From positions 1 to 64,000 of the forward strand of contig NZ_JAFFZE010000003.1 of assembly GCF_025165815.1 (NCBI RefSeq): a DNA stretch of 64,000 bases. Direction: 5' to 3'. This stretch comes from Actinophytocola gossypii (GTDB lineage Bacteria; Actinomycetota; Actinomycetes; Mycobacteriales; Pseudonocardiaceae). The notes under the pieces are model-generated. The model worked only from the letters and a program-made list of their open reading frames with translations, was not told the origin of the DNA and ran no database searches. How positions within the stretch are numbered: position 1 is the stretch's first letter; each line of letters starts with the position of its first letter. Of this stretch, positions 1-64,000 are shown in pieces. Both the position numbers and the translations under genes were made by a program.

Positions 1-31
1 GGTAACGCGAGGGCGCCGCCCGGGGTCCCCG

Positions 32-347
32 GTGTCTTTGGCCGACGGTTACCCCGGTGCCGCGAGTCGCCGAACTCGCGCACGGCGACTCGCGGCACCG
101 GGAGCTCACCCACTCCTACCTCGCGTCGGCGACCCGCGAACTGGTCACCGGCCCAGCTGTTCGGTGGAGTTCCGGCGCTCGCCTTCGCGATGCGCGCAGC
201 GGACCCCCCACGACTACGCAACCTGCCCGCCCGGCTGGAACACGTCCTCACCGAGGTGCACCGTCGAGACCAGAACGCGGAGCCGCCCGCGCCAGGTTCC
301 TCGAAGGGGCCGGCGACCCGTGGGAACGCGCCCTGATGCTCCGGTGA
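32..347 (+). pseudogene. Decayed lanthionine synthetase C-like (LanC) gene remnant
   Basis: No single frame is intact, but LanC-like peptide pieces follow one another in the right order across all three forward frames. SLADGYPGAA (about 32-61, frame 2) is the usual N-terminal LanC block. RVAELAHGDSRHRELTHSYL and following residues lie at about 60-155 in frame 3. QLFGGVPALAFAMRAA and LARLEHVLTEVHRRDQ-like sequence lie at about 155-282 in frame 1. FLEGAGDPWERALMLR then a stop (about 294-347, frame 3) resembles the LanC C-terminus (FLEGAAG...W.RALLL). At least two frameshifts and loss of the central zinc-binding part are implied. LanC-like proteins are cyclases for lanthionine formation or glutathione-adduct enzymes; this copy cannot encode one. 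The remnant may extend left of the window. Confidence 0.6.
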
Positions 348-362
348 CCGCCGGAGGTCGCG

Positions 363-1469
363 CTAGTCCGGCGCGCCCCCGTGCACCAACCGCAACCTCG
401 GCCGATGGTCCGGCACCCCGACCAATGCCCGCAACCGGGGCAGCCCGACATGCAGGTTCGCGGCCAGCCTGGCCATCGGCAGGCCGTGCGCCCCCGCCAG
501 CTCCACCGCACGGGACAGCAACTCCGGTTCCTCCCCGGGATACTCGGACCGCACCGGCTCCCGCGTCCGCCACCCCAACCCGGTGAGCGCCGCCATCACC
601 CGCCGCACCGTCGACTCGCCGTACACCCCCAGGTCCTTGCCCCGATACGCGAGCGCGGCCACCGACACCCCGTAGCCGTCCGCGACCTCCTTGAGCGCGG
701 CCACGTTCACCGGCGTCGGCAACCGGTCCGCGATCTCCGCCGCCGGCATCAACAGCTCCGCGGCGAACGCGTTCGCCGCGCGCTCGTGGTGGCCCGAGCC
801 CGGCGCCGGGTCGGGATGCAGCAGCAGGTGCCCCAGCTCGTGCGCGACCGAGAACCGGCGGCGCATGGGGTTCCCCTTCCGCGACAGCACGATCATCGGA
901 CGGCCGTGCAGCGCCGCGGAGAACGCGTCGATCGTCTCGGCGTCCACCGCCGGGATCCGGGCGACCACGATGCCGCGCGCCTCGAGATGACGCACGAGGT
1001 GCACCACCGGCCCGGTCGGCTGGTGCCACGCCTTGCGGGTCATCCGCGCCGTCGCGGCCGGGTCGCCGGGCGGGAGGTCCAGCGGCAGGCGGAGGTCCAC
1101 CGGCGGCAGCTCCACCACCCGCTCCAGCTGGTCGGTCAGCTCCCACAGCAACTCGACGTGCGCGAGCGCCTGCTGCCGCTGCACCACCGTGGTCGCGCGC
1201 AGTGACCGGAAGTGCGCGCGCGCGGTGTCCAACCGCAGATGGGGTCGCCCGGTCGTGAAGAACGTGACCGGCACCCCGAGCGCCGACGCGCACCGCCGCA
1301 GGGTCTCCCCGCTCGGCCGGGACTGCCCCAGCTCGTACTGCGACACCGCCGCCGCGGTCCGCTCGATCGCGTCGGCCAGCTCGCGTTTACGCAAGCCGGC
1401 CAGCTCGCGGGCCTGGGTCAGCCGGGCAGGGTCGAACGCCAGCGCGACGGCGGCGGCATCCGGGGACAC
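363..1469 (-). CDS. XRE-family regulator with ImmA/IrrE metallopeptidase domain
   Basis: 368 residues. Residues about 14-70 form a helix-turn-helix of the XRE/lambda-repressor type (LRKRELADAIERTAAAVSQYE). Residues about 165-245 carry an ImmA/IrrE (COG2856) zinc-peptidase domain with HELGH at 210-214 and a distal glutamate in ERAANAFAAELLMP. In this family the peptidase cleaves a partner repressor or controls a mobile element or stress regulon; the target here is unknown. The GTG start is supported by GAGGAG seven bases upstream. A perfect palindrome (1499-1520) lies about 30 bp upstream and is a candidate autoregulatory operator. The gene sits beside a dead LanC-like gene, so the region looks like accessory DNA. 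The family assignment is firm, the role is not. Confidence 0.9.
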   Translation of the reverse strand: MSPDAAAVALAFDPARLTQARELAGLRKRELADAIERTAAAVSQYELGQSRPSGETLRRCASALGVPVTFFTTGRPHLRLDTARAHFRSLRATTVVQRQQALAHVELLWELTDQLERVVELPPVDLRLPLDLPPGDPAATARMTRKAWHQPTGPVVHLVRHLEARGIVVARIPAVDAETIDAFSAALHGRPMIVLSRKGNPMRRRFSVAHELGHLLLHPDPAPGSGHHERAANAFAAELLMPAAEIADRLPTPVNVAALKEVADGYGVSVAALAYRGKDLGVYGESTVRRVMAALTGLGWRTREPVRSEYPGEEPELLSRAVELAGAHGLPMARLAANLHVGLPRLRALVGVPDHRPRLRLVHGGAPD

Positions 1470-1498
1470 GACGGCACTCCTCGAGGTACGGCGAAACG

Positions 1499-1520
1499 GC
1501 TGGACCCATCGTGGTCCAGC
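1499..1520. promoter_or_regulatory. Perfect inverted repeat upstream of the XRE-ImmA gene
   Basis: GCTGGACC (1499-1506), six-base spacer, GGTCCAGC (1513-1520): 8-bp perfect arms. It lies between the XRE-ImmA start (1469) and the neighbouring gene, where a dimeric HTH repressor would bind. The operator role is inferred from position and symmetry. Confidence 0.55.
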
Positions 1521-1530
1521 ACGGAGCGTG

Positions 1531-1564
1531 GCTCTACGCGGGTGACGGCTCTACGCGGGTGACG
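1531..1564. repeat. 17-bp perfect tandem duplication
   Basis: GCTCTACGCGGGTGACG occurs at 1531-1547 and again immediately at 1548-1564. It lies in the short gap between the XRE-ImmA promoter region and the 3' end of the gene ending at 1568. It may be a replication-slippage duplication or a pair of binding sites. Confidence 0.8.
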
Positions 1565-1567
1565 ACG

Positions 1568-2254
1568 TCACGACGACGATCGTCGCTCACGGTCGAGCCG
1601 CGGCCGGATCGGCACCACCGGCTCCGGCACGTCGAAGATCGTCGGGTCCAGCGGCGCGGACCGGCGCGGTTCGGGCACCGGCCCGGCCCCGACGTCGTCG
1701 GCGATCGCGAGCAGGTCGAGCAGCCATTCCCACTCGACCCGGTTCTCGTACAGCTCGCCCTGCCCGACCCAGGCGCCGGTCAACCCGTCGTCCTCGTTGC
1801 CCGCCCAGCCGAGGAACAGCAGCTGCCGGTCGGCGAGCCAGACGTCCCGGCGGCTGAGCAACCCCGGGTCGCCGCTGGTGGTGAGCAGGTCCCGCCGCAG
1901 GTCGCTGGCGTCGCCGATCGAGCCGCGCGGGCCCGTCGGCAGCTGCATCTGGTACACGCCGAACCGCGCGAACTTGAGCAGCACGGACTGGAACGCCGAG
2001 TCCACGACCAGGCCGGGCAGCTCGGTGTCCAGCGAGTTCGCGGTGTTGAGCAGGTACTGGTAGCGGTCGGTGCCGAAGCTGGTGTTGTTGCTCCAGCCGC
2101 CGCGGTGGTTGGAGCGCCGCTGCGCCTGCACGTCGGCGGCGGCCTCGTGGGCGTCCCGCAGCCACCGGCACAGCGTGGTCGCGAAGTCGGCGAGCGGCAC
2201 CGGCCGGACCAGCTCGCCGAGCCGGTCCAGGTGCGCCGGATCGTTCTCCGCCAC
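1568..2254 (-). CDS. Hypothetical protein, about 228 residues
   Basis: I do not recognise this protein. It is a soluble, acidic, mixed alpha/beta-looking sequence without signal peptide, membrane helix or obvious catalytic motif. It has many Trp/Glu residues (for example EWEWLLDLLAIADD) and a basic, arginine-rich C-terminal tail. The GTG at 2254 is chosen because AAGGAGG lies five bases upstream; a second GTG directly before it (2257) is too close to that ribosome site. Codon use and the clear ribosome site argue for a real gene. It is transcribed toward the XRE-ImmA gene on the same strand, about 100 bp apart, so separate transcription is likely. Confidence 0.7.
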   Translation of the reverse strand: MAENDPAHLDRLGELVRPVPLADFATTLCRWLRDAHEAAADVQAQRRSNHRGGWSNNTSFGTDRYQYLLNTANSLDTELPGLVVDSAFQSVLLKFARFGVYQMQLPTGPRGSIGDASDLRRDLLTTSGDPGLLSRRDVWLADRQLLFLGWAGNEDDGLTGAWVGQGELYENRVEWEWLLDLLAIADDVGAGPVPEPRRSAPLDPTIFDVPEPVVPIRPRLDRERRSSS

Positions 2255-2420
2255 CACAGCCTCCTTGATCCCCGCGAATCGATCTCGACCGTTCACTTGA
2301 TTCTCGCACCCGAAACCGTCGCGCCGGTCCATTCGGGCACGGCGTGTCCGAAACCGGGTTGAACCGGACCGCCGGCCGGCTCGTGTACGAGGGCGAGCGA
2401 GCAAGAACAGGAAGGGTGTG

Positions 2421-3155
2421 ATGGCAGTGCGCGGACCGGTGGTCTCCGCCGTGGTCGCCGTGGGCGGCCTGGTCGGGATGATGACGGTCAACTCGGTCGG
2501 CGGGCTGGTCGTGGACGACAGCGGCCAGCAGGCCACCAGCGAGGTCGCGGCGACCGCGTCGGAAACCCCGACCGAACCACCGACCCAGCCGCCCACCGAG
2601 ACCCAGCCACCCCCGGAGACCACCGAGGTGCCGCCGACCACCGAGGTCGAGACCACCGAACCGGCCCCACCCGACGAGCCCGCGCCGTTCCCGGCCGAGG
2701 CCGTCTACGCCGGCGAGGTCGACGGCGGCCCGATGACGATCGCCGTCGCCGTCAAGGGCGAGCAGGCCGCCGCCTACCTCTGCGACGGCGCGAACGTCGA
2801 GTCCTGGCTGCAGGGCACCGCCCGCGACGGGCGGCTGGACGTGCGGTCCAAGGACGGCACCAACCGGGTCGTCGCCACCCTCGACGGCCGGGACCTGACC
2901 GGCACGGCCACCGTGGCGGGCCAGGAGCTCCCGTTCACCGCGGGCGAGGCGAAAGCACCCGCCGGGCTGTACCGGGGCGAGGGCGCCGAGGCCACCATCG
3001 GCTGGATCGTCCTGCCGGACGGCACCCAGGTCGGCATCGCGACCGGCCCCGGCGGGTCGGAGCCCGCGCCGAGGCTGAACCCCGAACGCGGCGCGGTCAC
3101 CCTCGACGGGCGGCGCGTCGTGGCCGACGAGGTCGCCGGCGACACGACCTTCTGA
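2421..3155 (+). CDS. Membrane-anchored protein with Pro/Thr-rich linker
   Basis: 244 residues, family not recognised. An N-terminal hydrophobic segment (about 6-30) acts as signal anchor. Residues about 45-90 form a TTE/PPT-rich low-complexity linker that would cross the cell wall. A compact beta-rich domain follows (about 95-240), with repeated short strands of the type LYRGEGAEATIGWIVLPDGT. The ATG at 2421 follows AGGAAG; a GTG at 2418 is the alternative. It is first of three closely spaced genes, before the DUF6529-like membrane protein and the double-Rieske protein. The Rieske protein has a similar TTE-rich linker, which suggests that the products work together outside the membrane. Confidence 0.75.
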   Translation: MAVRGPVVSAVVAVGGLVGMMTVNSVGGLVVDDSGQQATSEVAATASETPTEPPTQPPTETQPPPETTEVPPTTEVETTEPAPPDEPAPFPAEAVYAGEVDGGPMTIAVAVKGEQAAAYLCDGANVESWLQGTARDGRLDVRSKDGTNRVVATLDGRDLTGTATVAGQELPFTAGEAKAPAGLYRGEGAEATIGWIVLPDGTQVGIATGPGGSEPAPRLNPERGAVTLDGRRVVADEVAGDTTF

Positions 3156-3187
3156 GCGTGACCAGCGGGAGACAGGAGACCATCGTG

Positions 3188-3898
3188 ATGAGCGCGCGAA
3201 CCGGGCCGCCCGACTTCGGGCCGGCCGGACCCGAACCGGACGCCGACAGCACCCAACCGGTGCCAGAACACTGGACCAGACCGGCACTCGGCCCGACCCC
3301 GTGGAGCACCGACCAGTGGGGCCTGCCCGACGACGTCCTCGACGACGGCGAAGAACCCCGGCGCGGGAACTTCCGCGCCGTGATCACCGCGCTCGCGGTC
3401 GGGTCGCTGGTCGCGGTCGCCATCGGCGTGTACGGCAAGCTGCACGAGCCGACGAACCTGGCGTTCAGCCTCGCCGGGTTCTCCAGCGGCCTGCACGCGA
3501 AGGCGTGGCTCGGCACCGCCGCGTTCGCGCTCGCGGTCGTGCAGGTGCTCACCTCGCTGGCCATGTGGGGCAGGCTGCCCGGCGTGCGCGGCGACGGCCG
3601 GATCGCCGGGGTGCTGCACCGCTGGTCCGGGCGGCTGGCCGTGCTGGTGTCGCTGCCGGTCGCCGCGCACTGCCTGTACGCGCTGGGGTTCCAGGGTTTC
3701 GACACCCGCGTGCTGCTGCACTCGCTGCTCGGCTGCTTCTTCTACGGGATCTTCGTCTGCAAGATGATCGTGCTCACCAAGGACGACAAGCCCGGTTGGG
3801 TGCTCCCGGTCATGGGCGGCGTCGTGTTCACCGGGCTGACCGGCCTGTGGCTGACGTCGTCGGTCTGGTTCTTCACCGAGTTCGGTGTGACTTTCTAA
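3188..3898 (+). CDS. DUF6529-like integral membrane protein
   Basis: 236 residues. A Pro-rich cytoplasmic N-terminus (1-60) is followed by about five membrane helices (roughly 65-83, 104-125, 146-168, 178-196, 206-228). Histidines sit at helix ends in GLHAKAW, LHRWSGR, AAHCLY and LLHSLLG. This resembles cytochrome b561-type haem-ligand spacing, although haem binding is only inferred. I recognise it as DUF6529-like. ATG 3188 is chosen because AGGAG precedes it; an upstream GTG (3158) has no good ribosome site. It lies between the anchored linker protein and the tandem Rieske protein, so a membrane electron-transfer role is plausible. Confidence 0.75.
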   Translation: MSARTGPPDFGPAGPEPDADSTQPVPEHWTRPALGPTPWSTDQWGLPDDVLDDGEEPRRGNFRAVITALAVGSLVAVAIGVYGKLHEPTNLAFSLAGFSSGLHAKAWLGTAAFALAVVQVLTSLAMWGRLPGVRGDGRIAGVLHRWSGRLAVLVSLPVAAHCLYALGFQGFDTRVLLHSLLGCFFYGIFVCKMIVLTKDDKPGWVLPVMGGVVFTGLTGLWLTSSVWFFTEFGVTF

Positions 3899-3909
3899 GG
3901 CAGGGATCG

Positions 3910-4716
3910 ATGAACGACAACAGTCCGGTGCTGCCCAGGCGTACCGCGGTGGCCGGCACCGTCGCGGTCTGCGGCCTGGCCTCCGCGTGCGCCCGCTACG
4001 GCGGCCCGAACACCCCGCAACCCGACACCATCGCCGGAGAGGACACGGGCGGTGGCGCGACCGGGGACGTCCTCGGCCTCGCCAGCGACGTCCCGGTCGG
4101 CGGCGGCACGGTGTTCCGCGACCGGGAGATCGTGGTGACCCAGCCGTCCGAGGGCGTGTTCCGCGGGTTCTCCGCGCTGTGCACCCACCAGGGCTGCGTG
4201 GTCACCGGCGTCGCCGACGGCACCATCAACTGCGACTGCCACAACAGCAAGTTCGGTGTCGGCGACGGCGCCGTCCTCGCCGGCCCGGCCCCCGAACCCC
4301 TTGCCGCGCAACAGGTCAGCGTCACCGCGGACGGGAAGCTGGTCACCGGCGGCGCCCCACCGGACACCACCGCGCAGACCACCGAACCTCCCGCCGAGAC
4401 CACCGAACAGACCACCACCGAACCGGCGCCGCCCCCGTTGGCGTCCACATCGGACATCCCGGTCGGCGGCGGCACCGTGTTCGCCGACCAGGAGATCGTG
4501 ATCACCCAACCCACCCGGGGCGACATCCGCTGCTTCTCGGCCGTGTGCACCCACCAGGGCTGCCTGGTGTCGACCGTCGCCGGCGGCACCATCAACTGCG
4601 ACTGCCACGGCAGCAAGTTCGCCATCGCCGACGGCTCGGTCACCGCCGGCCCCGCGCCAGAACCGCTCGGCGAACGGGAGATCCTGGTCGAGGACGGCCG
4701 GATCTCGCTGCCCTGA
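3910..4716 (+). CDS. Exported protein with two tandem Rieske [2Fe-2S] domains
   Basis: 268 residues. The N-terminus has a twin-arginine (PRRTAVAG), a hydrophobic stretch and a cysteine in a weak lipobox (LASAC), so Tat export with possible lipidation is likely. Domain 1 carries CTHQGC (C91, H93, C96) and CDCH (C108, C110, H111). Domain 2 carries CTHQGC (C213, H215, C218) and CDCH (C230, C232, H233). In Rieske proteins the first Cys/His of box 1 and the first Cys plus His of box 2 bind the cluster, and the remaining cysteines form a disulfide, so both sites look intact. A TTE-rich linker (about 152-178) separates the domains. ATG 3910 follows AAGGCAGGG, 11 bp after the membrane-protein gene. 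Confidence 0.9.
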   Translation: MNDNSPVLPRRTAVAGTVAVCGLASACARYGGPNTPQPDTIAGEDTGGGATGDVLGLASDVPVGGGTVFRDREIVVTQPSEGVFRGFSALCTHQGCVVTGVADGTINCDCHNSKFGVGDGAVLAGPAPEPLAAQQVSVTADGKLVTGGAPPDTTAQTTEPPAETTEQTTTEPAPPPLASTSDIPVGGGTVFADQEIVITQPTRGDIRCFSAVCTHQGCLVSTVAGGTINCDCHGSKFAIADGSVTAGPAPEPLGEREILVEDGRISLP

Positions 4717-4726
4717 CCGGGCCGGG

Positions 4727-5788
4727 TCAGTCGCCGGCGCTGGTCGCCGCGTGCAGGTCGCCGTCCTCACCGGGCAGGCACGCGGCCGCCCGGTCGTCGG
4801 TGCCGAGGAACTCACCCAGACAGTTCCCCAGCTGGGCGTGACCTCGGGCGTTGGGGTGGAACGACTCCTGCAGCGCGTGGCTGGCCCGGCCGTCCTCCTG
4901 CAGGTCGTCCCACCGCACCGCCAGCCGCCGGAACCACTCCTGGTCCTGGTCGTCGCCGTGGGTGCAGGCCTCCCGGCCGATCCCCGCGCGGGACAGGTCG
5001 AGGAACCGGGCGTCCACCTCCGCCGCGGCCTGCCGCACGCCGGCGGTGAGCACCGGCACCGCGGTGTCCCCGACCCACCGCAGGTCGTCCTCGCGGAACG
5101 GGCAGCCGGACAGGTCCTGCAGGTCGGGCGCTATGTCCGGGCCGATCGGCGCGGCGTAGGACTGCACGACGAGCGCGTAGTCGTCGGTGGCGTAGCCGGC
5201 GTCGCGCATCACCGTGCGGATGTCGCGCAGCGCGTCGACGAGCTTGGGCACCATCCGGTCCACCCGCTCGCCCCACTCCGGGCCGACGACCTCGCCGCAC
5301 GGCTCGGTCCGTTCGGTCCACGCCTGCACACAGGCGTTGAGCACGTGCGAGAACCCGGGGTCGTCGTTGGCGCCGGAGGCGACCACGACCGCCACCACCC
5401 GCTCGCGTTCGGCGATCTCCCCGAGCCGTTCGGCCTGCGACGGCTCGGTGTACTGCTCCACGTCACCGAGCCCCACCTGCGGGGACGGCGCGCCGGAGCA
5501 CGCGAGGTTGTGGGTGTCGTCGATCCCGGGCAGGTCGGTCTGGTGGATCGAGGCGTGCGGGGAGCGGTGGCACCAGTTGCCGTCCTGCCCGTCGGTACCC
5601 GGCTCGTAGTCGCCGGCGCCCTCCCCGGACATCGTGCTGTCGCCCATCGCCACCAGCACCCGCGGCGCGTCGCGCGGCGGGCCGGGCAGCGGCGCCGGCT
5701 CCTGCGGGGAGCCGACCAGCACGAACAGCCCGCACAGCATCACTACCGCCGCGAGCGCGATCCAGGCTCGCCATCCCCGTGGTCGCAT
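4727..5788 (-). CDS. Secreted or anchored SGNH-hydrolase-like protein
   Basis: 353 residues. A signal anchor (about 8-27) is followed by an SGNH/GDSL-type fold: block I GDSTMSGEGAGD with nucleophile Ser51, a GAND block, and the C-terminal SFHPNARGH containing the catalytic histidine. The family includes extracellular lipases, esterases and carbohydrate esterases; the substrate is unknown. Several cysteines (CHRS, CSGAP, CVQAW, CGEV, CPFR, CTHG) suggest disulfides outside the cell. ATG 5788 is chosen because a TAGACT -10-like hexamer lies eight bases upstream, matching leaderless promoters elsewhere in the window; a GTG at 5821 is the alternative. The gene converges on the double-Rieske gene with a 10-bp gap. 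Confidence 0.8.
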   Translation of the reverse strand: MRPRGWRAWIALAAVVMLCGLFVLVGSPQEPAPLPGPPRDAPRVLVAMGDSTMSGEGAGDYEPGTDGQDGNWCHRSPHASIHQTDLPGIDDTHNLACSGAPSPQVGLGDVEQYTEPSQAERLGEIAERERVVAVVVASGANDDPGFSHVLNACVQAWTERTEPCGEVVGPEWGERVDRMVPKLVDALRDIRTVMRDAGYATDDYALVVQSYAAPIGPDIAPDLQDLSGCPFREDDLRWVGDTAVPVLTAGVRQAAAEVDARFLDLSRAGIGREACTHGDDQDQEWFRRLAVRWDDLQEDGRASHALQESFHPNARGHAQLGNCLGEFLGTDDRAAACLPGEDGDLHAATSAGD

Positions 5789-5850
5789 CGGCGTCAAGTC
5801 TAGAGAGTCCGGCCGCACCATCCCCAGCGCGATGGTGGATCATCGATGCC

Positions 5851-6282
5851 GTGAGTGCCCACACCCTGACCGGCCGCGCCCGCACGTTGACGCTCTGGGC
5901 GGGGCGGCTGATCGTCGTGGTCTCCGCTGCGCACCTGCTGTTCTTCCTCGTCACGTCGCTGGACTTCGTGCCGGACTGGGCGAGCGGCGCACTGTGGGAG
6001 GCGACGGCGGTGGGGGAGCCGCCGCCGGCCGAGCAGGGCGCGTTCTTCCGGCTGCTCGGCAGCTTCGCGGTGCCGCTGCTGCTGGTGGGGCTGCTGCTGT
6101 GGCGGTCGGCCGCCCGCGAGCAGGCGCTGCCCGGATACGTGACCTGGACGGTCGCCGGCTGGTCGCTGCTGTGCGCGCTGATCCAGCCGGCGTCCGGGTT
6201 CCCGCTGCTGGTCGTCGCGTCGGTGCTGCTGGTACTGGCCCGGCGCGCGGCGCCCCACCCCGGGCGGGACGCCGCGCGCTGA
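5851..6282 (+). CDS. Small four-helix membrane protein, DUF6463-like
   Basis: 143 residues with four predicted membrane helices (about 13-33, 60-80, 92-112, 115-133) and short loops. It resembles the small DUF6463-type membrane proteins of actinobacteria; no function is known. The GTG start at 5851 is the first good start after the divergent SGNH gene. No ribosome site is seen, so the message may be leaderless. It converges on the S37 peptidase gene with a 6-bp gap. Confidence 0.65.
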   Translation: MSAHTLTGRARTLTLWAGRLIVVVSAAHLLFFLVTSLDFVPDWASGALWEATAVGEPPPAEQGAFFRLLGSFAVPLLLVGLLLWRSAAREQALPGYVTWTVAGWSLLCALIQPASGFPLLVVASVLLVLARRAAPHPGRDAAR

Positions 6283-6288
6283 GAGCAC

Positions 6289-7692
6289 CTAGAGCGGCCG
6301 GCGGATGTCCCGCGGGTCACGCTCGTCGAGCACCCCGACCCGCGCGGACCGCGCGCTGACCGCACCCTCCACGCCGGCCCAGCGGCGCAGGGTCGCGGTC
6401 GCGGCGGCCCGGTCGGCCGGGTTCAGCGCGGCGATGTCGGCACCGTGGTTGGCGCCCGGCGCGGTGTAGGTGTGGGAGTCGTTGTCGCTGGGGTGGAACG
6501 GTTCGGCGCCCCACGGGTCGTTCGAGCCGTAGACGAACAGCATCTCGCTCGCCTGGCGGCGCACCCAGCGGTCGACGTCGGTCATCGGCCACGGGTCGTG
6601 CCGGGACCGCAGCTCCGCCGGCAGGCTGGAGTTCGCCACGTACAGGTTCGGGTAGCGCAGCAGGTCCTTGAGGTACCGGAACTTCGGCTGCGGCCAGCCG
6701 AGCTGGGTGGCGGCCTGGTGGTAGTACGGCGCGTACGGGGTGATGCCCTCGTCGGCGTAGAACCCGAACCCGGCGACCGAGTCGATGAAGTCGAAGATCT
6801 CCTGGTCGGTGGCCTCCGGGCCGGGGACCGCGCCGCACGCCGACTCGCCGGAGTACTGCCAGAACGCCCACTCGACGTCCAGCACGGTCATCTCGAACGC
6901 CTTGTCCGTCGACCCGAACACCCGCTCGAACGTGAGGTCGTTGGCGGCGGCGTAGTCGTCGTACAGGTTCACCAGGTCCGTGCGGCGGCTCAGCGCCTCC
7001 CGCTGCAGCGTCTTGAGCGCCGTGCGGCACTCCGGGGTGGCGCCGACGGTGGCGAAGAACCGGTCGTAGGCCGCGTCGGACTTGTTGTGCACGTCGTTGG
7101 GGGCGACGTAGGCGACCACCCCGTCCACGTCCCGCGGGTAGTAGCGCCGGTGGTACACCGAGGTCATGCCGCCCTTGCTGGCGCCGGTGGAGATCCAGTT
7201 CGCGGTGTACACGTCCGCCAGGGCCTGCACGATCCGGTGGTGGTCGGTGGCGGCCTGCCAGATGTTCAGCGTGTCCCAGTCGGCCGGCTGGGGTCGGGAC
7301 GGGGTGAAGAACCGCTGCTCGACCGAGATCTGGTTGGCGTCCAGCAGCGCCGTCGGCTCGGAGCGGAACGCGTACTCGGGCATGTCGTAGCCCGTGGTGT
7401 GCAGCACCATCGGCCGGTCCTCGGCGCGGTGCAGCAGCTGGAACCGCTGCTCGAACGTCTGCCCGCCGGGGTCGGTGTGGTCGACGGGCTGCCGGTAGGT
7501 GAGCAGGAAGAACCGGTAGCCGGGTGCCGGCGCCGGTTGTTCGGAGGTGACGGTCACGTTCGGCAGCGCCTCGAGCCGGTCCCGCAGGTCGGGTTCGGCG
7601 GCCTGGGCGGGTACCGCGGCGGTCAGCCCGATCATGCTCATGGCGATCGCGGGCAGGACCGCGGCCGCCACCGTCCTTCTTCGGATGGACAC
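6289..7692 (-). CDS. Secreted S37-family tripeptidyl/prolyl aminopeptidase (PS-10 type)
   Basis: 467 residues. A Sec signal peptide ends near AVPAQA (about 26-31). The alpha/beta-hydrolase body has the serine elbow GASKGGM (Ser172), an acid residue in YGSNDPWG and the histidine in GANHGAD. It matches the S37 (PS-10) peptidases that Streptomyces and relatives secrete to release N-terminal tripeptides from extracellular proteins. The GTG start at 7692 follows GAGGAG. The product would supply peptides for uptake systems such as the Dpp transporter at 53.5-59 kb. That link is an inference. Confidence 0.88.
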   Translation of the reverse strand: MSIRRRTVAAAVLPAIAMSMIGLTAAVPAQAAEPDLRDRLEALPNVTVTSEQPAPAPGYRFFLLTYRQPVDHTDPGGQTFEQRFQLLHRAEDRPMVLHTTGYDMPEYAFRSEPTALLDANQISVEQRFFTPSRPQPADWDTLNIWQAATDHHRIVQALADVYTANWISTGASKGGMTSVYHRRYYPRDVDGVVAYVAPNDVHNKSDAAYDRFFATVGATPECRTALKTLQREALSRRTDLVNLYDDYAAANDLTFERVFGSTDKAFEMTVLDVEWAFWQYSGESACGAVPGPEATDQEIFDFIDSVAGFGFYADEGITPYAPYYHQAATQLGWPQPKFRYLKDLLRYPNLYVANSSLPAELRSRHDPWPMTDVDRWVRRQASEMLFVYGSNDPWGAEPFHPSDNDSHTYTAPGANHGADIAALNPADRAAATATLRRWAGVEGAVSARSARVGVLDERDPRDIRRPL

Positions 7693-7862
7693 GTCACACT
7701 CCTCGTGAACACGGTGGTCGCACTGGGTGGGCGACCGACCTGGTGGAGTGTCCACGAAGCACGCCGTTCGGGGTAGAGCCGAACAAGGCCACTTCACACC
7801 GTGTGCATTTGATCACGCGTCGCCAATGTGCGGATCCGGCGAGCAGCGGGTATGACCGGGGC

Positions 7863-8687
7863 ATGACCATCCCGACTGTCACCCTGAACAACGGCGTCCC
7901 CATGCCCCAGCTCGGCTTCGGCGTGTTCCAGGTGCCGAACGACGAGACCGAGGCCGCGGTCTCGGAGGCCCTGCGGGCCGGGTACCGCAGCATCGACACC
8001 GCCAAGGTCTACGGCAACGAGACCGGGGTGGCCGACGCGATCCGCGCGTCCGGCATCCCCCGCGACGAGCTGTTCGTCACGACCAAACTGTGGAACGACG
8101 ACCACGGCTACGACGCGGCACTGCGCGCCTACGACACCAGCACCCGCGCGCTCGGCCTGGACCACGTCGACCTGTACCTGATCCACTGGCCGGCGCCGTC
8201 GGCCGACCGGTACGTCGAGACCTGGCGGGCGCTGGAGAAGCTGCTGGCCGACGGGCGGGTCCGGGCGGTCGGCGTGTCGAACTTCCAGCCCGCGCACCTG
8301 CGGCGGCTGTTCGACGAGACCGGCACCGTGCCGGCGGTCAACCAGATCGAGCTGCACCCGTACCTGCAGCAGGCCGAGCTGCGCGGACTGCACGCCGAGC
8401 ACGGCATCGTGACCGAGGCGTGGAGCCCGCTGGCCAAGGGCGGTGACCTACTGGCCGAGCCCGTGGTCACCGAGCTCGCCGAGCGGCACGGCCGCACCCC
8501 GGCTCAGGTGGTGCTGCGCTGGCACCTGAGCCTGGGGAACGTGGTGATCCCGAAGTCGGTGACGCCGTCGCGGATCCGGGAGAACCTGGACGTGTTCGGG
8601 TTCGACCTGGCCGAGGAGGACCTGGCCGCGCTGGGCACCCTGGAACGCGGGCACCGCACCGGCCCGGACCCCGACAACTTCGGCTGA
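7863..8687 (+). CDS. Aldo/keto reductase
   Basis: 274 residues covering a complete AKR (alpha/beta)8 barrel of the 2,5-diketo-D-gluconate reductase-like group. The catalytic tetrad is visible: Asp45 and Tyr50 in SIDTAKVYGNE, Lys75 in VTTKLW, His108 in LIHWP. The NADPH-site motif IPKSV..SRIREN is near the C-terminus. It would reduce aldehydes or ketones with NADPH; the physiological substrate is not evident. ATG 7863 aligns with the family N-terminus. It converges on kamA with only 3 bp between stops, so transcripts must overlap or share termination signals. Confidence 0.92.
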   Translation: MTIPTVTLNNGVPMPQLGFGVFQVPNDETEAAVSEALRAGYRSIDTAKVYGNETGVADAIRASGIPRDELFVTTKLWNDDHGYDAALRAYDTSTRALGLDHVDLYLIHWPAPSADRYVETWRALEKLLADGRVRAVGVSNFQPAHLRRLFDETGTVPAVNQIELHPYLQQAELRGLHAEHGIVTEAWSPLAKGGDLLAEPVVTELAERHGRTPAQVVLRWHLSLGNVVIPKSVTPSRIRENLDVFGFDLAEEDLAALGTLERGHRTGPDPDNFG

Positions 8688-8690
8688 CGG

Positions 8691-10097
8691 TTACTCGGCC
8701 TCGTAGTCGCGCCACCACTTCTGCCCGGCCTCCGGGAGCGTGGCGATCGGGTCGTAGTACGGGTAGCGGCGGCTCAGCGCGTCCGGGTCGTCGTGCTCGA
8801 TGCCGGTGCGGTAGTTCTTCGTCCAGTACGAGACGCCGCGCTCCCGGTCGTAGTCGGCGAGCTGGTGCACCCACCGCTTGCCGACGTACGGGACGTCGCA
8901 GATGATCCGCGGCGTGGCGTACCCGGGCAGGTAGCCCATGATCCCGTGCTGGAGCTGCTGGGCCTCCCACACCGCGACCCGCCAGTGCTCGGCGTTGGGG
9001 ATCATGTCGCACATGTAGAAGTAGTACGGCAGGATGTTCGCCTCGCCCTGCAGCGCGAAGCACAGGTCCAGCAGGTCGTCCGGGGTGGCGTTCACGCCGC
9101 GCATCAGCACGCCCTGGTTGCGGACGTCCCGCACGCCGACCTCCAGCGCGGTGCGGGCGGCCTCGGCGACCAGCGGGGTGACCGACTGGGCGTGGTTGAC
9201 GTGGGTGTGGATGGCCAGGTTGACACCGCGCCGACCGGCCGTGCGGGCGACCCGCTCCAGGCCCTCGACGACCTTGGGCTGCAGCCAGTGCTGCGGCAGC
9301 CCGGCGAGCGCCTTGGTGGCGAGCCGGATGTCGCGGACGGTGTCGATGTCCAGCAGCCGCATCAGGAACGCCTCGAGCTGGTGCCACGGCACGTTCGCGA
9401 CGTCGCCACCGGAGACCACGACGTCCCGCACGCCGGGGGTGCGCCGCAGGTAGTCGATCATCCTGTCCTGGCGGTCGACCGGCTTGAGCGTGAGCTTGTG
9501 CTTGTCGACCTGCTCGGTGGAGTTGCCGACCAGGTCCATCCGGGTGCAGTGGCCGCAGTACTGCGGGCAGGTCGACAGGAGCTCGGCCAGCACCTTGGTG
9601 GGGTAGCGGTGGGTCAACCCCTCGACGACCCACATCTCCGCCTCGTGCAGCGAGTCCCGCGAGCTGTGCGGGTGGTTCGGCCAGTCCGGGTCCCGGTCGC
9701 TGGCGACGGGGAGCATGTACCGGCGGATCGGGTCGGCCAGGAACGCGCTCGTGAACGAGCCCTCCGCCGACGGCACCATCGTGTTGAGCATCTGCGGCGG
9801 CAGCAGCATCGACATCGTGGCCAGCCGCCGCTGGTCGTCGAGCAGGTCGTCGTAGAACGACTCGTCGAGCAGGTCACCCATCACCGCGCGGAGCTGCTTG
9901 GCGTTCTTCACGCAGTGCACCCGCTGCCACTGCGCGTCGCGCCACTGGGCCTCGGTGACGTCCCGCCAGCCGGGGAAGCGGCGCCAGTCGGGCTCGACCA
10001 GCTCCCGCCGGACGTACTCGTACGGTTGCCGCGCGGTCTCGTCGACTGCCTCGGAGACTGTCGTGGCGGCGGTGGCCACGTCATGCAGCGCCGTCAT
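8691..10097 (-). CDS. kamA: Lysine 2,3-aminomutase-family radical SAM enzyme
   Basis: 468 residues. The radical-SAM cluster motif CPQYCGHC places Cys177, Cys181 and Cys184. Lys407 in DVPYVGK is the expected PLP lysine. Lysine 2,3-aminomutase converts L-lysine to L-beta-lysine using a [4Fe-4S] cluster, SAM and PLP. ATG 10097 follows GAGGAG. The gene diverges from the kdd operon, which encodes later steps of the same route, across an 84-bp intergenic region that must hold both promoters. A mutase acting on another amino acid (for example glutamate) is possible, but the neighbours favour lysine. Confidence 0.88.
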   Translation of the reverse strand: MTALHDVATAATTVSEAVDETARQPYEYVRRELVEPDWRRFPGWRDVTEAQWRDAQWQRVHCVKNAKQLRAVMGDLLDESFYDDLLDDQRRLATMSMLLPPQMLNTMVPSAEGSFTSAFLADPIRRYMLPVASDRDPDWPNHPHSSRDSLHEAEMWVVEGLTHRYPTKVLAELLSTCPQYCGHCTRMDLVGNSTEQVDKHKLTLKPVDRQDRMIDYLRRTPGVRDVVVSGGDVANVPWHQLEAFLMRLLDIDTVRDIRLATKALAGLPQHWLQPKVVEGLERVARTAGRRGVNLAIHTHVNHAQSVTPLVAEAARTALEVGVRDVRNQGVLMRGVNATPDDLLDLCFALQGEANILPYYFYMCDMIPNAEHWRVAVWEAQQLQHGIMGYLPGYATPRIICDVPYVGKRWVHQLADYDRERGVSYWTKNYRTGIEHDDPDALSRRYPYYDPIATLPEAGQKWWRDYEAE

Positions 10098-10181
10098 CTG
10101 TTCTCCTCGCCGGTAGGGTTGCGTAAAGATATGCTGCCAGATGCTTGTATCGACGTAAATCCTACGGGAGTGGGTGGTTGG

Positions 10182-11213
10182 GTGTCCTCTTCGGCGTATG
10201 GGCTGCACCGCGTGGTGGAACCGGCGGGGGTGCTGCCGCAGCAGGCGTGGCGGCTGTCCACGGACGACCGCCTGTGGCCGGACGAGGTGCTGGTCGACGT
10301 CGCCCGGCTCAACCTCGACGCCGCGTCCTACCGGCAGCTGCGCGAGCGGCACGGGTCCCCGGACGCGGTGCGGTCGGCGGTGCTCGGGATCGTCGAGGAG
10401 CGCGGGAAGATGCACAACCCGGTCACCGGGTCGGGCGGCATGCTGCTCGGCACGGTCCGCGAGGTCGGCCCCGAGTCCCCGCTGGGCCTGCGGGTGGGGG
10501 ACCGGATCGCGACCCTGGTGTCGCTGACGTTGACCCCGCTGCGGATCACCGACGGGCTCGCCGGCTGGTCGGGCGAGGGCGAGCAGGTGCCGTGCCGGGG
10601 GACCGCGGTGCTGTTCGGCCGGTCGATCGCCGCCCGCCTGCCCGACGACCTGCCGGACGGGCTCGCGCTGTCCGTGCTGGACGTGTGCGGCGCGCCCGCG
10701 CTGACCGACCGCGTGGTGCGCGACGCCGGACCGGGGTCCTCGGTGCTGGTCCTCGGCGGTGGCGGCAAGTCCGGAAGCCTGTCGCTGGCGGCCGCGCGCC
10801 GCGCCGGCGCCGACCGGCTGGTCGCGCTGGTGCCGACCGACACCGAGGCCGACGCGGTGCGCGCCGCCGGCCTGGCCGACGAGGTGCTGGTCGCCGACGC
10901 CCGGGACCCCGTCGCCGTCGCCGACACCGTGGGCGAGCAGGTGGACGTGACCGTGGTGTGCGTGGACGTGCCGGGCTGCGAGCACGGCGCCGTGCTGGCC
11001 ACCGCGGACGGCGGCACGATCGTGTTCTTCTCGATGGCCACCTCGTTCTCCGCCGCCGCGCTGGGCGCCGAGGGCCTGGCGGCGGACGTGCGGATGCTGG
11101 TCGGCAACGGGTACGTGCCCGGCCACGCCGAGTTCGCGCTCGACCTGCTGCGCACGGTCCCAGGGGTTCGCGAGCTGTTCGACCGACGCGAACGGCACAC
11201 TGCCTCGACATGA
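10182..11213 (+). CDS. kdd: L-erythro-3,5-diaminohexanoate dehydrogenase
   Basis: 343 residues. An N-terminal segment (YGLHRVVEPAGVLPQQAW) is typical of Kdd. A Rossmann domain follows with a glycine-rich VLVLGGGGKSGSLSL loop near 190-205. The enzyme oxidatively deaminates 3,5-diaminohexanoate to 5-amino-3-oxohexanoate with NAD(P)+, after lysine 2,3- and 5,6-aminomutases have acted. GTG 10182 is chosen because GGGAG lies about 11 bases upstream; GTG 10170 is an in-frame alternative. Its stop overlaps the next gene's ATG (ATGA), so it is translationally coupled and heads the kdd-amidohydrolase-kamD-kamE-kal operon. Confidence 0.88.
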   Translation: MSSSAYGLHRVVEPAGVLPQQAWRLSTDDRLWPDEVLVDVARLNLDAASYRQLRERHGSPDAVRSAVLGIVEERGKMHNPVTGSGGMLLGTVREVGPESPLGLRVGDRIATLVSLTLTPLRITDGLAGWSGEGEQVPCRGTAVLFGRSIAARLPDDLPDGLALSVLDVCGAPALTDRVVRDAGPGSSVLVLGGGGKSGSLSLAAARRAGADRLVALVPTDTEADAVRAAGLADEVLVADARDPVAVADTVGEQVDVTVVCVDVPGCEHGAVLATADGGTIVFFSMATSFSAAALGAEGLAADVRMLVGNGYVPGHAEFALDLLRTVPGVRELFDRRERHTAST

Positions 11214-12646
11214 CCACCCTGTTCACCGGTGCCCGGATCCACGGCTCGTCCGCGACCGCGTTCGCGGTCACCGACGGAGTGCTCTCCTGGATCGGCGCCG
11301 ACTACCCCGGCACCCCCGGCGACGTGGTGGACCTGGACGGCGCGCTGGTGGCGCCCGCGTTCGTGGACGCCCACGTGCACGCCACCGCCGCCGGTCTGCT
11401 GCGCACCGGCCTGGACCTCACCGCCGCCACCCGCGTCAGCGACGTGCTCGACGCCGTCCGCGACCGCGCCGAACCGGGGGCGTTGCTGTGGGGCCACGGC
11501 TGGGACGAGACCGCGTGGCCGGAGAACCGGCCCCCGACCCGCGAGGAACTGGACACCGTCGCCGGCGGCGTTCCGGTGTACCTGTCGCGGATCGACGTGC
11601 ACTCGGCGTTGGTGTCGTCCGCGCTGGTCGACCTCGCGCCCTCGGCGCGCACCGCGGCCGGCTGGTCGGACACCGGCCCACTCGCCCGCGACGCGCACCA
11701 CCACGTGCGCCGTGCCGCCCGCGCGTCCATCGCGCCCGGGCAGCGGCGGGCGGCGCAGCACGCGTTCCTGCGGCACGCAGCGTCGATGGGCGTGGCGTGC
11801 GTGCACGAGTGCGGCGGCCCGGACATCTCCGGCCGCGAGGACTTCGACGACCTGCTCACCCTCGACACCGGTGTCGAAATCGTCGGGTACTGGGGTGAGC
11901 GCGGCGTGCGGGTGCCCGGCGCGCGCGGGCTGGCCGGAGACCTGTTCGTCGACGGCGCGTTCGGCTCCCGCACCGCCGCGCTGCACGAGCCCTACACCGA
12001 CGCACCGGACACCAGCGGCGCCCGCTACCTCGACGCCGAGCAGATCGCCGCCCACCTGGTCGCCTGCACCGAGACCGGCACCCAGGCCGGGTTCCACGTC
12101 ATCGGCGACGCCGCCGTCGCCGAGGTCGTCGACGGGTTCCGGCGCGCCGAGAAGATCGTGGGGGAGCGGGCACTGGTCACCGCGCGGCACCGGCTCGAGC
12201 ACCTGGAGATGGTCACCGCCGAGCAGGCCGACGAGCTGGCCCGGTTCGGGGTGGTCGCGTCGGTGCAGCCGCTGTTCGACGCCGCCTGGGGCGGCCAGGA
12301 CGGCATGTACGCCCGCCGGCTCGGTGCCCGCGCCGCCGCCCTGAACCCGTTCGCGACGCTCGCGGCCGCCGGGGTGACGCTGGCGTTCGGGTCCGACACC
12401 CCGGTCACCCCGGTCGACCCGTGGGCCACGATCCGCGCCGCCGTGCACCACCGCACCCCCGGCTCCGGCATCGACGAGACGGCCGCGTTCGCCGCGCACA
12501 CCTCGGGCGGCCGCGCCGCCGCCCGCGACCCCTGGACCGGCGAACTCACCGTCGGCGCGCCCGCCACGTTCGCGGTGTGGCGCGACCAGACCTGCCTGCG
12601 GACCGTACGCAACGGACAGACGATCCACGAGGTGCCCCTGACATGA
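11210..12646 (+). CDS. YtcJ-like metal-dependent amidohydrolase within the lysine operon
   Basis: 478 residues, amidohydrolase superfamily (amidohydrolase_3/YtcJ group). The metal-site motif HVHAT follows FVDA near residue 54. Further signatures are FHVIGDAAV, the HRLEHLE histidines, and FGSDTPVTPVDPW near the C-terminus. It would hydrolyse a C-N bond of a cyclic or acylated amine. It overlaps kdd upstream and kamD downstream (ATGA at both junctions), so it is embedded in the lysine-degradation operon. This is unexpected: the step after Kdd is normally done by Kce, which is absent here. Whether the amidohydrolase is part of the pathway is inference; the substrate is unknown. Confidence 0.88.
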   Translation: MTTLFTGARIHGSSATAFAVTDGVLSWIGADYPGTPGDVVDLDGALVAPAFVDAHVHATAAGLLRTGLDLTAATRVSDVLDAVRDRAEPGALLWGHGWDETAWPENRPPTREELDTVAGGVPVYLSRIDVHSALVSSALVDLAPSARTAAGWSDTGPLARDAHHHVRRAARASIAPGQRRAAQHAFLRHAASMGVACVHECGGPDISGREDFDDLLTLDTGVEIVGYWGERGVRVPGARGLAGDLFVDGAFGSRTAALHEPYTDAPDTSGARYLDAEQIAAHLVACTETGTQAGFHVIGDAAVAEVVDGFRRAEKIVGERALVTARHRLEHLEMVTAEQADELARFGVVASVQPLFDAAWGGQDGMYARRLGARAAALNPFATLAAAGVTLAFGSDTPVTPVDPWATIRAAVHHRTPGSGIDETAAFAAHTSGGRAAARDPWTGELTVGAPATFAVWRDQTCLRTVRNGQTIHEVPLT

Positions 12647-14208
12647 CGCTGCTTGGCCTGGACCCCGAGGTGGTCGCGACCGCCCGCCGGCTCGCCGCCC
12701 GCGCCGCCGAACCGGTCGTGTCGATCGCGAAGGCCCACACCACCGTCGCCGTCGAGCGCGCGACGCTGCGGCTCGCCGGCATCACCGGCGCCGACACCGG
12801 CCACCGCGCCGGCGACGTGCCGTGGGTGAACCGCGTCGTCGACACCGTCCGCGACCACTGCGGCCTCGACCACGGCGTCGTCCTGCCCGCGTTCCACGCG
12901 CTGCGCGAACACGACCTCGGCTCGCTGACCGAACTCGCCGAGGCCACCGCCGCCGGCCAGATCCAGTACCGGATCCCCACCGGCCGCGCCGCCGACCGCG
13001 CCGCCAGGACCGGGCACACCGCCATCGCGAAGGGCCTGCGCACCGTCGACCGCAACCGCGCCCAACGCGACAAGCTCGTCACCCGCTTCGGCAACCCCCC
13101 GCGCCGCCCGTGGATCTACCTGATCGTCGCCACCGGCGACATCGACGAGGACGTCGTGCAGGCCGCCAACGCCGCCCGCGCCGGCGCCGACATCATCGCC
13201 GTCATCCGCTCCACCGGGCAGTCCCTGCTGGACTACGTGCCAGAAGGCGCCACCCACCACGGGTTCGCCGGCACCTACGCCACCCAGGAGAACTTCCGGA
13301 TCATGCGCGCGGCGATGGACGACGTGTCCAAGGAGGTCGGCCGCTACATCCGCGTCACCAACTACGCGTCCGGGCTGTGCATGCCCGAGATCGCCGTGCT
13401 CGCCGGCCTGCAACGCCTGGACATGATGCTCAACGACTCCATGTACGGCATCCTGTTCCGCGACATCAACCCGATCCGCACGTTCGTCGACCAGCGGTTC
13501 TCCCGCCAGGTCCACGCCCGCGCCGGCATCGTCATCAACACCGGCGAGGACAACTACCTCACCACCGCCGACGCCGTCGACGCCGCGCACACCGTCACCG
13601 TGTCCCAGCTGCTCAACGAGCACTTCGCGCACGAGGCGGGCCTGCCGGACGAACTGCTCGGCCTCGGGCACGCGTTCGAGATCAACCCGGCGGTGCCCGA
13701 GTCGTTCCGGCTCGAACTCGCGCACGCCCTGTTGGCCCGCGAACTGTTCCCCGACGCGCCGCTGAAGTGGATGCCGCCGACCAAGCACATGACCGGCGAC
13801 GTGTTCGCCGGCTACCAGCTCGACGGGTTCTTCAACCTCGCCGGTGTCCTCACCGGACAGTCGATCCTGCTGGTCGGCATGATGACCGAGGCCGTGGTGA
13901 CCCCGTTCCTGTCCGACCGAGACCTCGCGCTGCGCAACGTCCGCTACGTGCTGGACGCCGCGTCCGGGCTGGCCGAGGACTTCCGGCCCGCCCCGGACGG
14001 GTTCATCGTCAAACGCGCCCACCAGGTCCTCGGCGAGGCCGTCGACCTGCTGGACCGGATCGTGCGCGACGGCCTGCTCGACGCGATCGCCGACGGCACC
14101 TTCGGCCTGATGAAACGCCCACCGGACGCCGGGAAGGGCGCCGACGGCGTGATCGCCAAGGCCGACGGCTACCGCAACCCGGCCGCGGACCTGCTGGAGG
14201 GCAAGTGA
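12643..14208 (+). CDS. kamD: Lysine 5,6-aminomutase alpha subunit
   Basis: 521 residues, full length for the alpha (large) subunit of D-ornithine/lysine aminomutase. Recognisable blocks include KGLRTVDRNRAQRDKLVTRF, TGQSLLDYVPEG, TYATQENFRIMR and MPPTKHMTGDVF. Together with the beta subunit and adenosylcobalamin plus PLP it moves the terminal amino group of beta-lysine from C6 to C5, giving 3,5-diaminohexanoate. The ATG overlaps the amidohydrolase stop. Its own stop overlaps the GTG of kamE (GTGA), as expected for subunits made in equal amounts. Confidence 0.95.
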   Translation: MTLLGLDPEVVATARRLAARAAEPVVSIAKAHTTVAVERATLRLAGITGADTGHRAGDVPWVNRVVDTVRDHCGLDHGVVLPAFHALREHDLGSLTELAEATAAGQIQYRIPTGRAADRAARTGHTAIAKGLRTVDRNRAQRDKLVTRFGNPPRRPWIYLIVATGDIDEDVVQAANAARAGADIIAVIRSTGQSLLDYVPEGATHHGFAGTYATQENFRIMRAAMDDVSKEVGRYIRVTNYASGLCMPEIAVLAGLQRLDMMLNDSMYGILFRDINPIRTFVDQRFSRQVHARAGIVINTGEDNYLTTADAVDAAHTVTVSQLLNEHFAHEAGLPDELLGLGHAFEINPAVPESFRLELAHALLARELFPDAPLKWMPPTKHMTGDVFAGYQLDGFFNLAGVLTGQSILLVGMMTEAVVTPFLSDRDLALRNVRYVLDAASGLAEDFRPAPDGFIVKRAHQVLGEAVDLLDRIVRDGLLDAIADGTFGLMKRPPDAGKGADGVIAKADGYRNPAADLLEGK

Positions 14209-14951
14209 AACGACACGTCCGCCCGTACGGCGACACCACCGGCGACGGCATGGTGCAGGTGTCGTTCACGCTGCCCGTGCCACCCGGCCCCAAGGCCGAG
14301 GGCGCCGCGCTGCAACTGGCCGCCAAGATGGGGCTCGACCCGGCGATGGTCGTGCACTCGCACGGCATCGGCGGCGACTTCACGTTCTTCGTCGTCTACG
14401 GCTCCGCCACACACATCGTCGACCTGGACGCCGTCGAGGTCGTCGAGCGCGAATACCCGCTGCTGTCCCCGGCCGAGGTCAACGGCGTGCTGCGCAAGCT
14501 GTTGCGGCGCAAGCTGGTCGTGGTCGGCGGCTGCATCGGCACCGACGCGCACACCGTCGGCATCGACGCGATCCTCAACATCAAGGGCTTCGCCGGCGAG
14601 AAGGGCCTCGAGTACTACCGGGAGCTGCGCGTGGTCAACCTCGGCGCCCAGGTCACCGTGCCCGAGCTGGTGAAACGCGCCCGCGCCGAGAAGGCCGACG
14701 CCGTGCTGGTGTCCCAGGTCGTCACCCAGCGCGACGCGCACATCCTCAACACCCAGGAGATGTCCGCGGCGTTCCGGGAGGCGATGGGCGACCGCCGCCC
14801 CGTGCTCGTCGCCGGCGGGCCGCGGTTCGACCCGCTGATGGCCGGTGAACTCGGCGTGGACCGGGTGTTCGGCCGGGGCACCACCCCCGGCGAGGTCGCC
14901 TCCTACCTCGTGCACGCACTGCGGACCGCCCAACCAGAAGGAGCAACATGA
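14205..14951 (+). CDS. kamE: Lysine 5,6-aminomutase beta subunit (B12-binding)
   Basis: 248 residues. The cobalamin motif D-x-H-x-x-G is present as TDAHTVGID; its histidine replaces the lower axial base of B12. Eleven residues on, INIKG supplies the lysine that forms the PLP aldimine, the same His-to-Lys spacing as in the clostridial enzyme (His133/Lys144). The B12 Rossmann fold continues to the C-terminus. It pairs with KamD. The GTG start overlaps the kamD stop, and its stop overlaps the ATG of kal. No B12 riboswitch is evident upstream of the operon. Confidence 0.95.
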   Translation: MKRHVRPYGDTTGDGMVQVSFTLPVPPGPKAEGAALQLAAKMGLDPAMVVHSHGIGGDFTFFVVYGSATHIVDLDAVEVVEREYPLLSPAEVNGVLRKLLRRKLVVVGGCIGTDAHTVGIDAILNIKGFAGEKGLEYYRELRVVNLGAQVTVPELVKRARAEKADAVLVSQVVTQRDAHILNTQEMSAAFREAMGDRRPVLVAGGPRFDPLMAGELGVDRVFGRGTTPGEVASYLVHALRTAQPEGAT

Positions 14952-15343
14952 GCCTGACCGTCGGGTTCTCCGTCACCCACCGCCGGTACGTGCCGTACGC
15001 GCACGCCCACTACGGCGGGAACCTGGTGGACGGCGCGTACGGGCTGGCGCTGTTCGGGGACGTGGCGACGGACCTGTCGATCCACACCGACCGCGACGAG
15101 TCGCTGCTGGCCGGCTACTCCGACGTCGAGTTCCTCGCCCCGATCCAGGCCGGTGACGTGGTCGAGGTGACCGCCACCCTCACCAGGGTCGGCACCCGCT
15201 CCCGCGACATCGCGTTCGAGGCGCGGGTGCTGTGCCGCGCCGCACCGGAACGCGGCCCGTCCGCCGCCGACGTGCTCGACCCGCCGGTCGTCGCCACCCG
15301 CGCCAACGCGACCGTCGTGGTACCCACCGCCGCCAAGGACTGA
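14948..15343 (+). CDS. kal: 3-aminobutyryl-CoA ammonia-lyase (hotdog fold)
   Basis: 131 residues, a single hotdog domain. The N-terminal HRRYVPYAHAHYGGNLVDGA and the AGYSDVEFLAPIQAGDVVEV core match Kal from lysine-fermentation clusters. Kal removes ammonia from L-3-aminobutyryl-CoA to give crotonyl-CoA. It is last of the tightly overlapped operon; a 92-bp gap separates it from the acyl-CoA-ligase fusion. Kal implies that 3-aminobutyryl-CoA is made here, so a Kce activity should exist elsewhere in the genome or be replaced. Confidence 0.88.
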   Translation: MSLTVGFSVTHRRYVPYAHAHYGGNLVDGAYGLALFGDVATDLSIHTDRDESLLAGYSDVEFLAPIQAGDVVEVTATLTRVGTRSRDIAFEARVLCRAAPERGPSAADVLDPPVVATRANATVVVPTAAKD

Positions 15344-15435
15344 CTTCCACATTCCGGGACGAGGTCTTGCTCCGAATGGAGCACGCTGCTAGTAAAGCTA
15401 GCTCTGGGCGTTCGCCCCCGCGGACGGAGGAGCTC

Positions 15436-17469
15436 GTGTCGGCAGACCTGGTCGAAGTGGCCGCGACGCTCGACCACCCGCGCGACCGGCTGTGGGCCGC
15501 GGTCAACGACATCGAGTCCTACCCCAGGTTCGTCCGCGAAATCTCCTGGTCCCAGCGCTCAGGTGGGGAACGAACCGGCGCGGGCACGCACTACGACGTG
15601 CGGTTCACCGTCGACCAGGGCCCGGTCGCCCGCCACGACGTGGAGATCCTGGTGCACCGCCCGCCCGACCACCTGGTCGCGGTCAGCCGGCACTGGCCAC
15701 GCGGACACGTCGCCGTCCGGCTGACCGCGCTCGCGCCCGAGCGGACCGAGCTGGAGCTGACGATCTCGCTGCCCCGCACCCGCCACCCGACCGCGGTCAC
15801 CGCCGGCTGGCTGCGCAAACGCGCCCGGCACGCCATCGCGCTGCTCGACGCCCGCCTGTCCGGCACCGTCACCGACCGCCTGGACCAGGCCTCGACCCCG
15901 CAGTCCCAGCTGGCGGTCGCGAAGATCCTCACCCGCGCCGGGGTGCTCGCGGCGGGCCGCCCGGACCGGCTGGTGCGGCAGCTCAACGCGCTCACCCGGT
16001 GGGGCGCCACGGTCGCCGGCGGCTACCAGGCCGCGTTCGCCCGCACCCCGCACGAACGGGCCATCACCGACGACCTCGGCGAGCTGACCTTCGCCGACGT
16101 CGACACCCGCACCACCCGGCTGGCGAACGGGCTGACCGACTACGGGGTGCGGCAGGGCAGGCGGGTGGCGCTGATGTGCCGCAACCACGGAGCCCTGGTG
16201 GAGTCGCTGATCGCGTGCGGCAAGCTCGGCGCGCACACGCTGCTGCTGAACACCGGTCTGTCCGCCGCGCAGGTCACCGACGTGGTGCACGGCCACCGCC
16301 CGGCCGCGCTGCTGCTCGACGAGGAGTTCCTGCCGCTGACCGCCGGGCTGCCGCGCGGGCTCCCGAGGATCAGCACCTGGGGCGGCGACGAACCGTCCGT
16401 CGACGGCCTGATCGAGCAGGCGCCGGCCGACCGGGTGCGGCCACCCACCGCCCCCGGCAAGATCATCGTGTTGACGTCGGGCACCACCAGCAACCCGAAA
16501 GGCGCCCGCCGCCGCAACCCGCACGGCCTGCGCACCGCCGCGGCGGTGCTGTCCAGGATCCCGCTGCGCGCCGGCGAACGCATGCTGGTCGCCGCGCCCC
16601 TGTTCCACACCTGGGGCCTCGCGGCACTGCAACTGGGGATGCCCCTGCACGCGCAACTGGTCCTGGCCCGCCGGTTCGACGCCGAGTCGACGCTGCGGCT
16701 GATCGAGGAACACCGCGCCACGTCCCTGTTCGTGGTGCCGATCATGCTGCAGCGCATCATGGACCTGCCGCCACAGGTGATCCGCAACTACGACACCTCG
16801 TCGCTGCGGGTCGTCGCCAGCAGCGGCTCACCGCTGTCCGGGCGACTGGTCACCTCCGTCCTCGACCAGTTCGGCGACGTCCTCTACAACCTCTACGGAT
16901 CCACCGAGGTGTCCTGGGCCAGCATCGCCGACCCCGCCGACCTGCGCGCGGCGCCCACCACCGCCGGCCGCTGCCCGATCGGCACCCGCGTCGGCATCCT
17001 CGACGCCGACGGCGACCCCGTGCCGCCCGGCGAGGTCGGCCGCATCTGCGTCGGCAACGACATGCTGTTCGAGGGCTACACCGGCGGTGGCACGAACCCC
17101 GTCTACGGCGACCTGATGGTGACCGGCGACCGCGGCTACCTCGACGCCGACGGCCGGCTGTTCGTCTCCGGCCGCGACGACGACATGATCATCTCCGGTG
17201 GGGAGAACGTGTTCCCGCGCCCGGTCGAGGAGCTCCTGGCGACCCTGCCGCAGGTCGCCGACGCCGCCGTCGTCGGCGTGCCGGACCGCGAGTTCGGCCA
17301 GCGGTTCGCCGCCTACGTGGCGCTGCGTCCCGGCGCGACCCTCACCGAGGCGGCGGTACGCGAGTACGTCCACGACCACCTACCCCGGTTCGCCGTTCCC
17401 CGCGACGTGGTGTTCGTGGACTCCTTGCCGCGCAACGCGACCGGCAAGGTACTGCGCCGCCTGCTCTAG
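15436..17469 (+). CDS. SRPBCC domain fused to an acyl-CoA synthetase (AMP-binding)
   Basis: 677 residues. Residues about 1-150 form an SRPBCC (polyketide-cyclase/START-like) domain: DHPRDRLWAAVNDIESYPRF is the typical first helix-loop. Residues about 200-677 form an ANL-superfamily ligase with the phosphate loop [12 protein letters not shown], the motif YGSTE, the hinge TGDRGYLDADGRLFVSGR and the C-terminal catalytic lysine in NATGKVLRR. It would activate a fatty or aromatic acid through an acyl-adenylate to its CoA ester; the SRPBCC part may bind a hydrophobic ligand. GTG 15436 follows GGAGGAG. It may use a promoter in the 92-bp gap after kal. Confidence 0.88.
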   Translation: MSADLVEVAATLDHPRDRLWAAVNDIESYPRFVREISWSQRSGGERTGAGTHYDVRFTVDQGPVARHDVEILVHRPPDHLVAVSRHWPRGHVAVRLTALAPERTELELTISLPRTRHPTAVTAGWLRKRARHAIALLDARLSGTVTDRLDQASTPQSQLAVAKILTRAGVLAAGRPDRLVRQLNALTRWGATVAGGYQAAFARTPHERAITDDLGELTFADVDTRTTRLANGLTDYGVRQGRRVALMCRNHGALVESLIACGKLGAHTLLLNTGLSAAQVTDVVHGHRPAALLLDEEFLPLTAGLPRGLPRISTWGGDEPSVDGLIEQAPADRVRPPTAPGKIIVLTSGTTSNPKGARRRNPHGLRTAAAVLSRIPLRAGERMLVAAPLFHTWGLAALQLGMPLHAQLVLARRFDAESTLRLIEEHRATSLFVVPIMLQRIMDLPPQVIRNYDTSSLRVVASSGSPLSGRLVTSVLDQFGDVLYNLYGSTEVSWASIADPADLRAAPTTAGRCPIGTRVGILDADGDPVPPGEVGRICVGNDMLFEGYTGGGTNPVYGDLMVTGDRGYLDADGRLFVSGRDDDMIISGGENVFPRPVEELLATLPQVADAAVVGVPDREFGQRFAAYVALRPGATLTEAAVREYVHDHLPRFAVPRDVVFVDSLPRNATGKVLRRLL

Positions 17470-17831
17470 GGTGCGCCGCCGGTGTCGATCACACAGAACC
17501 GGTTGCCCTCCGGGTCGGCGAGGACGGTGAAGTCCGCGCCCGGCGGGTAATCGTCCCAGTCGACTCGCGTGGCCCCGAGCCCGAGAAGCCGCTCGATCTC
17601 GGCCGCCGGGGTGCGGGTGTAGAGGTCGAGATGGACCCGGGGCTTGTCCTGGACCGGGGTCCGGCTGGTGCCGAGCGAGATGTTCGGCCCGGAGACGCCG
17701 TCGGCCGGACGGAGCACGACCCAGTCCGGCTCCGGATCGTCCCGGGGAACGTAACCGAGCGCCCCACCCCAGAACCGCATCGCCCGGGCAACGTCGGACA
17801 CACCGAGAACAACCGAACCCACCGCCAACAT
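17466..17831 (-). CDS. VOC-family (glyoxalase/dioxygenase-like) protein
   Basis: 121 residues with the paired beta-alpha-beta-beta-beta modules of the VOC superfamily: VVLGVSDVARAMRFWGGALGY at the start, then a VHLDLYTR strand and ADPEGNRFCVID at the end. These small proteins act as glyoxalases, lyases or antibiotic-binding proteins; no substrate can be assigned. The start ATG 17831 has a run of six G bases before it. Its last codons overlap the end of the convergent acyl-CoA-ligase gene by 4 bp. Confidence 0.85.
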   Translation of the reverse strand: MLAVGSVVLGVSDVARAMRFWGGALGYVPRDDPEPDWVVLRPADGVSGPNISLGTSRTPVQDKPRVHLDLYTRTPAAEIERLLGLGATRVDWDDYPPGADFTVLADPEGNRFCVIDTGGAP

Positions 17832-17906
17832 CCCCCCATCGTGTAGCACCCCGGTATGACACGCGAGTTGGCTCCGTAGACCGACGACGTCCCAGCCTGC
17901 GAAAAC

Positions 17907-17919
17907 TAGCGTTACCGAC
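17907..17919 (+). promoter_or_regulatory. Leaderless -10 element for the 17920 operon
   Basis: TAGCGT at 17907-17912, then seven bases, then ATG 17920. No ribosome site precedes the ATG, so a leaderless transcript is likely. Confidence 0.55.
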
Positions 17920-18243
17920 ATGAACACAACGATCACCCAAGTCCTCCACGCCGCCACCCGCCCCCTCACCGGCCGCCACCTCGCGACCCGCCCTGGCATC
18001 CTCCGCGCCGCCGCCGCGTTCACCGCCGCCCTCGTAGCCCTGTTCCTGGTGTGGAGCGGATGGCTGTACCCACTGCGGCCGGACGTCATCGACGCACTCA
18101 GCCGACCGCTCGACCCACTGTTACCCGGCGCGTGGGGCGGTCCGACCCTGCTCGGCGCGTGGGCGGTACACGCACTGATCGCACTCGCGATCCAGGCCGT
18201 CTGCGTAGCCGTCATCCACGCCACCCAGGGCCGGCCGACATGA
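17920..18243 (+). CDS. Small membrane protein heading the two-component operon
   Basis: 107 residues with two membrane helices (about 28-50 and 75-99), no known domain. Its stop overlaps the histidine-kinase ATG (ATGA), so the two are translationally coupled. The product may modulate or assemble with the kinase. It is not recognised as a named family. The start is supported by the leaderless TAGCGT element. Confidence 0.7.
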   Translation: MNTTITQVLHAATRPLTGRHLATRPGILRAAAAFTAALVALFLVWSGWLYPLRPDVIDALSRPLDPLLPGAWGGPTLLGAWAVHALIALAIQAVCVAVIHATQGRPT

Positions 18244-19784
18244 CCTGGCTCCAGTCCTGGCGGCGCTCAGGCTTGCGCCACCGCACCGCCGTCACCGCCG
18301 GCGTCACCGCCATGCTCGTCCTCGGCACGCTGGACCTGGTGCAGCACTACGACACCGCGCCACCGGCGGCGTGGGCGTTGAGCGCCGTGCGCGCGCTGCC
18401 GCTGCTGCTGTACCGCCGCTGGCCGACCGAGTCTTGGTGGCTCGCCGTCACCGCCGCCGTCGGCACCGCCCTGGCCACCACCCCGGTGTCACCCGCCGAG
18501 CCGTGGCCCTGGGCGGTCGGCACCGTCGGCCTACTGGTGGCGATGACCACGATCCTCTCCGCGTACACCAACCGACGCCAGACCGTGATCGCGCTCGCCG
18601 TACTCACCGCCCTCGGCACGCTCCTCGCCCTGACCCGTGGCCTCCCGGACAGTTGGTGGGTGTCGGTGCTGACCACGACCGCCCTCTGCGCGGTCGGTGC
18701 GCTGCTGGGCGACCTGGCCCGCGGCCAACTGCGCGTCGCGGCCGCCCTGGCCCAGGAACAGCGGATCAGCGCCGCCGAACGAGCCCGGCGTGCCGTGGTC
18801 GAGGAACGCACCCGCATCGCGCGCGAACTGCACGATGTGGTCGCCCACCACATGTCGATGATCACCGTCCAGGCGGAGACCGCCCGGTACCGGCTGCCCG
18901 ACCTGCCCGAACCCGCCGTCCAGGAGTTCGCCGGCATAGCCCGCCTGGCCCGCGGCTCCCTGGCCGAACTACGCGGCCTCCTGTCCGCGCTACGGGACAC
19001 CGCGGACGGGCCAGCGTTCGCGCCCCAGCCCACACTCGCCGACCTGCCCGCCCTCGCCGAAAGAATCACCGCCGCCGGCACCCCCGTCCGCCTGCATCTC
19101 CCCACCCACACCCGCGACCTGCCAAACGTGGTGCAACTCGCGGCGTACCGAGTCGTGCAGGAGGCCCTGAGCAACGTGGTCCGCCACGCCCCCGGCGCCA
19201 CCACCACCGCCACCGTGACGATCACCGCCACAACCAGCACCGCCAACGCCACTGGCACCACCACCGATGCCGACACCGCTAACGATGCCGACACCGCTAA
19301 CGATGCCGACACCGCTAACGCCACCGGCGCGGCCGCCGGGACCAGCACAACTGACACCGTCAACTCCACTGGCACCGCCGATACCGCCGGCACCGCCAAC
19401 CTCCCCGCTAGTGCCGACACCGCTGAACCCGCCAGCACCGCCGCTACCGCTGATACCGCCAGGAGGACCGGCACGACCGGCACCGACTCCGCCGACACGA
19501 CCAGCACTGTCGGCACCGCCGGGACCGCCGACTTCGCTGACACCGCCGCTACCGCCCACTCCGCTGGTACCACCGGCACGACCAGCACCGCTCGTACCGC
19601 CGGGACCGTCGTGGTGGAGGTTCTCAACACCCGCCCTACGCGTACCCCCGAAGGCCCGTCCGGCGGGTACGGACTGGTCGGCCTGCGGGAACGGGTGACC
19701 CTGCTGGGCGGCACGCTCGAGATCGACCAACCGAACGGCGGCTGGCGGGTCCGCGCCACCCTGCCGGTGCAGGAGGTGTCGTGA
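18240..19784 (+). CDS. NarL-type sensor histidine kinase with internal repetitive insert
   Basis: 514 residues. About five to six membrane helices (15-160) form the sensor part. The HisKA_3 dimerisation helix has the phospho-acceptor His198 in ARELHDVVAHHMSM. The HATPase begins with the N-box QEALSNVVRHA (308-317). It is then interrupted by about 125 residues of low-complexity Thr/Ala/Asp/Gly sequence (roughly 330-455), and resumes with VVVEVLNT and the G-box GGYGLVGLRERV. The insert holds three perfect DADTAN repeats (343-360). It keeps frame and both flanks are normal, so the protein may still fold with an extruded loop. It overlaps its response regulator (GTGA). Stimulus unknown. Confidence 0.85.
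   Translation: MTWLQSWRRSGLRHRTAVTAGVTAMLVLGTLDLVQHYDTAPPAAWALSAVRALPLLLYRRWPTESWWLAVTAAVGTALATTPVSPAEPWPWAVGTVGLLVAMTTILSAYTNRRQTVIALAVLTALGTLLALTRGLPDSWWVSVLTTTALCAVGALLGDLARGQLRVAAALAQEQRISAAERARRAVVEERTRIARELHDVVAHHMSMITVQAETARYRLPDLPEPAVQEFAGIARLARGSLAELRGLLSALRDTADGPAFAPQPTLADLPALAERITAAGTPVRLHLPTHTRDLPNVVQLAAYRVVQEALSNVVRHAPGATTTATVTITATTSTANATGTTTDADTANDADTANDADTANATGAAAGTSTTDTVNSTGTADTAGTANLPASADTAEPASTAATADTARRTGTTGTDSADTTSTVGTAGTADFADTAATAHSAGTTGTTSTARTAGTVVVEVLNTRPTRTPEGPSGGYGLVGLRERVTLLGGTLEIDQPNGGWRVRATLPVQEVS
19266..19319 (+). repeat. Three perfect 18-bp tandem repeats inside the kinase gene
   Basis: The unit GATGCCGACACCGCTAAC occurs at 19266-19283, 19284-19301 and 19302-19319 and encodes DADTAN three times. 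It lies in a longer degenerate region (about 19230-19605) rich in ACC/GCC/GAC codons, consistent with expansion by slippage in frame. Confidence 0.9.
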
Positions 19785-20458
19785 TCCGCGTCGTGGTGGT
19801 CGACGACCAGGAGATGGTCCGCGCCGGTTTCGCCGCGCTGCTCGACGCTCAGGACGGCATCGAGGTCGTCGGGCACGCGTCGAACGGAGCGATCGCACTG
19901 GAAGTGTGCGCATCCGCCAACCCGGACGTGGTGCTGATGGACGTACGAATGCCGGTCCTCGACGGTGTGGCCGCGACCGAACGTCTGCTCGCCACTCCCA
20001 CCCACGCCCGGGTCCTGGTACTGACCACGTTCGACGTCGACGACTACGTCTACGCCGCGCTGCGCGCCGGAGCCAGCGGTTTCCTCCTCAAGGACGCCAC
20101 CCCAGAGGAACTGGTGTCGGCCGTACGGGTGGTCGCGGCAGGGGAGGCCCTGCTCGCCCCGACGGTCACCCGCCGCCTGATCGAGCACTTCGCCCGCGCA
20201 CCGGCCGCCGTCGGCCCCCCACCGTCGTTGCGGGCACTCACCCCACGGGAACGGGAGGTACTGGTCCTGATCGCCCGCGGCCTGTCGAACCGCGAGATCG
20301 CCGAACACCTGGTGGTCGCCGAACAGACCGTGAAGACCCATGTCGGCCGCGTCCTGGCCAAGCTGGGTCTGCGGGACCGGGCGCAGGCCGTGATGGCCGC
20401 CTATGAGTCGGGGCTGGTGACCCCCGGGGTACTCCGGGCTCACCACGAACGGGCGTGA
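19781..20458 (+). CDS. NarL/LuxR-family response regulator
   Basis: 225 residues. Receiver domain with the acidic pair Asp8/Asp9, phospho-acceptor Asp54 in VLMDVRMP, a conserved Thr in VLTTFDVDDYV and a Lys in FLLKDATPEEL. The C-terminal LuxR-type HTH (about 150-205) reads LTPREREVLVLIARGLSNRE then IAEHLVVAEQTVKTHVGRVL. It would be phosphorylated by the overlapping kinase and activate target promoters. The GTG start overlaps the kinase stop by the GTGA arrangement. Confidence 0.93.
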   Translation: MIRVVVVDDQEMVRAGFAALLDAQDGIEVVGHASNGAIALEVCASANPDVVLMDVRMPVLDGVAATERLLATPTHARVLVLTTFDVDDYVYAALRAGASGFLLKDATPEELVSAVRVVAAGEALLAPTVTRRLIEHFARAPAAVGPPPSLRALTPREREVLVLIARGLSNREIAEHLVVAEQTVKTHVGRVLAKLGLRDRAQAVMAAYESGLVTPGVLRAHHERA

Positions 20459-20936
20459 GCGGCCCGGCCACGTCGTTACCTGCCGTTCGGCGGTCCAGAC
20501 CTTCCGCGCGCCGTGGACGCCGTCGTCGTCCGCGTGCGCCTGGCTTCCCGCCCCGGACCGGACACACGACAGACCGTCACCCGAGAAAGGGCCTATCACC
20601 TTTCTGCGGGACACAATCTCGGACAATACCCGCCGATGGTTGACGCCGACAACTGACGGTGACTCGAACAAAATCGTGTGCGACCACGACAGGATGGACT
20701 GGCGAAGACAACGTTTGAAGTAATTACATGACCGTGTGTGGCAACCCCCTTCACTCAGCCGAGTGTTTTCGGTTCCGTCCACCGTGGACTCGACGAAGCC
20801 GCCGGGGGCGTGAGAATATTTGAAATGCATTGTTCGCGTGGAGAAAACATCACGCGGGAACAGTGAAACATCAATACACGCCTTTTCGAGCGGTCGATCG
20901 AATGATCGACCTCGCTACCCGACACTTGGAGTTTCC
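20459..20936. other. 478-bp intergenic region, lower GC than surroundings
   Basis: No convincing gene. A short hairpin AGAAAGG/CCTTTCT (20584-20605) may end the two-component transcript. A perfect 8-bp inverted repeat GGTCGATC-GAAT-GATCGACC lies at 20892-20911, 25 bp before the next start. The AT-rich stretch around 20700-20870 probably holds the promoter of the secreted protein. Confidence 0.5.
20892..20911. promoter_or_regulatory. Perfect inverted repeat before the secreted-protein gene
   Basis: GGTCGATC, four-base loop, GATCGACC. It lies 25 bp upstream of ATG 20937, where it could be an operator or a hairpin in the 5' leader. Confidence 0.5.
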
Positions 20937-21404
20937 ATGAGTAAGACCACTCGGTTCGTCCCCGCCCTGGTCGCCGCAGTGCTCGTGCTGTCCTCGCTTT
21001 CGAGCACCGCCCAAGCGTCCACGATCACCGGCACGGATACCGCCGCGGTCGCCGCGGTCGCGCAGTCACAGCCGAACATCCAGGCGACGGTCGACCGTGC
21101 GCCAAGAACACAGGAGCAGGCCTGTGACATCGCCGAATGGCCCTTCGAAGTCACCTGCGACATTTACAACAGCGACGATCCACGGCTGGTGGTGGCGGTA
21201 TACATTTGGACGCCGTTCGGTTACGAGAAGGCCGAGGAGTGGACGTTCCGCGCGGACGGCAGGGAGTGCGTCTCGGGGTTCGGGCACGAGTTCTGCGCCA
21301 TCGTCGATTTCGACTGGGAGCAGGGCTGTGTCACGGGCACCTTGACGTTCGACGGTGAGCCGATCTGGGGTCCGGAGACCTGGTGCTGGAGTGAGAAACG
21401 CTGA
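20937..21404 (+). CDS. Small secreted protein of unknown function
   Basis: 155 residues. The signal peptide (about 1-29) is cleaved near STAQAS. The mature part has six cysteines (CDIAEW, TCDIYN, ECVSG, FCAIVD, GCVTG, WCWSEK) that could form three disulfides, and several aromatic strands such as VVAVYIWTPFGY. No family is recognised. TTGGAG six bases upstream of ATG 20937 is a good ribosome site. It is flanked upstream by a long regulatory region and downstream by a strong hairpin, so it is probably monocistronic. Confidence 0.78.
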   Translation: MSKTTRFVPALVAAVLVLSSLSSTAQASTITGTDTAAVAAVAQSQPNIQATVDRAPRTQEQACDIAEWPFEVTCDIYNSDDPRLVVAVYIWTPFGYEKAEEWTFRADGRECVSGFGHEFCAIVDFDWEQGCVTGTLTFDGEPIWGPETWCWSEKR

Positions 21405-21411
21405 CGTCAGG

Positions 21412-21445
21412 GGCGTGGCATGCCGGTCACCGGTCATGCCACGCC
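21412..21445. terminator. Hairpin terminator between convergent genes
   Basis: Arms GGCGTGGCATG (21412-21422) and CATGCCACGCC (21435-21445) match perfectly. The hairpin lies just after the secreted-protein stop and before the MarR stop. The stem core ATGCCACGCC recurs in the terminator at 24922-24970. Confidence 0.75.
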
Positions 21446-21515
21446 TCATCTGCTGTGCGTGCCGAGTCCCAGACTCGTCGGCTCGGACTCGTTGCGCAGC
21501 GAAGATCAGCGAGGA

Positions 21516-21983
21516 TCAGCGAGTGGCGGCGATGACGCGGGAGAGCGCCGCGTGCAACGCCTCCAACTCGGTCAGTTCCATGCCGAGTTCCTCCACCACC
21601 CGGTAGGGGATCTTCTCGGCCTCCGCGCGGAGTGCCTGACCGGCGTCGGTGAGTTCGACGGCGAGCTGCCGTTCGTTGGCGCTGTCGCGGCGGCGGGTGA
21701 CGTAGCCGAGGGCCTCGAGGCGTTTGAGCATGGGGGAGAGGGTCGCCGGCTCGTGCCGCAGCGTGTCGGCGATGTCCCGGACGGTGCGCGGCGACTTCTC
21801 CCACAGTGCGAGCAACACGAGGTACTGCGGATGAGTCAAACCGTGGGGTTCGAGCAGCGGCCGGTAGATCGCGATGACACTGCGCGAGGCGACCGACAGC
21901 GCGAAGCAGACCTGCCGGTCCAGTGCCAACGGGTCCTCGCCGAGGTCGATACCGGTTCCGGCGCCGAGTTCGGTCCGTTCCAT
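21516..21983 (-). CDS. MarR-family transcriptional regulator
   Basis: 155 residues. Winged helix-turn-helix of the MarR family: LTHPQYLVLLALWEKSPRTV, then IADTLRHEPATLSPMLKRLE as recognition helix and the wing GYVTRRRDSANERQL. One cysteine (QVCFAL) near the N-terminus sits where OhrR-type peroxide sensors carry their redox cysteine, so peroxide sensing is possible but not proven. It diverges from a DUF5313 gene; a palindrome in the shared promoter region is the likely operator. Confidence 0.9.
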   Translation of the reverse strand: MERTELGAGTGIDLGEDPLALDRQVCFALSVASRSVIAIYRPLLEPHGLTHPQYLVLLALWEKSPRTVRDIADTLRHEPATLSPMLKRLEALGYVTRRRDSANERQLAVELTDAGQALRAEAEKIPYRVVEELGMELTELEALHAALSRVIAATR

Positions 21984-22003
21984 GACTCGTATCACCCTAA
22001 TAG

Positions 22004-22015
22004 TTAGTGTACTAA
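22004..22015. promoter_or_regulatory. Candidate MarR operator
   Basis: TTAGT-GT-ACTAA is an inverted repeat, with a further TTAGTG copy next to it (22019-22024). It lies between the MarR start (21983) and the DUF5313 start (22032), just upstream of that gene's -10 element. Confidence 0.6.
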
Positions 22016-22019
22016 GTGT

Positions 22020-22031
22020 TAGTGTAGCAGT
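22020..22031 (+). promoter_or_regulatory. Leaderless -10 element for the DUF5313 gene
   Basis: TAGTGT at 22020-22025, six bases, then ATG 22032. It abuts the candidate MarR operator, so binding there would block this promoter. Confidence 0.5.
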
Positions 22032-22424
22032 ATGGCCGCACGCCCGAACCCGCTCCAATGGCTCTGGTACGCCGTCGGCGGACGGCTGCCCGAACACCTG
22101 CACCCCTGGGTACTCGCCGACGTCACCTCCCGCGCCTGGGTATGGCGGCACACCGCCCGCATGGGCGTCCTCGTACTACCACTGGCCTCGGTGTGCCTGC
22201 TGGTCCCCGGCCCGATCGGGCTGCGGCTCGCGATGGCACTGCTCCTGCTGATCGTCGGCACCTACTTCTCCCTGTCCTACGTCGAGGAAAGCTGCGACAT
22301 GCGCGCGGTCCGCCACGGCCACGCCCCCGGCACCGCGAAGGCGATCCGCGACGCCCGCAAGGAACACACCGAAGCCGCCATCCGCGCCCGCTACGACGCG
22401 CACTACCGGTCCCAGGACCGCTAG
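22032..22424 (+). CDS. DUF5313-family membrane protein
   Basis: 130 residues with two membrane helices (about 45-61 and 64-83) between an aromatic N-terminal region (NPLQWLWYAVGGRLP) and a basic cytoplasmic tail (IRDARKEHTEAAIRARYD). It matches the DUF5313 family of actinobacteria, for which no function is known. Divergent from the MarR gene and probably under its control. Confidence 0.78.
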   Translation: MAARPNPLQWLWYAVGGRLPEHLHPWVLADVTSRAWVWRHTARMGVLVLPLASVCLLVPGPIGLRLAMALLLLIVGTYFSLSYVEESCDMRAVRHGHAPGTAKAIRDARKEHTEAAIRARYDAHYRSQDR

Positions 22425-22506
22425 AACACAGCCGACACACCGAGTACACCCTCCGCGGCCCCGTGGCGCGACGAGGAGCGAACACGGCACGCCGTACCCT
22501 GGCCGG

Positions 22507-24093
22507 GTGGTCACACCTGCGGTCAAGCCGGACGAACCGGCCGTGTCCGACGAACCGGTAGCACCCGCCCCGCGTCGGCAGGCGCTGGTCGCGGTGCTCG
22601 TCCGGGTCGTCGCCGCCCTCGGCGCGGGCGTGCTGCTCTTCCTGTCCGGGCCGCCCCGCACGCTGTGGTGGCTCGCCCCGATCGCGTTCGCCGTCCTCGG
22701 CTGGGTGCTCGTCGGCCGCCGGGCCCGCGCCGGGTTCGGTTACGCGCTGTGCTTCGGCCTCGGCTACATGGTGCCGCTGCTCGCCTGGACCGGGGAGTTC
22801 GTCGGCGCCGTGGCGTGGCTGCCGCTCAGCGCGGCCGAGGCGCTGCTGGTCGCGTTGCCCGGTGCCGCGATCGCGGTGGTCACCCGGCTCCCGGCCTGGC
22901 CGGTGTGGGCCGCGTTGCTGTGGGTGGCGGGGGAGACGCTGCGCTCGCTGTTCCCGTTCGGCGGGTTCCCCTGGGGCAACGTCGCGTTCACCCAACCGGA
23001 GGGCGTCTACCTGCCGCTGGCCACCGTCGCCGGCACCCCGCTGATCGCGTTCGCCGTCGCCCTGACCGGGTTCGGTGCCGCCGCGCTGGCCCGCCGGCTG
23101 CTGGACCGGGACCGCACGGTCCGCCGGCTCCTCGCCCCGGCGCTGGCCACCGTCCTGCCGGTCGCCGCCGCGTTCGGCGCCATCCCGCTGGTCGGCACGG
23201 ACGCGAACGACGGGACCGCGGTGGTCGCGATCGTGCAGGGCAACGTGCCGCGCGCCGGCCTGGACTTCAACGCCCAGCGCCGCGCCGTGCTCGACAACCA
23301 CGCCGCCCGCACCCAGGAACTCGCCGACGACGTCGCCGCCGGCCGCGCCGAGCAGCCCGACCTGGTGATCTGGCCGGAGAACTCCTCGGACATCGACCCG
23401 TTCCGCAACCCCGACGCGTGGGGGCGCATCGAGAGCGCCGCGCAGGCCATCGACGCGCCGATCGCGGTCGGCTCGGTGCTGGTCGGCGACGACGGCCGCG
23501 GCCGCAACACCGTCCTGCTGTGGGACCCCGAGCAGGGCCCGGTCGACCAGTACACCAAGCGCAAGCTGCAGCCGTTCGGCGAGACCATGCCGTGGCGGGA
23601 GTTCTTCGGGCTGTTCACCTCGTTCGCCGACCGCGCCGGGGACTTCGTGCCGGGGACCGAGCCGGTCGTGTTCGGGATGGGCAACGCCAGGGTCGGCCTG
23701 GCGACCTGCTACGAGGTGGCGTTCAACGGCGTGGTGCGGGAGTCGGTCGAGGGCTCGAACCTGCTCGCCGTGCCCACCAACAACGCCACGTTCGGCTACT
23801 CCGAGATGACCTACCAGCAGCTGGCGATGGACCGGGTTCGGGCCGTCGAACACGGCCGCAGCGTCGTGGTGTCGGCCACCAGCGGGGTCAGCGCGTTCGT
23901 CCGCCCCGACGGCTCGGTCAGCCAGCAGAGCGGCATGTTCACCGACGCGGCCCTGGTCGAACGGGTGGCGCTGCGGTCGACGACTACGCTGTCCGATCGA
24001 CTCGGTTCGAGCCCCGAGTGGGTCCTCTCACTCGCCGGGCTCGCCGCGCTGGCCGCCGCGATCGTCATCCGCCGACGCGCCCGCGCCAGCTAG
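22507..24093 (+). CDS. lnt: Apolipoprotein N-acyltransferase
   Basis: 528 residues. An N-terminal membrane domain with about six to eight helices is followed by a nitrilase-fold catalytic domain. The catalytic triad is visible: Glu in [10 protein letters not shown], Lys in [11 protein letters not shown], Cys in LATCYEVAF. Lnt adds the third acyl chain to the N-terminal cysteine of lipoproteins. The start GTG has TACCCT six bases upstream, so the message is probably leaderless. The gene lies 34 bp before the mannosyl-phospho-polyprenol synthase, the usual Lnt-Ppm1 pairing (a single fused protein in some mycobacteria). Confidence 0.95.
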
Positions 24094-24127
24094 ACCAGAG
24101 ACCAACCCCGAGGAGGAGAAGGAACGC

Positions 24128-24898
24128 ATGGCTGTGGCAGACCAGCTCGAGCCGGTGCTGGTGGTGATCCCGACCTACAACGAGCGGGACAACATCGAAC
24201 CCATCGTCACCCGGCTGCACGCGGCGCTGCCGAAGGTGCACGTCCTGGTGGTCGACGACGGCAGCCCGGACGGCACCGGCGACATCGCCGACGAGCTGGC
24301 GAAGGCGGACGCCGAGTCCGGCGGGGGCCGGGTGCACGTCATGCACCGGACCGAGAAGAACGGCCTGGGCGCCGCCTACGTCGCCGGGTTCCAGTGGGGC
24401 CTGGAGCGCGACTACGCGGTGCTGGTCGAGATGGACGCCGACGGCTCGCACGCCCCGGAGGACCTGCCGCGGCTGCTGGACGCGCTCACCGACGCCGACC
24501 TGGTCATCGGGTCCCGCTGGGTGCCCGGCGGCCGGATCGTCAACTGGCCGGTGTCCCGGCAGCTGATCTCCCGCGCCGGGAACCTGTACTCGCGGATGGC
24601 GCTTGGCGCGAAGGTGAAGGACATCACCGCCGGGTTCCGCGCGTACCGGCGGGAGGCCCTGGAGAAGATCCGGATCGACAACGTCGCCTCGCAGGGCTAC
24701 TGCTTCCAGATCGACCTGGGCTGGCGCACCATCGAGGCCGGGTTCACCGTGGTCGAGGTGCCGATCACGTTCACCGAGCGGGAACGCGGCCAGTCGAAGA
24801 TGAGCGGCGACATCATCCGCGAAGCCCTCATCCGGGTGACCAAGTGGGGCCTGCGTCGCCGAGGCAACCAGGTCCGGTCCCTGCTCGGCAAGCGGTAA
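24128..24898 (+). CDS. ppm1: Polyprenol monophosphomannose synthase
   Basis: 256 residues, family-2 glycosyltransferase of the DPM1 type. [12 protein letters not shown] starts the nucleotide-binding fold, [12 protein letters not shown] follows, and the metal-binding acidic motif is [20 protein letters not shown] is the usual C-terminal motif. It transfers mannose from GDP-mannose to polyprenol phosphate; the product is the sugar donor for extracytoplasmic mannosyltransferases, such as the two MptB-like proteins at 49.5-52.5 kb and protein O-mannosylation. ATG 24128 follows GAGGAG. A strong bidirectional hairpin follows the stop. Confidence 0.95.
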
Positions 24899-24921
24899 CA
24901 CGGAGCTGTAGGCGGAGCGCA

Positions 24922-24970
24922 ACAGGCGAATGCCACGCCCGGGGGAGTCCGGGGCGTGGCATTCGCCTGT
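24922..24970. terminator. Strong bidirectional hairpin terminator between ppm1 and rbpA
   Basis: The 19-bp arms (24922-24940 and 24952-24970) are perfectly complementary, with an 11-base loop; a T-run (24977-24980) follows on the + strand. It separates the convergent genes ppm1 and rbpA and can serve both. Confidence 0.9.
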
Positions 24971-24992
24971 CCGTGCTTTTCGCTACGGCGTG

Positions 24993-25337
24993 TTACGCGC
25001 TGCGGCTGCGCCGCACCTTCAGCTCCTGCAGGCGCTCGGCCAGCAGGTCCTCCAGCTCCGGAATGCTCCGGCGCTCGAGCAGCATGTCCCAGTGCGTGCG
25101 CGGCGGCTTCACCTTCTTCGCCTCCGGCTCGGTGCCGTCGATCAGCTTGGAAGCGGTGCCGTGCAGGCGACACTCCCAGACCGCCGGGACCTCCGCGTCG
25201 TCGGAGAAGGGCACCTCGAACTCGTGGTCCTTCGGGCACGCGTAACGGATGGTGCGACGTGGCGCGAGGTCGTGATTGCGGTCGGTCTCGTAGCTGACCG
25301 CGCCAAGTCGGCTTCCACGGAGTACACGGTCGGCCAT
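24993..25337 (-). CDS. rbpA: RNA polymerase-binding protein RbpA
   Basis: 114 residues. N-terminal MADRVLRGSRLGAVSYETDR, a zinc-binding core with YACPKDHEFEVPF and WECRLHG, the basic linker KKVKPPRTHWDMLLERR and the C-terminal sigma-interacting helix ELEDLLAERLQEL are all present. RbpA binds sigma factor and RNA polymerase and stabilises open promoter complexes in actinobacteria. ATG 25337 follows GAAAGGA. A promoter matching the SigR consensus lies about 60-90 bp upstream, as described for rbpA in Streptomyces. Confidence 0.97.
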   Translation of the reverse strand: MADRVLRGSRLGAVSYETDRNHDLAPRRTIRYACPKDHEFEVPFSDDAEVPAVWECRLHGTASKLIDGTEPEAKKVKPPRTHWDMLLERRSIPELEDLLAERLQELKVRRSRSA

Positions 25338-25398
25338 CGCGACGTCCTTTCGTTCGGCTCCCGCTCCAGCTGGAGCCAGGGTGGTGCTCACCAAGAGC

Positions 25399-25424
25399 AA
25401 CGCCTGGGTGCGCCAATTCGTTCC
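25399..25424 (-). promoter_or_regulatory. SigR-type promoter of rbpA
   Basis: On the minus strand GGAAC (25424-25420), an 18-bp spacer and GTT (25401-25399) match the SigR consensus GGAAT-N18/19-GTT. Transcription would begin roughly 55 nt before the rbpA ATG. Streptomyces rbpA is known to belong to the SigR (disulfide stress) regulon. Confidence 0.6.
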
Positions 25425-25578
25425 CGCTTGCCACAGTCAGTTGCTCAGGGTGACTCGCGGGATCCCCTCGCCTACAGCTTCCACCGAAGAGACACCGCTC
25501 AAACCTGTTCGTGACGCAGACCCCTCGGGATTGCTCTGTGGCATCGCCCACTTGGGGTACTGGGTTGCGCGTTATGGC

Positions 25579-26322
25579 TCAGGTCAGTTGGAGCTGCCCG
25601 TGAGACGCCACGTTCGGGCCGAGATCACCCAGCCGGAAGTGCCGACGACACAAAACTTGGTAACGCACGGTAGTCATTTCGGATGAAGACGGAAGATCAC
25701 GTTCCGTGTCCGTGTCCGTGTCGGCGACGAGCACCGTGTCACCGGCCCGCACCACCTCGCCGTCGCGCACCCTGGCGTTGAACCGCGCCGGCAGCCCGCA
25801 CCAGCACAGCACGTCGACCTGAACCGGCTCCAGCTCGTCGGCCACCTCGAACAACCGCTGCGACCCCGGGAACAACCGGCTGCGGAAGTCCGTCGCGATC
25901 CCGAAGCAGTACACGTCGACCTGCACGTCGTCGGCCAGCTCGGCGAGCTGGTCCACCTGCTCGGGGGTGAGGAACTGCGCCTCGTCGACGATCACGTAGT
26001 CCACCCGCGTCCCGCACGCCCACCGCGCCCGCACCAGGTCGCGCAGATCCACCCCGGTGTGCACCTCGATCGCCGTGCGGGTGATCCCGATCCGGCTGGT
26101 GATCTGCGGCTTCCCGGACCGGTCCAGATGCACCAGCAGCAGCCCCTTGCGGCCCTGCCGGCCCTGGTTGTGGTCCACCTGCAACGCCAGCGTCGACTTC
26201 CCGCAGTCCATCGGCCCGTAGTAGAAACGCAGGTGCCCCACCACGGGCACCGCCCGCCGCGACCCGGCGGCGGGCACCGAGGACAACGCGTCGGTCGGGT
26301 CGTCGGTCAGAAACGGCGGCAT
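25579..26322 (-). CDS. tdk: Thymidine kinase (type II)
   Basis: 247 residues. P-loop GPMDCGKST near the N-terminus, Walker-B-like DEAQFL, and C-terminal zinc-ribbon cysteines in CWCGLPARF and CRRH. It phosphorylates thymidine to dTMP in the salvage route. The N-terminal extension of about 30 residues and the C-terminal tail are longer than in compact type II kinases. The tail includes DTDTDT from a GTGTCC triplication near 25706-25723. ATG 26322 has GGAG just upstream; GTG 26331 is an alternative. The 240-bp gap before rbpA holds the rbpA promoter and nothing else evident. Confidence 0.88.
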   Translation of the reverse strand: MPPFLTDDPTDALSSVPAAGSRRAVPVVGHLRFYYGPMDCGKSTLALQVDHNQGRQGRKGLLLVHLDRSGKPQITSRIGITRTAIEVHTGVDLRDLVRARWACGTRVDYVIVDEAQFLTPEQVDQLAELADDVQVDVYCFGIATDFRSRLFPGSQRLFEVADELEPVQVDVLCWCGLPARFNARVRDGEVVRAGDTVLVADTDTDTERDLPSSSEMTTVRYQVLCRRHFRLGDLGPNVASHGQLQLT

Positions 26323-26358
26323 CGGCTCCACGAGCCGAAACCCTATCTACAGCACCAC

Positions 26359-27810
26359 CTACAGCACCGCCGGCTCCGGGTTGCCCACCGCGCGGATCGC
26401 CCTGCGCACCGGCACGAAGAACATCAGCACCAACCCCACCGCGAAGAAGATCACCAGCGAGATGATCGCCGGCCGGTACGACCCGGTCGCCCCGGCCACC
26501 GCGGCGAACAGCAGCGGCCCCATCCACGACGTCGCCCGCTCACCGATCTCGTAGATCGAGAAGTACTGCGCCTCCTTGCCCGGCGGCACCAGCTGGCTGA
26601 ACAGCGACCGCGACAGCGCGTTCGTCCCACCCAGCACCAGCCCGATCCCGGCCGCGAGCAGGTAGAACTGCATCGCCTGACCGCGCTGCACGAAGTACGC
26701 CGCGCCGATCACCACCAGCCACACCGCCAGGCTCATCATGATCGTGCGCTTCGCGCCGAACCGGCGCGCCACCAGCCCGTGCAGCACCCCACCGATGAAC
26801 GCCACGAACTGCACGATCAGGATCGTCGCGATCAGCACGGTCTGCTCGAACCCCAGCTCCTCGCTGCCGTACTGCGCCGACACGTTCGCCACCGTCGCGA
26901 TGCCGTCGGTGTAGATCAGATACGTGCCGAGGAACGCCAGCGTCAACGGGTAGGCCTTCGCCAGCCGCAGCGTGTTCCGCAGCTCCCGGAACCCGCCGAG
27001 GACCACACCGACGCCGTGCTCGTCACCCTTGTCGTCGCCCTTTTCGGCACCGTGCGGGCGCTGGTGGTCCTTGAGCCGGCGCAGCGGGATCAGCGTGAAC
27101 GCCGCCCACCACAGACCCGACATCAGGAACGCGATCTGCGCCGCGTTGCCCTCGGTCAACCCCAGCGACTCGTGCGCCAGATACACGACCAGCTGCAACC
27201 CCAGCGCGACCCCGCCACCCAGGTACCCGAACGCCCACCCGCGCGTGGACAACCCGTCCCGCTCGTCGGCCGTCGCGATCTCCGGGATGAACGAGTAGTA
27301 CACCACCACCGACGTGCCGTAGCCGATGTTGCCGAGGATGAACAGCACCACCCCCAGCTCCCAGTTGGTGCCGCTGACCAGCGCCATCAACGCCGTCGCC
27401 AGCGCACCGCCGAACGCCGAGAACGCCAGCATCCGCCGCTTGTTCCGGGTGCGGTCGGCGATCGCACCCAGCACGGGCACCACCAGCACCTGGAGGATCG
27501 TCGCCGCGGCCAGCAGGTACCCCCACAGCGAGCCGGCCTGGAAGTGCCACCCGAACACGTCGATCTGGCAGTCGACGAGCTTGTCGGTGCTGCCGTCCGC
27601 GCGCGCCGGACACGGGTTCGGCCCGTTGGTGGCGGTGTCGGCGAGCGCGGCCTCCCCGGCCACCGCCGTCAGGTACAGCGCCCCGAACACGGTGATGACC
27701 GACGTCGGGAACACCGAGTTGGCCCAGTCGTAGAAGACCCAGCCACGCTGCTCGCGACGGCGGTCGGGCGCGTTCCCGACGGTCTCGGCGCCCTCGTCCA
27801 CGACACTCAT
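26359..27810 (-). CDS. UMF1-family MFS transporter
   Basis: 483 residues with about twelve membrane helices. YDWANSVFPTSVITVF near the N-terminus is the typical UMF1/Atg22-like start. An MFS loop motif follows the second helix pair (GAIADRTRNKRR), and a central cytoplasmic loop is charged (LRRLKDHQRPHGAEKGDDKG). The substrate is unknown; Atg22-like members export amino acids. ATG 27810 follows GGAGG. The external loop after helix 1 contains two cysteines (CPARADG, DCQIDV) that could pair. It ends 36 bp before the tdk start on the same strand, so the two may be co-transcribed. Confidence 0.88.
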   Translation of the reverse strand: MSVVDEGAETVGNAPDRRREQRGWVFYDWANSVFPTSVITVFGALYLTAVAGEAALADTATNGPNPCPARADGSTDKLVDCQIDVFGWHFQAGSLWGYLLAAATILQVLVVPVLGAIADRTRNKRRMLAFSAFGGALATALMALVSGTNWELGVVLFILGNIGYGTSVVVYYSFIPEIATADERDGLSTRGWAFGYLGGGVALGLQLVVYLAHESLGLTEGNAAQIAFLMSGLWWAAFTLIPLRRLKDHQRPHGAEKGDDKGDEHGVGVVLGGFRELRNTLRLAKAYPLTLAFLGTYLIYTDGIATVANVSAQYGSEELGFEQTVLIATILIVQFVAFIGGVLHGLVARRFGAKRTIMMSLAVWLVVIGAAYFVQRGQAMQFYLLAAGIGLVLGGTNALSRSLFSQLVPPGKEAQYFSIYEIGERATSWMGPLLFAAVAGATGSYRPAIISLVIFFAVGLVLMFFVPVRRAIRAVGNPEPAVL

Positions 27811-27938
27811 CGATCCTCCAACCGGGGGTGGCACGGCGGACCCTATCGCTCGGGTGCCGGACGGTGATCAGCACACACCAGCCGATACCGAACGGTGTCG
27901 TGCTGGCCGTACCCCGTTCGGCGGATCGCTACCTGGCG

Positions 27939-28622
27939 CTACCCGCGGTTCGCGCGGACGTTCCGGCGGCCCAACCACACCGCGAACCCCCCGGTCAACC
28001 CCACGGCCCCCAGCCCCAGCGCGACCATCGGCCACACCGGCGGCTCCACGACCTCGTCCACGGCCGCGGCGGATGGCACGGTGCGCTCCTCGGTGGCGGG
28101 TTCGGTCGTGATCGGTGGCACGTAGCCGTCGGGCGCGGACAACCCGGCGTCCGGCGCCGACGGCGGGAAGCTCGGCCGCACCGCCCCCCAGTCGTGCGGT
28201 GCGCGCGTGGACATGTCGCTGGGGGAGACCTCGACCCGGCCCGGCACGGTCACCCGCGCGACGTCCACGTCGTTGGCCAGGACCCCGTGCTCGGCGCCGA
28301 TCGTCCACCGCCCGGCGTGCGGGAACACCACCTCCGCCGCGTAGTGCCCCGGCGTCACGGCCGACGTCGCCGGGAACCGCACCACCGCACCGTCCTCGTC
28401 GGTGGCGGTCAACGCGACCAGCCCGAGGCCACCGCCCTGGTACGGGTACGAGCCGTGCTGGAGCACCCAGAACCCGAACGTGTACGTCACCGCCGGCTCC
28501 ACCCGCTCCGGCGGCGGGTCCAGCACGGTCTCCGCCCAGGCACCCGCGTGCGCGGTGGCGGGGGAGAGCACCCCGACAGCGAGCACGGTCGACAGCAGTA
28601 CGAGAAGTCGTCGCGTTCCCAT
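27939..28622 (-). CDS. Secreted membrane-anchored beta-sandwich protein, ECF-regulated
   Basis: 227 residues. A signal peptide (about 1-26, ending ATAHAGA) is followed by a beta-rich domain (27-130) with TYTFGFWVLQHGSYPYQGG and HYAAEVVFPHAGRWTIGAEH, a pattern like FixH/CopC-type immunoglobulin domains. A Pro-rich stalk and a C-terminal membrane helix (about 198-217, then GRRNVRANRG) follow. Function unknown. It is transcribed divergently from the sigma/anti-sigma operon. An ECF-type promoter, GGAACC-N16-TGTAT, ends so close to ATG 28622 that the message should be leaderless. It is therefore a likely target of the neighbouring sigma factor. Confidence 0.78.
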   Translation of the reverse strand: MGTRRLLVLLSTVLAVGVLSPATAHAGAWAETVLDPPPERVEPAVTYTFGFWVLQHGSYPYQGGGLGLVALTATDEDGAVVRFPATSAVTPGHYAAEVVFPHAGRWTIGAEHGVLANDVDVARVTVPGRVEVSPSDMSTRAPHDWGAVRPSFPPSAPDAGLSAPDGYVPPITTEPATEERTVPSAAAVDEVVEPPVWPMVALGLGAVGLTGGFAVWLGRRNVRANRG

Positions 28623-28629
28623 AACTTCC

Positions 28630-28686
28630 GATACACCGCGACAGCCGACACGGTTCCCGGAACCCGAGCCGCCCCGGCGGTGTACG
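28630..28686. promoter_or_regulatory. Back-to-back ECF promoters sharing a palindromic -35 region
   Basis: Plus strand: GGAACC (28659-28664), N16, TGTACG (28681-28686). Minus strand: GGAACC (28657-28652), N16, TGTATC (28635-28630). The two -35 elements form the palindrome GGTTCC-C-GGAACC. Identical spacing on both sides argues for one sigma factor reading both. Confidence 0.75.
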
Positions 28687-28709
28687 ACAGGTAGCCGAGG
28701 AGGGACAAC

Positions 28710-29276
28710 CTGACCGACGACCCGACCGACGACCGGGAACTGGTGGCCCGCGCCCGCGCCGGCGACCGGGACGCCTACGCGCGCCTGGTCGCCCGCCACG
28801 GCGCGCTCGCCCACCGCACCGCCTACCTCCTCGGCGCGGGCGACGACGCCGAGGACGTGGTGCAGGAGGCGTTCGTGAAGGCGTACCGCGCGCTCGGCTC
28901 GTTCCGCGACGGCGCCCCGTTCCGGCCGTGGCTGCTGCGGATCGTCGCCAACGAGACCAGCAACCTGCACCGCTCCGCGCGCCGCCGCCGAACCCTGGAG
29001 CTGCGCCTGGCCGAACGCGACGTCGACCCGGTCGAACCCGAGCACGAGGCCGTCGCCGCCGACGCCCGCGCCGCCCTGGTCGCCGCGGTCAACGCCATGC
29101 CCTACCGCGACCGGCAGGTCCTGGCCTGCCGCTACTTCCTTGACCTGTCCGAGGCCGAGACCGCCCAGGTGCTGGCCTGGCCCCGCGGTTCGGTCAAGTC
29201 CCGCCTGTCTCGCGCCCTGGATCGGCTGCGCCGCGCCCTGCCCACCGGTCTCGCCCGGGAGGTGACCCGTGACTGA
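28710..29276 (+). CDS. ECF-family RNA polymerase sigma factor, likely CTG start
   Basis: 188 residues from a CTG start. Region sigma2 lies at about 20-75 (DAYARLVARHGALAHRTAYL and DAEDVVQEAFVKAYRAL). Region sigma4 lies at about 125-180 (MPYRDRQVLACRYFLDLSEA, GSVKSRLSRALDRLRRALP). CTG 28710 sits five bases after GAGGAGGG. The N-terminus LTDDPTDDRELVARARAGD matches the usual start of such proteins, and the frame is closed by TAG at 28692. The only internal alternative, GTG 28743, lacks a ribosome site and would trim the start of sigma2. The gene overlaps the anti-sigma gene by 8 bp and probably drives its own promoter. Confidence 0.88.
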   Translation: MTDDPTDDRELVARARAGDRDAYARLVARHGALAHRTAYLLGAGDDAEDVVQEAFVKAYRALGSFRDGAPFRPWLLRIVANETSNLHRSARRRRTLELRLAERDVDPVEPEHEAVAADARAALVAAVNAMPYRDRQVLACRYFLDLSEAETAQVLAWPRGSVKSRLSRALDRLRRALPTGLAREVTRD

Positions 29277-29991
29277 CCGCCCCGACACCGAGGCGCTGCT
29301 GCGTGACCTCGCCCCCCACCTCGACGTGCCACCACCCCCGTCCGGCGACGCCCTCACCACCGCCGTCCTCACCCGACTCGACGAGCACACCCGCCGCCCT
29401 CGGGTCCTGCTGGCGCGCCTCGCCGCCGCGGTGATCGCCCTGCTCCTCGCCCTCGGCGCCGCCATGGCCGTCTCCCCGCAGGTCCGCGCGGCCGTCCTGG
29501 ACCTCCTCCGGGTCGGCGCCGTCCAGCTCACCCACCAACCCCCACCCGAGGCGTCCAGGACCGTGCCGCTCCCCGGTGAACGCACCGTCACCCTCGACCA
29601 GGCCCGCGACCTCGCCGACTTCCCCCTCAAGACCCCGGCCATCCTCGGCGACCCCCACCAGGTCCGCGTCGCCGGCGGCACCCCACCCCGCGTGGTGACC
29701 CTGCACCACGAGGGGGTGCGCGTCGACCAGATCGACGGCACCCTCGACCCGCTGTTCCTCAAGTTCTCGCACACCGCCGACGCCGTTCCCACCCGCGTCG
29801 GCGACGCCTACGCCCTGTGGCTTCCCCGACCCCACGCCGTGCGCTACCTCGACCCCGACGGCCACCCCCACGAGGAACCCGCCCGCCTCGCCGCCACCAC
29901 CCTCATCTGGCAGGCCGACGGCATCACCTACCGCGTCGAGGGCGACCTCACCCGCGCCGACGCCGTCCGGCTGGCCGAATCCCTGCGCTAG
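29269..29991 (+). CDS. Membrane-bound anti-sigma factor candidate
   Basis: 240 residues. A cytoplasmic N-terminus (1-46) precedes one membrane helix (about 47-66), and an extracytoplasmic domain follows with RTVPLPGERTVTLDQARDLA and a C-terminal beta-rich part. No zinc-binding HxxxCxxC motif is seen, so it is not a ZAS-type anti-sigma. The assignment rests on its 8-bp overlap with the ECF gene and the single-helix topology. An extracytoplasmic signal would release the sigma factor. The GTG start at 29269 lies inside the end of the sigma gene. Confidence 0.75.
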   Translation: MTDRPDTEALLRDLAPHLDVPPPPSGDALTTAVLTRLDEHTRRPRVLLARLAAAVIALLLALGAAMAVSPQVRAAVLDLLRVGAVQLTHQPPPEASRTVPLPGERTVTLDQARDLADFPLKTPAILGDPHQVRVAGGTPPRVVTLHHEGVRVDQIDGTLDPLFLKFSHTADAVPTRVGDAYALWLPRPHAVRYLDPDGHPHEEPARLAATTLIWQADGITYRVEGDLTRADAVRLAESLR

Positions 29992-30003
29992 GCGTCCGCA
30001 CGG

Positions 30004-30798
30004 CTAGGCCGCCGCCGCCCACAACCCCCGGTCACGCAGCACGTCCCGCAACACCCCGGGCCGGTCGGTCATCAACCCGTCCACCCCGAGGTCGATCAGC
30101 TCGTTCATCTGCGCCGGATCGTCGATCGTCCACACGTGCACCTCGATCCCACGCCGCCGCGCCGCCGCCACCAGCCGCCTGTCCACCACCGTCAGCCGCC
30201 CGTGCCGCACCGGCACCTGCGCGATCCGCTGGTAGCCGCCCCGCCGCAGCACCCACCGCGGCAGCCGCCCCGACGCCCACAGCCGCGCGATCGCCTTCGT
30301 CCCCATCGACGTCAACAGCCCGTCACCGGCCACCCGCCGCACCCGCATCAGCCGCGCCTCCGAGAACGACGCCACACACACCCGGTGCAGGCTCCTCGTC
30401 CGCCGCAACGTCCGCACCAGCGGCTCGATCGCCGACTCCGCCTTCACGTCGATGTTCAGCAACGCGTCCGGCAGCTCCTCCAGCAGGTCCTCCAACCGGG
30501 ACACCGGCTCCCGGCCGGCGATTTTCGCCCGCCGCACCGCCGACCACGGCAACCGGGACACCACCCCACGGGTGTCGGTCGTGCGGTCCAGCACCGGGTC
30601 GTGGTGCACCACCACCACACCGTCACTGGTCGCGTGCACGTCGGTCTCCAGGTAGTGGTAGCCCTCCTGGGAGGCGCGCCGGAACGCCGACAACGAGTTC
30701 TCCATCCCGGCCAGGTCGTCGTAGTGCCAGCCCCGGTGGACGAACGCCCTCGGGTACGGGCCGGCGAAGAAGGCATGGTCACGCACGCTGTCCTGCAC
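30004..30798 (-). CDS. Glycerophosphodiester phosphodiesterase
   Basis: 264 residues, GDPD-type TIM barrel. FVHRGWH holds the first catalytic histidine, LETDVHATSDGVVVVHHDP the metal-binding Glu/Asp and second histidine, and NIDVKAE a further metal ligand. GLMTDRPGVLRDVL closes the barrel. It hydrolyses glycerophosphodiesters to glycerol-3-phosphate and an alcohol. No signal peptide, so cytoplasmic. GTG 30798 is the best start; GTG 30786 also fits. It converges on the anti-sigma gene with a 12-bp gap. Confidence 0.9.
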   Translation of the reverse strand: MQDSVRDHAFFAGPYPRAFVHRGWHYDDLAGMENSLSAFRRASQEGYHYLETDVHATSDGVVVVHHDPVLDRTTDTRGVVSRLPWSAVRRAKIAGREPVSRLEDLLEELPDALLNIDVKAESAIEPLVRTLRRTRSLHRVCVASFSEARLMRVRRVAGDGLLTSMGTKAIARLWASGRLPRWVLRRGGYQRIAQVPVRHGRLTVVDRRLVAAARRRGIEVHVWTIDDPAQMNELIDLGVDGLMTDRPGVLRDVLRDRGLWAAAA

Positions 30799-30852
30799 AC
30801 CGCCGAGTGTGCCCCACCGGCGTGCCGAACGGGTGCACGAACAGTGGCGAGA

Positions 30853-30865
30853 TAGCGTCGCACAC
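30853..30865 (+). promoter_or_regulatory. Leaderless -10 element for the zinc-ribbon gene
   Basis: TAGCGT at 30853-30858, seven bases, ATG 30866; no ribosome site. Confidence 0.55.
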
Positions 30866-31252
30866 ATGGCGCTCCCCACCATCCCCTCCCGCGCGCCCTC
30901 CCGCGGTGCGGCCCGGCACTGCGGCTGGTGCGGCGTCCGCCTGCCCGAACCCGACCGCACCGCCGGAACGAACGGGAACACCAACCGGGGCCGGCCCCGC
31001 CGCTACTGCGGCCAGTCCTGCCGCCAACGCGCCTACGAACGCCGCTCGGCCGTGCAACGCGGCGGCCTGCCCGAGGACGCCGTCGTACTGTCCGCCGCCG
31101 AGCTCGCCGACCTGCAGGACCGGCTGTTCCAGCTGCGCTGCGCCGCCGAGGACGTCGCCACCGCCGCCGGCGACGGCGCCACCCCCGACGAACTCACCAA
31201 CCTCGCTGAGCGTGTCGCCAACCACGCGATCGGGGTCGAGCGGCTGCGCTGA
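30866..31252 (+). CDS. Small zinc-ribbon-like protein
   Basis: 128 residues. Two cysteine pairs, CGWCGVRLP and RYCGQSCRQRAYERR, frame a basic segment and should bind one zinc. The CRQRAYERR motif recurs in small actinobacterial proteins. The rest is helical (LADLQDRLFQLRCAAEDVAT). Nucleic-acid binding is plausible but unproven. The start is supported by a leaderless TAGCGT element; the gene diverges from the glycerophosphodiesterase. Confidence 0.75.
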   Translation: MALPTIPSRAPSRGAARHCGWCGVRLPEPDRTAGTNGNTNRGRPRRYCGQSCRQRAYERRSAVQRGGLPEDAVVLSAAELADLQDRLFQLRCAAEDVATAAGDGATPDELTNLAERVANHAIGVERLR

Positions 31253-31314
31253 ACTGGGCTATCAACTACCCTTCGTGCGCAATTGCCGTACCGAGCAACG
31301 ACGAGGCGACCCGG

Positions 31315-33036
31315 ATGAGCACCGAAGGCAGCTCCGACGCGGGGATGCTCGACGCCGTCCTGGACGCCGCCGACGCCGGCTTCGCCATCACCGACCGCCG
31401 AGGCCACCTGCGCTGGGTCACCCGGCTGATGGCCGACCTGCTCGACCTCACCGTCGACCAGTGCACCGGCCGCTCCCTGCCCGCCCTGCTCACCGGCGCC
31501 CCCGACACCCCGCACGACGGCCTGGTCATCTCCCAGTCCACCCGCGACGGCACCGACCAGCGCTGGCTCGAGGTCCGCTGCACCGAGTTCCGCGACGACC
31601 AACTGCTCTACCGCGTCGCCGACATCAGCCGCTGGCGCGCCACCGGCATCGACCGCCGGCAACGCACCGCCTGGCAGGCCGAACTCGTGCGCCTCGCCGA
31701 CCAGGACCCGCTGACCGGCCTGCTGAACCGCCGCGCCCTCACCCGCGAACTGGAACGCCGGCTCGCCCACGGCGGCACCGGCGCACTGCTACTGCTCGAC
31801 CTGGACAACTTCAAGGACATCAACGACCTGCGCGGCCACCCCACCGGCGACCGTGTGATGCGCGCCATCGCCGCCGCCCTCCGCGAACACCTCGACGACC
31901 GGCTGGGGGAGCGGCACGCACTCGGCCGCCTCGACGGCGACGAGTTCGCCGCCGTCCTCGCCGACACCGACGAACCCACCGCCCTGGACCTGGCCGACCA
32001 ACTACGCGCCGCCGTCGCCGTACTCCCACTCACCGAAAACGGGGGAGCGGACACCACCCGGGTCACCATCAGCGCCGGCGTCGCCGGCTTCCACCCCGGC
32101 GAGAGCTGGCAGGCCGTACTCGCCAACGCCGACCTCGCCCTGCACGCCGCGAAATCCGCCGGACGCAACCGGGTGACCGTCTACGAACAGGGCCACTACG
32201 CCGACACCGCGCTCCGCGTCACCGTGCACGACCGGATCCGCGACGCCATCGCCCACGGCGGATTCGCCCTGCACGCCATGCCGATCATCAAACTCGGCAG
32301 CAAACGGGTCGTCGGCCACGAACTGCTGCTCCGCCTGGAGGACGGCCGCGAACCGCGACTCAGCCCGGGGGAGTTCCTGCCCGCCGCCGAACGCAGCGAC
32401 CTCGTGTTGGACATCGACCGCTGGGTCATCGGCACCGCCATCGACACGCTCGTCGCGCACCCGTACCCCGGCCTGCGGTTCAACGTGAACGTCTCCGGCC
32501 GCACCCTCGAGGACGAGGACTTCGGCGACTTCGTGGTCCGCCGCCTCGCCGCCGCCGGCGTCGCACCCGGCCGGCTCGGCTTCGAGATCACCGAGACCGC
32601 CGCGGTGACCAACCTGTCCGCCGCCCGCAGCCTCGCCCAACGGCTCCGCGCGAGCGGCTGCCGGATCTCCCTGGACGACTTCGGCGCCGGCTTCGGCTCG
32701 TTCGTCCACCTGAAACAGCTACCGATCACCGGCGTCAAGATCGACGGCGAGTTCGTCCGGGGGATCGACTACGGCAGCCGCGACACCGTGCTGGTGCAGG
32801 GCATCGTCGACATCGCCCGCGGCCTGGGGATCTCCGTGGTCGCCGAATGGGTCGAGCGGGCCTCCCAGGTGGACGCGCTGGCCAGGCTCGGGGTGCGGGT
32901 CGCGCAGGGATTCCACCTGGGCAAGCCAGAGCCGCTGACGACGCTGCTCGCGCGCCCGCACGTGGCGTGGAAGCGCCGCAACCCGCGATCCCTCGACGAA
33001 CCGGGCCCGGTCGCCGAGGGCAGTACGGCCCAGTGA
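31315..33036 (+). CDS. PAS-GGDEF-EAL cyclic-di-GMP protein
   Basis: 573 residues. A PAS-like domain (about 10-110) precedes a GGDEF domain (about 130-290) with QDPLTGLLNRRAL and the signature changed to DGDEF (207-211). An EAL domain (about 300-550) follows with E336-L-L in place of EAL, FNVNVSG, FEITE, DDFGAGFGS, KIDGEFVRGI, AEWVE and QGFHLGKPEP, so the phosphodiesterase metal and substrate residues are largely kept. The first-Gly change may lower cyclase activity, so it may act mainly as a phosphodiesterase. There are no membrane helices, so it is cytoplasmic. ATG 31315 has only a weak ribosome site (GAGGCGA). Confidence 0.9.
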   Translation: MSTEGSSDAGMLDAVLDAADAGFAITDRRGHLRWVTRLMADLLDLTVDQCTGRSLPALLTGAPDTPHDGLVISQSTRDGTDQRWLEVRCTEFRDDQLLYRVADISRWRATGIDRRQRTAWQAELVRLADQDPLTGLLNRRALTRELERRLAHGGTGALLLLDLDNFKDINDLRGHPTGDRVMRAIAAALREHLDDRLGERHALGRLDGDEFAAVLADTDEPTALDLADQLRAAVAVLPLTENGGADTTRVTISAGVAGFHPGESWQAVLANADLALHAAKSAGRNRVTVYEQGHYADTALRVTVHDRIRDAIAHGGFALHAMPIIKLGSKRVVGHELLLRLEDGREPRLSPGEFLPAAERSDLVLDIDRWVIGTAIDTLVAHPYPGLRFNVNVSGRTLEDEDFGDFVVRRLAAAGVAPGRLGFEITETAAVTNLSAARSLAQRLRASGCRISLDDFGAGFGSFVHLKQLPITGVKIDGEFVRGIDYGSRDTVLVQGIVDIARGLGISVVAEWVERASQVDALARLGVRVAQGFHLGKPEPLTTLLARPHVAWKRRNPRSLDEPGPVAEGSTAQ

Positions 33037-33113
33037 CGTTCAAGCGCCGCTTGAGTACCGGGCGCGACGATGGACCGAGGCATATCACCTCGAGCCCGTT
33101 GGCGGTGGTCTCG

Positions 33114-33311
33114 ATGAGCGGAACGACATCCAGGTCCGACAGCAGCGCGGAGATCAGCGGCCTGCAGGTCTGCATCCTGAACACGGCGGTCCAGATCGAC
33201 GCGGCGCTGGACAACAACGACCGGCGCGCGTTCCGGGTCTGGTGCCTGCGCCGGGCGTCGTTGATCGCGCGGGTCGAACGGGTTCTGGTGGAGGCGGCCA
33301 CCGCGGCCTGA
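33114..33311 (+). CDS. Small hypothetical protein, 65 residues
   Basis: A short helical protein with LNTAVQIDAALDNNDRRAF followed by WCLRRASLIARVERVL. Codon use looks coding and the amphipathic helices are plausible, but no ribosome site is clear and no family is recognised. GTG 33105 is another start. It lies between the PAS-GGDEF-EAL gene and the ABC exporter genes in a stretch that may contain remnants. Confidence 0.45.
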   Translation: MSGTTSRSDSSAEISGLQVCILNTAVQIDAALDNNDRRAFRVWCLRRASLIARVERVLVEAATAA

Positions 33312-33401
33312 ATCGCGGCCTGAACCGGCTGTTCGCGAAGATCCGGCACGGTCCGGCACCGCTCCCCGCCACGATCATCCCGTTGTTCGATAATCTACAT
33401 T

Positions 33402-33563
33402 ATGTCAAGTAGCGGGTTCAGGGCTCGATGTTCTCCAGGTCCGCCAGCAGGCCCGGTCGCGTCGGCCGGTCCCCGGCTCAAGGCGGACGACGCGAGCGGG
33501 CTCGCGCACCACGCCCTCGCGGCGCTGGACGACCTGCGCGCGGCGAACACGACCCCAAGTTGA
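33402..33563 (+). CDS. Possible leaderless small ORF, 53 residues
   Basis: ATG 33402 directly follows an AT-rich patch with TAATCT five bases upstream and the inverted repeat ATAAT-CTAC-ATTAT (33390-33403). The C-terminal half, RLKADDASGLAHHALAALDD, looks like real coding sequence; the first 20 residues are Pro/Gly-rich. It could be a short gene or the tail of a truncated one. It ends 13 bp before the convergent ABC exporter gene. Confidence 0.35.
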   Translation: MSSSGFRARCSPGPPAGPVASAGPRLKADDASGLAHHALAALDDLRAANTTPS

Positions 33564-33575
33564 GTCACGTGGTGG

Positions 33576-35315
33576 TCAGCGGCCGTGCCAGGAGCGCCAC
33601 AGGGCGGCGTACTCGCCGCCGGCGGCGACCAGGTCGTCGTGGGTGCCGAGTTCGGTGACGCGGCCGGCGGCCATGACGGCGACGCGGTCGGCGTAGTGGG
33701 CGGTGTGCAGGCGGTGCGCGATCGCGATGACGGTGCGGCCGGCCAGCACGGCGGCCATGGCGCGTTCGGCGTGCCGGGCGGTGGTGGGGTCGAGCAGGGC
33801 GGTGGCCTCGTCGAGGATCACGGTGTGCGGGTCGGCGAGCAGGACCCTGGCCAGCGCCAGTTGTTGGGCCTGGGCGGGGTCGAGGGTGGTGTCGCCCGCG
33901 CCGAGTGGGGTGTCGAGGCCGGCGGGCAGGGTGTGTACCCAGTCGGCTTCGACGGCGGCGAGGGCGTCGAGGACGCGGGTGTCGTCGGCGGTGGGTGCGG
34001 CGATGGCGAGGTTGTCGCGGACGGTGCCGATGAACACGTGGTGTTCCTGGGTGACCAGCACGATCCGGCGGCGTAGTTCTTCGGGCGGCAGGTCGGCGAC
34101 GGGGACCCCGCCGACGGTGATGGTGCCGGCGCGGGGGGTGTCGACGCCGGCGAGCAGCCGGCCGAGGGTGGACTTGCCGGCGCCGGACGGTCCGACGATC
34201 GCGAGCCGCTCCCCCGGCCGCACGGCGAGGTCGACGCCCCGCAGGACGTCGCGGTCGGTGTAGGCGTAGCGGACGTCGGTGACCTCGATGCGGTCGTCCC
34301 GGGGTGTGCCGCCGGTCGGTGCCGCTCCCCCGGCGGCGTGTTGGACGCCCTTGAGCCTGGCGAGGGAGGCGCTGGCGCGCTGCATGCTCTCCAGGTACAT
34401 GAGCACGCGGTTGAGCGGGTCGGCGAGCCGGGTGGTGTAGAGGGCGGCGGACACCGCGGCGCCGAGGCTGGTGAGCTCGTTGACGTAGAGCAGGCCGCCC
34501 GCGACGAGGACGAGCGCGGTGGCGAGCACGAACGCGACGTCGACCTGCCCGAACAGCACGCTGCGCAGGTACAGGGTGCGGACGCGGGTGCGGTGGGCGT
34601 CGCGGACGCGCTGGTCGCCGGTGTGGACGCGGCGGTGGCGCAGCCCGAACGCCTCGACGGTGCGGGCGCCGGCGGCGGTGGCGGCGAGGGTTTCGGACAT
34701 GTCGGAGTTGGCGGTGCCCTCGGCGAGGTAGGCGGGGCGGGCGTGGCGGAGGTACCAGCGGCCTGGCCACCACAGCCAGACGACGCCGACGACCGCGCAC
34801 AGGCCGAGGATCGGGTCGACGAGCACGGTGGCGCCGATGATGAACAGGGTCTGCAGTGCGCCGACGAACACCTCGGGGGCGGCGTCGCGCAGGGAGGTGC
34901 CGACGGTGGCGATGTCGGCGGTGGTGCGGGCCATCAGGTCGCCGGTGCCGGCGCGTTCGACGACGTTGGTTGGCAGGGCGAGGGTGTTGTCGACGAACTC
35001 CTCGCGGAGGCGGGCGAGGGCGCGTTCGGCGAAGCGGTGGGCGAGGTAGCGGGCGAAGCGGGTGAGGACGACGGTGGCGGCGGCGGAGCCGAGGATGCCG
35101 AGCGCGAGGAGGTCGATGGTGCCGGTGTCGGGGTTTCCGGTTTCGACGTGGTCGACGATGCGGCCGATGAGCCAGGGCGCGGCGAGGCCGGTGGCGGCGG
35201 CGAGGCAGGTGGTGAGCAGGACGAGGGCGGTGCCGGTGCGGTCGGCGCGGACGAGGTCGCGGTGGGCGCGGCGGACCTCGGCGCGGCCGGCGACGGGCAG
35301 TTGGTAGGCGGTCAC
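33576..35315 (-). CDS. Heterodimeric ABC exporter subunit with intact Walker A, degenerate signature
   Basis: 579 residues. Membrane domain with about six helices (1-320), then an ATPase domain with Walker A GPSGAGKST (375-383), Walker B VILDEAT with catalytic Glu, and H-switch His534 in IAHRLH. The signature, normally LSGGQ, is LDPAQ (478-482). The partner (35312-37024) shows the reverse pattern, so together they form one working ATP site. The substrate is unknown; lipids, peptides or drugs are usual. The GTG start overlaps the partner's stop (GTGA), so the subunits are translationally coupled. Confidence 0.9.
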   Translation of the reverse strand: MTAYQLPVAGRAEVRRAHRDLVRADRTGTALVLLTTCLAAATGLAAPWLIGRIVDHVETGNPDTGTIDLLALGILGSAAATVVLTRFARYLAHRFAERALARLREEFVDNTLALPTNVVERAGTGDLMARTTADIATVGTSLRDAAPEVFVGALQTLFIIGATVLVDPILGLCAVVGVVWLWWPGRWYLRHARPAYLAEGTANSDMSETLAATAAGARTVEAFGLRHRRVHTGDQRVRDAHRTRVRTLYLRSVLFGQVDVAFVLATALVLVAGGLLYVNELTSLGAAVSAALYTTRLADPLNRVLMYLESMQRASASLARLKGVQHAAGGAAPTGGTPRDDRIEVTDVRYAYTDRDVLRGVDLAVRPGERLAIVGPSGAGKSTLGRLLAGVDTPRAGTITVGGVPVADLPPEELRRRIVLVTQEHHVFIGTVRDNLAIAAPTADDTRVLDALAAVEADWVHTLPAGLDTPLGAGDTTLDPAQAQQLALARVLLADPHTVILDEATALLDPTTARHAERAMAAVLAGRTVIAIAHRLHTAHYADRVAVMAAGRVTELGTHDDLVAAGGEYAALWRSWHGR

Positions 35316-37024
35316 GGCACGAGTTCCTCGCCTCGGTGGGCGAGTTCGCGGTAGCCGCGTTCGCGTTCGAGCAGGTCGGTGTGGGTGCCGGTGGCGGCGA
35401 CGCGGCCGTCGAGGAGGTAGGCGACGCGGTCGGCGCGGTCGAGCAGCAGCGGTGAGGTGCTGACGACGACGGTGGTCTGGTCGCGGCGGTGTTCGCGGAG
35501 GCGGGTGGCGATGGCGGCTTCGGTGTGCGCGTCGACGGCGGAGGTGGGTTCGACGAGGATCAGCACCTCGGGGTCGGCGAGCAGGGCGCGGGTCAGGCGG
35601 ACGCGTTGGCGTTGGCCGCCGGACAGGTCGCGGCCCTGGGCGTCGACGGGTGAGTCGAGTCCGTCGGGCAGGCCGGTGCGGACGTCCCCGGCGGCGGCGG
35701 TGTGGATGGCGTGCTCGATCGCCTCGTCGGTGACGGCGTGGCCGGGGGTGACGGTGTCGCGGAGTGTTCCGGCGAACAGGTGGGCGTCGTTGTCGGCGAC
35801 GAGGACGCGGCGGCGGACCTCGGCGACGGGCATGGCGGTCAGCGGTTCGTTCCCCCAGGTGGCGTCGGAGTCGGTGTAGCGGCCGAGCCGGTCGGCGACG
35901 GCGAGCGCGTCGGCGGGGTGGGCGGCGGCGATCGCGAGCAGCTCGCCGGGGTGGACGGTGAGCCCGGAGGTGGGGTCGTGCAGGGCCGCGGGTTCGGGTG
36001 GGCAGGGGGTGGTGGCGTGGTCGGTGGTGGCGGGCCTGAGGGTGAGGACGCGGGTGACGCGGCGGGCGGCGACCAGGCCGCGGTTGATGTCCTGGGCGCC
36101 TTCGATGAGGAAGAAGATGGGGGTGGCGAGCATGGCGACGTAGCCGTAGACGGCGACGAGTTCGCCGACGGTGATGTCGCCGGCGGCGGTCATCCTGGCG
36201 CCGAGCCAGGTGACGGCGGCGAGGAACAGGCTGGGCAGGCCGACGGCGATGGCCTCGATCCAGCTGGAGAAGGCGCCGACGCGGTAGCCGCTCGCGCGCA
36301 GGGCCGAGGAGTCGCGGTGGTAGCGGCCGGCGAAGCGGTCCTTGCCGCCGATCCCGCACAGCACGCGCAGCCCGGCCACGATGTCGCCGGCGCGGGCGGC
36401 GAGCGCGCCCTGCTGTTCGCGGTAGGCGGTCTCGGTGTCCCGCATCCGGTTGAGCAGCGGGCCGAGGGCGAGCATCAGGGCGGGCAGGCCGAGCAGGACG
36501 ACGAGCGCGAGCGGCGGGGAGATGCCGGTGAGGACGACGGCGACCACGGCGTAGCTGACGACGGCGGCGACGCCGGGGCCGGTGACGGTCATGGTGCGCA
36601 TGACGCGGTCGAGGTCGGCGGCGCCGATGCTGACGACCTCGCCGGTGCTGACCCGGCGTGGGAGTTCGGCGCCGACGGCGGCGGCGTGCCGGATGACGAC
36701 CTGGACGGTGCGGAACCCGGCGTCGAGGCGGATGAAGGTCATGGTGCGGTGCCGCAGGACGCCGATGGCGGCGTTCGCGGCGCCGGCGGCGAGCAGCGCG
36801 AGGGTCCAGGTGCCGAGGGCGGTGAGGTTCTCGGGGCGCAGGCCGTCGTCGATGGCGCGGGCGAGCAGGTAGGGCTGCACGACGAGGCCGAGCATCCAGG
36901 TGCTGGCGAGCAGGACGCCGAGGCTCACCCGTCCTGGTTGTTTCCGCACCAGCCACCACAGGTAGCGCCCCGGCCCCCGGGTGTCCGGTACGCCCGGATC
37001 GGCGTACGGGACCTTCAGACGCAT
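35312..37024 (-). CDS. Heterodimeric ABC exporter subunit with degenerate Walker A, intact signature
   Basis: 570 residues. Six-helix exporter membrane domain (about 35-310), then an ATPase domain in which the Walker A position reads AIAAAHPADAL (364-374) without the GKS/T core. Walker B reads VLILVEPTS with Asp lost, and the H-switch histidine is replaced (VVSTSP). The signature LSGGQRQRV (467-475) is perfect. This half supplies the LSGGQ for the consensus site and leaves the other site inactive. ATG 37024 follows GGTGGAG. It is first in the two-gene operon, facing the sucrase/ferredoxin-like gene across an intergenic palindrome. Confidence 0.9.
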   Translation of the reverse strand: MRLKVPYADPGVPDTRGPGRYLWWLVRKQPGRVSLGVLLASTWMLGLVVQPYLLARAIDDGLRPENLTALGTWTLALLAAGAANAAIGVLRHRTMTFIRLDAGFRTVQVVIRHAAAVGAELPRRVSTGEVVSIGAADLDRVMRTMTVTGPGVAAVVSYAVVAVVLTGISPPLALVVLLGLPALMLALGPLLNRMRDTETAYREQQGALAARAGDIVAGLRVLCGIGGKDRFAGRYHRDSSALRASGYRVGAFSSWIEAIAVGLPSLFLAAVTWLGARMTAAGDITVGELVAVYGYVAMLATPIFFLIEGAQDINRGLVAARRVTRVLTLRPATTDHATTPCPPEPAALHDPTSGLTVHPGELLAIAAAHPADALAVADRLGRYTDSDATWGNEPLTAMPVAEVRRRVLVADNDAHLFAGTLRDTVTPGHAVTDEAIEHAIHTAAAGDVRTGLPDGLDSPVDAQGRDLSGGQRQRVRLTRALLADPEVLILVEPTSAVDAHTEAAIATRLREHRRDQTTVVVSTSPLLLDRADRVAYLLDGRVAATGTHTDLLERERGYRELAHRGEELVP

Positions 37025-37044
37025 GATCTCCACCCTATTCGCAG

Positions 37045-37060
37045 GGTGAATTGATTTACC
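37045..37060. promoter_or_regulatory. Near-perfect palindrome between ABC exporter and sucrase/ferredoxin gene
   Basis: GGTGAAT-TG-ATTTACC, arms matching at six of seven positions, in the 116-bp divergent promoter region. A repressor site controlling the exporter is the simplest reading; no regulator gene is adjacent. Confidence 0.45.
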
Positions 37061-37140
37061 TCCGAACGAGCTGGGGTATCACTCGAGCAGAGGATGAGGG
37101 TCGCGTTCGTTGTTCGACGGGTCGTGAGAGTCTGGTGTGG

Positions 37141-38052
37141 ATGGACGGTCTGCGTTGCTCGGCGGTGGCCGAGACGATCGGGGAACCGCTCGCCGGCACG
37201 GCGGCGGTGGCCCGGTCCTGGCTGTGCGTGGAGCAGCCCGGCCCGTGGGGGCGGGACGCGTTGTCGGCGAGCCACCTCGACGAGGGGGTGGCGCGTGAGC
37301 TGACCAGGCTCTCCGCCGGCACCGGGGTGCGGGTCGTGCTGATCCGCCGGCCGGGTAGTCACCCGGACCGGCACCGCCCGGTCCCCCGGCAGGTGTACCT
37401 GGCGCACACGACGCCGGGCGGCACGTGGCTGGAGCGGGCCACGGTGAACGACCCGAAGGAGCTGCTCGACCTGGACTTCGCGCAGGCCGGCGCGGGGGTG
37501 CCCGGCCTGTTGGGTGCGGCGGTCCCGGATCGGTTGCTGCTGGTGTGCACGAACGGCCGCCGGGACGTGTGCTGCGCGTTGCTCGGCCGGCCGATCGCGG
37601 CGGCGTTGGCGGCCAGCCGCGGGGACGCGGTGTGGGAGTGCACGCACATCGGCGGGCACCGGTTCTCCCCCACCGCGGTGCTGCTGCCGACCGGGTACGC
37701 CTACGGCCGGTTGGATGTGGCGGCGGCGGAACGGCTGCTCGACGGCGGCTCGGCGGTGGTGGTCGACGGGTGTCGTGGCCGGTCGACGTGGCCGGGTCCG
37801 GGGCAGGTGGCGGAGCTGGCGGTGCGCGCGGCGAGCGGGTTGGCTGGCCCGGACGTGTTGTCGGTGGACACGGTGGATCCGGTCGCCGAGGGCTGGCGGG
37901 TGGTGGTGCGTGCCGTCTCGGGTCGTGCGTGGTCGGTGACGGTGGTCGAGCGGGAGGTGGCGGCGCCGAGGAAGGCGAGCTGCACGGCGGCGGTCACGCC
38001 CGCGGTCGGCTTGGTGGCGATGTCGGTGCGCGAGACGGTGTTCTCCGGCTGA
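37141..38052 (+). CDS. Sucrase/ferredoxin-like protein
   Basis: 303 residues. Thioredoxin-fold ferredoxin domain of the Suc_Fer-like family: LLVCTNGRRDVCCALLGRP and WECTHIGGHRFSPTAV hold the cysteine/histidine cluster ligands, and LPTGYAYGRLD follows. The N-terminal half has SWLCVEQPGPWGRDAL, typical for the family. It probably binds a [2Fe-2S] cluster; the partner is unknown. ATG 37141 is chosen; GTG 37135 is two codons upstream. It diverges from the ABC exporter operon. Confidence 0.85.
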   Translation: MDGLRCSAVAETIGEPLAGTAAVARSWLCVEQPGPWGRDALSASHLDEGVARELTRLSAGTGVRVVLIRRPGSHPDRHRPVPRQVYLAHTTPGGTWLERATVNDPKELLDLDFAQAGAGVPGLLGAAVPDRLLLVCTNGRRDVCCALLGRPIAAALAASRGDAVWECTHIGGHRFSPTAVLLPTGYAYGRLDVAAAERLLDGGSAVVVDGCRGRSTWPGPGQVAELAVRAASGLAGPDVLSVDTVDPVAEGWRVVVRAVSGRAWSVTVVEREVAAPRKASCTAAVTPAVGLVAMSVRETVFSG

Positions 38053-38115
38053 GCCCGGCCCCGGCATGGGTCGGCGCCGTCCACCAGTGGTGCACGGCGC
38101 CGACGGGGTGACGGG

Positions 38116-39552
38116 TCAGTAGCGGGGTGGTTCGTCGGACAGTTCGGTGGACTCCGGTGGCCGGCCCGGCTGGCTCGGTGGGGTGGCCGGCCGGGGGTTC
38201 GGGGACGGTGCCGGCGGCTGGGTCGGAGTCTGGGTCGGGGCCGGCGGAACCGGACTCCGCGGCGGGCTCTGTGGCGAACTCTGTGGCGGGGTCTGGGTTG
38301 GGGTCTGGGGCGGGTAGGCCACGGTCGGCGGGTCCGGTTCGACCCGCTGGACGGGCTGCTGCACCGGCGCCGGCGGCGCGGGCGGTGGCGGGGCGGCCGG
38401 GGTGGCGGGGCGGGACGCGCTGAGGGCCGGTGGGCCGGTCGGGCGGGTGCTCAGCGGGCCGGGCACCTCCTGGCGGGCGACGGCCTCGGCCTCGCGGACG
38501 GCTTCGGCGACCTTCGGGTCGGTGGTCATGTCGAACCACGATTCGATCTCGTCGTCGTCCTGGTCGGAGCGTGCGGACGGCTCGTAGGCGGGGGGTTCGT
38601 AGCGGAACACGCCGTCGTCGCCGGGGGCGCCGAGGGCCTTGGCGAACCCTTCGAGGGCCTTGCCGAAGTCGTTCGGCAGCATCCACACCTTGTTCGCGTC
38701 GCCCTGCGCCATCTGCGGCAGGGTCTGCAGGTACTGGTAGGCCAGCACCTCGGGGGTCGGCTTGCCGGCCTTGATCGCGTCGAACACCTTCTCGATGGCC
38801 TTGGCCTGGCCCTGGGCCTGCAGGTAGCGGGCGGCGCGTTCACCCTGGGCGCGCAGGATCCGGGACTGCCGCTCACCCTCGGAGGCGAGGATCGCGGCCT
38901 GCTTGGAGCCCTCGGCGGACAGGATCTGGCTCTGCTTCTGCCCTTCCGCGGTCTTGATCGCGGCCTCGCGGGTGCCTTCCGCGGTGAGGATCATGGCGCG
39001 CTTCTCCCGGTCGGCGCGCATCTGCTTCTCCATCGAGTCCTGGATGGACGGGGGCGGGTCGACCGCCTTCAGTTCGACGCGGGCGACCCGGATGCCCCAG
39101 CGGCCGGTGGCCTCGTCGAGGACGCCGCGCAGCTGCCCGTTGATGGAGTCGCGGGAGGTCAGGGTCTCTTCCAGGCTCATGCCACCGACCACGTTGCGCA
39201 GCGTGGTGGTGGTGAGCTGCTCGACGGCGACGATGTAGTCGGAGATCTCGTACACCGCGTCCCGGGGGCTGGTGACCTGGAAGTACACGACGGTGTCGAT
39301 CGACACGGTCAGGTTGTCCTGGGTGATCACCGGCTGCGGGGGGAACGACACGACCTGTTCGCGGCGGTCGATCCGCGCGCGCACCCGGTCCAGGAACGGC
39401 ACCAGGAAGTTCAGGCCCGGTTCGGCGACCGACCGGAATCGGCCGAGCCGCTCGATCACCGCGGACTGGGCCTGCGGGATCACCAGGATCGACTTCACCA
39501 CGACCGTGAGTACGAACAGGACCACGACCACGACGATGATGAGGATGGTCAA
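38116..39552 (-). CDS. SPFH/band-7 (stomatin-like) membrane protein, TTG start
   Basis: 478 residues. One N-terminal membrane helix (about 3-24), an SPFH domain (25-200) with IPQAQSAVIERLGRF and VYFQVTSPRDAVYEISDY, then a coiled-coil with repeated AEG/ASEG motifs (about 200-260). A long Pro/Thr/Gln-rich tail follows (about 375-478), with TQTP and PPQSSP repeats. Such proteins form large rings on the membrane and often pair with NfeD, encoded 68 bp downstream of where this gene starts. The TTG at 39552 lies four bases after GGAGG; no ATG or GTG fits better. Confidence 0.9.
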   Translation of the reverse strand: MTILIIVVVVVLFVLTVVVKSILVIPQAQSAVIERLGRFRSVAEPGLNFLVPFLDRVRARIDRREQVVSFPPQPVITQDNLTVSIDTVVYFQVTSPRDAVYEISDYIVAVEQLTTTTLRNVVGGMSLEETLTSRDSINGQLRGVLDEATGRWGIRVARVELKAVDPPPSIQDSMEKQMRADREKRAMILTAEGTREAAIKTAEGQKQSQILSAEGSKQAAILASEGERQSRILRAQGERAARYLQAQGQAKAIEKVFDAIKAGKPTPEVLAYQYLQTLPQMAQGDANKVWMLPNDFGKALEGFAKALGAPGDDGVFRYEPPAYEPSARSDQDDDEIESWFDMTTDPKVAEAVREAEAVARQEVPGPLSTRPTGPPALSASRPATPAAPPPPAPPAPVQQPVQRVEPDPPTVAYPPQTPTQTPPQSSPQSPPRSPVPPAPTQTPTQPPAPSPNPRPATPPSQPGRPPESTELSDEPPRY

Positions 39553-39620
39553 CGTGCCTCCACTGCGGCTGGGAACGGCGTCGCCCGGTCGACGCCCGAA
39601 AAGTAGATCACAAGATCGTG

Positions 39621-40046
39621 TCAGTCGCCGTCCGCCAGCACCACGGCGGTGGCACCGGAGATCTCGACGACGGTCACCGGTTCGCCGGCGGCGATCGCCT
39701 TGCCGTTGAACGCGCGCGCGGTCCACACGTCACCGTCGAGCCGCACCTGGCCGCCGTGCTCGTTGACCGGCGACACCGCGACGGCCTTGCGGCCGATCAG
39801 CGCGTCGACGTTGGTGGCGACCAGGTCCCCGTGCATGCGGCGCTTGAGCCATGGTCTGGCGAAGGTGACCAGGCCGATCGACACGGTCGCGAAGACCGCG
39901 GCCGCGACGAGGGTGTTGCCGGTGATCCACTCGGCGCCGGCGCCGAGCAGCGCGCCGACGCCGACCATGAGGAGGAAGAAGTCCCCGGACAGGACTTCGG
40001 CGGCGATCAGGGCTATGCCCCCGATGAGCCAGAAGACTGCTGCCAT
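39621..40046 (-). CDS. NfeD-family membrane protein
   Basis: 141 residues. Three membrane helices (about 5-18, 22-40, 45-65) and a C-terminal OB-fold (about 80-138: GRKAVAVSPVNEHGGQVRLD, VTVVEISGATAVVL). Short NfeD proteins act with SPFH proteins in membrane organisation and quality control. It lies immediately upstream of the SPFH gene on the same strand, which supports a functional pair. Confidence 0.9.
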   Translation of the reverse strand: MAAVFWLIGGIALIAAEVLSGDFFLLMVGVGALLGAGAEWITGNTLVAAAVFATVSIGLVTFARPWLKRRMHGDLVATNVDALIGRKAVAVSPVNEHGGQVRLDGDVWTARAFNGKAIAAGEPVTVVEISGATAVVLADGD

Positions 40047-40081
40047 GTGGGCATGATCTCAGAGTCGTGGCCGTTCGGTCA

Positions 40082-40891
40082 CTACTCTTCACCGAAGGTA
40101 ACGAAGTCGATAAGGCGTTCCACGGCGCCGATCAGCGGGGTCTCGAGGTCCTTGTAGCTGCGCACGCCGGCGAGCACGCGCCGCCAGCCGTCGGCGGGTT
40201 CGCCCCAGCCGAGCGCGTCGCACACGCCGGTCTTCCAGTCGACGCCGCGCGGCACGGCCGGCCAGGCGCGGATGCCGACCGACGCGGGCCGCACCGCCTG
40301 CCACACGTCGACGTAGGGGTGGCCGGTGACCAGCACGTTCGGGTCGCGCAGGCGGTCGACGATCCGGGACTCCTTGCTGCCGGCGACGAGGTGGTCGACC
40401 AGCACGCCGAGCCGGCGGCTCTCGGCGGTGCCGAACTCGGCGACCAACCCGGGCAGGTCGTCGATGCCGTGCAGGGGTTCGACGACGACGCCTTCGACGC
40501 GCAGGTCGTGGCCCCAGACGCGTTCGACGAGCTCGGCGTCGTGGATGCCCTCGACCCACAGGCGGCTGTCGCGGGCGGTGCGGGCGGTGTGGCCCTCGAC
40601 CCGGACCGACCCGGACGCGGACACGGTCTTCCCCGTGGCCTTGGCGGGTGCCGGGCGGACGAGGGTGACCGGTTTGCCGTCGAGGAGGAACCCGGCCTTG
40701 GTCAACGGGAACAGCCGGTGCCGGCCGTGCCGGTCCTCGAGCACCACGTTCCCGTGTTCGAAGCGGGTGACCGCGCCGCAGAACCCGCTGGCCGGGTCCT
40801 CGACCACCAGGCCCGGTTCGGCGACCACTTCGGGCACCTCGCGTCGGGGTTTGCGGGCCAGGACATCGCCGCCGTACCGGTCGTCACGCAC
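40082..40891 (-). CDS. DUF3097-family protein
   Basis: 269 residues matching the actinobacterial DUF3097 family: RYGGDVLARKPRREVP at the start, SRLWVEGIHDAELVERVWG in the middle (a TOPRIM-like acidic motif), DRLRDPNVLVTGHPYVDVWQ and the C-terminal SYKDLETPLIGAVERLIDFV. Function unknown; nucleic-acid processing has been suggested for TOPRIM-like folds. The GTG start at 40891 lacks a strong ribosome site. Confidence 0.88.
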   Translation of the reverse strand: MRDDRYGGDVLARKPRREVPEVVAEPGLVVEDPASGFCGAVTRFEHGNVVLEDRHGRHRLFPLTKAGFLLDGKPVTLVRPAPAKATGKTVSASGSVRVEGHTARTARDSRLWVEGIHDAELVERVWGHDLRVEGVVVEPLHGIDDLPGLVAEFGTAESRRLGVLVDHLVAGSKESRIVDRLRDPNVLVTGHPYVDVWQAVRPASVGIRAWPAVPRGVDWKTGVCDALGWGEPADGWRRVLAGVRSYKDLETPLIGAVERLIDFVTFGEE

Positions 40892-40903
40892 GGTCTGGAG
40901 ACT

Positions 40904-41494
40904 TTATCGAACGTCCGGGTGAAAATCGTCGAACTCGGGGCGCCGGAGTGTCGGCGTCCCGGACGAGGCTCGCAAGGACGTGTCCAGTGCCCGCATCAGC
41001 TCCCCCACGCGGCCGCGGCCGCCCGGCGCGGTCGGGTAGCGCCGCAGCACGCTGACCACGGTCGCGCCGGCGAGGTCCCGGGCCCGCTCGATGTGGTGGG
41101 CGCCGACGGTGTGGTCGTCGCCGGCGTCGAGTTCGAACGCGCGTGCCGCGTGGGCGGCCGACCCGAGGATGTGCGGGACCTGCGTCGCGTTCGCCAGTGG
41201 GTGCAGGAACGCCGCGCTGGCCGCGGCGACGGCGGCGCGGGCGGCGTCGCTCGCGGCGGCCTGGCCCGCGTCCCGGGTGTCCTGGTAGGCGCGCTGCGCC
41301 GCCCACGCGCCGTCCCGGATCGCCTTGGTCCGCCTGGCGCCGCCGGCGAACGCCCGCGCGGCGTCGACCGCGGTTCGTGGGCGTGGATCGCCGGGCCGGG
41401 CGTGTTCGAAGATCGGCAGGGCGGGCGCCGCGCAGGCCACGGCGTAGCGGGTGACTTCGCGCAGGTCGGCCGTGCTGAGTTCGACGTCGGTCAT
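40904..41494 (-). CDS. Imm-5-like putative immunity protein
   Basis: 196 residues, almost entirely helical and Ala-rich: RYAVACAAPALPIFEHARPG, AVDAARAFAGGARRTKAIRD, AAQRAYQDTRDAGQAAASDA. This pattern matches the Imm-5-like family labelled 'putative immunity protein'. No toxin gene lies beside it, so an immunity role is not supported by context. ATG 41494 follows AAGGAC. It ends 12 bp before the DUF3097 start and may be co-transcribed with it. Confidence 0.7.
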   Translation of the reverse strand: MTDVELSTADLREVTRYAVACAAPALPIFEHARPGDPRPRTAVDAARAFAGGARRTKAIRDGAWAAQRAYQDTRDAGQAAASDAARAAVAAASAAFLHPLANATQVPHILGSAAHAARAFELDAGDDHTVGAHHIERARDLAGATVVSVLRRYPTAPGGRGRVGELMRALDTSLRASSGTPTLRRPEFDDFHPDVR

Positions 41495-41581
41495 GTCCTT
41501 GAACGGTATCGTTGAACCGCCGTGGGGAACTTGACGACGGTCCCGGCAGGTCGGCGCGGCGGAACCTTCAAAGGTCGGGTG

Positions 41582-42376
41582 CTAGAACGCCGGCCAGGGG
41601 ATCGCCCGGTAGTCCGCGCCCGGCGCGGGGAACTCGGCGACCCGCGCGAACTCCTCCAGCCGTCGCCGCAACGCGCGGACCTCCGCGCGGGTGACGTGCT
41701 CGGCCAGCCGTTCCCCCACACCGTCGTCCAGCGCGCTCCGCAGGGTCGCGAGCATCTCGACCACGTCCTCGGGCAGCGGCTCCCCCACCCACCCCCACAG
41801 CACCGTCCGCAGCTTGTGCTCGCTGTGCAGGCAGATGCCGTGGTCGACGCCGTAGACGTTGCCGTCGGTGCCGTGCAGCACGTGCCCGCCCTTGCGGTCG
41901 GCGTTGTTGAGCACCACGTCCAGCGCCGCCATCAGCCGCACGCTCGGGTGGTCGGCGTGCACCAGCACGGCCGGGTCACCGAACCGGTCGTGCGCGCGCA
42001 GGATCCGTTTCCAGCCGACCGGCACCTCGTCCGGGGGCAGCACGTCGACCAGGTCGCCGCCCTCCTTGGTGTCGATCCACAGCTGCACCATGCCCGGCCC
42101 GAACGGGCCCTGCCGCAGCACGGTCGGCGGCACCAGCGACAGCCCGGCCGCCTCCGACACCAGGAACGCGCCGACCTCCCGGCCGGCGAGTGTGCCGTCC
42201 GGGAAGTCCCACAGCGCCCGCTCACCACTCACCGGCTTGTACACGCAGTGCGCGGTCGCGTCACCGCCGGAGATCTCGCAGAACAGGGTGGCGTTCGACG
42301 CGTCGACCAACCGGCCCTCGACCTCGATGCGGCCGCGGGCGAGTAACTCGGCGACGGCCGGGTCGGACGGCTCCAC
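41582..42376 (-). CDS. SCO1664-family protein (kinase-like fold)
   Basis: 264 residues, conserved in actinobacteria as the SCO1664 family. Motifs resemble a phosphatidylinositol-kinase-like fold: CVYKPVSGERALWDFPDGTL (nucleotide-binding Lys), LDVVLNNADRKGGHVL (catalytic loop) and GVDHGICLH (metal-binding Asp). Its partner or substrate is unknown. The GTG start is one base after the DUF3090 stop, so the two are translationally coupled. Confidence 0.88.
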   Translation of the reverse strand: MEPSDPAVAELLARGRIEVEGRLVDASNATLFCEISGGDATAHCVYKPVSGERALWDFPDGTLAGREVGAFLVSEAAGLSLVPPTVLRQGPFGPGMVQLWIDTKEGGDLVDVLPPDEVPVGWKRILRAHDRFGDPAVLVHADHPSVRLMAALDVVLNNADRKGGHVLHGTDGNVYGVDHGICLHSEHKLRTVLWGWVGEPLPEDVVEMLATLRSALDDGVGERLAEHVTRAEVRALRRRLEEFARVAEFPAPGADYRAIPWPAF

Positions 42377-42377
42377 C

Positions 42378-42953
42378 TCAGTCCGTCTCGTCCTCGTCGG
42401 TGCGCCGGTAGCCGTTCTGCCGAGGGCACACGTGCCCGTTCGGGTCGAGCGGCTCCCCGCACAGCGGGCACGGTTTGCGGCCGGCGTTGATCACCCGGTC
42501 GGCGCGTTCGGCGAACGCCCGCGCCTCGGCGGGGGTGAGGAACACCCGCACCGCGTCCGGGCCCTCCTCGGTGTCGTCGAGCACGACCGACTCGTCGACC
42601 TCGCCCTCGGTGACCGCGAGCAGTTCGATCACCACCGCGCGGGTCTCGGAGTCCCAGCCCAGGCCCATCGTGCCGACCCGGAACTCCTCCTCGACCGGGA
42701 CCCGCAGCGGGTCGGCGTCGACCCGATCCTCCGGGGTCTCGTCGGGCAGGTCCGCGCCGAACCGGCGGTGGACCTCCTCCAGCAGTGAACCGATTCGTTC
42801 GGCGAGCACCGCCATCTGCTGCTTCTCGAGCGTGACGCTGATCGTCCTGGCGCTCTCCGAGGCCTGCAGGTAGAACGTGCGGTCGCCGGGTTGGCCAACC
42901 GTGCCGGCGACGAACCGATCAGGTTGGCGGAAGACATGAATGACACGAGCCAT
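42378..42953 (-). CDS. DUF3090-family protein
   Basis: 191 residues. VIHVFRQPDRFVAGTVGQPG at the start and FYLQASESARTISVTLEKQQ are typical of DUF3090. A C-terminal zinc-ribbon-like CPLCGEPLDPNGHVCPR binds a metal. Function unknown; in actinobacteria it neighbours the SCO1664 gene as here. ATG 42953 follows GGAGG. Confidence 0.93.
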   Translation of the reverse strand: MARVIHVFRQPDRFVAGTVGQPGDRTFYLQASESARTISVTLEKQQMAVLAERIGSLLEEVHRRFGADLPDETPEDRVDADPLRVPVEEEFRVGTMGLGWDSETRAVVIELLAVTEGEVDESVVLDDTEEGPDAVRVFLTPAEARAFAERADRVINAGRKPCPLCGEPLDPNGHVCPRQNGYRRTDEDETD

Positions 42954-43071
42954 GGCACCTCCGACCCTACGGCAAACGACCACGTCGGGCAGGCCTGTTC
43001 CCGGCACGACGTTCTCCTGCGTTTCTCCCCCGCGCACGTTATCGACTGGCGCGTCGGCCGCACGCACCGGT

Positions 43072-43084
43072 TAGGGTTTCGCCC
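43072..43084 (+). promoter_or_regulatory. Leaderless -10 element for the S9 peptidase gene
   Basis: TAGGGT at 43072-43077, seven bases, then GTG 43085. Confidence 0.55.
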
Positions 43085-45019
43085 GTGGTGAAGATCGCAC
43101 AGTTCGGAAGCTGGGAGTCACCGTTGCGGGCCGCCGTGGTGGCCGCGTCGGGCGGGGAACCCAAATGGGTCGACACGCACAACGGCCGGGTGTGGTGGGC
43201 GGAGAGCCGGCCAGCCGAGGGCGGGCGGGTCGCGTTGCTCCACGAAGGACCGGACGGCCACCCGGTCGAGCTGCTGCCGGCGCCGTGGAACGTGCGGAAC
43301 CGGGTGCACGAGTACGGCGGCCGCCCGTGGACGGTCGTCGACGGCCCGCACGGCGAGCTGCTGGTGTTCACCAACTGGTCCGACCAGCGGCTCTACGTGA
43401 TGCCCGTCGGCGCGCCCGGCACCCCCACCCCGGTCACCCCCGAACCGGGCCGGCACCACGGGCTCCGGTACGCGGACCTGTCCCCCGGCCCGGACGGCAC
43501 CGTCCTGTGTGTCCGGGAGACCATCACCGGCGACGGACCGACCGATGTGCGCCGCGACCTCGTTCAGGTCGCCCCGGAGGCGGACGGTGCGATCCGGGTG
43601 CTCGGCGCGAGCCACCACTTCATGACCGGCCCCCGGCTGTCCCCGGACGGGACCAGGGTGGCGTGGATCGGGTGGGACCACCCGCGGATGCCGTGGGACG
43701 GCGCGGAGCTGTGCGTCGCCCCGCTCGGCGATCTCGGTGACCGCGCCGTGTTGGCGGGTGGGCCGAGGGAGGCGGTGTGCCAGGTCGAGTGGGAGACCGA
43801 CGAGCAGCTGCTGGCCCTCACCGACCCGGACGGCTGGTGGAACCTGTTCCGCATCGGCCTCGACGGGGCCGCCACGAACCTCGCTCCGCTCGCCGACGAG
43901 CTCGGCGGGCCGCTGTGGCAGCTCGGCGCCCGCTGGTTCACCCGGCTGGGTGGTGGACGGTTCGCGGTCCTGCGCGGTGACCGGCTCGCCGTCCTCGACG
44001 AACACGCCGGCACCGTCACCGACGTCGACACCGACCTCACCTGGTTCTCCAGCGACCTCACCGTGGCCGGCTCGCACGTGGTGTGCGCGGCGGGGTCACC
44101 GCTGCGGGACGTCGCCGTCGTCCGCGTCGACCCCGGCACCGGCGCCACCACCCAGCTCACCGGCACCCGCGGCGACCTGCCCGACCCCGCGTACCTGCCG
44201 GTTCCGGTCGAGCGGCGGTTCACCGGCCCGGACGGGCGTGTCGTGCCCGCCCTGGTGTACCCGCCGCGCAACCCCGACTTCACCGGTCCCGCCGACGAGG
44301 CACCGCCGTTCGTGGTGAACGTGCACGGCGGCCCGACCGGGCACGTCGGGAACCGCCTCAGCCCGGACTTCGCCTACCTGACCAGCCGAGGCATCGGCGT
44401 GGTCGCGGTGAACTACGGCGGCTCCACCGGCCACGGCCGCGCGTTCCGGGAGGCCCTCAACGGCCAGTGGGGCGTGGTCGACGTGCAGGACTGCGCCGCG
44501 GTCGCCGCCGCGCTCGCCGACGAGGGCACCGCCGACCCCGCGCGGCTCGCGATCCGCGGCGGCTCGGCCGGCGGCTGGACGTCGGCGGCGTCCATGACCG
44601 GCGTGGACACCTACCGGTGCGGCACGATCATGTACCCGGTGCTGGACATGCTGGCGTTCGTCGGCGAGACCCACGACTTCGAGTCCCGCTACCTGGACAC
44701 GCTGGTCGGCACGCTGCCCGAGCACGAGTCCCGCTACGTCGAACGGTCCCCGATCAACCGCATCGACTCGCTGGCCGGGCCGGTGCTGCTGCTGCAGGGC
44801 CTGGAGGACGAGGTGTGCCCGCCGGCGCAGGCGGACCGGTTCGTGGCGTCGCTGGACGGGTCCGGCACCCCGCACGCCTACCTGACGTTCGAGGGCGAGC
44901 AGCACGGGTTCCGCAAGGCCGAGACGGTGCGGGCCGCGTTGGAGGCCGAGCTGTCGTTCTACGGGCAGGTGTTCGGGTTCACCCCGCCCGGCGTGCCCGT
45001 CCTGGAGCTGCGTTCGTGA
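43085..45019 (+). CDS. S9-family prolyl-oligopeptidase-like peptidase
   Basis: 644 residues. An N-terminal beta-propeller (about 1-370) gates an alpha/beta-hydrolase domain with nucleophile Ser494 in RGGSAGGW, Asp in GLEDEVCPP and His in EGEQHGFRK. HGGPTGH is the oxyanion strand. Such cytoplasmic enzymes act as oligopeptidases or acylaminoacyl-peptidases. A TAGGGT element seven bases before GTG 43085 suggests a leaderless transcript. The stop overlaps the GTG of the LD-carboxypeptidase gene, so the two are expressed together. Confidence 0.92.
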   Translation: MVKIAQFGSWESPLRAAVVAASGGEPKWVDTHNGRVWWAESRPAEGGRVALLHEGPDGHPVELLPAPWNVRNRVHEYGGRPWTVVDGPHGELLVFTNWSDQRLYVMPVGAPGTPTPVTPEPGRHHGLRYADLSPGPDGTVLCVRETITGDGPTDVRRDLVQVAPEADGAIRVLGASHHFMTGPRLSPDGTRVAWIGWDHPRMPWDGAELCVAPLGDLGDRAVLAGGPREAVCQVEWETDEQLLALTDPDGWWNLFRIGLDGAATNLAPLADELGGPLWQLGARWFTRLGGGRFAVLRGDRLAVLDEHAGTVTDVDTDLTWFSSDLTVAGSHVVCAAGSPLRDVAVVRVDPGTGATTQLTGTRGDLPDPAYLPVPVERRFTGPDGRVVPALVYPPRNPDFTGPADEAPPFVVNVHGGPTGHVGNRLSPDFAYLTSRGIGVVAVNYGGSTGHGRAFREALNGQWGVVDVQDCAAVAAALADEGTADPARLAIRGGSAGGWTSAASMTGVDTYRCGTIMYPVLDMLAFVGETHDFESRYLDTLVGTLPEHESRYVERSPINRIDSLAGPVLLLQGLEDEVCPPAQADRFVASLDGSGTPHAYLTFEGEQHGFRKAETVRAALEAELSFYGQVFGFTPPGVPVLELRS

Positions 45020-45927
45020 CCCGCACCAGACCGGCGCGGCTGCGGCCAGGTGCCCGGGTGGCGGTCGTCGCGCCGGCCGGTCCGGTACCCGCGGAGGCCC
45101 TGGACAACGGCGTCACGGTGCTACGCGACTGGGGCCTGGAGGTGACCGTCGGCAAGCACGTCCTGGACCGCCACCCCGACCTGCCGCACCTCGCCGGCCG
45201 CGACGCCGACCGCGCTGCCGACCTCCAGCACGCCTGGTGCGACCCGGCTGTCGACGCGGTGATCTGCGCCCGCGGCGGCTACGGCAGCATGCGGATGGTC
45301 GACCTGCTCGACTGGCCGGCCATGGCGACCGCCGGACCGAAAGTGTTCACCGGATCGAGTGACATCACGGCGTTGCACGCCGCGATCGGTGACCAGCTGG
45401 ACGTGGTGACCCTGTTCGCGCCGATCATCGCCGGCGCGTCCTTCGACGCGAGCGCGCAGCAGTACCTGCACGCCACCCTGTTCGAACCGGAGACCGTGCG
45501 GTCCCTGACCGGCCCGACGGTCGCCACGATGAACCACGGCACCGCCACCGGCGTGGTCGTGGGCGGGAACCTGAGCCTGCTGTCCTCGACCGTCGGCGCC
45601 GCGCCGGCACCCCCGGACGGGGCGATCGTGCTCCTCGAGGACGTCAACGAGGAGCCGTACCAGGTGGACCGGATGGTCACCCAGCTGCTGCGCGCGGGCT
45701 GGTTCACCGGGGTCGCCGGGATCGCGCTCGGCTCGTGGACCGGCTGCGGCGAACCGTCCCAGGTGTACGACGTGCTGATGGATCTACTGGGCGGGCTCGG
45801 CATCCCGATGGTGTGGGAGCTGGGGTTCGGGCACGTGCCGGCGCAGCTGACGGTCCCGCTCGGCGCGGAGGCCACCCTGGACGCCGACGCCGGCACCCTC
45901 ACCTTCACCGAACCCGCCCTGCGGTAG
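45016..45927 (+). CDS. S66-family LD-carboxypeptidase
   Basis: 303 residues. Nucleophile Ser115 in GSSDIT follows the CARGGYGSMR loop. The acid residue lies in LLEDVNEEPYQ and the histidine in ELGFGHVPAQL. S66 enzymes cleave the L-Lys/DAP-D-Ala bond of muropeptides during peptidoglycan recycling, or act on related peptides. Gene overlap (GTGA) with the S9 peptidase suggests joint use in peptide turnover. Confidence 0.93.
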   Translation: MTRTRPARLRPGARVAVVAPAGPVPAEALDNGVTVLRDWGLEVTVGKHVLDRHPDLPHLAGRDADRAADLQHAWCDPAVDAVICARGGYGSMRMVDLLDWPAMATAGPKVFTGSSDITALHAAIGDQLDVVTLFAPIIAGASFDASAQQYLHATLFEPETVRSLTGPTVATMNHGTATGVVVGGNLSLLSSTVGAAPAPPDGAIVLLEDVNEEPYQVDRMVTQLLRAGWFTGVAGIALGSWTGCGEPSQVYDVLMDLLGGLGIPMVWELGFGHVPAQLTVPLGAEATLDADAGTLTFTEPALR

Positions 45928-45953
45928 CGGGTCAGCGCGGCCGGTTTCGGCTG

Positions 45954-46757
45954 TCAGCCGACCGGCACGGCCTCCAGCAGCGACTTGAGGTCCGCGACCA
46001 GCTCCGGCCACCCGCCGCTGTCGTCCAGGGCGCCGCTGACCGCCCGGTACATCTCGGTCTCGCCGGCGAACCCGTCATGGGTGACGGTCAACCGGACCCG
46101 CCCGTCGCCGAGGTCGGCGAGGTCGAACGCGACCCGCGTGCGCGGCTCCTGCCGCAGCTCGGCGAGCCGTTCGGCCGACCAGCCGAACAGTTCCGCGTGC
46201 TCGGGCTGGTAGTTGTGCCAGCTGTAGGCGAGCCGCCGGTAGGGGTCGGCCTCGAGCACGACCTGGCCCTGGTCCTTGGCCTCCTGCCCCGGCTCGTCGC
46301 GCAGCAGCACCGGCGACCCGACCCGCCAGTCCGACACCAGCTCCAGCCCACCCCAGTAGCGGCGGGTGAACTCGGGCTCGGTGAGGCCGCGCCACAGCCG
46401 CTCGGGGGTGGTGCGGATGTAGGTGGTGTACACGAAACTGGTCACGGGTTCCTCCAGGGCTGACTTGAGGTCGGCGAGCGCGGTGACCCGGTCCCGGTCG
46501 TACCGGTGGATCCAGCGCCGCGCGATCGCGTTGATCGGCTCCGCGTTGAGGTGGTGCAACTTCTCCCGGCCGCGACGCACGGTCGTGACCAGGTTGGCGT
46601 CGACGAGCACGGCAAGGTGCTTGCTTACCGACTGGCGTGCCATGTCCAGGCCGGCGCACAGCTCGCGCAGGCTCTGCCCGTTGCGTTCGTTGAGCCGGTC
46701 GAGCAGCCGGCGCCGGCTCGGATCGGCCAACGCGCGAAACACCTCGTCCACACCCAC
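45954..46757 (-). CDS. ArsR-type HTH fused to SRPBCC (AHSA1-like) domain
   Basis: 267 residues. Residues about 3-90 are an ArsR winged helix (FRALADPSRRRLLDRLNERN, MARQSVSKHLAVLVDANLV). Residues about 105-260 form an AHSA1/SRPBCC domain (TTYIRTTPERLWRGLTEPEF, WGGLELVSDWRVG). The SRPBCC part may bind a hydrophobic effector that controls DNA binding. A large perfect inverted repeat lies just upstream of GTG 46757 and is the likely autoregulatory operator. Confidence 0.9.
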   Translation of the reverse strand: MGVDEVFRALADPSRRRLLDRLNERNGQSLRELCAGLDMARQSVSKHLAVLVDANLVTTVRRGREKLHHLNAEPINAIARRWIHRYDRDRVTALADLKSALEEPVTSFVYTTYIRTTPERLWRGLTEPEFTRRYWGGLELVSDWRVGSPVLLRDEPGQEAKDQGQVVLEADPYRRLAYSWHNYQPEHAELFGWSAERLAELRQEPRTRVAFDLADLGDGRVRLTVTHDGFAGETEMYRAVSGALDDSGGWPELVADLKSLLEAVPVG

Positions 46758-46765
46758 CCCTTTAC

Positions 46766-46809
46766 GCAGCCGTTTGGCTGCCCTTCACGATAGGCAGCCA
46801 AACGGCTGC
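46766..46809. promoter_or_regulatory. Double palindromic operator upstream of ArsR-SRPBCC gene
   Basis: Two 17-bp arms (46766-46782 and 46793-46809) are perfect inverted copies around a 10-bp loop. Each arm is itself a palindrome, GCAGCC-N4-GGCTGC, so two dimer sites are centred 28 bp apart. It may also act as a hairpin after the upstream gene, which ends at 46813. Confidence 0.75.
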
Positions 46810-46812
46810 ATG

Positions 46813-47934
46813 TCAACGGGAGGTCAGCGCCTTGGTCAGCACCTGGTCGATCGACCACAGATGCGCCGGGTCACCGCCGACCACCGGCAGCATCCGCTTC
46901 GCGTAGTCGTACAGCGCGGTGTCGTAGTCCCAGCGGCGTTCCACCAACCGGGCCGTGCCGTCGACGATCTCGTCCAGATCCGCGCGGATCCGCTCGAGGC
47001 TCATCGACGGCGACCGCTCCCCGTCGTCGTCCACCGTCGGCGGGTCGCCGGCCATCATCGTGTAGGCCGGGAACCGCTCCAGATCCGGGACGACCGTGTA
47101 GAACGGGACCCCGTTGAAGAAGAACTGCGGCCACCGGTTCCCGCCGATCGTCATCCACGGCGTGCCCACCGCCAGCGCGAGCATCCCGAACCCGGTGTGC
47201 GGCGACACCAGCACGTCACACGCGGCGACCGCGGCGAGCTGGTCGACCAGCGGCTCGTCCACCACGTCGACCGCGCGGGGCATGGCGTCCCGGATCCGCG
47301 TCATCTCCTCCCGGGTGAACGTGGTCGACGTACGGGCGTCCGCGCGCAGCTTCCCGACCAGGCAGAACGTCGCGTCCGGGAACCGTTCGGCGAGTGCGGT
47401 GACGATCAGCTCCCAGGACCGCGTCGACGGATACAGCGGCCGCGGCGAGCTACCGCCCGGCAGGACCGCGATCCGCGGGCCCTCGGCGGGGAACCGGGAC
47501 GGGTCGGCCGGCAGGTTCAGCTGCCAGTGCTCACCCGGCGAGTACGGGATCGGCTTCCGGAACCCGGCCAGGCCCTTGGTGCCGGAGAAGTGCGCGGTGC
47601 TCGCGTCGAACCAGGACGCGAGCCCGGGGAACATCTCCCGCTGCGCCGGGTCGGTGCCCCGGTGGTCCGACACCACCGCGTCCCACGTGGCCGGCACGGT
47701 CGCCAACGCCGCCGAGTGGTCGGCGTCGGTGGCGAAGATGTCCACCGGGATCGGGTAGGTGGCCTCGACGAAGTCGGCGTAGCGGGGCAGTTCGGTGGCG
47801 GTGTTCTCGATCAGCGTGAGCGAGATCCGCCGCTCCGGGTCGGCCCGGTGGTAGCCGTTGGCGTAGTGCAGGGCCTCGATCGCGTGACCGACCTGCTGGC
47901 AGTAGACGAAGTTGACGAGCAGCGAGGAACTCAC
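46813..47934 (-). CDS. GT9-like glycosyltransferase
   Basis: 373 residues with a GT-B-like layout resembling glycosyltransferase family 9 (heptosyltransferase type). VLPGGSSPRPLYPSTRSWEL and SPHTGFGMLALAVGTPWMTI match the C-terminal donor-site motifs; the N-terminal domain begins LLVNFVYCQQVGHAIEALHY. Acceptor and donor are unknown. GTG 47934 is chosen because TAGGGT lies seven bases upstream. It diverges from the methyltransferase gene. Confidence 0.7.
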   Translation of the reverse strand: MSSSLLVNFVYCQQVGHAIEALHYANGYHRADPERRISLTLIENTATELPRYADFVEATYPIPVDIFATDADHSAALATVPATWDAVVSDHRGTDPAQREMFPGLASWFDASTAHFSGTKGLAGFRKPIPYSPGEHWQLNLPADPSRFPAEGPRIAVLPGGSSPRPLYPSTRSWELIVTALAERFPDATFCLVGKLRADARTSTTFTREEMTRIRDAMPRAVDVVDEPLVDQLAAVAACDVLVSPHTGFGMLALAVGTPWMTIGGNRWPQFFFNGVPFYTVVPDLERFPAYTMMAGDPPTVDDDGERSPSMSLERIRADLDEIVDGTARLVERRWDYDTALYDYAKRMLPVVGGDPAHLWSIDQVLTKALTSR

Positions 47935-47947
47935 CCGCCCGACCCTA
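47935..47947 (-). promoter_or_regulatory. Leaderless -10 element for the GT9-like gene
   Basis: Minus-strand TAGGGT (47947-47942), seven bases, then GTG 47934. Confidence 0.55.
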
Positions 47948-47986
47948 TCGCCGCCGATCAACCCGAATTTCGGTTGCCCGCCCCGT

Positions 47987-47999
47987 TAGCGTCCCGAAC
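47987..47999 (+). promoter_or_regulatory. Leaderless -10 element for the methyltransferase gene
   Basis: TAGCGT at 47987-47992, seven bases, then GTG 48000. Confidence 0.55.
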
Positions 48000-48881
48000 G
48001 TGATCCACGAGCACCCGCTGGCCTATGTACTCGGCCTCGAAGGCATCGCGCTGCTGCGCTCGTTCACCGGCGAGCACGACCGCGCGTTCGTCGAGGCCCG
48101 GCTCACCGAGATCCGCCGCCTGCTCGACGACCCGGCCCTCACCGGCGCCGCCGTCGACGTCCACCGCCTCGACACCGTCGACGGCTACCGGCTGTGGGCC
48201 CGCACCTACGACGACCCCGGCAACGCCGCCTTCCTCGACGAGGCGCCGCTCACCCGGCTCATCGACCCGCTGCCCGCCGGCGTGGCGCTGGACGCGGCGT
48301 GCGGCACCGGCCGGATCGCGGCGCTGCTCGCCGACCGAGGCCACCGGGTGATCGGTGTCGACAGCTCCCCCGACATGCTCGCCCACGCCCGCGCACGCCT
48401 GTCCGACACCGATTTCCGCCTCGGTGACCTGCACCGCCTCCCGGTCGCCGACGCCGAGGTCGACCTGGTCGTCTGCACGCTCGCGCTCACGCACGTGCCC
48501 GACCTGGCCCCGGTGTTCGCCGAGTTCGCGCGGGTCCTGCGCCCCGGCGGTCACCTGGTGCTCTCCGACGTCCACCCCGAGGGCATCCTGCGCGGCTCGG
48601 TGCCCAGCGTGCGCACCCCGACCGGTGAGCCGGCGCGGCTGCCCGCGCACCGGCACCTGGTCGGCGACTACCTGCGCGCGGCGTTGCCGGCCGGGTTCGC
48701 GGTCCGCGGCTGCGAGGAACCGACCAGCGACCGGCCCGTCGGCGCTCGGGTGGCGGAGCTGGGGCCATGGGAGCTGTGGCCGTGGTGCCTGGCCGACCTC
48801 GTGCCCGAGGCCGCGCGGGCCGCCGGCGCGGACGTCCCGGCGTTGCTCATCTGGCACTTCCAGCGGCGGTCCGCAGAATGA
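48000..48881 (+). CDS. Class I SAM-dependent methyltransferase
   Basis: 293 residues. The SAM-binding motif I is LDAACGTGRIAALLA, followed by VIGVDSSPDMLAHAR (motif Post I), LVVCTLALTHVPDL and RVLRPGGHLVLSDVHPEG. An N-terminal helical region (1-90) probably shapes the substrate pocket. The small-molecule substrate is unknown. The start is supported by a leaderless TAGCGT element. The last 35 bp overlap the end of the convergent GNAT gene. Confidence 0.88.
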   Translation: MIHEHPLAYVLGLEGIALLRSFTGEHDRAFVEARLTEIRRLLDDPALTGAAVDVHRLDTVDGYRLWARTYDDPGNAAFLDEAPLTRLIDPLPAGVALDAACGTGRIAALLADRGHRVIGVDSSPDMLAHARARLSDTDFRLGDLHRLPVADAEVDLVVCTLALTHVPDLAPVFAEFARVLRPGGHLVLSDVHPEGILRGSVPSVRTPTGEPARLPAHRHLVGDYLRAALPAGFAVRGCEEPTSDRPVGARVAELGPWELWPWCLADLVPEAARAAGADVPALLIWHFQRRSAE

Positions 48882-49479
48882 CCTCCGCGCCGACCGGCTG
48901 GAACCCGACGGCCAGGAACGCCCGCAGGGATCGCGCGTTCCCCGGGGCGACCGCAGCGAACACCGGCTCGCCGGCCGGCACCAGACCCAACGCGTCCGTG
49001 ATCAGGCCGCGACCCACGCCCCGCTCCCCCTGCCCGGAGAGTTCCAGCGACAGCTCACGGCGCCCCGCCAACCCGGCGGCGAGGGTGACCAGGCCACGCT
49101 CGTCCCCGTACACCCGCACGTCGCGGCGGATCGCCCGCGCGTGCCGGACCCGCGGATGCCCGTCCAGATCCGTGCGCGCCGGCAGCCCCCCGCCGCCCAC
49201 ACCGCCGCCCAGGCCGTGGGCGACGAGTGTGACGTCGAGGGTGCCCACCTCACCACCCGGGCCGGCCAGCCGCAGCAGCACCTCCGGGCGGAACGTTCCA
49301 CCGAACGCGTCCAGCCCGTCCGGCGGCTCGTCGGCGGCGACGTAGGCGCGGCCGGTCAGCGACACCACCGCCGCCAGCCCGCCGGGCAGCGGCGGCAGGG
49401 CCACCACCGCGCCGTCCGCCGGCGGGAACTCCCCGGACGCGGCGGCGAGCAGCACGGGCAACAGCGGATGGACGGTCAC
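48847..49479 (-). CDS. GNAT-like N-acetyltransferase
   Basis: 210 residues. The C-terminal part reads GVGRGLITDALGL then AVAPGNARSLRAFLAVGFQP, a GNAT-type CoA site with the usual NARSLR...GF motif. The N-terminal half is divergent (ADGAVVALPPLPGGLAAVVS). It overlaps the second MptB-like gene (GTGA) and overlaps the convergent methyltransferase gene at its 3' end. The acetyl acceptor is unknown; it may modify a cell-envelope sugar or protein, by context only. Confidence 0.75.
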   Translation of the reverse strand: MTVHPLLPVLLAAASGEFPPADGAVVALPPLPGGLAAVVSLTGRAYVAADEPPDGLDAFGGTFRPEVLLRLAGPGGEVGTLDVTLVAHGLGGGVGGGGLPARTDLDGHPRVRHARAIRRDVRVYGDERGLVTLAAGLAGRRELSLELSGQGERGVGRGLITDALGLVPAGEPVFAAVAPGNARSLRAFLAVGFQPVGAEVILRTAAGSAR

Positions 49480-50945
49480 CGCACCGGCCGCTCCGACAAC
49501 CGCAACGGGTCCGGGCGGACCAGGGACACCGCGGCCAGCACCGACAACGCGACCGCCGCGATCATCAGGCCCCACACGTACAGCAGTTGCTCGCCGTCCG
49601 GGGTGTACGGGGCGACCATGAACGCGCTGATCCCGACCGCCACCGCCAACTGTCGCGGTTTCCACGCCCACGCCGCGGCCAGGCACAGACCCCACGTCAG
49701 GTACCAGGGCAGCATCGTCGGGGACAGCACCGCGACCGCGAACAGCGCGACCGCCGCCCGCCGGACCGCGTCGACGCCGCCGTCGCGGGCGAGCCACCAC
49801 TGGCGGACCAGCACCCACACCAACAGCACCGTGCCCACCGCTCGGGTGACGGTCACGAACGGGTCCCGGGACAGTCCGAACCAGCCGCCGACGACGCCGT
49901 GCAGCAGTTCCCCGGCCGCGGTGGGCACGGACAGCCAGTTCACCAGCCGCGACGACGCGTTCACCATCGTCACCCAGCCCAGGTCGACGCCGGCCGCGAC
50001 GGTGACCGCGGCGAACACGGCCACGAACACCGCGACCGCGCCGGCGCAGGCCCGGAGGAACGCCCGCCAGCCGGTCGACGCCAGCCGTCCGGCCCATACC
50101 CACACCAGGAACGGCAGGGCGACGGCCGCGCTGGCCTTGACCGCCACGCCGGCGGTGACCACGGCGATCCCGGCGACGGGCCGGCGGTCGAGCACGAGCG
50201 CGGTCCCGGCGGCCAGGAACCCGATCATGATCAGGTCGTTGTGCGGGCCGCCGACCAGGTGCACCACGGTCAGCGGGCCGGCGATCAACAGCCACGTCGC
50301 CACCGGCAGGTTCCCGCCGAGGTGCCGCACCAGCCTGGGCAGCGCCCACAGCAGCAGCGCCAGCCCCACCAGGTTCGTGACCTTGCTGGCCAGCACCCCC
50401 AGCGTGATGCTCGTGCCGGTCACCGCCACGATCCCCTTGGCCAGCAGGATGAACAGCGGCCCGTACGGCGCCGGCGTGCCCTGCCAGAACGGGTGCACGT
50501 TCTCGATGAACTCCGTGTCCGTCAGCACGGTCGGGCCGACGGTGAACGGGTCGTAGCCGTCGAGCGCGATCGCGCCCTGCGCCAGGTACGAGTACACGTC
50601 GCGGGTGAACAACGCGGGCGCGAACAGCAGCGGCACCGTCCAGCACGCCGCCGCCAGCAGCACCGGCCGGGTCCCGACCCGCCCGGCGAGGACCAGCCGG
50701 CCCAGCCGCACCCAGCCGAGCACCAGCAGCACGTACCCGCCGTACACGACCAGCGTCGACAGCATCTTGCCGTGTCCGTACCGCCACCACGACACGGGCC
50801 CGTCGGACATCAGCGGGTCCCCGACCGCGCCGGCGGCGCCGCCGAGCCCGCCGATCAGCAGCAGCAGCGAACCGACCGAGCCGAGGACGAGCGGGCCGCG
50901 CCAGGAGGTCACCGTGTCGGCGGCGGGTACTTCAGTGCGCGGCAC
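49476..50945 (-). CDS. MptB-like polyprenol-phosphomannose-dependent mannosyltransferase (copy 2)
   Basis: 489 residues, about twelve membrane helices, GT-C type. LFTRDVYSYLAQG carries the acidic motif of the first extracellular loop. DGYDPFTVGPTVL, GTPAPYGPLFILLAKGIVAV and HLVGGPHNDLIMIGFLAAGT match the alpha-1,6-mannosyltransferase MptB family of lipomannan synthesis. The donor would be polyprenol-phosphate-mannose, made by the Ppm1 at 24.1 kb. The GTG start lies inside the end of copy 1 (14-bp overlap), so the two are co-translated. Confidence 0.88.
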   Translation of the reverse strand: MPRTEVPAADTVTSWRGPLVLGSVGSLLLLIGGLGGAAGAVGDPLMSDGPVSWWRYGHGKMLSTLVVYGGYVLLVLGWVRLGRLVLAGRVGTRPVLLAAACWTVPLLFAPALFTRDVYSYLAQGAIALDGYDPFTVGPTVLTDTEFIENVHPFWQGTPAPYGPLFILLAKGIVAVTGTSITLGVLASKVTNLVGLALLLWALPRLVRHLGGNLPVATWLLIAGPLTVVHLVGGPHNDLIMIGFLAAGTALVLDRRPVAGIAVVTAGVAVKASAAVALPFLVWVWAGRLASTGWRAFLRACAGAVAVFVAVFAAVTVAAGVDLGWVTMVNASSRLVNWLSVPTAAGELLHGVVGGWFGLSRDPFVTVTRAVGTVLLVWVLVRQWWLARDGGVDAVRRAAVALFAVAVLSPTMLPWYLTWGLCLAAAWAWKPRQLAVAVGISAFMVAPYTPDGEQLLYVWGLMIAAVALSVLAAVSLVRPDPLRLSERPVR

Positions 50946-52479
50946 GGGGACCGACCGTCACCAGGTGTTCCCGGTCGGCGCCGAACAGGTTCAGCGGGTC
51001 GTGTCGCAGTAGGGACACCCCGGCCAGCACCGACACCCCGGCGGCGCAGAACATGAACGTCCAGTTGTAGAGCAGGTCGTCACCGGACGGCGTGTAGGTC
51101 AGCACGAGGAACACCGCGAGGCTCACCTGCACCGCGAGCTGCCGCCGCTTCCACGGCAACGCCGCCGCGAGCATGAACCCCCACGTGAGGTACCACGGAA
51201 GAGTGGCCGGCGACAGGATCGCGACCACCAGCAACGCGATCGCGGCGCGTTTCACCGCGTCCGGGCCGCCGTCCCGGGCCCGCCACCACTGCCTGACCAG
51301 GATCACGAGCATCAGCACGCCGCCGGCCACGCGCATCGCGTTGACGAAGTACACCTTGGGCAGGTCGATCACGAGTCCCACGATCGAGTGGATGATCTCG
51401 CCGGCCCCGGTCGGTAGCGACAGCCAGTTCACGATCGCGGTGGGCGCGTCCAACGCCGAGAGCCACCCGAGGTTCACCCCGGACGCGAACGTCGCCGCGG
51501 CGAACGTCACCAGGAAGATCCCGATCGAGAACGCGCACGCCCGCGCGAAGTTCCGCCACAGCGTCGAGTTCAGGTGCCCGGCCCACACCCACACCAGGAA
51601 CGGCAACGCCACCGCCCCGGTCGCCTTCACCGCCACCCCGACCGTGACCAGCGCGATCCCCAGCACGTGCCGGCGGTCCAGCACCAACGCGGTCCCGGCG
51701 GCCAGGAACCCGACCATCAGGACGTCGTTGTGCGGGCCGCCGACCAGGTGCACCACGGTCATCGGCCCGGCGATCGCCAGCCACATCGCCACCGGCAGCC
51801 GCCCGCCGAGGTGCCGCACCAGCGTCGGCAGCGCCCACATCACCAGCAGCACACCCACGAGCAGCCCGAGCCGCATCAGCAGCACACCGGCGATCATGTT
51901 CGTGCCGGTCACCGCGATGACGCTCTTGGCCAGCAGGATGAACAGCGGCCCGTACGGCGCGGGCGTGCTCTGCCAGAACGAGTCGACGTTGTCCACCACC
52001 GGGTCGACGTCGAGACTCCCCGGTCCCACCGTGAACGGGTCGAACCCGTGCAGCGGCAACGTGCCGTAGGCGACGTAGAGGTAGGCGTCCCGGCTGAACA
52101 CCGGCGGCGACAACAGCATCGGCGCGATCCAGCAGGCGGCCGCGACCAGCACCGGCCGGGTGCCGACCCGGCCGGCGAGCACGTGCCGCCCCAGCCGCAC
52201 CCACGCCCACACCACCAGCAGGAACCCGACGTAGAGGACGATCGTGGCGAGCATCCGCCCGTGCCCGTACCGGATCCAGGAGAACGCGCCCTGGCCGATC
52301 AACGGGTCCTGCGCGAGGATCGCCCCGGCGCCGAGCGCGCTGATCAGGATCAGCACGCTGCCGATCGTGCCCAGCGCGATCGTGCGCACCGGCAGCGGAT
52401 GAGTGCGCCGCACATCGCGTTCCGCGTTGGTCGCGTCGTCGACGGTGGTCACAGGTGGCGCCCCGGTGGTGGTAGACAT
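50932..52479 (-). CDS. MptB-like polyprenol-phosphomannose-dependent mannosyltransferase (copy 1)
   Basis: 515 residues, a paralogue of the next gene with the same architecture: VFSRDAYLYVAYGTLPLHGF, DPFTVGPGSLDVDP, TPAPYGPLFILLAKSVIAVT and VHLVGGPHNDVLMVGFLAAG. A cytoplasmic N-terminal extension (1-28) is longer than in copy 2. Tandem duplication followed by divergence is likely, and the pair may extend different mannan chains or positions. ATG 52479 is the first start after a 97-bp gap from the DUF6461 gene. Confidence 0.88.
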   Translation of the reverse strand: MSTTTGAPPVTTVDDATNAERDVRRTHPLPVRTIALGTIGSVLILISALGAGAILAQDPLIGQGAFSWIRYGHGRMLATIVLYVGFLLVVWAWVRLGRHVLAGRVGTRPVLVAAACWIAPMLLSPPVFSRDAYLYVAYGTLPLHGFDPFTVGPGSLDVDPVVDNVDSFWQSTPAPYGPLFILLAKSVIAVTGTNMIAGVLLMRLGLLVGVLLVMWALPTLVRHLGGRLPVAMWLAIAGPMTVVHLVGGPHNDVLMVGFLAAGTALVLDRRHVLGIALVTVGVAVKATGAVALPFLVWVWAGHLNSTLWRNFARACAFSIGIFLVTFAAATFASGVNLGWLSALDAPTAIVNWLSLPTGAGEIIHSIVGLVIDLPKVYFVNAMRVAGGVLMLVILVRQWWRARDGGPDAVKRAAIALLVVAILSPATLPWYLTWGFMLAAALPWKRRQLAVQVSLAVFLVLTYTPSGDDLLYNWTFMFCAAGVSVLAGVSLLRHDPLNLFGADREHLVTVGPRAAH

Positions 52480-52576
52480 GGCGGCTTGAGATTACACAGG
52501 ACCGTTGGTCTGTTTGTCGCAGTGGCCCGGTTTTCCGCTCCACGGGCTGTGCGGGCAGACGCACCAGCGGTAGCGA

Positions 52577-53197
52577 TCACACCCGGTCGGCGCCCGGGAG
52601 GTCGCGGTACAGCCAGTAGGGCTCCGGAACACGGTAGGTGGGCAGCGGCTCGGAGAGCCACCCGGGGTCGATCTCCACACCGGTCTGCTGTTCGAGCATC
52701 GCCAGGCAGGTCTGCCGGACGAGTTCGACGTCGGTCTCCGGTCCGACCGCCCAGCTCGGCCGGCGCTCCCACTCGTCGGCCGGGCCGGGAAGGGTCGGCT
52801 CGTTCATCTCGAAGCCGGCCGTGACCTCGCCGTCGATGGCCTGGGTGACCATCCCGAACCCGTTGGCGTTCCAGTAGACGCTGAAGAACCGGTGTCCACT
52901 CGCCGAGCATCGTCGTGCGATCTCCGGGAGGCTGCCGCTCCACCCGTTGTTCTCGATCGCCACCACGTGGCCGGCGCCGGATTTGACCTGCACGTAGAGG
53001 TCGAGCTGATCGACCTGCGGCCCCCGGAGCTCGTCCACCCCTGCGAAGGTGAGTCCGCCGACCGGTGCCGCCGGGTCGGCGCCGTAGACCAGCAGCACGT
53101 CCTCGACGGAACGCCCCTGGACGACCGCCACGGTCCACGCTTCGAGCGCGACGTCCGCGGCCCAGGCGTACTTGTCGACGAGCTCGGCCGGCACCAC
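52577..53197 (-). CDS. DUF6461-family protein, candidate immunity protein
   Basis: 206 residues. YAWAADVALEAWTVAVVQGR, AIENNGWSGSLPEIARRCSA and FFSVYWNANGFGMVTQAIDG match the DUF6461 family of actinobacteria; no function is established. AGGAGGAG four bases before GTG 53197 is an excellent ribosome site, so it is made in quantity. The gene starts 10 bp after a small nuclease gene on the same strand, an order typical of toxin then immunity genes. That role is inference. Confidence 0.75.
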   Translation of the reverse strand: MVPAELVDKYAWAADVALEAWTVAVVQGRSVEDVLLVYGADPAAPVGGLTFAGVDELRGPQVDQLDLYVQVKSGAGHVVAIENNGWSGSLPEIARRCSASGHRFFSVYWNANGFGMVTQAIDGEVTAGFEMNEPTLPGPADEWERRPSWAVGPETDVELVRQTCLAMLEQQTGVEIDPGWLSEPLPTYRVPEPYWLYRDLPGADRV

Positions 53198-53206
53198 GCG
53201 CTCCTC

Positions 53207-53488
53207 CTAACGGCAGCCCTTGTCCCGGGCGATGTCGGTCCCGGTGAACGGCCCCGGCGCGATCAGCTTTGGGTTGCTGATGACCACCAGGAACCGCCTA
53301 CCGTCCGGAGGGTACTGGGATCGGTTCATTCCACCCTGACACGTGTTCTCGCGCCCCGGCACCTCCTCGGTCCGTGCGCCCGCACCACCCTGCTCGGTGC
53401 TCGCCATCGGGTACTCGTCGCACTGCCCGCGATACACCCGCCGAAAGCCGGACTTGCATGCCAGGTGCCGCAACTGCTCGTGCATCAC
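53207..53488 (-). CDS. Small NucA/NucB-type deoxyribonuclease domain protein
   Basis: 93 residues comprising little more than a NucA/NucB catalytic domain: QCDEYPMAST, then PGRENTCQGGMNRSQY and a closing DGRRFLVVISNP...GPFTG. In the family the Asp/Glu of DEYP and the Glu of EN..QG are catalytic. No signal peptide or delivery domain is present, which suggests either a truncated secreted nuclease or an orphan toxin C-terminus. GTG 53488 (or ATG 53485) is the only sensible start; the ribosome site is weak. It lies between the peptide transporter ATPase and the DUF6461 gene, 10 bp before the latter. Confidence 0.7.
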   Translation of the reverse strand: MMHEQLRHLACKSGFRRVYRGQCDEYPMASTEQGGAGARTEEVPGRENTCQGGMNRSQYPPDGRRFLVVISNPKLIAPGPFTGTDIARDKGCR

Positions 53489-53543
53489 GTCCCGGCCGCC
53501 GATCGGCAGCCGCAGCGCGGTCTCGGGGACGGCGCGCTGACCC

Positions 53544-55175
53544 CTACTGCTCCCCCGTCGTCGGCAGCGCGGCCAGCAGGGACTTCGTGTAGTCGTGGCG
53601 CGGGTCGCTGAGCACCTCGTCGACCGGGCCGACCTCGACCAGCTCACCCTGGTACATCACCGCGACCCGGTCGGCGATGTTCCACGCCAACCCCAGATCG
53701 TGGGTGATCACCAGCGCCGCCAACCCCAGCTTCGCCCGCAACCGCAGCAACAGCGCCAGGATCTCCCCGCGCACCGACGCGTCCAGCGACGCCACCGGCT
53801 CGTCGGCCACCAACACCCTCGGCTCCAACGCCAACGCCCCGGCGATCACCACCCGCTGCCGCTGCCCACCGGAGAGCTGCTGCGGCAGCAACGGCATGAA
53901 CTCCTCCGCCGGCCGCAGCTCCGCCGCCTCCAACGCCGCCGCCACGTGCGCGCGCTCGTCCCCGCCGACCTTGTGGATCCGCAACCCCTCGGCGACCGAC
54001 TCGTACACGCTGTGCCGGGGGTTCAACGCGCTCGTCGGGTCCTGCAACACCAGTTGCACCTGCCGCCGGTACGCGCGCAGCCCCTTCGCCGACGCCGGCA
54101 CCGGCTCGCCCTCGAACAACACCCGCCCACCGGTCGCCTGCTGCAACCCGAGGATCGTGCGCGCCAACGTCGTCTTCCCCGACCCGGACTGCCCGACCAG
54201 CGCGACGATCTCACCGCGCCGCACGTCCAGGTCCACCCCGGCCACCGCGTGCGTGACCTCCCGGCGACCCCGCCCGGTGAACGTGACCCGCACGTCCTCG
54301 GCCCGCAGCAACGGCTCATCGTCGGGCACCGCCGACGGCGGGTCCGGCAGGCCCAGCTCGTTGCTGGTCGCCGGCGCGTACCGGAACACCGGGTCGCCGA
54401 CCGTCGGGAACGCCGCCGCCAGCGACCGCGTGTGCTCGTGCCGCGGGTCGGCGATCACCTGCTTCGCGTCGCCCTCCTCGACCAACCGCCCCTCGTACAT
54501 CACCGCGAGCCGCCGGCACGTCGACGCCAACACGGCGAGGTCGTGGCTGATCATCACCAGCCCGATGTCCTGCTCGGCGACCAGCCTGCTCAGCAGCGAC
54601 AGCACCTGCGCCTGCACGATCACGTCCAGCGCGGTCGTCGGCTCGTCGGCGATCACCAGCCGCGGGTCGCACGCCAACGCCATCGCGATCATCACCCGCT
54701 GCTTCTGCCCACCGGACAGTTCGTGCGGATACGCCTCGCCCTTCGCCGCCGGCAGCTCCACCTGCGCGAGCAGCGCGTCCACCCGCTTGCGTACCGCGGC
54801 CGCGGACGGCGGGGTGTCGGCGTGCAGCACGATCGGCTCGGCGATCTGGTCCCGCACCCGCCGCACCGGGTTCAGCGCGTGCATCGCGCCCTGGAACACG
54901 ATCGCCGCGGTCGTCCACCGCACCGCCCGCAGCCGCCCCCACTTCATCGTGGTGACGTCCTCGCCGTCGAGCAGGATCTGCCCGTCGATGGTCGCCGACG
55001 ACGGCAGCAGCCGCAGCACCGACATCGCCAGCGTCGACTTCCCGCACCCGGACTCCCCGGCCAGCCCGAGGGTCTCGCCGGCGTCGAGGGTCAGCGACAC
55101 CCCGCGCACCGCCTCGACCGCCCGCGCGCGGCCGCCGTAGCGCACGGTCAGGTCCCTGAGCTCCAGAAGTGCCAC
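53544..55175 (-). CDS. Fused dipeptide/oligopeptide ABC transporter ATPase (DppD-DppF)
   Basis: 543 residues with two complete ATPase domains. Domain 1 (about 1-260): Walker A GESGCGKST, signature LSGGQKQRV, Walker B VIADEPTTALD. Domain 2 (about 290-543): Walker A GQSGSGKTT, signature LSGGQRQRV, Walker B LVADEPVASLD. Each ends in an oligopeptide-type extension (DPRHEHTRSL, DPRHDYTKSL). In many bacteria these are two separate proteins. It powers uptake of the peptide bound by the binding protein at 57.1-59.0 kb. GTG 55175 overlaps no gene but lies 5 bp after the permease stop. Confidence 0.95.
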   Translation of the reverse strand: MALLELRDLTVRYGGRARAVEAVRGVSLTLDAGETLGLAGESGCGKSTLAMSVLRLLPSSATIDGQILLDGEDVTTMKWGRLRAVRWTTAAIVFQGAMHALNPVRRVRDQIAEPIVLHADTPPSAAAVRKRVDALLAQVELPAAKGEAYPHELSGGQKQRVMIAMALACDPRLVIADEPTTALDVIVQAQVLSLLSRLVAEQDIGLVMISHDLAVLASTCRRLAVMYEGRLVEEGDAKQVIADPRHEHTRSLAAAFPTVGDPVFRYAPATSNELGLPDPPSAVPDDEPLLRAEDVRVTFTGRGRREVTHAVAGVDLDVRRGEIVALVGQSGSGKTTLARTILGLQQATGGRVLFEGEPVPASAKGLRAYRRQVQLVLQDPTSALNPRHSVYESVAEGLRIHKVGGDERAHVAAALEAAELRPAEEFMPLLPQQLSGGQRQRVVIAGALALEPRVLVADEPVASLDASVRGEILALLLRLRAKLGLAALVITHDLGLAWNIADRVAVMYQGELVEVGPVDEVLSDPRHDYTKSLLAALPTTGEQ

Positions 55176-55180
55176 CCGCC

Positions 55181-56092
55181 TCAGCCCTCCCGCAGCCGTG
55201 GGTTGAGGACGGACTCCAACGCCCGCCCGCACATGGTGAACGCGAGCACCACGATGGCGATCGCGATGCCGGGCGGCAGCAGATACCACCAGGCGCCGGC
55301 GATGACCGCGCTGTCCAGCCACGCCGACCGCAACATCGACCCCCACGACGGCCGCATCGGATCCGGGTCGCCGAGACCGAGGAACGACAGCGTGGACTCC
55401 GCCACGATCGCCGACCCGACCGCCAGCGTCGTGTTCACGAACACCAGCGGCAGCACCGCCGGCAACACGTGCTTGGTGATCACGTGCAGGTGCCCGCCGC
55501 CGAGCGCTCTGGACCGTTCGATGTAGGGGCGGGCCTCGATGGTGAGGGTCTGCGCGCGCACCAGCCTGGCCGACGGCGGCCACGACGTGATCCCGATCGC
55601 CAGGATGACCGTCCCGATCCCCGGGTTGAGCACCGTCGACAGCGCGATCGCCAGCACCAGCGACGGCAGCACCAGGAAGAAGTCGGTGATCCGCATCAGC
55701 CCGGCCGACACCCACCGCCCGTAGTGCGCGGCGAGGATCCCGATGATCGTGCCGATGCCGATGGACAGCAACGCGGCCACGAACCCGACCGTGAGCGACA
55801 TCCGCGCGCCCCACAGGGTCAGCAGCAGCACCGACCGCCCCTGCCGGTCGGTGCCCAGCGGGAACTCCCCACTGGGCGCCTCCAACGGCCCGCCGGTGGC
55901 GTTGATGACGTTGAGGCCCTCCCGGTCGGTCAGCACCGGCGCCAGCACCGCCAACGCCACGATGACCAGCAGCAACCCCAGCCCGAACAGGCCGCTGCGC
56001 TGCCGGGCGAACTGCCGCCAGCCCGCGGCGAACGCGTCACCGCGACGACGCCAGGCCAGCGCTCGAGGACTGGCCGCTCGGGGACTGGTCAT
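55181..56092 (-). CDS. Peptide ABC transporter permease (DppC type)
   Basis: 303 residues with an N-terminal cytoplasmic segment, a membrane helix (about 37-55), an extracytoplasmic loop and five further helices. The EAA motif region reads EARPYIERSRALGGGHLHVI, which docks onto the ATPase. HPLGTDRQGR-like sequence (FPLGTDRQGRSVL) is typical of DppC/OppC. It pairs with the overlapping DppB-type permease (ATGA overlap). Confidence 0.95.
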   Translation of the reverse strand: MTSPRAASPRALAWRRRGDAFAAGWRQFARQRSGLFGLGLLLVIVALAVLAPVLTDREGLNVINATGGPLEAPSGEFPLGTDRQGRSVLLLTLWGARMSLTVGFVAALLSIGIGTIIGILAAHYGRWVSAGLMRITDFFLVLPSLVLAIALSTVLNPGIGTVILAIGITSWPPSARLVRAQTLTIEARPYIERSRALGGGHLHVITKHVLPAVLPLVFVNTTLAVGSAIVAESTLSFLGLGDPDPMRPSWGSMLRSAWLDSAVIAGAWWYLLPPGIAIAIVVLAFTMCGRALESVLNPRLREG

Positions 56093-57114
56093 GAGGCACG
56101 CACCCGGGGGTCGAGGACACGGTAGAGCATGTCGGCGAGCACGTTCATCACGATCACCGCGCCCGCCAGCACGATGAACGTGCCGGTCAGCAGCGGAAGG
56201 TCACGTTTCTCCAACGCGTCGTAGGTGAGCAGCCCGAGCCCGGGCCAGGAGAACACCGTCTCGGTGGTGATCGCGCCCGCCACCACGAACCCCATGTGCA
56301 GGAACACCAGCGTCACCGTCGGCAACAACGCGTTCGGCACCGCGTGCCGGCGCCGCACCATCGCGTCCCGCAGCCCCTTCGCCCGCGCGGTCGTCAGGTA
56401 GTCCGCACCCATCTCCTCCAACAGCGACGACCGCATCACCAGTTGGTACTGCGCGTACACCACCGCGACCAGCGTGATCGTCGGCAACACCATGTGGTGG
56501 GCGACGTCCACCGCCTGGGAGAAGAAGTCCGGTGGGGTGTCCGAGTTGACCATCCCCGCCGTCGGGAACCAGCCGCTGGTCGCGGCCATCAGCAGCAGCC
56601 CGAGGAAGAACGTGGGCGTCGACCACAACGCCAACGCCACACTCGTGGAGACCTTGTCGAACCGGCTGTCCCGCCGCCACGCCGACCGGGTGCCCAACCA
56701 CAGGCCGAGCGCCACCGCGATCAGCGTGGCCGTGCCGACCAGCAGCAGCGTCGGACCGAGCCGCTCCATGATCTTCTGCGTGACCGGCACCCGGAACACG
56801 TAGGACTCGCCGAGATCACCCTGCAGCAGCCGCCACAGGTAGTCGAAGAACTGCGCGATCAGCGGCTTGTCCAGACCGAGCTGCGCCTCCAGCTCGGCGA
56901 TCTGCTCCTTGCTCGCCGGCCGCCCCCGGGTCATCGTCAACACGGGGTCGCCGGGCAGCACCCGGAACAGCAGGAAGCCCAGCACGATCACCAGCACCAG
57001 GCTGACCAGGCCACCGCCGGCCTTGGTGAGGAGGTAGCGGAGGGCTCCGCCGCCACGGGTGGGCGGCGGAGCCTCGGCCAAAGCCTCCTCGGTCGGCGTC
57101 AGGATGTCCGACAC
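56089..57114 (-). CDS. Peptide ABC transporter permease (DppB type)
   Basis: 341 residues with six membrane helices. LFRVLPGDPVLTMTRGRPAS is the typical DppB/OppB N-terminal segment, FDYLWRLLQGDLGESYVF the periplasmic loop, and DYLTTARAKGLRDAMVRRRH the EAA loop contacting the ATPase. It lies between the binding-protein gene (26-bp gap) and the second permease, whose ATG overlaps its stop. Confidence 0.95.
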   Translation of the reverse strand: MSDILTPTEEALAEAPPPTRGGGALRYLLTKAGGGLVSLVLVIVLGFLLFRVLPGDPVLTMTRGRPASKEQIAELEAQLGLDKPLIAQFFDYLWRLLQGDLGESYVFRVPVTQKIMERLGPTLLLVGTATLIAVALGLWLGTRSAWRRDSRFDKVSTSVALALWSTPTFFLGLLLMAATSGWFPTAGMVNSDTPPDFFSQAVDVAHHMVLPTITLVAVVYAQYQLVMRSSLLEEMGADYLTTARAKGLRDAMVRRRHAVPNALLPTVTLVFLHMGFVVAGAITTETVFSWPGLGLLTYDALEKRDLPLLTGTFIVLAGAVIVMNVLADMLYRVLDPRVRAS

Positions 57115-57140
57115 GAGTCTCCAATCGGGAAAGGAGCGGG

Positions 57141-59039
57141 CTACTCCCGGTCGTCCGCGGTCCGGCGACGGCCACGAGCGAACAGGAAACCACCCACCAG
57201 GAGCACGACGACCACGCCGCCGATGATGGCCAGGACCAGCCCGGTGTTGCCGCCGTCCTCGCCGGCCGCGTTCGTGGTGTCGGTGTCCGACGCCCCGCTG
57301 GAGTCGGAGACCATCATGCCGTTCTCGTCGAACGTCGGCACCGGACCCTCACCAGCGGGCGTGGCACCGTAGTAGCCCCAGTAGCCCTGCTGGTTCATGA
57401 TCACACCGCTGTCCGCCGGCTGCAGCGGGAAACCCTCCCACGCGTCCTTGCGGTAGGCCTCCAGCACGTTGTCGTACCCGAGGATGACCATGGTCGCCCG
57501 GTCGTAGAGCACCTCCTGCATCTGCTTGACCAGGTCGACCCGCTTGTCCCGGTCCAGCTCCTGCAGCTGCTCGGCGTAGAGCCGGTCGTACTCCTCGTCA
57601 CACAGGAACGAGTCCGGCGTGCCGCCCTTGCCCTGCGCGTTCGGCCGGTTCGCGCACGTCTGCAGGGACAGCACGAAATCCGGGTCCGGGTTGGCGTTCC
57701 ACCCGCTGAACGCCAGGTCGAAGTCACCACGGGTGGTGTCCTCGTTGACCTGGGTGTCCGACACCGGCTCCAACGTCACGTTGATGCCGATCTCCTTCAG
57801 CCAGCCGACGATGTACGGGCCGCCGTTCTCGTCGATGTTGGTACCCGCGTGCGCCAGCAGCCGCAGGTTCAGCGGCTTGCCCTGCTTGTCGAGCCGCACC
57901 CCGTTCGGGCCCATCTCGTAGCCGGCCTCGTCGAGCATCCGGTTCGCCTCGTCGAGGTCGAACTCCCGCTTGACGTCGTCACCCGGCGACCAGGCGAAGT
58001 CGGAGAAGATCGGCGGCAGGTAACCCGCCGCCGGCTCCGCGTAACCGCCCCAGACCTTGTCCACCAGCGTCTGGGAGTCGATCGCCGTGGCGATGGCCTG
58101 CCGCAGCTTGATGTCCTTGAGCGCCGGGTTCCCGCTGCCGATCGGCTTGCCGTCCTCGGTCGCCGCGCCCGGATTGATCAGGATCTCGTTGAACCGACGG
58201 CCCTGCGCCTGCACCAGCTCGATGTTCGGGTCGCTCTTGAGCGCGTCGTACTGGGTCGGGTTGAGCCGGTTGACCACGTCGACGTCGCCGTTCTGCAGGC
58301 CCTGCACCGCGGCGTCGGCGTTGCGGTAGTAGATGAAGTGGACCTCGTCGATCTTCGGCGCGCCCCGCCAGTAGTCGGGGTTGGCCTTCATCTTCGTGTA
58401 CTGGGCCTCTTCGAACTCGGTGATGGTGTACGGGCCGCTGCCGACCATCGGCATCTCCGGCTCCGCGCCGACGTCGGACATCGTCGACCACACGTGCTCG
58501 GGCACGACCGGGATGTCCAGGGCGGTCATCGTCGCCTGCGGCACCTTCGTCTTGATGACCAGCGTGTACTCGTCGGTGGCCTCGACCGACTCGAACTGCT
58601 CGACGTAGCTGCCGTTGGCCGTACGGGCGACCTCGTTCTCCAGCATCAGGTTGTAGGTGAACGCCGGGTCCTCGGCGGTGATCGGCTGACCGTCCGACCA
58701 CGTCATGCCCTCGCGGATCTTGAAGGTCCAGGTCAGCTTGTCCTCGGAGGTCTCCCAGCTCTCCGCCAGCGCGGGCACCGGGGACATGTCCTCCTGGCTG
58801 TAGACCGTGAGGAAGTCGAACGCCGTCCGCAGGATGTCCGTGCCCGTACGGGTGATGCTGATGAACGGGTTCAGCGAGTCGATCTCCTGGGTGACCCCCA
58901 CCCGAAGGATCTGTGTCTGGTTCGCCGCCTCTGCCCGTACCGCCGGTTGCGTCGACGCGCCGGCAGGCACCCCTACGGGCACCGTGACCAGCGCGGACAC
59001 GAGCACGGTGATACCGAGCGCGACACGCCTCGATCTCAC
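57141..59039 (-). CDS. Peptide-binding protein (SBP family 5) with C-terminal membrane anchor
   Basis: 632 residues. The N-terminal Sec signal (RSRRVALGITVLVSALVTV) has no lipobox cysteine. The SBP_bac_5 domain spans about 40-560 (ILRVGVTQEIDSLNPF, YTITEFEEAQYTKMKANPDY). A Ser/Asp/Thr-rich stalk leads to a C-terminal membrane helix with VLAIIGGVVVVLLVGGFLFA and a basic tail. Actinobacterial binding proteins are usually lipid-anchored at the N-terminus; this one is anchored at the opposite end. GTG 59039 is chosen because GGAAGAG lies nine bases upstream; GTG 59048 is too close to it. Confidence 0.92.
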   Translation of the reverse strand: MRSRRVALGITVLVSALVTVPVGVPAGASTQPAVRAEAANQTQILRVGVTQEIDSLNPFISITRTGTDILRTAFDFLTVYSQEDMSPVPALAESWETSEDKLTWTFKIREGMTWSDGQPITAEDPAFTYNLMLENEVARTANGSYVEQFESVEATDEYTLVIKTKVPQATMTALDIPVVPEHVWSTMSDVGAEPEMPMVGSGPYTITEFEEAQYTKMKANPDYWRGAPKIDEVHFIYYRNADAAVQGLQNGDVDVVNRLNPTQYDALKSDPNIELVQAQGRRFNEILINPGAATEDGKPIGSGNPALKDIKLRQAIATAIDSQTLVDKVWGGYAEPAAGYLPPIFSDFAWSPGDDVKREFDLDEANRMLDEAGYEMGPNGVRLDKQGKPLNLRLLAHAGTNIDENGGPYIVGWLKEIGINVTLEPVSDTQVNEDTTRGDFDLAFSGWNANPDPDFVLSLQTCANRPNAQGKGGTPDSFLCDEEYDRLYAEQLQELDRDKRVDLVKQMQEVLYDRATMVILGYDNVLEAYRKDAWEGFPLQPADSGVIMNQQGYWGYYGATPAGEGPVPTFDENGMMVSDSSGASDTDTTNAAGEDGGNTGLVLAIIGGVVVVLLVGGFLFARGRRRTADDRE

Positions 59040-59062
59040 GATGATCACCTCTTCCTGATAGT

Positions 59063-59087
59063 TGGAAGGAAGTAACCACTTGTTCCA
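59063..59087. promoter_or_regulatory. Imperfect inverted repeat in the dpp/dppA divergent promoter
   Basis: TGGAA-GG-AAGT-AACC-ACTT-G-TTCCA is symmetric at both inner (AAGT/ACTT) and outer (TGGAA/TTCCA) arms. It lies over the likely -10 region of the binding-protein promoter (TTGACT at 59099-59094 on the minus strand), so a repressor bound here would block the transporter operon. Confidence 0.5.
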
Positions 59088-59126
59088 CTAAGAAGTCAAT
59101 CTGTGTCGGCAACGTGTACCAACCCG

Positions 59127-59139
59127 TAACGTGTACCCC
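59127..59139 (+). promoter_or_regulatory. Leaderless -10 element for dppA
   Basis: TAACGT at 59127-59132, seven bases, then GTG 59140. Confidence 0.55.
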
Positions 59140-59967
59140 GTGCGGATCATGATTTCAGCCGACATGGAAGGCGCCACCGGTGTCACCTGGACGGCGGACG
59201 TGGAGATCGGAACCCCCGAGTGGCAACGGCTACGCCCCGTGTTCACCGGCGACGTCAACGCCTGCGTCGCCGGCCTCCACAACGGCGGCGCCACCTCCGT
59301 CCTGGTCAACGAGGCCCACTCGTCCCAACGCAACATCCTGCTCGAAGACCTCGACACCCGAGCCACCATGCTCACCGGCAAACACAAACCACTGTCCATG
59401 ATGCAAGGCATCGACCAGGGCATCGACGGCGTCGTGTTCCTCGGCTACCACACCGGAGCCGGCGTCGACGGCGTCCTCGCCCACACCTACCTGCCCAACC
59501 AGATCACCGGCGTCTGGCTCGACGGCGTCCACGCCAGCGAAGGACGCCTCAACGCCGCCCTCGCCCACGAACACGGCGTCCCCGTCATCCTCGTCACCGG
59601 CGACGACCTCACCTGCGCCGACGCCCACACCTACGCACCCCACGCCCGAACCGTCGCCGTCAAGGACTGCGTCAGCCGCTACGCCGCCATCTGCAAACCC
59701 CCCACCGTCACCGCCGCCGAGATCACCGAAGCCGCCACCACCGCCATGACCCACGCCGGACGCACCGAAGGCACCGTCACACCACACCGCATCGAAGTCG
59801 AGTTCGACGCCGCCCACCTGGCCGCCGCCACCGCCGTCATCCCCACCGTCACCCAACTCGACGTCCGACGCGTCGGATTCGACGCCGACTCCATGACCGA
59901 AGCCATGAAAGCCTTCAAGATCGTCACCGCCATCGCCAGCGGAGCCACGGAAGGAAGCTATGGCTGA
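59140..59967 (+). CDS. dppA: D-aminopeptidase, M55 family
   Basis: 275 residues. All five zinc ligands known for DppA are visible: Asp8 and Glu10 in ISADMEGATG, His in NEAHSS, His in GYHTG and Glu in HASEG. DppA forms a decameric peptidase that releases D-amino acids (for example D-Ala) from short peptides. It diverges from the peptide transporter operon and overlaps the M20 peptidase gene by 8 bp. This suggests import followed by breakdown of cell-wall-derived D-peptides. GTG 59140 is favoured over GTG 59131 because of the leaderless element and the family N-terminus. Confidence 0.93.
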   Translation: MRIMISADMEGATGVTWTADVEIGTPEWQRLRPVFTGDVNACVAGLHNGGATSVLVNEAHSSQRNILLEDLDTRATMLTGKHKPLSMMQGIDQGIDGVVFLGYHTGAGVDGVLAHTYLPNQITGVWLDGVHASEGRLNAALAHEHGVPVILVTGDDLTCADAHTYAPHARTVAVKDCVSRYAAICKPPTVTAAEITEAATTAMTHAGRTEGTVTPHRIEVEFDAAHLAAATAVIPTVTQLDVRRVGFDADSMTEAMKAFKIVTAIASGATEGSYG

Positions 59968-61276
59968 GCACCCAGTAGAGGACCTCTGCGCACAACTGAT
60001 CCGGTTCGACACCACCAACCACGGCGGCGGATCATCCGAAGGCGAACGGGACGCCGCCGAGTTCGTCGCCCAACACCTCTCCGCGGCCGGCATCGAACCC
60101 ACCCTCCTCGAACGCGCCCCCCGCCGCACCAACGTCATCGCCCGCGTACCCGGCACCGACCCGACCCTGCCCCCACTGCTCATCCACGCCCACCTCGACG
60201 TCGTCCCCGCCGACCCCACCGAATGGACCGTCCACCCCTTCGCCGGCGAGATCCGCGACGGCTACGTCTGGGGCCGAGGCGCCGTCGACATGAAGGACAT
60301 GTGCGCCACCCTGCTCACCGTCCTGCACCGCTGGACCACCGAAGGCCGCGCACCCCGCCGCGACCTCGTCCTCGCCTTCGTCGCCGACGAGGAGGACAAC
60401 GGCGAATGGGGCGCCCACTGGCTCGTCGACCAACACCGCACCCTCTTCGACGGCGTCGCCGCCGCCATCGGCGAATCCGGCGGCTACACCGTCCGCGCCA
60501 CCACCGCCGACGGCCAACCCGTCCGCCTCTACCCGGTCGCCACCGCCGAACGCGGCACCTCCCACCTGCTCCTGACCACCACCGGCCGCGCCGGCCACGG
60601 CTCCCGCCGCAACGACGACAACGCCGTCACCACCCTCATCGCCGCCGTCCACCGACTCGCCGCCCACCGCTGGCCGGTCCGCCTCACCCCCACCGTCGAA
60701 GCCTTCTTCCACCAGACCGGCAAAGCCCTCGGCATCCACGTCGACCTGTCCACCGACGACGCCGTCGACGACACCCTCCGCCGCCTCGGCCCCGCCGCGA
60801 AGATCGCCGAGAACACCGTCCGCAACAGCACCACACCCACCGTGCTGTCCGCCGGCTACAAGGTCAACGTCATCCCCGGCCTCGCCCAGGCCCGAATCGA
60901 CACCAGAGTCCTCCCCGGCGCCGACACCGAACTGTTCACCGAGGTCGACCGCCTACTCGGCCCCGACGTCACCCGGGAGTTCCTCACCAACCAACAAGCC
61001 GTCCAGGCCCCCGTCGACTCCCCCTGGTTCACCGCCATGGCCGACGCCCTCACCGCCGAAGACCCCGAAGGCGTCGTCGTCCCGTTCTGCATGGGCGGCG
61101 GCACCGACGCCAAAGCCTTCGCCCCACTCGGCATCGACTGCTACGGCTTCGCCCCACTCTGGCTACCGGAGAACTTCGACCACCGACACATGGCCCACGG
61201 CGTCGACGAACGCGTCCCGATCGAGGGCCTCCGCTTCGGCACCAACGTCCTCGACCGCTTCCTGTCCAGCGTGTAG
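59960..61276 (+). CDS. M20/M25/M40-family metallopeptidase
   Basis: 438 residues. Metal ligands appear in HAHLDVVP, GAVDMKD, ADEEDN and, at the C-terminus, HRHMAHGVDERV. A dimerisation lid domain is inserted at about 190-310. These enzymes cleave dipeptides or acylated amino acids. Overlap with dppA and proximity to the Dpp transporter indicate a role in finishing the breakdown of imported peptides. The ATG has GGAAG upstream within dppA. Confidence 0.92.
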   Translation: MAEHPVEDLCAQLIRFDTTNHGGGSSEGERDAAEFVAQHLSAAGIEPTLLERAPRRTNVIARVPGTDPTLPPLLIHAHLDVVPADPTEWTVHPFAGEIRDGYVWGRGAVDMKDMCATLLTVLHRWTTEGRAPRRDLVLAFVADEEDNGEWGAHWLVDQHRTLFDGVAAAIGESGGYTVRATTADGQPVRLYPVATAERGTSHLLLTTTGRAGHGSRRNDDNAVTTLIAAVHRLAAHRWPVRLTPTVEAFFHQTGKALGIHVDLSTDDAVDDTLRRLGPAAKIAENTVRNSTTPTVLSAGYKVNVIPGLAQARIDTRVLPGADTELFTEVDRLLGPDVTREFLTNQQAVQAPVDSPWFTAMADALTAEDPEGVVVPFCMGGGTDAKAFAPLGIDCYGFAPLWLPENFDHRHMAHGVDERVPIEGLRFGTNVLDRFLSSV

Positions 61277-61365
61277 CCAACCCTCAACACTCAATCGAGG
61301 GTCAACCTCAACCCCCGGTCGAGCCCCTCAACACACCCTCGAGTGACACCAGAGACAACACCATC

Positions 61366-62406
61366 TCACCGCCGGTGAAACGTGAACCGCCCCGTCGTCA
61401 AAAAGTACGGCGCGAACACCGGAAGCCGCCTCCCCCGCCGAAGCCGCCCCGCCGCCGCCCGCCACCACGACCGCACATCCGTACCCGTCGCGAACACGTG
61501 CAACACGTCCCCGTCCACCACCGCGGCCGGACCACACACCCCCGCGCCGTACCAGTCCGCCGCACCCACATCGGTATCCAGCAACCGCTCCACCGGCCCC
61601 CACGAACCACGACCCCCAGGAGCCCGCACACCCTCCGTCAACCAGAGACCCTGACTCGGGAACGGCGTCGTCCCGTGCAGATTCGTCCCCCGCGCCAACA
61701 CCATCCGCCAACACCCCGGAGCACCGAACACCGTGTTGTCGAAGAACCCCTCCTCCACCGACGCGAACCGCTCCGGCGCACCCCACGACGTCCCGTCGAC
61801 ACTCTCGGTGTACCGCAACTCGTAGTCCGGCTGCTCACCGCGACCCACCTCGCCGATCGCGGACAGGAACCACATCCGCCACAACCCGTCGGAGTGGACG
61901 ACGAACGGCTCCAACGCGCTGGGCCGCGCCGCGTCCCCAGTGAGGACAGGCCCCGAGTGGCGCTGCCAGGCCCCATCCCGGTACTCGAGGTACCCGATGG
62001 CGTACCGACTGCCCGGACCCGTCGACTTCCGAGTGCTCCGCCCCGCGTAGTAGATCCGCTCCACCTCGCGACCGTCCACCGAGCCACGCACATAACTCGG
62101 GGTGTGCATCCCCGCCGCGTCCCACCCCCGCCGACCGGAGGGCGCACCGAGCTCGACCGCACGCCCCGCCCTGTCGACGACGAACTCCCAGGAGTCATCG
62201 GCGACACTCGCCCCGACCGGAAGCCGAGCCTCGACGATCCGCACCACGAACTGCGTGGTGAACGCGCCGATGAACATCGACCACGTCCCGTCGCGGTGGT
62301 GCACGTCCGGGTCACTGACGCCGATCAGACCATGCCCCGGCCTCGGCTCGTCGAGCATGCCGAACAGTGGACGTGCATCAGTCAAGGTCCAATCGCTCGC
62401 CGCCAT
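61366..62406 (-). CDS. Beta-propeller glycoside-hydrolase-like protein
   Basis: 346 residues rich in Trp/Tyr strands: LIGVSDPDVHHRDGTWSMFI at the start, ERIYYAGRSTRKSTGPGSRY, HSDGLWRMWFLSAIGEVGRG and a DADWYGAGVCGP-like segment. The repeated D-x-D/G-x-W pattern fits the five-bladed propeller of GH43/GH32/GH68-type enzymes. No signal peptide, so intracellular. The exact activity cannot be named. ATG 62406 lacks a strong ribosome site. It converges on the M20 gene across an 89-bp gap with small GAGGGT/ACCCTC repeats. Confidence 0.65.
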   Translation of the reverse strand: MAASDWTLTDARPLFGMLDEPRPGHGLIGVSDPDVHHRDGTWSMFIGAFTTQFVVRIVEARLPVGASVADDSWEFVVDRAGRAVELGAPSGRRGWDAAGMHTPSYVRGSVDGREVERIYYAGRSTRKSTGPGSRYAIGYLEYRDGAWQRHSGPVLTGDAARPSALEPFVVHSDGLWRMWFLSAIGEVGRGEQPDYELRYTESVDGTSWGAPERFASVEEGFFDNTVFGAPGCWRMVLARGTNLHGTTPFPSQGLWLTEGVRAPGGRGSWGPVERLLDTDVGAADWYGAGVCGPAAVVDGDVLHVFATGTDVRSWWRAAAGRLRRGRRLPVFAPYFLTTGRFTFHRR

Positions 62407-62540
62407 GGCCGCCAGACTACGGACAAACACCCCACCGGCCACCAAACAGGTCCACCAGCACCAGCGTGCCCCTCCCCTGGCCCGAAGCGTCTTTGATCTG
62501 TCGGTACGGCTCGGGACAGGCCGGGCCGATGCTCGGCGAA

Positions 62541-62580
62541 ATAATCGGACATCAATATAGTTACTAGAATATTTTAGTGA
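62541..62580. repeat. AT-rich near-identical element, copy 1
   Basis: Shares ATCGGACATC, a three-base variable part and ATAGTTACTA with copy 2, then a related ATTTTAG end. GC content drops sharply here. Confidence 0.7.
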
Positions 62581-62921
62581 ACCAGGGGAGCAGCGCCGGT
62601 CGACCGGCCGGGATGGCCCAGGCGCCCGCCGAGCGCGAGAACCAGCCGACCCGTGAGGGGTGGCCCCTGACCTTCAGCTGAAGGCGCCCGCCGAGCAGCA
62701 CGGATGCCCCCACGGAGCCCGTCGTCGGGATCGCCCGACCTTGGACCGGAAGATCATCCGAAAGCCGCGGCCATCGTCCGGCTTCGCCGGCCTCTGGGAC
62801 CCCTTCGCGTGACTGATCGGCAGGTCGCGCGGCATCGCCACCCGTCCTGATCTCCCCACTCCCCTCTTGGCGGCGGGGTGCTTTGGTCGTCGGGCCGCGT
62901 GGTGGCCGATGTGGATGCCGC

Positions 62922-62962
62922 GTAATATCGGACATCTAAATAGTTACTAAATGATATTTAGA
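62922..62962. repeat. AT-rich near-identical element, copy 2
   Basis: Contains ATCGGACATC-TAA-ATAGTTACTA and ATATTTAG. It lies between a weak minus-strand frame (ATG 62935) and a weak plus-strand frame (GTG 62967), as a divergent operator would. Confidence 0.7.
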
Positions 62963-62966
62963 GGTC

Positions 62967-63161
62967 GTGCCCTGCACCACGGCGAAGGTGGCCGCGCTCG
63001 ACCGACTCCTCGTCGGCACACTCCGGCACTTCGACGGCACTGCACGACGCCTACCCGCCGTCCGAAGACCCCGTCGAGGGCGCGACCGTATGACGTCAGC
63101 GAAACGCGACAGGGAACGGCGGTGCTACCTCGACCCCTCGGGAAGCCGCCTGGTGCGGTAG
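62967..63161 (+). CDS. Doubtful small ORF, 64 residues
   Basis: GTG 62967 follows AGAGG. The sequence starts TAKVAALDRLLVGTLRHF and becomes Arg-rich. It overlaps the 3' end of the convergent GNAT gene. It could be a truncated gene controlled by the AT-rich element, or chance. Confidence 0.25.
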   Translation: MPCTTAKVAALDRLLVGTLRHFDGTARRLPAVRRPRRGRDRMTSAKRDRERRCYLDPSGSRLVR

Positions 63162-63862
63162 TGGTACCGCGCCACCTCGGTGAACCCAGCGCCCCGGTAC
63201 AGCGTCAGCGCCGGCTCGTTCTCCGCCCGCACCTGGAGCCAGCAGTCGCGCGCTCCCCCGTCGCCCACCAACGCCTGAGTCGTCGCCGCGGCCAGGCCCC
63301 GCCGGCGCGCGTCCGGCCGCACCGCCACGCAGTACAGCCCGCCCCAGCCGTCCACCAGCGCCAGCCGGGCCACCGCCGCCGCCCCTGCCCCGTCCCAGGC
63401 CGTCGCGTAGCGGGCCGGGCCCGCGGTCAGGATCCGCCGCGCGACCGACCTCGCCCGCTCGTCACCCCGGCCGTCCACCCGCCACCACAGGTCCATCCAC
63501 TCCTCGTCCGGCTCGTCGGCGACCGTCACCCGAGCCGCGCCCGCCGGCAGCCGGTCGAGCACCTCCGCCGCCGAGGCCGTCATCACCAGCGTCGGCGACC
63601 CGTACGCGTAACCCCGGGCCGCCAGCAGCGCGTCCAGGTCCGGCGGGTACACGGTCGGGCCGAGCTGGAACACCGCCGGGAGCCCGCGTGCCCGGTACGT
63701 CGACGCCACTCTGGACAGTGCGGCGTCGACATCGGACGGAGGGGTCAGCGGCAGCACCGAGTTCGCCCGCTGCGTCACCCCACCCGAGAACCTGGCCAGC
63801 CAGCCGTCCATGCTGACCTCCTCCAGCGCCGGCCACCCCCGCCGCATCAGCTCATCCAGCAC
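63125..63862 (-). CDS. GNAT-family N-acetyltransferase
   Basis: 245 residues. The C-terminal GNAT core has YCVAVRPDARRRGLAAATTQ, the acetyl-CoA pyrophosphate loop, and NEPALTLYRGAGFTEVARYH, the usual last helix-strand. The N-terminal half (1-120) resembles a degenerate second GNAT fold, as in mycothiol-synthase-like enzymes. The acceptor is unknown. The GTG start at 63862 has only a weak ribosome site. Confidence 0.85.
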   Translation of the reverse strand: MLDELMRRGWPALEEVSMDGWLARFSGGVTQRANSVLPLTPPSDVDAALSRVASTYRARGLPAVFQLGPTVYPPDLDALLAARGYAYGSPTLVMTASAAEVLDRLPAGAARVTVADEPDEEWMDLWWRVDGRGDERARSVARRILTAGPARYATAWDGAGAAAVARLALVDGWGGLYCVAVRPDARRRGLAAATTQALVGDGGARDCWLQVRAENEPALTLYRGAGFTEVARYHYRTRRLPEGSR

Positions 63863-63923
63863 GCCCCGAGCATGTCACCGCACCGGTTCACGGTCACCCG
63901 CACCGTGCCGACCGGCTGACGTC

Positions 63924-64000
63924 TCAACCGACACCGCTGGTGGCCGGCTCCTGGTCGAACTGGGTGCGGTACAGCTCCTCGTACCGGCCGCCCGCCGCCA
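63924..64000 (-). CDS. ABC transporter ATP-binding protein, C-terminal end (partial)
   Basis: The last 25 codons read AAGGRYEELYRTQFDQEPAT and end GVG-stop. The GRYEELYRTQF motif is the usual C-terminus of ABC exporter ATPase/permease proteins. The rest of the gene lies beyond the right edge of the window. Confidence 0.7.
   Translation of the reverse strand, partial: AAGGRYEELYRTQFDQEPATSGVG

Follow-up and report, generated by a model that had tools for sequence, protein, structure and literature searches.

Sequence comparison makes it likely that Actinophytocola gossypii carries a complete lysine aminomutase pathway in which Kce is encoded apart from the other genes, and that the pathway is preceded by an amidohydrolase, encoded by amh, that would release L-lysine from N-ε-acyl-lysine. 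The stretch of DNA analyzed is 64,000 nucleotides long and is referred to here as the window.

Gene content of the operon

Within the window, kamA (8691 to 10097, reverse strand), which encodes a KamA-family radical SAM lysine 2,3-aminomutase of 468 amino acids, is divergent from five forward-strand genes, kdd-amh-kamD-kamE-kal, that are linked to one another by 4-base overlaps. The L-erythro-3,5-diaminohexanoate dehydrogenase gene kdd begins at 10170 (GTG) or 10131 (ATG) and ends at 11213 (NF052381, 255 bits; cutoff, 200), and it is followed by amh (11210 to 12646), which encodes a YtcJ-like amidohydrolase of 478 amino acids, kamD (12643 to 14208; NF052384, 676 bits; cutoff, 600), kamE (14205 to 14951; NF052385, 343 bits; cutoff, 280), and the 3-aminobutyryl-CoA ammonia lyase gene kal (14948 to 15343; NF052388, 180.7 bits; cutoff, 160). 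The set of kamA, kdd, kamD, kamE, and kal recognized in the initial annotation is present at these coordinates, and Kdd, KamD, KamE, and Kal score above their curated NCBIfam cutoffs. KamA scored 154.8 bits with TIGR03820, below the curated cutoff of 525.4, and its sole PDB match was the L-lysine 2,3-aminomutase 2A5H, the D293 and D330 of which, taken by us to be active-site residues, are aligned to Asp in KamA. A gene for an SRPBCC-like domain fused to an acyl-CoA ligase (15376 to 17469, forward strand) comes after kal both in the window and in Actinokineospora loci, the SRPBCC-like domain being weak (21.5 bits; cutoff, 23.4).

We infer the activities of amh and of all the pathway enzymes in this organism, and the joint action of amh with the kam genes, as follows. 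Amh would hydrolyze N-ε-acyl-L-lysine, releasing L-lysine together with a carboxylic acid; KamA would convert L-lysine to β-lysine, and KamDE would convert β-lysine to 3,5-diaminohexanoate. Kdd would then oxidize 3,5-diaminohexanoate to 5-amino-3-oxohexanoate, Kce, encoded on contig 51, would use that product and acetyl-CoA to give 3-aminobutyryl-CoA and acetoacetate, and Kal would convert 3-aminobutyryl-CoA to crotonyl-CoA. The product of an ε-lysine acylase (ELA) is the substrate of KamA.

A Kce-like protein encoded outside the operon

The initial annotation held that Kce is lacking and that amh sits in its position. The claim of absence fails genome-wide, as a search of the whole genome found a single BKACE gene on contig 51 (G000:C51:356358-357182). 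The encoded protein scored 309.8 bits with PF05853 (cutoff, 24.8) and 277.8 bits with the Kce equivalog model NF052387, below the curated cutoff of 382. Its best PDB match was the Kce structure 2Y7D, and the two have in common a GAE stretch that is absent from 3no5 and 3chv. By these comparisons, the contig 51 protein is a BKACE-family member, although not one of NF052387, and probably functions as Kce.

Kce orthologues of at least 360 bits were found in all 94 genomes of the order that carry kamD versus 1 of the 204 other genomes, a count that is uncorrected for kinship and that uses a line chosen after the list was viewed, just below the lowest kamD-bearing genome (366 bits). Four kamD-less genomes (G178, G150, G083, and G022) fell under the line, with 275 to 323 bits and 56 to 63% identity. 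Kce was also present in 26/26 named kam genomes searched, which together with the contig 51 gene rules out its absence. Moreover, kce adjoins kamA in all seven genomes of group g56 in the order and in both named Glycomyces genomes, and it adjoins kdd and kal in locus L209; the place between kdd and kamD is therefore not the position of kce in Glycomyces. We conclude that amh need not replace Kce, because a Kce-like gene exists elsewhere in the genome.

The initial annotation had also named, as counting against its proposal, a kce that lies outside the operon and shares the regulation of the kam genes. The first part held, in that kce is located elsewhere and co-occurs with kamD, but the second was not borne out by the local promoter element. 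An 18-base element (10123 to 10140, forward strand) is kept in the divergent promoter region between kamA and kdd, and no match to it was found near kce. The genome contained no exact second copy and, at three mismatches, one other site, the same number as for a backwards control. When up to three mismatches were allowed, 10 of 92 loci of the order had the element, every one of them in family f1; among the 80 named loci, 21 had it (12 of which were listed).

Resemblance of Amh to ε-lysine acylases

In the literature excerpts used for comparison (among PMC10699109, PMC11511702, PMC12133276, PMC11961710, and PMC8562490), YtcJ-like ε-lysine acylases are treated as biocatalysts. SgELA of Streptomyces griseus (EC 3.5.1.17) is described as active on N-ε-acetyl-lysine and not on the N-α-acyl amino acids tested, as having the metal ligands H76, H78, H330, H365, and D431 (spacing, 254/35/66), and as akin to SmELA, which is classed as YtcJ-like; identity among known ELAs is given as >80% in a review and as at least 75.6% in the SgELA paper. 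Like SmELA, ScELA, SamELA, and SgELA, amh encodes a YtcJ-like (Amidohydro_3) metal-dependent amidohydrolase (PF07969, 251.4 bits) with five ligands. These residues, H55, H57, H296, H331, and D396, are near-invariant and are spaced 241/35/65, which is similar to but not the same as the 254/35/66 of SgELA. An ELA is expected to have no carboxylated lysine ligand; at the level of sequence, no lysine occurs in the invariant or near-invariant columns of 33 sequences.

The Streptomyces-like orthologues of amh fit the acylase fingerprint more closely. Among the best-scoring 30 of 120 such loci (the genus of G320 being taken as Streptomyces by inference), all five ligands stand at 35/66 spacing in 30/30, and the 254 spacing is found in 5/30. 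Locus L341 matches all six printed SgELA residue numbers when counted from a genuine start codon; 29 of the 30 loci have no start codon at the SgELA-numbered start, and only 6 of the 30 have His at the position of the printed H177. Specificity of the fingerprint was checked on three paralogues from the Streptomyces-like genus and three paralogue pieces from the A. gossypii genome, and none of the three Streptomyces-like paralogues fit the SgELA spacing (32/66, 32/66, and 31/68). Amh itself differs from the Streptomyces enzymes, which were compared by their printed residues only, in being shorter (478 amino acids versus 538 to 548 in Streptomyces loci numbered as SgELA) and in being 56% identical to the best-fitting orthologue, L341, and at that identity its substrate specificity may have shifted. 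Among solved structures, the closest in both sequence and fold were the uncharacterized Pyrococcus metal-dependent hydrolases 3ICJ and 3IGH (26 and 23% identity to Amh in the fold alignment); the fold search returned remote amidohydrolases only and did not discriminate function. We conclude that amh is probably orthologous to the Streptomyces ε-lysine acylases. This apparent orthology supports, by homology only, the earlier suggestion that amh uses an acylated lysine to feed the route.

An old chromosomal site for amh

The site of amh on the chromosome, next to lnt-ppm1-rbpA, is an old one. In the window, the flanks of that site are the apolipoprotein N-acyltransferase gene lnt (22507 to 24093, forward strand; PF20154, 97.2 bits) and a ppm1-like glycosyltransferase gene (24128 to 24898, forward strand; PF00535, 116.5 bits), with rbpA (24993 to 25337, reverse strand; PF13397, 149.2 bits) as the outer flank. 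When 20 kam-less amh loci were picked by hand across families from strong matches, ppm1 lay within 5 kb downstream in 19. amh also stands at the lnt-ppm1-rbpA site in 7/7 g56 genomes, in which the kam cluster is elsewhere, and the ELA-like orthologues of the Streptomyces-like genus have the same ppm1 neighbor as amh in relatives that lack kam genes, with ppm1 inside the 1.5-kb flanks in 30/30 Streptomyces-like loci. On gene order, Rv2052c of Mycobacterium tuberculosis is a candidate amh orthologue, and 3igh is given in the literature as the structure that it matches.

The lysine 5,6-aminomutase gene kamD was present in 94 of 298 genomes of the order (93 above the cutoff) and was rarer in a phylum sample (15/396 above the cutoff), where loci outside the order were inspected only if also among the named loci. 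Strong amh matches (E ≤ 1e-58, read by hand from match tables) occurred in 93 of the 94 kamD-bearing and 174 of the 204 kamD-less genomes, or 267/298 in total, as well as in 118 of 121 genomes of the Streptomyces-like genus. amh is thus not confined to kam operons, and because it is strong in kamD-less genomes too, its adjacency to the kam genes may be historical. At the kam cluster, amh was present in 84 of 93 fetched loci of the order (absent from 8; 1 not judgeable) and in 54 of the 80 named loci, the best 80 of at least 577 (absent from 24; 2 not judgeable). The amidohydrolase is therefore not missing from most related operons, the outcome that the initial annotation had named as counting against its proposal. 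We searched 14 named genomes whose kam cluster lacks amh and found no close amh in any of them (13 gave weak matches, best E of 1.7e-24, and 1 gave none), from which we conclude that the pathway does not need amh.

The main alternative, which we consider rather unlikely, is that amh simply occupies the lnt-ppm1-rbpA site and serves a separate function, which could still be that of an acylase. In that case the kam genes would have come to lie on either side of it, and the overlaps would reflect the usual packing of operons. The kam-independent position of amh in kam-less, g56, and Streptomyces-like genomes is consistent with this alternative, as is a tree built from 73 of the 161 amh sequences (a subset taken by locus number), on which the kam label, though clustered by lineage, takes 8 changes, at least 6 of them forced by starred branches. 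The initial annotation had singled out the overlaps on both sides of amh; both 4-base overlaps are real, but kamD/kamE and kamE/kal overlap likewise. Across loci, in counts that depend on a scripted choice of start codons, 4-base overlaps are less frequent at the amh junctions (kdd/amh, 41/126; amh/kamD, 53/136) than at kamD/kamE (112/165) and kamE/kal (140/163), and operons without amh are packed equally tightly, kdd and kamD overlapping by 4 bases in 15/28. Against mere residence, the probable product of Amh is the substrate of the pathway, several families keep the kdd-amh-kamD order, and six kam-less genomes keep kamA alone, divergent to amh.

Those six genomes, with only kamA beside amh as if KamA and Amh cooperate, and the place of amh inside the operon could also point to repair or salvage of an acylated intermediate, such as N6-acetyl-β-lysine or an N-acyl-3,5-diaminohexanoate. 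We consider this improbable, as in 14 of the 20 kam-less loci amh is retained although no kamA is visible, and SgELA is described, as noted above, for N-ε-acetyl-lysine. Least probable is the initial proposal of a variant pathway in which amh opens a lactam of 5-amino-3-oxohexanoate or replaces Kce, which its operon position and amidohydrolase superfamily had suggested but which, with amh common without kam genes and resembling an ε-lysine acylase, loses its basis because the pathway looks complete, with a Kce orthologue in every kamD-bearing genome of the order, and because some genomes that have the kam genes naturally lack amh.

Relation to known lysine pathways

With release of lysine by Amh as the preferred reading, the locus can be set beside the clostridial fermentation of lysine by KamA, KamDE, Kdd, Kce, and Kal, for all five steps of which a candidate gene is present here. 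The A. gossypii pathway differs in the separate location of kce, in a KamA only distantly related to its clostridial counterpart, in the acylase-like gene found within the operon, and in a host that is presumably aerobic. An odd gene at a lysine pathway locus also occurs in Candidatus Cloacamonas, where, in the excerpt consulted, such a gene replaces kal, with Kat taking over from Kal (PMC3149608); the A. gossypii genome, by contrast, keeps both kal and kce, and so nothing in its pathway is replaced. A setting inside a kam operon, as found for amh, is not mentioned for the Streptomyces ELAs in the excerpts that describe them, and none of the literature matches listed linked an ELA to lysine aminomutase genes, which does not establish that no such link has been published.

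The analysis corrects a false gap, in that Kce is not missing, and turns an odd operon gene into a testable step. We tentatively propose an actinobacterial salvage of acyl-lysine, in which an ε-lysine acylase would free lysine, for example from the turnover of acylated proteins, for a co-transcribed aminomutase pathway that yields crotonyl-CoA and acetoacetate. If true, such a route would give the industrially studied ε-lysine acylases a natural role and would explain why kam genes gather round amh. The point of interest is that a lysine acylase would be tied to the catabolism of lysine, which, if right, suggests a physiological role for YtcJ-like ELAs and for an amidohydrolase that is strongly matched in most genomes of the order.

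Organization of the kam operon

The window forms contig 15 of a 7.38-Mb genome, and within it kamA (8691-10097, reverse strand) is divergent from kdd-amh-kamD-kamE-kal, where amh (11210-12646, forward strand) encodes a YtcJ-like amidohydrolase. Family profile searches placed Kdd, KamD, KamE, and Kal above the curated cutoffs and KamA as a remote KamA-family protein, the sole PDB match of which was L-lysine 2,3-aminomutase (2A5H). By KamD, the closest named relative among the matches listed was Actinophytocola xanthii (91%). The gene after kal encodes an acyl-CoA ligase (FadD2/FadD12-like; 15376-17469) with a weak SRPBCC-like domain at its N terminus, and a similar ligase gene (62 to 65% identity) occupies this position in Actinokineospora loci. 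In clusters of Micromonosporaceae (e.g., locus L037, 11512-12846) and of g56 (a group within the order)/Glycomyces, kal is followed by a MutL-family gene (PF13941), possibly a reactivating factor; the window and the remaining loci viewed of family f1 showed no such gene.

Between kamA and kdd lies a conserved 18-base element, GTAAAGATATGCTGCCAG (10123-10140), followed by a CGTAAAT box. The element, possibly an operator, was kept with at most three mismatches in 10 of 11 fetched f1 loci, and in Lentzea, where kamA is apart from kdd, it stays by kamA.

A probable kce gene is located elsewhere in the genome

The initial annotation had proposed a variant pathway lacking the cleavage enzyme Kce. 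A genome search for BKACE found a single gene, on contig 51 (G000:C51:356358-357182), the product of which had Kce (2Y7D) as its top PDB match, with aligned GAE, HxH, and GGAV stretches; the GAE stretch was absent from 3no5 and 3chv. As the protein scored 277.8 bits, under the NCBIfam Kce equivalog cutoff of 382, its identity is argued from orthology. Among 298 genomes of the order, kamD was found in 94 (93 above the family cutoff), and 94/94 of these carried a Kce orthologue scoring 360 bits or more (identity at least 65%), as did 1/204 kamD-less genomes (G219, 63%), counts that ignore kinship. Weaker matches in four more kamD-less genomes (275 to 323 bits, 56 to 63% identity) may be leftovers or relatives with another use. 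A Kce match also occurred in all 26 named kam genomes searched (58 to 92% identity), that of A. xanthii being 92% identical to the contig 51 protein. We conclude from these sequence matches that Kce is not missing from the genome, and the Kce-less variant is rejected.

The kce gene adjoins kamA in all seven g56 genomes of the order and in two named Glycomyces. Elsewhere, it is often placed after a ygfZ-like gene; among the 13 kce loci fetched, 11 have ygfZ in view and 7 have rsiG. Locus L209 (genome G178, same order) carries a kdd-kal-kce cluster (51, 52, and 58% identity) without kamD. The initial annotation had named a distant kce sharing kam regulation as evidence against its variant pathway. 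The gene was found; shared regulation was not supported, because exact matches to the 18-base element were limited to the kamA-kdd site and scans of the surroundings of kce did not find it (0/14 and 0/20 loci).

amh occurs with and without the kam genes

Most related kam operons include amh, which was present at the cluster in 84 of the 93 order loci that were fetched (8 without, 1 contig too short) and in 54 of 80 named loci (24 without amh in view, 2 too short), the latter being the best 80 of at least 577. The gene is not confined to them: by hand count, a strong amh match (E ≤ 1e-58) was present in 93/94 kamD-bearing and 174/204 kamD-less order genomes. In genome G176, the operon amh lies in two frames (G176:C2:70860-72265) beside normally matching kam genes, which may reflect real loss or a sequencing error.

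The chief rival explanation of its position is that amh, acylase or not, simply resides at the lnt-ppm1-rbpA site. The window carries all three genes; lnt is in view past the kam cluster in 74 of 93 order loci, and of the 80 named loci (the best of at least 577), 70 have lnt, ppm1, or rbpA in view. Consistent with residence, kam-less genomes keep amh beside the same genes: in 20 loci that we picked from the 174 strongly matching kamD-less genomes, ppm1 lay within 5 kb in 19 and lnt in 17, with neither at L162. The seven g56 genomes have amh at the lnt-ppm1-rbpA site and the kam cluster elsewhere. Six kam-less genomes (L168 to L173) have a kamA orthologue (83 to 85% identity) divergent to amh, with no kdd, kamDE, or kal in view, and two retain an inverted kal (63 to 64%), genes that look like remnants. 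In an amh tree built from 73 of 161 sequences, kam-bearing and kam-less rows were intermixed, and the kam label was clustered by lineage and needed 8 changes, at least 6 of them forced by starred branches. The amh of L218, titled Rhodococcus rhodnii NRRL B-16535, grouped closely with Kibdelosporangium, and the label may be wrong.

Also in keeping with residence, some kam clusters dispense with amh. Among the named loci, kam genes lacked amh in view in 12/13 Nocardioides, 2/2 Terrabacter, 2/2 Humibacillus, and the sole Knoellia. Whole-genome searches of 14 genomes with amh-less kam clusters found no close amh (13 with weak matches only, best E of 1.7e-24, and one with none); controls with amh at the locus returned 49% (L240) and 46% (L262). 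We conclude that the kam pathway does not need amh. The ATGA overlaps once read as coupling amh on both sides are real, all four junctions from kdd through kal overlapping by 4 bases in the window. They carry no special meaning, because 4-base overlaps around amh (41/126 and 53/136 loci) are rarer than at kamD/kamE (112/165) and kamE/kal (140/163); amh-less kdd-kamD junctions are tightly packed too (15/28 with a 4-base overlap).

amh resembles epsilon-lysine acylases

Excerpts from Haeger and others (PMC10699109) give the ligands of the Streptomyces epsilon-lysine acylase SgELA as H76, H78, H330, H365, and D431, plus H177, report that it hydrolysed N-epsilon-acetyl-lysine and that no N-alpha-acyl amino acid tested was a substrate, and class its homologue SmELA as YtcJ-like. 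In the Streptomyces-like genus of genome G320 (121 genomes), amh matched in 120 (E ≤ 0.001), strongly in 118. The best 30 of these 120 loci all had ppm1 within the 1.5-kb flanks and all had the five ligands at the SgELA 35/66 spacing, five with the 254 spacing too. In one, L341, numbering from a real start codon matched the printed positions of all six residues; the other 29 had no start codon at the position required. Residue 177 was His in only 6/30 and is thus not a conserved part. Pairwise identities of 68 to 95% bracketed the printed ELA identities (75.6 to 93.6%; PMC10699109, excerpts). Three paralogues of the genus had other spacings (32/66, 32/66, and 31/68), so in this small comparison the fingerprint was able to discriminate. 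The window amh is 56% identical to L341, with a spacing of 241/35/65 versus 254/35/66 in SgELA; its structure, predicted with confidence (pLDDT 95.8), had only remote solved neighbors in a fold search.

Two points weigh against simple residence and favor joint action: the product of such an acylase is the KamA substrate, and the kdd-amh-kamD order is kept in several families. Most likely, amh would act on N-epsilon-acyl-lysine to liberate L-lysine, which KamA, KamDE, Kdd, Kce, and Kal would then carry to crotonyl-CoA, with acetoacetate. In this scheme, synteny and sequence are observed, and the enzyme activities and the cooperation of amh with the kam genes are inferred. The operon apparently belongs to the known pathway, complete with one gene dispersed, to which a lysine-releasing enzyme has probably been added, a reading that is directly testable.
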